Assembly: GCA_946537565.1 (NCBI GenBank)
Contig: CAMNFW010000054.1
Span: 1 to 10,977 of the forward strand
Source: an uncultured Ruminococcus sp.
GTDB lineage: Bacteria > Bacillota > Clostridia > Oscillospirales > Ruminococcaceae
Length of the DNA stretch: 10,977 nt
Reading direction: 5' to 3'
Below the pieces are notes generated by a model. The model was not told where the DNA came from. It saw nothing but the letters and a program-made list of their open reading frames with translations, and did not search any database. Both the position numbers and the translations under genes were made by a program. Shown one piece after another: positions 1 to 10,977 of the stretch (position 1 is its first letter; each line of letters starts with the position of its first letter).

Positions 1-220
1 CTTTCTACCATCAAAAAGCTCCGTGGAATCGGGATTTTTGTGTGACTCAGTGTGAAATTGGTTTGCTTATAACATAAAATAAAACATTAATCAATACCCT
101 GTAAAGATATTTCTCCAAAAGCCGGTGAAGGAATTTAAGCGTATATTCCGAATTGGATTCAGGCATACAGTTGACGATATGGATTTTTTAATTGAAAGCA
201 ATAAATATACAGTAAAGAAG
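1..220. other. Left-edge AT-rich stretch, no gene supported
   Basis: No coding region with a start codon and ribosome binding site is visible. One frame on the plus strand is open from about 83 to a TGA at 236-238 (about 51 codons), but it has no upstream ATG, GTG or TTG with a Shine-Dalgarno sequence, its product is not recognisable, and its stop lies inside the terminator stem of the neighbouring gene. It may be chance or a decayed gene end. Confidence 0.5.
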
Positions 221-260
221 AAAAAACCGCTGACATGATCATATGATATGCCAGCGGTTT
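221..260 (-). terminator. Rho-independent terminator of the ABC transporter-nadE operon
   Basis: The arms AAACCGCTG (224-232) and CAGCGGTTT (252-260) form a perfect 9-bp stem around a 19-nt loop. Read on the minus strand the hairpin is followed at once by six T (A run at 221-226 on the plus strand) and then more T-rich sequence. It begins 7 bp beyond the stop codon of the NADAR-NadE gene, which is the position expected for its terminator. Confidence 0.88.
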
Positions 261-267
261 AAGATTT

Positions 268-1428
268 TTAAAGCTTATTCTGTTCAAATTTAGGCATAAG
301 CTGGAGTTTGTGGAGATTCAGGGCGTGCATTCTGTCGATCTTAGCTTTAAGCTCTGGCTTATCAGAAAGATCAGTAAGTCCTCTGATATAGCGGTCAAGC
401 TCAGCGTAAGTAAAGCCGAGGTTTTCCTCATCAGTCTTACCGCAGAGACCGTCGGTAGGAACCTTATGAACAAGCTCATACGGAAGACCGAGATGATCGC
501 CGATTTTAAGAACCTCAGTAACGGTCAGATCGGAGAGTGGAGAAACGTCACCGGCGCTGTCACCGAATTTAGTAGAATAGCCGACCCAATCTTCTGAAAG
601 GTTGCAGGTATTGATGACTCTGCCGTTGTTGCAGGCAGCGACAGCATAAAGTGTAGTCATGCGGATTCTTGCGGGGGTATTGACAACAGCCTGATTTGAC
701 AGTTCCATATTTTTACTGATCTCGGCAGATAAAGCTGAGACAGTATCGCCGATATTGATAGTAAAGTATTTAATACCGAGGTGGTTAACGAGTTTAAGGC
801 TGCAATCAATGTCAGCCTGTTTGCCCTGGGGCATAAGAACGCCAATAACACGGTCTTTACCGAGGGCAGCGGTGCATACAGCAGCGGCGACGGAGCTGTC
901 TTTGCCGCCGGAGATACCGATAACGGCTTTAGTATCTGGTGAAGCGGTAGTATCGAAGTAATTTCTGACCCAATCCACAAGCTCATCGGCGACCCATTCA
1001 GTATCGAAAGCACCGGAAAGCTCAGAGCGGATCCTCATGAGTATTCTGCCGAGATAATTTTTACCGATACCGTTTTCAACGCCCCAGAAGGTATCGCCCC
1101 AGTTATTTTCCTCAACGAGCTTTTCGGTGCCGGTGGCGATGAGTTTGTCTGCGAGCGCTGGGTTCTGGGAGAATTTAGCCTTATTGACCACATACATCAT
1201 ATTAAGCTTGACCTGTTCCCAGTCTTGTCTGAGGCTGATGCTGTGCCCCAACTCTTTAGACTGATCAGGATCGAGAGCAGCGAATTGTTTCTGTATTTCA
1301 GTATCAGTAGTTTTCTGAGCCTGGAAGGCGGCTTCAGAGCTGCGGAATGTGATACCGTTTACAGTGACAGGAATTTCGCAGTAGTTATTGAGAAAAAAGA
1401 ATTTCTCGCAGTTGAAATCATTGATCAT
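268..1428 (-). CDS. nadE: NADAR domain-NAD synthetase fusion protein
   Basis: A 386-residue two-domain protein. Residues about 9-137 match the NADAR/YbiA family: SEAAFQAQK (31-39), LRQDW (66-70), FWG (114-116) and GKNYLG (122-127) line up with the conserved positions of E. coli YbiA. Residues about 140-386 are an NH3-dependent NAD synthetase, which amidates nicotinate adenine dinucleotide to NAD+ using ATP: the PP-loop SGGKDSS (173-179), NTPARIRMTTLYAVA (250-264), NLSEDWVGYSTKFGD (276-290) and the C-terminal DEENLGFTYAELD (333-345). There is no glutaminase (nitrilase-type) domain, so ammonia or a separate amidotransferase must supply nitrogen. The ATG has AGGAGG (1437-1442) 8 nt upstream and lies 18 bp after the ABC transporter stop, so the two genes are probably cotranscribed. 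NAD synthesis is a confident call. NADAR activity (ADP-ribose or N-glycosidic bond chemistry in the family) is inferred from intact motifs; its substrate here is unknown. Confidence 0.93.
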   Translation of the reverse strand: MINDFNCEKFFFLNNYCEIPVTVNGITFRSSEAAFQAQKTTDTEIQKQFAALDPDQSKELGHSISLRQDWEQVKLNMMYVVNKAKFSQNPALADKLIATGTEKLVEENNWGDTFWGVENGIGKNYLGRILMRIRSELSGAFDTEWVADELVDWVRNYFDTTASPDTKAVIGISGGKDSSVAAAVCTAALGKDRVIGVLMPQGKQADIDCSLKLVNHLGIKYFTINIGDTVSALSAEISKNMELSNQAVVNTPARIRMTTLYAVAACNNGRVINTCNLSEDWVGYSTKFGDSAGDVSPLSDLTVTEVLKIGDHLGLPYELVHKVPTDGLCGKTDEENLGFTYAELDRYIRGLTDLSDKPELKAKIDRMHALNLHKLQLMPKFEQNKL

Positions 1429-1446
1429 AGAAAAAACCTCCTAAAA

Positions 1447-3306
1447 TTAGCCTTCGCCTTCGGTATATTCAAATTTATTTTCCTCGGCGGAATTATTGGC
1501 TTTACTGAACTGTGTTTCATAGAGCTGAGTATAGACTCCGCCCAGTTTAACGAGGGTATCATGGGAACCCTTTTCGACGATCTCGCCGTCCTTAATGACT
1601 AAGATCTCATCAGCGGCGAGAATAGTAGAAAGCCGGTGAGCGATGAGGATGCTTGTACGGGATTGGATAAGGGGCTCGATAGCGTCCTGGATCTTTTGTT
1701 CTGAGATAGAATCGAGAGCAGAAGTAGCTTCATCGAAGATCATAAGAGCGGGGTCTTTGAGGAGAATTCTTGCGATAGAGATACGCTGTTTTTCGCCGCC
1801 TGAAAGTTTAAGGCCACGATTGCCGACGAGGGTATCGAGACCGCTTTCCTGTTTTTCGATGAACTCAAAGATATTAGCCTGTTTGCAGGCATTGATCAGT
1901 TCAGTCTCAGTGGCATCGGGTTTAGCGTAGAGCAGATTTTCACGGATAGAGCCGTTGAAGAGATAAGTTTCCTGGCTGACAATACCGATATTCTCACGGA
2001 GAAAGGCGAGGTCGAGCTTACGCACATCCACACCGTCAAAGAGGACCTCACCATCCTTGACATCATAAAGTCTGGGAATAAGATTAATGAGAGTACTTTT
2101 ACCTGAGCCGGAGGGGCCGACAATAGCGATGCACTTGCCTTTTTCGAGGGAGAAGCTGATATTTTTGAGGATTTGCCTTTCCGGGTCATAATGGAAGCAG
2201 ACGTTATTGAACTGAACCTCACCGCTGGCACTATCCGGAGTAATGGCATCGGGTGGGCTGTCGATCTCAACGGGCATATCGTAGTATTCAAAGATCCTTG
2301 TAAACATAGCCATAGAGCGGATCCAGTCCACCTGGATATTCAGCAGCTGATTGACCGGGCCGTACATTTTACCGAGAAGAGCGACGAGAACAGTTATCTC
2401 GCCGACGGTAACAGAATCGTCATACTTCATCATAATGATACCGCCCACAAGGTAGATAAGCATAGGACCGATATTGGTGAAAGAGCTGAGAACCATTCTG
2501 AACCAGCGGCCAGCCATACTTTCCTTGATGTTAAGGTTTATCATGCGCTTGTTGACAGAAACGTATTTATCGTACTCTTTTTCCTCCATGCCGAAGAGTT
2601 TAACAAGGAGCTGACCGCTGACGGAAAGGGTTTCATTGAGGATACCATTAATTTCGTCATTGCAGGCCTGAGAATCTTTTGTGATCTTCCAGCGGTTTTT
2701 ACCAGCGGTACGGGTGGGGATAACGAAGAGTGGAATGATAGCGATGCCGACGATAGCGAGGATCCAGTTTTCTCTGAACATGACGATCATAGCCACAACG
2801 AGGGTGATGACATTGGAGATAATATTGGAAAGGGTGGTGGTAATGATTTGTTGAACGCCGGAGATATCGCTGGTCATACGGGTAATAATGTCGCCTTGAT
2901 TATTAGTAGTAAAGAAGCGCTGTGACATTTTCTGAAGGTGTTTGTACATGGTGTTGCGCATATCATAGGTAATATGCTGAGCTATCCAGGTATTGAGATA
3001 GCTTTCGAGGATACCGATGAGATTAGCTCCGACAGTCACGCTGAAGGAAATGAGGATAAACTTAATAAGAGCCTTCATATTCCTGGCGATAAGACCATCA
3101 TCAATAATTTTGCCGGTAATGACAGAGGGCAGCAGAGTCATAATAGCAGAGAAGAGAATAGCTGTCAGTACAAGGGCGAACTGTTTCCAGTAGGGCTTAA
3201 GGTAAGAGAAGATTCTTTTCATCAGCTCTTTAGTGACTTTAGGCTTATTCATTTTTTCCTCATCTGTGAGATACCCCGGACCGAGTCTTCCACCTGGGGG
3301 CGGCAT
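1447..3306 (-). CDS. ABC exporter half-transporter (ABCB/MsbA-like, permease plus ATPase)
   Basis: A 619-residue half-transporter with a fused membrane domain (hydrophobic stretches near 43-60, 82-101, 161-177, 181-197, 278-293 and 301-312) and an ATPase domain. The ATPase motifs are complete: Walker A GPSGSGKST (397-405), Q-loop in VSQET (443-447), signature LSGGEKQR (501-508), Walker B LMIFDEATSALD (521-532) with the catalytic Glu, and H-loop His557. One intact site per chain and no partner gene nearby suggest a homodimer. The substrate cannot be told; the family exports lipids, drugs or peptides. The frame stays open to 3372, but the start at 3306 is chosen because AAAAGGAG (3314-3321) lies 7 nt upstream. 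The short Pro/Gly-rich N terminus (MPPPGGRLGPGYLTDEEK) also resembles that of other clostridial exporters. First gene of the operon with NADAR-NadE. Confidence 0.93.
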   Translation of the reverse strand: MPPPGGRLGPGYLTDEEKMNKPKVTKELMKRIFSYLKPYWKQFALVLTAILFSAIMTLLPSVITGKIIDDGLIARNMKALIKFILISFSVTVGANLIGILESYLNTWIAQHITYDMRNTMYKHLQKMSQRFFTTNNQGDIITRMTSDISGVQQIITTTLSNIISNVITLVVAMIVMFRENWILAIVGIAIIPLFVIPTRTAGKNRWKITKDSQACNDEINGILNETLSVSGQLLVKLFGMEEKEYDKYVSVNKRMINLNIKESMAGRWFRMVLSSFTNIGPMLIYLVGGIIMMKYDDSVTVGEITVLVALLGKMYGPVNQLLNIQVDWIRSMAMFTRIFEYYDMPVEIDSPPDAITPDSASGEVQFNNVCFHYDPERQILKNISFSLEKGKCIAIVGPSGSGKSTLINLIPRLYDVKDGEVLFDGVDVRKLDLAFLRENIGIVSQETYLFNGSIRENLLYAKPDATETELINACKQANIFEFIEKQESGLDTLVGNRGLKLSGGEKQRISIARILLKDPALMIFDEATSALDSISEQKIQDAIEPLIQSRTSILIAHRLSTILAADEILVIKDGEIVEKGSHDTLVKLGGVYTQLYETQFSKANNSAEENKFEYTEGEG

Positions 3307-3371
3307 GAAATCACTCCTTTTCGGCAGATACAGAAGCATAGAAGATCTGCACATATAATTTATACATAACA

Positions 3372-3400
3372 ATTATAGCATAGATTTTTTCAAGAATCAA
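3372..3400 (-). promoter_or_regulatory. Promoter of the ABC transporter-nadE operon
   Basis: On the minus strand, -35 TTGATT (3395-3400) and -10 TATAAT (3372-3377) are separated by exactly 17 bp. Transcription would begin near 3365, giving a leader of about 58 nt. That leader could form a small hairpin, GCAGAT/ATCTGC (3324-3329 with 3345-3350), just upstream of the ribosome binding site. No known riboswitch is recognised. Confidence 0.75.
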
Positions 3401-3443
3401 CAAGGGGGGATAAAAATTTTTTCTGGGCATCAACAGTGAAAAC

Positions 3444-3459
3444 TTACAAAAAATTGTAA
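3444..3459. promoter_or_regulatory. Palindrome between the divergent promoters, possible operator
   Basis: TTACAA-AAAA-TTGTAA is a perfect 6-4-6 inverted repeat whose last base lies 7 bp before the pta -35 box and 44 bp from the divergent -35 box. Its half sites point the opposite way from a Rex site (TTGT is inward, not outward), so it is not called as Rex. A regulator binding here could affect both directions, but A/T-rich palindromes also arise by chance. Confidence 0.35.
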
Positions 3460-3466
3460 AATGCTC

Positions 3467-3495
3467 TTGCAATTTATTGCACAATGTGATATAAT
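3467..3495 (+). promoter_or_regulatory. Promoter of pta
   Basis: -35 TTGCAA (3467-3472), a 17-bp spacer and a perfect -10 TATAAT (3490-3495). Transcription would start near 3502, giving a leader of about 44 nt before the ATG at 3546. The -35 and spacer contain a short dyad, GCAAT-TT-ATTGC (3469-3480). Confidence 0.8.
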
Positions 3496-3545
3496 AGCAA
3501 TGAATGAGTATGAAGCTCATAAATAAAATCACGGAGGTAATTGCA

Positions 3546-4562
3546 ATGGCAATGTTTGACAAGCTGCTTGACAATCTTAAGGCAAGCAGAAAGACTATCG
3601 TATTTACTGAGGGAACTGATCCAAGAATTCTCTCTGCGGCTGAGCGTCTTTTAAAAGAGGGGCTTATGGGAGTAATACTCTGCGGCAATCCTGATGAGGT
3701 AAAGGCAGCAGCAAATAAAGGCGGCTTTGATGTAGAGAAGGCAGAGATCATAGATCCTTTAGCATATGCAGAGATCGATGCAATGGCGGCTCAGATGTTC
3801 GAACTTAGAAAGGGCAAGATGACAGAAGAAGAGTGCCGCAGTGCACTTACAAAGTCCAATTATTTTGGAACAATGCTGGTAAAAATGGGCAAGGCAGATG
3901 CACTTCTCGGCGGAGCAACATATTCAACAGCAGATACAGTTCGTCCTGCACTCCAGATTATCAAGACCAAGAAGGGCTCAAATCTTGTAAGTTCGAGCTT
4001 TATTCTTTTCCGTGAGAAAGACGGTGCAGAAGAGAAGATTGCAATGGGTGACTGTGCAATAAATATCGGTTATCAGGACAGACTTGACAAGGAAGGCAAT
4101 GTAGTTCTGACCGCAGCGCAGCAGCTGGCAGAAGTAGCAGTAGAAACAGCCAGAACAGCAGCATTCTTTGGAATTGATCCGAAGGTTGCAGTGCTGAGCT
4201 TTTCGACCTACGGTTCAGGCAAGGGTGCAACAGTACAGCTTAGCCATGATGCAGTAATAGAAGCACGCAAGATAGATCCTGAGCTGGTAATTGACGGTGA
4301 GTTCCAGTTTGATGCAGCGGTATCACCAGAGGTAGCAAAGACAAAGTGTCCGGACTCAAAGGTAGCAGGACAGGCAAATACATTTATATTCCCGCTTATC
4401 GAGGCAGGAAATATCGGATACAAGATCGCACAGAGACTTGGCGGATACGAAGCATACGGACCGATTCTCCAGGGACTCAATGCACCGATAAACGATCTTT
4501 CGAGAGGCTGCAACGCTGATGAGGTCTACAAAATGGCGATCATCACAGCAGGCATGGCTTGA
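3546..4562 (+). CDS. pta: Phosphate acetyltransferase
   Basis: A cytoplasmic enzyme interconverting acetyl-CoA plus phosphate with acetyl phosphate plus CoA, the step before acetate kinase in acetate production. The 338 residues fit the short Pta without an N-terminal regulatory domain. Conserved stretches are GGATYSTADTVRPALQII (122-139), SFSTYGSGKG (218-227), DGEFQFDAA (250-258), GQANTFIFP (275-283), AGNIGYK (287-293) and NDLSRGC (316-322), which holds the Ser-Arg pair of the active site (Ser319, Arg320). The acidic residue seven positions after that serine is Glu326, where the Methanosarcina enzyme as I recall it has Asp. The start at 3546 is preferred because GGAGG (3533-3537) is 8 nt upstream; the frame is open to 3504 and another ATG lies at 3552. 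It has its own promoter and terminator, and no acetate kinase gene follows. Confidence 0.96.
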   Translation: MAMFDKLLDNLKASRKTIVFTEGTDPRILSAAERLLKEGLMGVILCGNPDEVKAAANKGGFDVEKAEIIDPLAYAEIDAMAAQMFELRKGKMTEEECRSALTKSNYFGTMLVKMGKADALLGGATYSTADTVRPALQIIKTKKGSNLVSSSFILFREKDGAEEKIAMGDCAINIGYQDRLDKEGNVVLTAAQQLAEVAVETARTAAFFGIDPKVAVLSFSTYGSGKGATVQLSHDAVIEARKIDPELVIDGEFQFDAAVSPEVAKTKCPDSKVAGQANTFIFPLIEAGNIGYKIAQRLGGYEAYGPILQGLNAPINDLSRGCNADEVYKMAIITAGMA

Positions 4563-4628
4563 TGAGTAAAACAGAAGCAAAAGAGCTTTTCTTAAAAGGG
4601 AAAAATGCGGTTATATAAAACTAACATG

Positions 4629-4664
4629 GCTCTGACGGGAAAAATACCTGTCAGAGCTGTTTTT
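4629..4664 (+). terminator. Rho-independent terminator of pta
   Basis: GCTCTGACGGG (4629-4639) and CCTGTCAGAGC (4647-4657) form an 11-bp stem with one G-T wobble and the 7-nt loop AAAAATA, followed by TGTTTTT and a second T-rich run at 4670-4683. It lies 66 bp after the pta stop and separates pta from the aconitase operon. Confidence 0.93.
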
Positions 4665-4690
4665 CGGCATTTTTTTTATTTTTTATAAGT

Positions 4691-4708
4691 TTGTTTAATT
4701 CTTGACAA
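4691..4708. promoter_or_regulatory. Predicted Rex operator at the aconitase promoter
   Basis: TTGTTTAATTCTTGACAA has the Rex architecture of two inverted 7-bp half sites around 4 bp. Against the clostridial consensus TTGTTAA-N4-TTAACAA each half matches 6 of 7 positions. The right half covers the whole -35 box, so bound Rex would block RNA polymerase. The Rex gene is the last gene of the operon read from this promoter. The match is seen directly; the function is inferred. Confidence 0.7.
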
Positions 4709-4730
4709 AATCAATATAATGTAGTAAAAT
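4702..4730 (+). promoter_or_regulatory. Promoter of the aconitase-to-rex operon
   Basis: Perfect -35 TTGACA (4702-4707), 17-bp spacer, -10 TAAAAT (4725-4730). Transcription would begin near 4737, about 28 nt before the aconitase ATG. A TATAAT at 4715-4720 is too close to this -35 to be its partner. Confidence 0.85.
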
Positions 4731-4764
4731 AAAATATATATATGTATTGAAAGGAATGATCTCA

Positions 4765-6702
4765 ATGGGTTTAACACTTACTGAAAAAATTCTTAAGGCT
4801 CATCTCGTAGACGGTGAGTACATCAAGGGTCAGGAGATCGGTATTCGTATTGATCAGACTCTTACTCAGGACGCTACAGGCACAATGGCATATCTTGAAT
4901 TCGAGGCGATCGGAGTTCCAAGGGTAAAGACAGAGCGGTCTGTTGCTTATATTGACCATAACACACTTCAGAGCGGTTTTGAGAATGCAGATGACCACCG
5001 GTTTATAGGCAGTGTTGCGAAGAAGCACGGCATATATTTTTCACGTCCCGGAAACGGAATCTGTCATCAGGTACACCTTGAAAGATTTGGCATCCCCGGC
5101 AAGACGCTTATCGGTTCTGACAGCCACACACCGACTGGCGGCGGAATAGGAATGATAGCGATAGGAGCAGGCGGACTTGATGTAGCAGTAGCAATGGGCG
5201 GCGGCGCATATTACATAACCTGTCCGAAGGTAGTAAAGGTAAATCTCACAGGAAAGCTGCGTCCCTGGGTAGCAGCGAAGGACGTAATACTTGAAGTTCT
5301 GAGAAGAATGTCTGTAAAGGGCGGCGTAGGCAAGGTAATAGAGTATGTAGGAGAAGGAGTAAAGACTCTTTCAGTACCTGAGCGAGCAACGATTACAAAC
5401 ATGGGTGCAGAGCTTGGAGCAACGACATCAATATTCCCGTCAGATGAAGTGACAAGGCAGTTCCTTAAGGCACAGAAGAGAGAAGAAGTATGGACACCGC
5501 TGTCAGCAGATGAAGATGCAGAATATGACGAAGAGCTGAACATAGATCTCAGCGAGCTTGTACCTCTTGCAGCTTGTCCTCATTCACCTGATAACGTTAA
5601 GAGTGTTGAAGAGATCGGCAGACTTAAGATAGATCAGGTATGTATAGGTTCATGTACAAACTCATCACTCCTTGATATGCTCAAGGTGGCACACATACTC
5701 AAAGGAAAGACAGTAAATCCGGATGTATCGCTTGCAATAGCACCGGGATCGAAGCAGGTGCTGAATATGCTGGCACAGAACGGAGCGCTTTCAATACTCA
5801 TAGATGCCGGCGCAAGAATACTGGAAAGTGCGTGCGGACCGTGTATAGGCATGGGTCAGTCACCTAATTCAAAGGGTATTTCACTGCGAACCTTTAACAG
5901 AAACTTTGAGGGACGTTCCGGAACAAAGGACGGACAGATATATCTTGTATCACCTGAAATGGCAGCAGTATCTGCACTTACGGGATATCTTACAGATCCG
6001 AGAGAGCTTGGAGAGATGCCGGAGTTCAAGCTTCCGGAGGAATTTGTTATCAACGACAATATGATAGTACCTCCTGCACCAGTTGAAGAAATGGACAGTG
6101 TAGAGATACTCCGTGGACCAAACATCAAGCCTTATCCTGAGACAGCGCCTCTTATGGAGACTATTGACGCACCTGTATCACTTAAGGTAGGCGATAATAT
6201 AACCACAGACCATATCATGCCAGCCGGAGCGAAAATACTTCCTCTTCGTTCAAATATCCCGAAGATCTCGCAGTATTGTTTTGCAGTCTGTGACGAGAGC
6301 TTTCCTGAGAGAGCGAAGAGAATTGGCAAGAGCATAATCGTAGGCGGTTCAAACTATGGACAGGGTTCTTCCCGTGAGCACGCAGCACTTGCACCGCTTT
6401 ATCTAGGAGTAAAGGCAGTGCTTGTAAAATCCTTTGCCCGTATACACAGAGCCAACCTGATAAATGCAGGAATACTTCCGCTTACCTTTGTGAACGAAGC
6501 TGACTATGATAAGATCAACGAAGGCGATGATCTTGTACTGGCAGATGTAAGAAAGGCAGTAGAGAACGGAGAGACCGAGCTTACTGTTCTGGACAAGACC
6601 AATGGCAGCGAGATACCTGTACTCTGCGAGCTTTCCGGACGCACAAAGGACATAATGCTTGCAGGCGGACTTCTTGACTATACAAGAGAATCAATGAAAT
6701 AA
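4765..6702 (+). CDS. acn: Aconitate hydratase
   Basis: Isomerises citrate to isocitrate through cis-aconitate with a [4Fe-4S] cluster; cytoplasmic. The 645 residues fit the shorter aconitase form common in Firmicutes. Cluster ligands are Cys297 in IGSCTNSS and Cys357/Cys360 in ACGPC. Active-site stretches are QDATG (35-39), SDSH (118-121), TDHIMPAG (481-488), YGQGSSREHAA (531-541) with Ser535/Arg537, and KSFARIH (555-561) with Arg559. The frame stays open to a TTG at 4747, but the ATG at 4765 is preferred because AAAGGA (4750-4755) lies 9 nt upstream; the ATG at 4756 directly abuts that site. It is the first gene of the operon, under a promoter overlapped by a Rex-type operator. No citrate synthase gene is in the window. 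Confidence 0.97.
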   Translation: MGLTLTEKILKAHLVDGEYIKGQEIGIRIDQTLTQDATGTMAYLEFEAIGVPRVKTERSVAYIDHNTLQSGFENADDHRFIGSVAKKHGIYFSRPGNGICHQVHLERFGIPGKTLIGSDSHTPTGGGIGMIAIGAGGLDVAVAMGGGAYYITCPKVVKVNLTGKLRPWVAAKDVILEVLRRMSVKGGVGKVIEYVGEGVKTLSVPERATITNMGAELGATTSIFPSDEVTRQFLKAQKREEVWTPLSADEDAEYDEELNIDLSELVPLAACPHSPDNVKSVEEIGRLKIDQVCIGSCTNSSLLDMLKVAHILKGKTVNPDVSLAIAPGSKQVLNMLAQNGALSILIDAGARILESACGPCIGMGQSPNSKGISLRTFNRNFEGRSGTKDGQIYLVSPEMAAVSALTGYLTDPRELGEMPEFKLPEEFVINDNMIVPPAPVEEMDSVEILRGPNIKPYPETAPLMETIDAPVSLKVGDNITTDHIMPAGAKILPLRSNIPKISQYCFAVCDESFPERAKRIGKSIIVGGSNYGQGSSREHAALAPLYLGVKAVLVKSFARIHRANLINAGILPLTFVNEADYDKINEGDDLVLADVRKAVENGETELTVLDKTNGSEIPVLCELSGRTKDIMLAGGLLDYTRESMK

Positions 6703-7472
6703 TGAACAGTGAGCGAAACGCTGCTGAAAGAAATAAAGGGGCCGGAGTATTATCAGCTTCGGCTCTGAAATATATAGCAATAATTGCGATGACCATAGAC
6801 CATATAGCCTGGCGTTATGTAGAGACGACCTCATCGCTGGGGATAATAATGCACTTTATAGGCAGAACAACAGCGCCGGTGATGTTTTATTTCATTACAG
6901 AGGGATATCACCACACCAGGAGTGTACCGAGATATATGCTGAGAATGGGAATATTTGCAGCAATATCGTATTATCCCTTCAGGGTATTTTATGGAGACTG
7001 TTTTGGAGCTAAAGCGCCGCAGAGCGTAATATTAGAGCTTATGCTGTGTCTTTTTGCAGTGCATATAGTCAATGATAAGAAGCTGAATGACGGATTCAGG
7101 CTGCCAATGATAGTGGTAATAATGTATCTGTCAAAGTACTGCGACTGGGGATATACAGGAGTAGTATTCACACTTGCCTTTGAGCTGGCGAGAGACAGCG
7201 GCAGAAAGATACAGATAGCAGCATACGGAGCAGCGGCGCTGATATATGTACTTCCTACGATAGCCCTGGCATTTGACAGCATGAGTATATTCATGCACAG
7301 ATCGTACCAGTTCGGGGTATTTCTTCCGATAGCACTGCTGGCGATGTATAACGGAAAGCCGGGCAGGGGAGACAGCACATTAAAGAAAAATATTAATAAA
7401 TGGCTGTTTTACATATATTATCCTCTGCATCTTGGAGTGCTTACGCTTATAGGCAGATACCTGCATGATTGA
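6702..7472 (+). CDS. TraX family membrane protein
   Basis: A 256-residue polytopic membrane protein resembling the TraX family. Family-like stretches are KYIAIIAMTIDHIAW (23-37), HFIGRTTAPVMFYFITEGY (51-69) followed by HTRSVPRYMLR, CDWGYTGV (147-154) and NKWLFYIYYPLHL (232-244). Hydrophobic segments lie near 22-37, 46-66, 82-92, 107-122, 134-143, 150-160, 170-190, 203-215 and 233-250. TraX of the F plasmid N-acetylates pilin, and the fold is related to membrane acyltransferases. Chromosomal copies in Firmicutes have no established role, and no conjugation gene is nearby. The aconitase stop and this start overlap as TAATG, and no good Shine-Dalgarno is seen, so translation probably depends on reinitiation after aconitase. 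Acyl transfer to an envelope component is a guess. Confidence 0.85.
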   Translation: MNSERNAAERNKGAGVLSASALKYIAIIAMTIDHIAWRYVETTSSLGIIMHFIGRTTAPVMFYFITEGYHHTRSVPRYMLRMGIFAAISYYPFRVFYGDCFGAKAPQSVILELMLCLFAVHIVNDKKLNDGFRLPMIVVIMYLSKYCDWGYTGVVFTLAFELARDSGRKIQIAAYGAAALIYVLPTIALAFDSMSIFMHRSYQFGVFLPIALLAMYNGKPGRGDSTLKKNINKWLFYIYYPLHLGVLTLIGRYLHD

Positions 7473-7487
7473 ACCGGAGGTAAAAGA

Positions 7488-7685
7488 ATGAGACCAGAGG
7501 GATCAGCGGAGGGAGTATTAAAAATACTGATATTCCTGATAGTCCTGATGCTGGGAGCATGGGGAGTGAATATATATAAGCATTATAAAAACGGCTGGAC
7601 AAAGCCGCAGAAGATAATGGATATATGCGGAATAATAATAATATTCACACTGCTGATACTTGTGATGATCCCGGAACTGAGGTAA
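7488..7685 (+). CDS. Small two-helix membrane protein, unknown function
   Basis: A 65-residue protein with two hydrophobic segments (about 10-28 and 46-62) joined by a basic loop (KHYKNGWTKPQK, 31-42). It has no recognised domain. GGAGG at 7476-7480 lies 7 nt before the ATG, a strong ribosome binding site, and the gene starts 15 bp after the TraX-family gene, so it is very likely translated as part of the operon. It could be a partner of the neighbouring membrane proteins, but the sequence gives no direct sign of function. Confidence 0.72.
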   Translation: MRPEGSAEGVLKILIFLIVLMLGAWGVNIYKHYKNGWTKPQKIMDICGIIIIFTLLILVMIPELR

Positions 7686-7692
7686 AAATGCG

Positions 7693-8061
7693 GTGAACAT
7701 ACAGACACATGGGATAATGTATGGATTTTTGATGATCGCTGCAGCGCTTGCAGTACAGCTGTATGTATATTTTGAATATTTCAGGTCACCGGCAAATGAA
7801 ATGATAATATTGATGGTAATGATTTTTGCAGACATTGCAGGCGGGATATTCGGCGGAAATTACATATATAAGCTTACGGTAAAAAGATTCATGAAGAAGC
7901 ATGGTGCAGTTGATAGAGCGGAGAAAGCAGCCACAAGGCTTGAAGTGATCATATGCGTGCTGGCACTGCTGCTGTTTCATCTGTTCATGTCATTAAAGCT
8001 GAGAATGATAAGGGAAACGGCACGCAATGAAACATCGCAGAGCGAAAACGGCTGGGATTAA
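7693..8061 (+). CDS. Small three-helix membrane protein, unknown function
   Basis: A 122-residue protein with hydrophobic segments near 9-27, 37-57 and 83-102, a basic loop between the last two ([11 protein letters not shown], 60-70) and a polar tail (103-122). I do not recognise the family. The start is uncertain. GTG at 7693 has only a weak AGG (7680-7682) 10 nt upstream and lies 7 bp after the previous stop. An ATG at 7688 is followed by a stop after one more codon. An in-frame ATG at 7717 would remove eight residues. Position between genes with firm starts on the same strand, and the clear membrane topology, support a real gene. Confidence 0.65.
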
Positions 8062-8095
8062 AGAATATAATAAGAAAATGTGGAGGTATGAACCA

Positions 8096-9310
8096 ATGGC
8101 AAAGATAATAATGAAAACTCCCCTTGTAGAGATGGACGGAGATGAGATGACCCGTATCCTCTGGCAGTGGATCAAGGAAACACTTTTAGCACCTTATGTA
8201 GAACTCAATACGGAGTATTATGACCTGGGACTAACTCACCGTGAGGAAACAAAAGATCAGGTAACACTTGATTCAGCTGAGGCAACAAAGAAATACGGTG
8301 TTGCAGTAAAATGCGCTACAATAACACCTAACGCAGCAAGAATGCCGGAGTATAATCTTACACAGATGTGGAAGTCACCGAACGGTACGATCAGAGCAGC
8401 ACTTGACGGAACAGTATTCCGCACACCGATTATCGTAAAGGGAATTGAGCCGTATATTCCCACATGGACAAAGCCGATAACCATAGCCCGTCACGCATAT
8501 GGAGATGTATACAAGAACACAGAGATGCGTGTACCGAAGGGAAGCAAGGCAGAGCTGGTAGTAACAGACGAGAATGGCAAAGAGACCAGAGAGCTTATAC
8601 ATGATTTCACGAAGTGTGACGGAATCATACAGGGACTGCACAATCTTGATGAGAGCATAGCAGGATTTGCGAGAGCGTGTCTGAATTATGGACTTGATCT
8701 TAAGCAGGACGTATGGTTTGCATCGAAGGATACGATATCAAAGAAGTACGATCATCGTTTCAAGGATATATTCCAGGAGATATATGACAGTGAGTACAAG
8801 GAGAAGTATGAGGCAGCAGGCATAGAGTATTTCTATACGCTCATAGACGATGCAGTAGCGAGGGTAATACGATCCAGCGGCGGATATATCTGGGCGTGCA
8901 AGAACTATGACGGAGATGTAATGTCAGATATGGTATCCACAGCATACGGCAGCCTTGCGATGATGACTTCAGTGCTGGTATCTCCGGACGGAATATATGA
9001 ATACGAAGCAGCTCACGGAACAGTTCAGCGTCACTATTATAAATATCTCAAGGGTGAGGAGACATCAACAAACTCAGTAGCAACAATATTTGCATGGAGC
9101 GGAGCATTACGCAAGAGAGGCGAGCTTGACGGAACACCGGAGCTTTGTGATTTTGCAGATAAGCTTGAAAGGGCAACGATCCAGACTATTGAGGACGGAG
9201 TAATGACAGGTGATCTTTACCTTATCTCAAAGCTTGAAAACAAGAAGAAGGTTGATTCAAAGACCTTCCTTGACGAGATCAGAATCAGACTTGATGAATT
9301 GATGAAATGA
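8096..9310 (+). CDS. icd: Isocitrate dehydrogenase (NADP+), IDH1-like
   Basis: Oxidative decarboxylation of isocitrate to 2-oxoglutarate. The 404 residues follow the eukaryotic-type homodimeric enzyme rather than the E. coli Icd type, and the N-terminal half is colinear in numbering with human IDH1. Substrate residues Ser94, Arg100, Arg109, Arg132 and Tyr139 are in [10 protein letters not shown] and RHAYGDVY. Lys211, Asp251, Asp274 and Asp278 correspond to human Lys212, Asp252, Asp275 and Asp279. HGTVQRHY (307-314) has the Arg-His pair expected for NADP+ over NAD+. ITPNAAR (76-82) has Asn where many homologues have Asp. The frame is open to 8027, but the ATG at 8096 has GGAGG (8082-8086) 9 nt upstream and gives the usual N terminus. 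Together with aconitase it makes 2-oxoglutarate, probably for glutamate, and NADPH. Confidence 0.97.
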
Positions 9311-9314
9311 AAAA

Positions 9315-9359
9315 CAGTTAGCCAGCTGCCGGCAGGAAACAGCCGGCAGCAGACAACTG
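9315..9359. other. Intercistronic hairpin between icd and rex
   Basis: GCTGCCGGC (9325-9333) and GCCGGCAGC (9342-9350) form a perfect 9-bp GC-rich stem with an 8-nt loop, enclosed by a second pair CAGTT (9315-9319)/AACTG (9355-9359). On the plus strand it is followed by A rather than T, so it is not a standard terminator for icd. On the minus strand it is followed by five T, but no minus-strand gene reads into it. It probably stabilises the icd 3' end, acts as a processing site, or lowers rex expression relative to upstream genes. Confidence 0.7.
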
Positions 9360-9389
9360 AAAAAAGCAATTAATGAGAGGCTTCAATAT

Positions 9390-10034
9390 ATGTCGAAGAA
9401 TGCAATATCAAATTCAGTGATAAGAAGATTGCCGAGATACTACAGATTCCTTGGGGAGCTTGAAAAGAAGGGATATGTCAGGATATCCTCACGGGAGCTG
9501 GCGGAAAAAATGGGGCTTACGGCTTCACAGATAAGACAGGATTTCAACTGTTTCGGCGGATTCGGACAGCAGGGATATGGCTACAATGTGAAAGGACTTA
9601 AGGGCGAGATAGGTCAGATCCTGGGACTTGACAAAAAGAATCCTATGATACTGTTAGGAGCTGGAAATCTGGGGCGTGCGCTGGCAGCGCACATTGACTT
9701 TGAGAATAAAGGCTTTGAGCTTATAGGAATATTTGATGCAGACAAGAGTGTAGTCGGCAGGGAATTCAGAGGGCTCAAGGTCATGGATATAACCGAGATA
9801 GAGGGTTTCTGCCGGGAGAAAAAGCCTATTGCAGCGATACTATGTATTCCGCAGGAAGTAACGGAGCAAATGGCAGACACTCTTGAAGCACTTGGAGTAA
9901 AGGCATTCTGGAATTTCACACATTTTGATCTCAGGGCGAATCACAAAGATGTAGCGGTTGAGAATGTTCATCTTGGAGACAGTCTTACCACATTGTCATA
10001 CTGTCTTAATACAATAGACAAGAATGATAAATAG
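9390..10034 (+). CDS. rex: Redox-sensing transcriptional repressor Rex
   Basis: A DNA-binding repressor released by NADH, so that genes for fermentation and NADH handling respond to the NADH/NAD+ ratio. The 214 residues are the usual Rex length. The N-terminal winged helix spans about 1-75: PRYYRFLGEL (15-24), ISSRELAEKMGLTASQIRQD (32-51) and FGGFGQQGYGY (55-65). The Rossmann domain begins with GAGNLGRAL (90-98), and Asp116 in IFDAD fits NAD(H) binding. The C-terminal helix VENVHLGDSLTTLSYCLN (190-207) is the part that swaps between subunits in the dimer. AGAGG (9376-9380) lies 9 nt before the ATG. It is 79 bp after icd, with a hairpin between and no promoter seen, so it should be transcribed with the TCA genes. 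A Rex-type site on the operon promoter implies autoregulation. Confidence 0.97.
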   Translation: MSKNAISNSVIRRLPRYYRFLGELEKKGYVRISSRELAEKMGLTASQIRQDFNCFGGFGQQGYGYNVKGLKGEIGQILGLDKKNPMILLGAGNLGRALAAHIDFENKGFELIGIFDADKSVVGREFRGLKVMDITEIEGFCREKKPIAAILCIPQEVTEQMADTLEALGVKAFWNFTHFDLRANHKDVAVENVHLGDSLTTLSYCLNTIDKNDK

Positions 10035-10074
10035 GGGCAAGGCATACGATCTGTGAATTTTTTGTCAATTTTCC

Positions 10075-10157
10075 GATCTGATATGTATATTTACATATAA
10101 TTGCATATAAAATACAATCTGGATTTTATTGAAATAAAGCTTTGGAAATATCAGATC
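10075..10157. repeat. Inverted repeat with 10-bp arms downstream of rex
   Basis: GATCTGATAT (10075-10084) is perfectly inverted as ATATCAGATC (10148-10157), with 63 bp between. A smaller dyad, ATATGTA/TACATAT (10081-10087 with 10092-10098), overlaps the left arm, and CGATCTG also occurs directly at 10047-10053. It encodes nothing recognisable. It could fold as RNA at the rex 3' end or be the trace of a small repeat element. No flanking target duplication was noticed. Confidence 0.45.
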
Positions 10158-10351
10158 AGAGAAGGAAAAATCCCTGTAAGAAAATGGATTTCGGAGCGAT
10201 TTAAAGAAATTGGAGCAGGGCGGTAGAATATAATTGATAAATAAATATCACTCTTTTGCCGGATTATATATAAAATAGACAAAGTACTACATACATAAAT
10301 CTATATGTATAAGCAACGATTCACAGGTATAATTTTGAAGAGACGAGAACA

Positions 10352-10369
10352 TTGTTAATATTATATCAA
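10352..10369. promoter_or_regulatory. Predicted Rex operator upstream of fumC
   Basis: TTGTTAATATTATATCAA has a left half identical to the clostridial Rex half site TTGTTAA, a 4-bp spacer, and a right half matching 5 of 7 positions of TTAACAA. It lies 30 bp before the fumC -35 box. Because the region is very AT-rich, chance similarity is more likely here than at the aconitase promoter; a second such site before a TCA gene next to rex supports it. Confidence 0.5.
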
Positions 10370-10399
10370 TACAAGTATATCCCTATTCTTAATCAGCAT

Positions 10400-10428
10400 T
10401 TGAAATTATTCTGAATTGCTGATATACT
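10400..10428 (+). promoter_or_regulatory. Promoter of fumC
   Basis: -35 TTGAAA (10400-10405), 17-bp spacer, -10 TATACT (10423-10428) preceded by TGA, an extended -10 element. Transcription would start near 10435, giving a leader of about 95 nt. The nearby TATAAT (10428-10433) lacks a -35 box at proper spacing. Confidence 0.7.
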
Positions 10429-10440
10429 ATAATTGTATAA

Positions 10441-10497
10441 GAGCCTGGTACATATAAATCACAGGCTCAGCAATTGCCGGAGGCTGACGACAGGCTT
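10441..10497 (+). other. Structured fumC leader with alternative pairings
   Basis: GAGCCTG (10441-10447) pairs perfectly with CAGGCTC (10462-10468) around a 14-nt loop. The core AGCCTG could pair instead with CAGGCT at 10491-10496, and TCAGC (10467-10471) can pair with GCTGA (10483-10487), which excludes full formation of the first hairpin. AGGCT occurs three times (10463, 10481, 10492). No T-run follows and no known riboswitch class is recognised, so a regulatory role is only a possibility. Confidence 0.4.
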
Positions 10498-10529
10498 CTG
10501 CAAAAAATCATTTCCGGGAGAGATTAACT

Positions 10530-10977
10530 ATGGATTATCGTATAGAACATGATTCAATGGGCGAGGTAAAGGTACCGGCAGACAAGTACTGGGCAGCCCA
10601 GACTGAAAGAAGCCATGAGAATTTTCTTATAGGAGTAGGTATTGAGACGATGCCGAGGGAGATAACTCATGCATTTGGTATACTTAAAAAGGCAGCAGCA
10701 ACAGCGAACCATGCGCTTAAGCCTGAAAAAATGACAGAAGAGAAGCTGTCAGCAGTATCGCAGGCTTGTGACGAGGTAATAAGCGGCGCACTCAACGATC
10801 ATTTTCCGCTCGTAGTATGGCAGACCGGAAGCGGCACACAGTCAAATATGAATGCAAATGAGGTTATAGCCAACAGAGGAAATGAGATCGCCGGCTCAAA
10901 GCTTCTTCACCCCAACGATGATATAAATATGAGCCAGTCATCAAACGACACCTTCCCGACAGCAATGCACATAGCAG
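10530..10977 (+). CDS. fumC: Fumarate hydratase class II (5' part, cut by window end)
   Basis: Reversible hydration of fumarate to malate by the iron-independent, homotetrameric class II enzyme; cytoplasmic. The first 149 residues are present out of roughly 460. The N terminus has [21 protein letters not shown] (8-28), the family's opening motif. [16 protein letters not shown] (97-112) and [17 protein letters not shown] (127-143) carry conserved substrate-binding stretches of the fumarase/aspartase superfamily. The signature loop with the catalytic serine lies beyond the window, so aspartase is excluded only by overall resemblance. GGGAG (10516-10520) is 9 nt before the ATG. It has its own promoter and a Rex-type site upstream. 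In an anaerobe it may run towards fumarate in a reductive branch. Confidence 0.95.

Follow-up and report, generated by a model that had tools for sequence, protein, structure and literature searches.

The fusion gene and its protein

Why should a NADAR domain, of the family that was reportedly named in a 2012 paper, be joined in a single chain to an NAD synthase? The question is raised by a gene in the window, the whole stretch of 10,977 nucleotides from an uncultured Ruminococcus sp. that was analysed here. The gene, its domains and its immediate surroundings are as follows.

268..1428, minus strand: NADAR-NadE fusion gene of 386 aa (open reading frame with ATG start, profile searches, structure prediction)
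1006..1428, minus strand: NADAR (YbiA-type) domain, residues 1-141, carrying E32, K39, E106, D112, W115 and N124
268..1005, minus strand: NH3-dependent NAD synthase domain, residues 142-386, with P-loop SGGKDSS, glutaminase domain absent
1437..1442, minus strand: ribosome-binding site AGGAGG ahead of the fusion gene (read in the sequence)
221..260, minus strand: intrinsic terminator-like hairpin and U-run directly 3' of the fusion gene (folding energy)
1447..3306, minus strand: ABC transporter gene (membrane and ATPase parts) directly upstream of the fusion gene with 18 bases between them; start at 3306 set by eye, mechanical reading frame to 3372

The window protein is a single chain composed of NADAR and a complete ammonia-dependent NAD synthase, as the preliminary description had read from one frame, and Pfam, TIGR00552 and AlphaFold2 agree on this architecture. 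Pfam NADAR was matched at residues 17-137 (E 2e-26, 93.6 bits against a cut-off of 35.1) and NAD_synthase at residues 148-366 (E 2.7e-53, above cut-off), the nadE model TIGR00552 scored 180.5 bits against a cut-off of 63.65, and the P-loop SGGKDS was located at residues 173-178. AlphaFold2 gave two confident domains (mean pLDDT 92.2, pTM 0.70) with a NADAR fold in the N-terminal half, and the fused NADAR is YbiA-like in both sequence and fold. The hairpin 3' of the gene has a folding energy of -21.4 kcal/mol (z -7.0) and was not reported by a terminator consensus scan. The ABC transporter gene is possibly co-transcribed with the fusion gene, and no connection with NAD was seen in it.

NadE also has an N-terminal partner in glutamine-dependent NAD synthetase, but the partner there is an ammonia-supplying glutaminase and here it is NADAR, which places the window protein outside the glutamine-dependent class. 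The idea of NADAR as a glutaminase-like supplier of ammonia to NadE was dropped, because we know of no NADAR reaction that releases ammonia.

The NADAR fold and the Glu/Lys active-site pair are held in common with the YbiA/NADAR hydrolases and with DarT1-NADAR. E32 and K39 would match the E88/K95 pair of the E. coli C7 NADAR in a register inferred from their spacing and the alignment with 8bau; in vitro the Glu of that pair mattered less than the Lys, E88A having a minor effect and E88Q being inactive (PMC11543638). We infer that Glu106 is the YbiA-type third active-site position by alignment, in contrast to the Asp found there in DarT1-linked NADARs. Most bacterial YbiA/NADAR hydrolases are described as stand-alone proteins (PMC11125620), unlike the fused form here. 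The model of the NADAR anti-phage protein DS32_2 (NF053876) scored 63.1 bits on the window protein, far below its cut-off of 240.

Conservation of the fusion

Both domains were found in 45 clusters, the window's own included, among the best 120 of 8000 scored relatives, and the 44 others are 53-72% identical to the window protein. Since these 44 clusters carry the fusion and it also occurs in named assemblies, e.g. Ruminococcus albus 8, it is not an assembly artefact, and the doubt voiced on this point in the preliminary description falls away.

Residues were counted in 49 fusion clusters, namely these 45 and 4 more from a search with the NADAR part only, with duplicates kept and P0121 (a truncated fusion of 224 aa) left out. 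E32 is present in 47/49, K39 and W70 in 49/49, E106 in 44/49 (with Asp in 3 further clusters), D112 in 45/49, and W115, G116 and N124 in 47/49 each. An alignment of 10 fusion NADARs shows E32, K39, W70, W115, G116 and N124 to be invariant. Position 123 varies there between K, E, A, Q, L and M, and Lys123 therefore drops out of the set of residues that had been called conserved, in which the others stay. As a separate observation, Glu106 is altered in 5/49 NADAR-NadE fusions as against 1/132 other NADARs of the fetched loci.

A neutral or structural fusion, in which the NADAR half has no catalytic role, would agree with the replacement of Glu106 in those five fusions and with P0033 and P0057, which retain the fusion and NadE with a degraded NADAR that has lost E32 and the WG end; the reverse decay was seen in P0131, with NADAR intact and the NadE P-loop lost. 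This explanation is highly improbable in view of the counts of E32 and K39, the repeated joining of NADAR to two enzymes of one pathway (see below) and the dN/dS values. The NADAR half is under purifying selection: in L010-L011 and L012-L013, the two independent pairs that lie closest together, its dN/dS is 0.24 and 0.13, and that of the NadE half is 0.06 in each. More distant pairs are near saturation. L017 and L022 duplicate the contigs L013 and L012, respectively, and some of the viral contigs are likewise present in two copies.

Other NADAR partners and the origin of the fusion

The search of relatives with the NADAR part returned 71 proteins, in which the partners of NADAR were PF01467 (14), Macro (3), SUKH (2), a methyltransferase (1) and a DprA-like domain (1); no Rib domain was listed as a partner among these 71. 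The three PF01467 partners tested (P0132, P0138 and P0143) look like NadD, scoring 119, 91 and 105 bits with TIGR00482 against a cut-off of 112, which one of the three passes. NadD yields NaAD and NadE consumes it, so NADAR appears to have been joined to both of the enzymes that flank NaAD.

The NadD-linked form has been met in Clostridia and Synergistales, with NADAR behind a NadD-like domain in 36 frames of the fetched loci (L021-L092, e.g. L040:8362-9432, L025 and L085) and with E32 and K39 in all of them; in L085 NADAR and a NadD-like gene additionally adjoin as separate genes. NAD genes were absent, by the reference set, among the neighbours in L040, L059 and L068, which were listed gene by gene.

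With 147 NadE domains in a quick tree, the fused label has to change 10 times or more, 4 of the changes being forced by well-supported branches, and one origin of all NADAR-NadE fusions was rejected (AU p 8e-6, on a quick tree with long branches). The fusion thus appears to have been gained or lost several times, gains and losses not being distinguishable on this quick tree; neither this history nor the NadD-like partners had been part of the preliminary description. The closest rows to the window NadE, its own copy aside, are unfused NadEs, those bearing names among the ones listed being from Ruminococcus or Oscillospiraceae, and the window row lies inside no supported set.

Operon context in relatives and viral contigs

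In 4/4 other fusion loci of the same genus, the fusion is the last gene of an NrtR-PncA-Adps-Namat-(NADAR-NadE) operon, as it is in L029, and the viral contigs L094, L096 and L118 hold PncA-Adps-Namat-(NADAR-NadE) without NrtR. NADAR and NadE are separate adjacent genes in L018, L095, L127 and L173, of which the last three are viral contigs with the operon lacking NrtR, L127 and L173 adding a Macro gene. A phage scaffold from human faeces carries Adps, Namat, Macro, NadE and PncA, with NADAR absent. Shorter forms pair NrtR with the fused NADAR-NadE in R. albus 8, or consist of three unfused genes, NrtR-NADAR-NadE, in L019, L020 and L027. The distinct fused loci read were 7 bacterial, the window included, and 3 viral. 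Viral status here is the IMG/VR label, on which the phage origin of the contigs mainly depends; 7/8 flanking proteins tested from L094, L096 and L118 match PHROGs, none of them a head, tail or packaging family.

The operon NrtR has NUDIX and NrtR winged-helix domains; against the ADPR-responsive repressor model it reached 106.5 bits, short of the cut-off of 400. An isochorismatase domain is present in the PncA-like amidase, and among solved structures the best match to this amidase is a hypothetical pyrazinamidase/nicotinamidase. Phage SPbetaL1 has experimentally tested NARP1 enzymes, and the Prs-like protein shares 37% identity with its Adps along almost the entire chain, with weaker matches to Prs of the PDB (best E 6e-10). 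The NAMPT-like protein is 41% identical to SPbetaL1 Namat, and its nearest PDB chains are 9w5x/9w5w (E 1e-110), the printed sequence of which matches the SPbetaL1 gene product, then 9ke8 (2e-82), then 7yqo and human-type NAMPT (3e-50 to 1e-44). No result rests on the structure model of the operon Namat, which had a mean pLDDT of 76.7 from 9 sequences.

Across the genus, Namat was found in 28/125 genomes at 30 places, with NadE on the same contig at most 3.7 kb away at 28/30 of them and NADAR within 5 kb at 5/30, fused in 4. The Namat-linked NadE is the only strong NadE match in 19 of the 27 genomes that have one.

Three further observations concern these loci. An Adps homologue (59% identity) is encoded in R. 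albus 8 at a separate place, L276:6465-7280, with no Namat adjacent. A small gene of about 140 aa stands between Adps and Namat at L278:6576-7004 and L273:6008-6430. In viral contig L127, a Sir2-family gene (L127:4341-5081) lies directly upstream of the PncA-Adps-Namat-Macro-NADAR-NadE operon.

The operon bears on the roles that had been suggested for the fusion from the window sequence, namely metabolite repair, ADP-ribose salvage and NAD+ replenishment. The presence of NrtR, the PncA-like amidase, Adps and Namat speaks for salvage of ADP-ribose or NAD+ replenishment. Metabolite repair, with NADAR as a riboflavin-pathway N-glycosidase riding on a housekeeping NadE, draws on the YbiA-like character of the fused NADAR, on the riboflavin-intermediate N-glycosidase model TIGR02464, which the window protein narrowly misses (71.7 bits against a cut-off of 73.7) and the L011 copy passes (76 bits), and on RibD, found in 7/11 genomes examined. 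RibD is below cut-off or absent in the remaining four (the window's and 3 of the 10 others), which all have NADAR and NadE fused or side by side; NADAR is recurrently joined to NadE and to NadD-like domains, with no Rib domain among the 71 proteins; and the context in relatives is NAD salvage. Together these points make this role very unlikely.

Replacement of Asp215 in Namat

NARP1, the NAD+ reconstitution pathway 1 of phages and bacteria, reportedly defined in a 2024 paper, consists of Adps and Namat. In the operon loci a Prs-like Adps homologue likewise adjoins a Namat-clade transferase, and they would likewise lead from ADPR to NAD+. Of the features by which NARP1 is recognised, the operon loci have Adps and lack both Asp215 and an uninterrupted GSX..TRD. 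They thus differ from the published system (PMC12774641) in that the nicotinamide-binding Asp is replaced, the selectivity-clamp helix contains an insert, and the genes are joined by PncA and NadE; the transferase product predicted here is NaAD, as opposed to NAD+ there. Asp215 of the NARP1 Namat hydrogen-bonds nicotinamide (PMC12774641), and the human counterpart Asp219 has been called fundamental for NAMPT specificity (PMC7096376).

Alignment of 97 Namat frames of the fetched loci, from a search seeded with Ala types, left 84 after near-identical ones were dropped, position 215 being Ala in 55 of them, Ser in 4 and Asp in 25. Within 6 kb of the 59 Ala/Ser Namats lie NadE in 55 cases, PncA in 51, either of them in 57, Adps in 52, Macro in 22 and NADAR in 17; within the same distance of the 25 Asp Namats, Adps was found in 22 cases and NadE, PncA, NADAR and Macro in none. 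All 57 deduplicated Namats with PncA or NadE nearby therefore have Ala or Ser at 215 (57/57; Fisher p 1.5e-17, on a non-random, Ala-seeded sample and for one tree branch, not for many independent events). The association of the Asp replacement with PncA and NadE is one evolutionary event, since the split between Asp and Ala/Ser is a single branch of the Namat tree with a support of 100. Six further loci with Namat that were read have Ala in all cases.

An insert breaks up the published clamp signature GSX..TRD in 72/72 Ala/Ser rows, Phe392 is present in 67/68 Ala rows and the TRD of the ADPR-PP clamp likewise in 67/68, Tyr396 has no clear counterpart in the Ala rows, and Arg40 is present in 12/12 Ala rows and 0/3 Ser rows covering that part (duplicates kept in these row counts). 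Loss of Asp215 need not imply the use of nicotinate.

The window genome

The window genome is a draft of 310 contigs and 90% completeness, in which the fusion is the only strong NAD_synthase match. By score and length, four weaker matches (24-31 bits) resemble related ATPases, for instance GuaA or QueC. Neither Namat nor, beyond a weak Prs-like match of 27.5 bits, Adps was found in this 90% complete draft. Another NADAR, which scores higher for the family, is present at a contig start (G000:C166:10-447).

Frames of fusion length with NadE occur in 5/125 genomes of the genus, and NADAR is in the same 5 frames. Whether genomes with the fusion lack a separate nadE, a check suggested in the preliminary description, has a divided answer: they do in the window genome and in R. 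albus 8, in which the fusion is the sole NAD_synthase match at E 1e-20, whereas each of the four other fusion genomes of the genus also encodes an unfused NadE of about 255 aa. Full-length NADAR also occurs in frames of 360-410 aa away from NadE places, in genus genomes G008, G097, G118, G022, G059, G015, G068, G070, G076, G043 and G105.

The window fusion is surrounded by housekeeping genes. Elsewhere in the window, a TraX-like membrane protein gene (6702-7472) lies within a gene cluster that encodes aconitase, isocitrate dehydrogenase, a Rex-like protein and a fumarase-type lyase. A window locus shared with relatives was rejected by comparison with 20 NadE regions of the genus (17 without and 3 with Namat), none of which has the window's neighbours except for one ABC match of 29%; a PncA-like gene adjoins NadE in 5 of the 17 regions without Namat.

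Proposed pathway and alternatives

The proposal starts from what is observed, namely the fusion and its conserved residues, the operon, and the replacement of the Namat Asp in association with PncA and NadE. The fusion is probably, though with ample room for doubt, part of a recycling module in which NAD+ is regenerated from its breakdown products via nicotinate and NaAD. Because a nicotinamidase, an Asp-less Namat and NadE fit one pathway, the genes may be read as a route from nicotinamide through nicotinate and NaAD to NAD+, all substrates and reactions of which are predicted. ADPR would be supplied by NADases and by adduct-clearing hydrolases, which NADAR and Macro are by family: NADAR, for which cleavage of N-linked ADP-ribose adducts is predicted, would detach ADPR from ADP-ribosyl adducts, a task that would fall to a Macro protein in other copies. 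Adps would then turn ADPR and ATP into ADPR-PP, PncA would turn nicotinamide into nicotinate, Namat with Ala or Ser for the nicotinamide-binding Asp would form NaAD from nicotinate and ADPR-PP, and amidation of NaAD by NadE would give NAD+. The regulator NrtR is from a family of ADPR-responsive repressors and may turn the operon on during NAD+ breakdown, and the NADAR-NadE fusion would couple the entry of the pathway to its exit. NADAR is an optional part of this pathway, as it lies near just 17/59 Ala/Ser Namats and near 5/30 Namat places of the genus.

Published NADARs act on guanine-ADPr (PMC11125620, PMC11543638), and the fused NADAR could instead repair ADP-ribosylated nucleic acid in an antitoxin-like or anti-phage role, with NadE refilling the NAD+ used by an ADP-ribosyltransferase and ADPR not being recycled. 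The match of E32/K39 to the C7 pair agrees with such a role, and so does the window genome, in which no ADPR-recycling enzyme was found. DarT, in contrast to the DarT1-NADAR systems, is absent from 6/6 genomes searched, neither an ART domain nor DarT was found among the window's genes, and Adps and Namat in the operon would be left unexplained, and repair of this kind is regarded as conceivable but rather unlikely. Action on guanine-ADPr in itself is possible, because the four E. coli-type NADARs tested all hydrolyse guanine-ADPr in vitro (PMC11125620), and it would be compatible with ADPR recycling.

Counterparts of the proposed recycling pathway come from phages. In phage DyoEdafos, the glycosidase RyDEP has been demonstrated, in a preprint, to produce ADPR for NARP1 (PMC13232231), and an operon glycosidase freeing ADPR for NAD+ synthesis is common to both systems, here by prediction. 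RyDEP has an RyR-type fold and acts on cyclic ADPRs by experiment, in contrast to the predicted hydrolase here, which is NADAR or Macro, with NadE in the same chain in the fusion; NADAR and NadE are not mentioned in the main text of PMC13232231. For phage Adele, a neighbouring ADPR hydrolase was likewise proposed to feed NARP1, with a Macro-domain gene (PMC12846349, the main text of which does not mention NADAR). The phage proteins NrsA and NrsB have been likened to Adps and Namat in a paper that does not mention NADAR or NadE; NrsB was first taken for a nicotinate phosphoribosyltransferase, a reading that its authors then dropped (PMC11559045).

The RyR-domain glycosidase of a NARP1 operon (PMC13232231) is also a precedent for a fusion whose target would be an immune signal of the soluble ADPR type, for example a cyclic ADPR, in phage counter-defence or in bacterial signal clearance, and which would feed NAD+ synthesis. 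Complete operons in viral contigs and the predicted preference of phage NADARs for small ADPR derivatives (PMC9503650) would suit this function; set against the 7 bacterial and 3 viral fused loci read and the housekeeping surroundings of the window copy, it is judged unlikely.

A literature search at the level of titles and the starts of abstracts, the broadest query of which returned mostly off-topic papers, found no description of a NADAR-NadE fusion or of a nicotinate form of NARP1; the papers that defined NARP1 and NADAR could mention the fusion.

Returning to the recycling pathway, we favour, by a modest measure, a deamidated form of NAD+ reconstitution in phages and in rumen and gut bacteria, in which an Asp-less Namat would form NaAD, NadE would complete NAD+, and NADAR or Macro would feed in ADPR, the fusion providing the first and last steps and acting as the window species' own NAD synthase. 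The full scheme does not apply to the window genome, since Namat and Adps were not found in it; only the two ends of the scheme were found there, fused. The fusion of the window's species is likely a lone module, a housekeeping NadE with an attached, predicted adduct hydrolase.

If the proposed pathway is true, NADAR, which is physiologically poorly understood, would gain a metabolic job, that of returning ADP-ribose to the NAD+ pool, and NARP1 would grow from two genes to five or six, running via nicotinate and NaAD.
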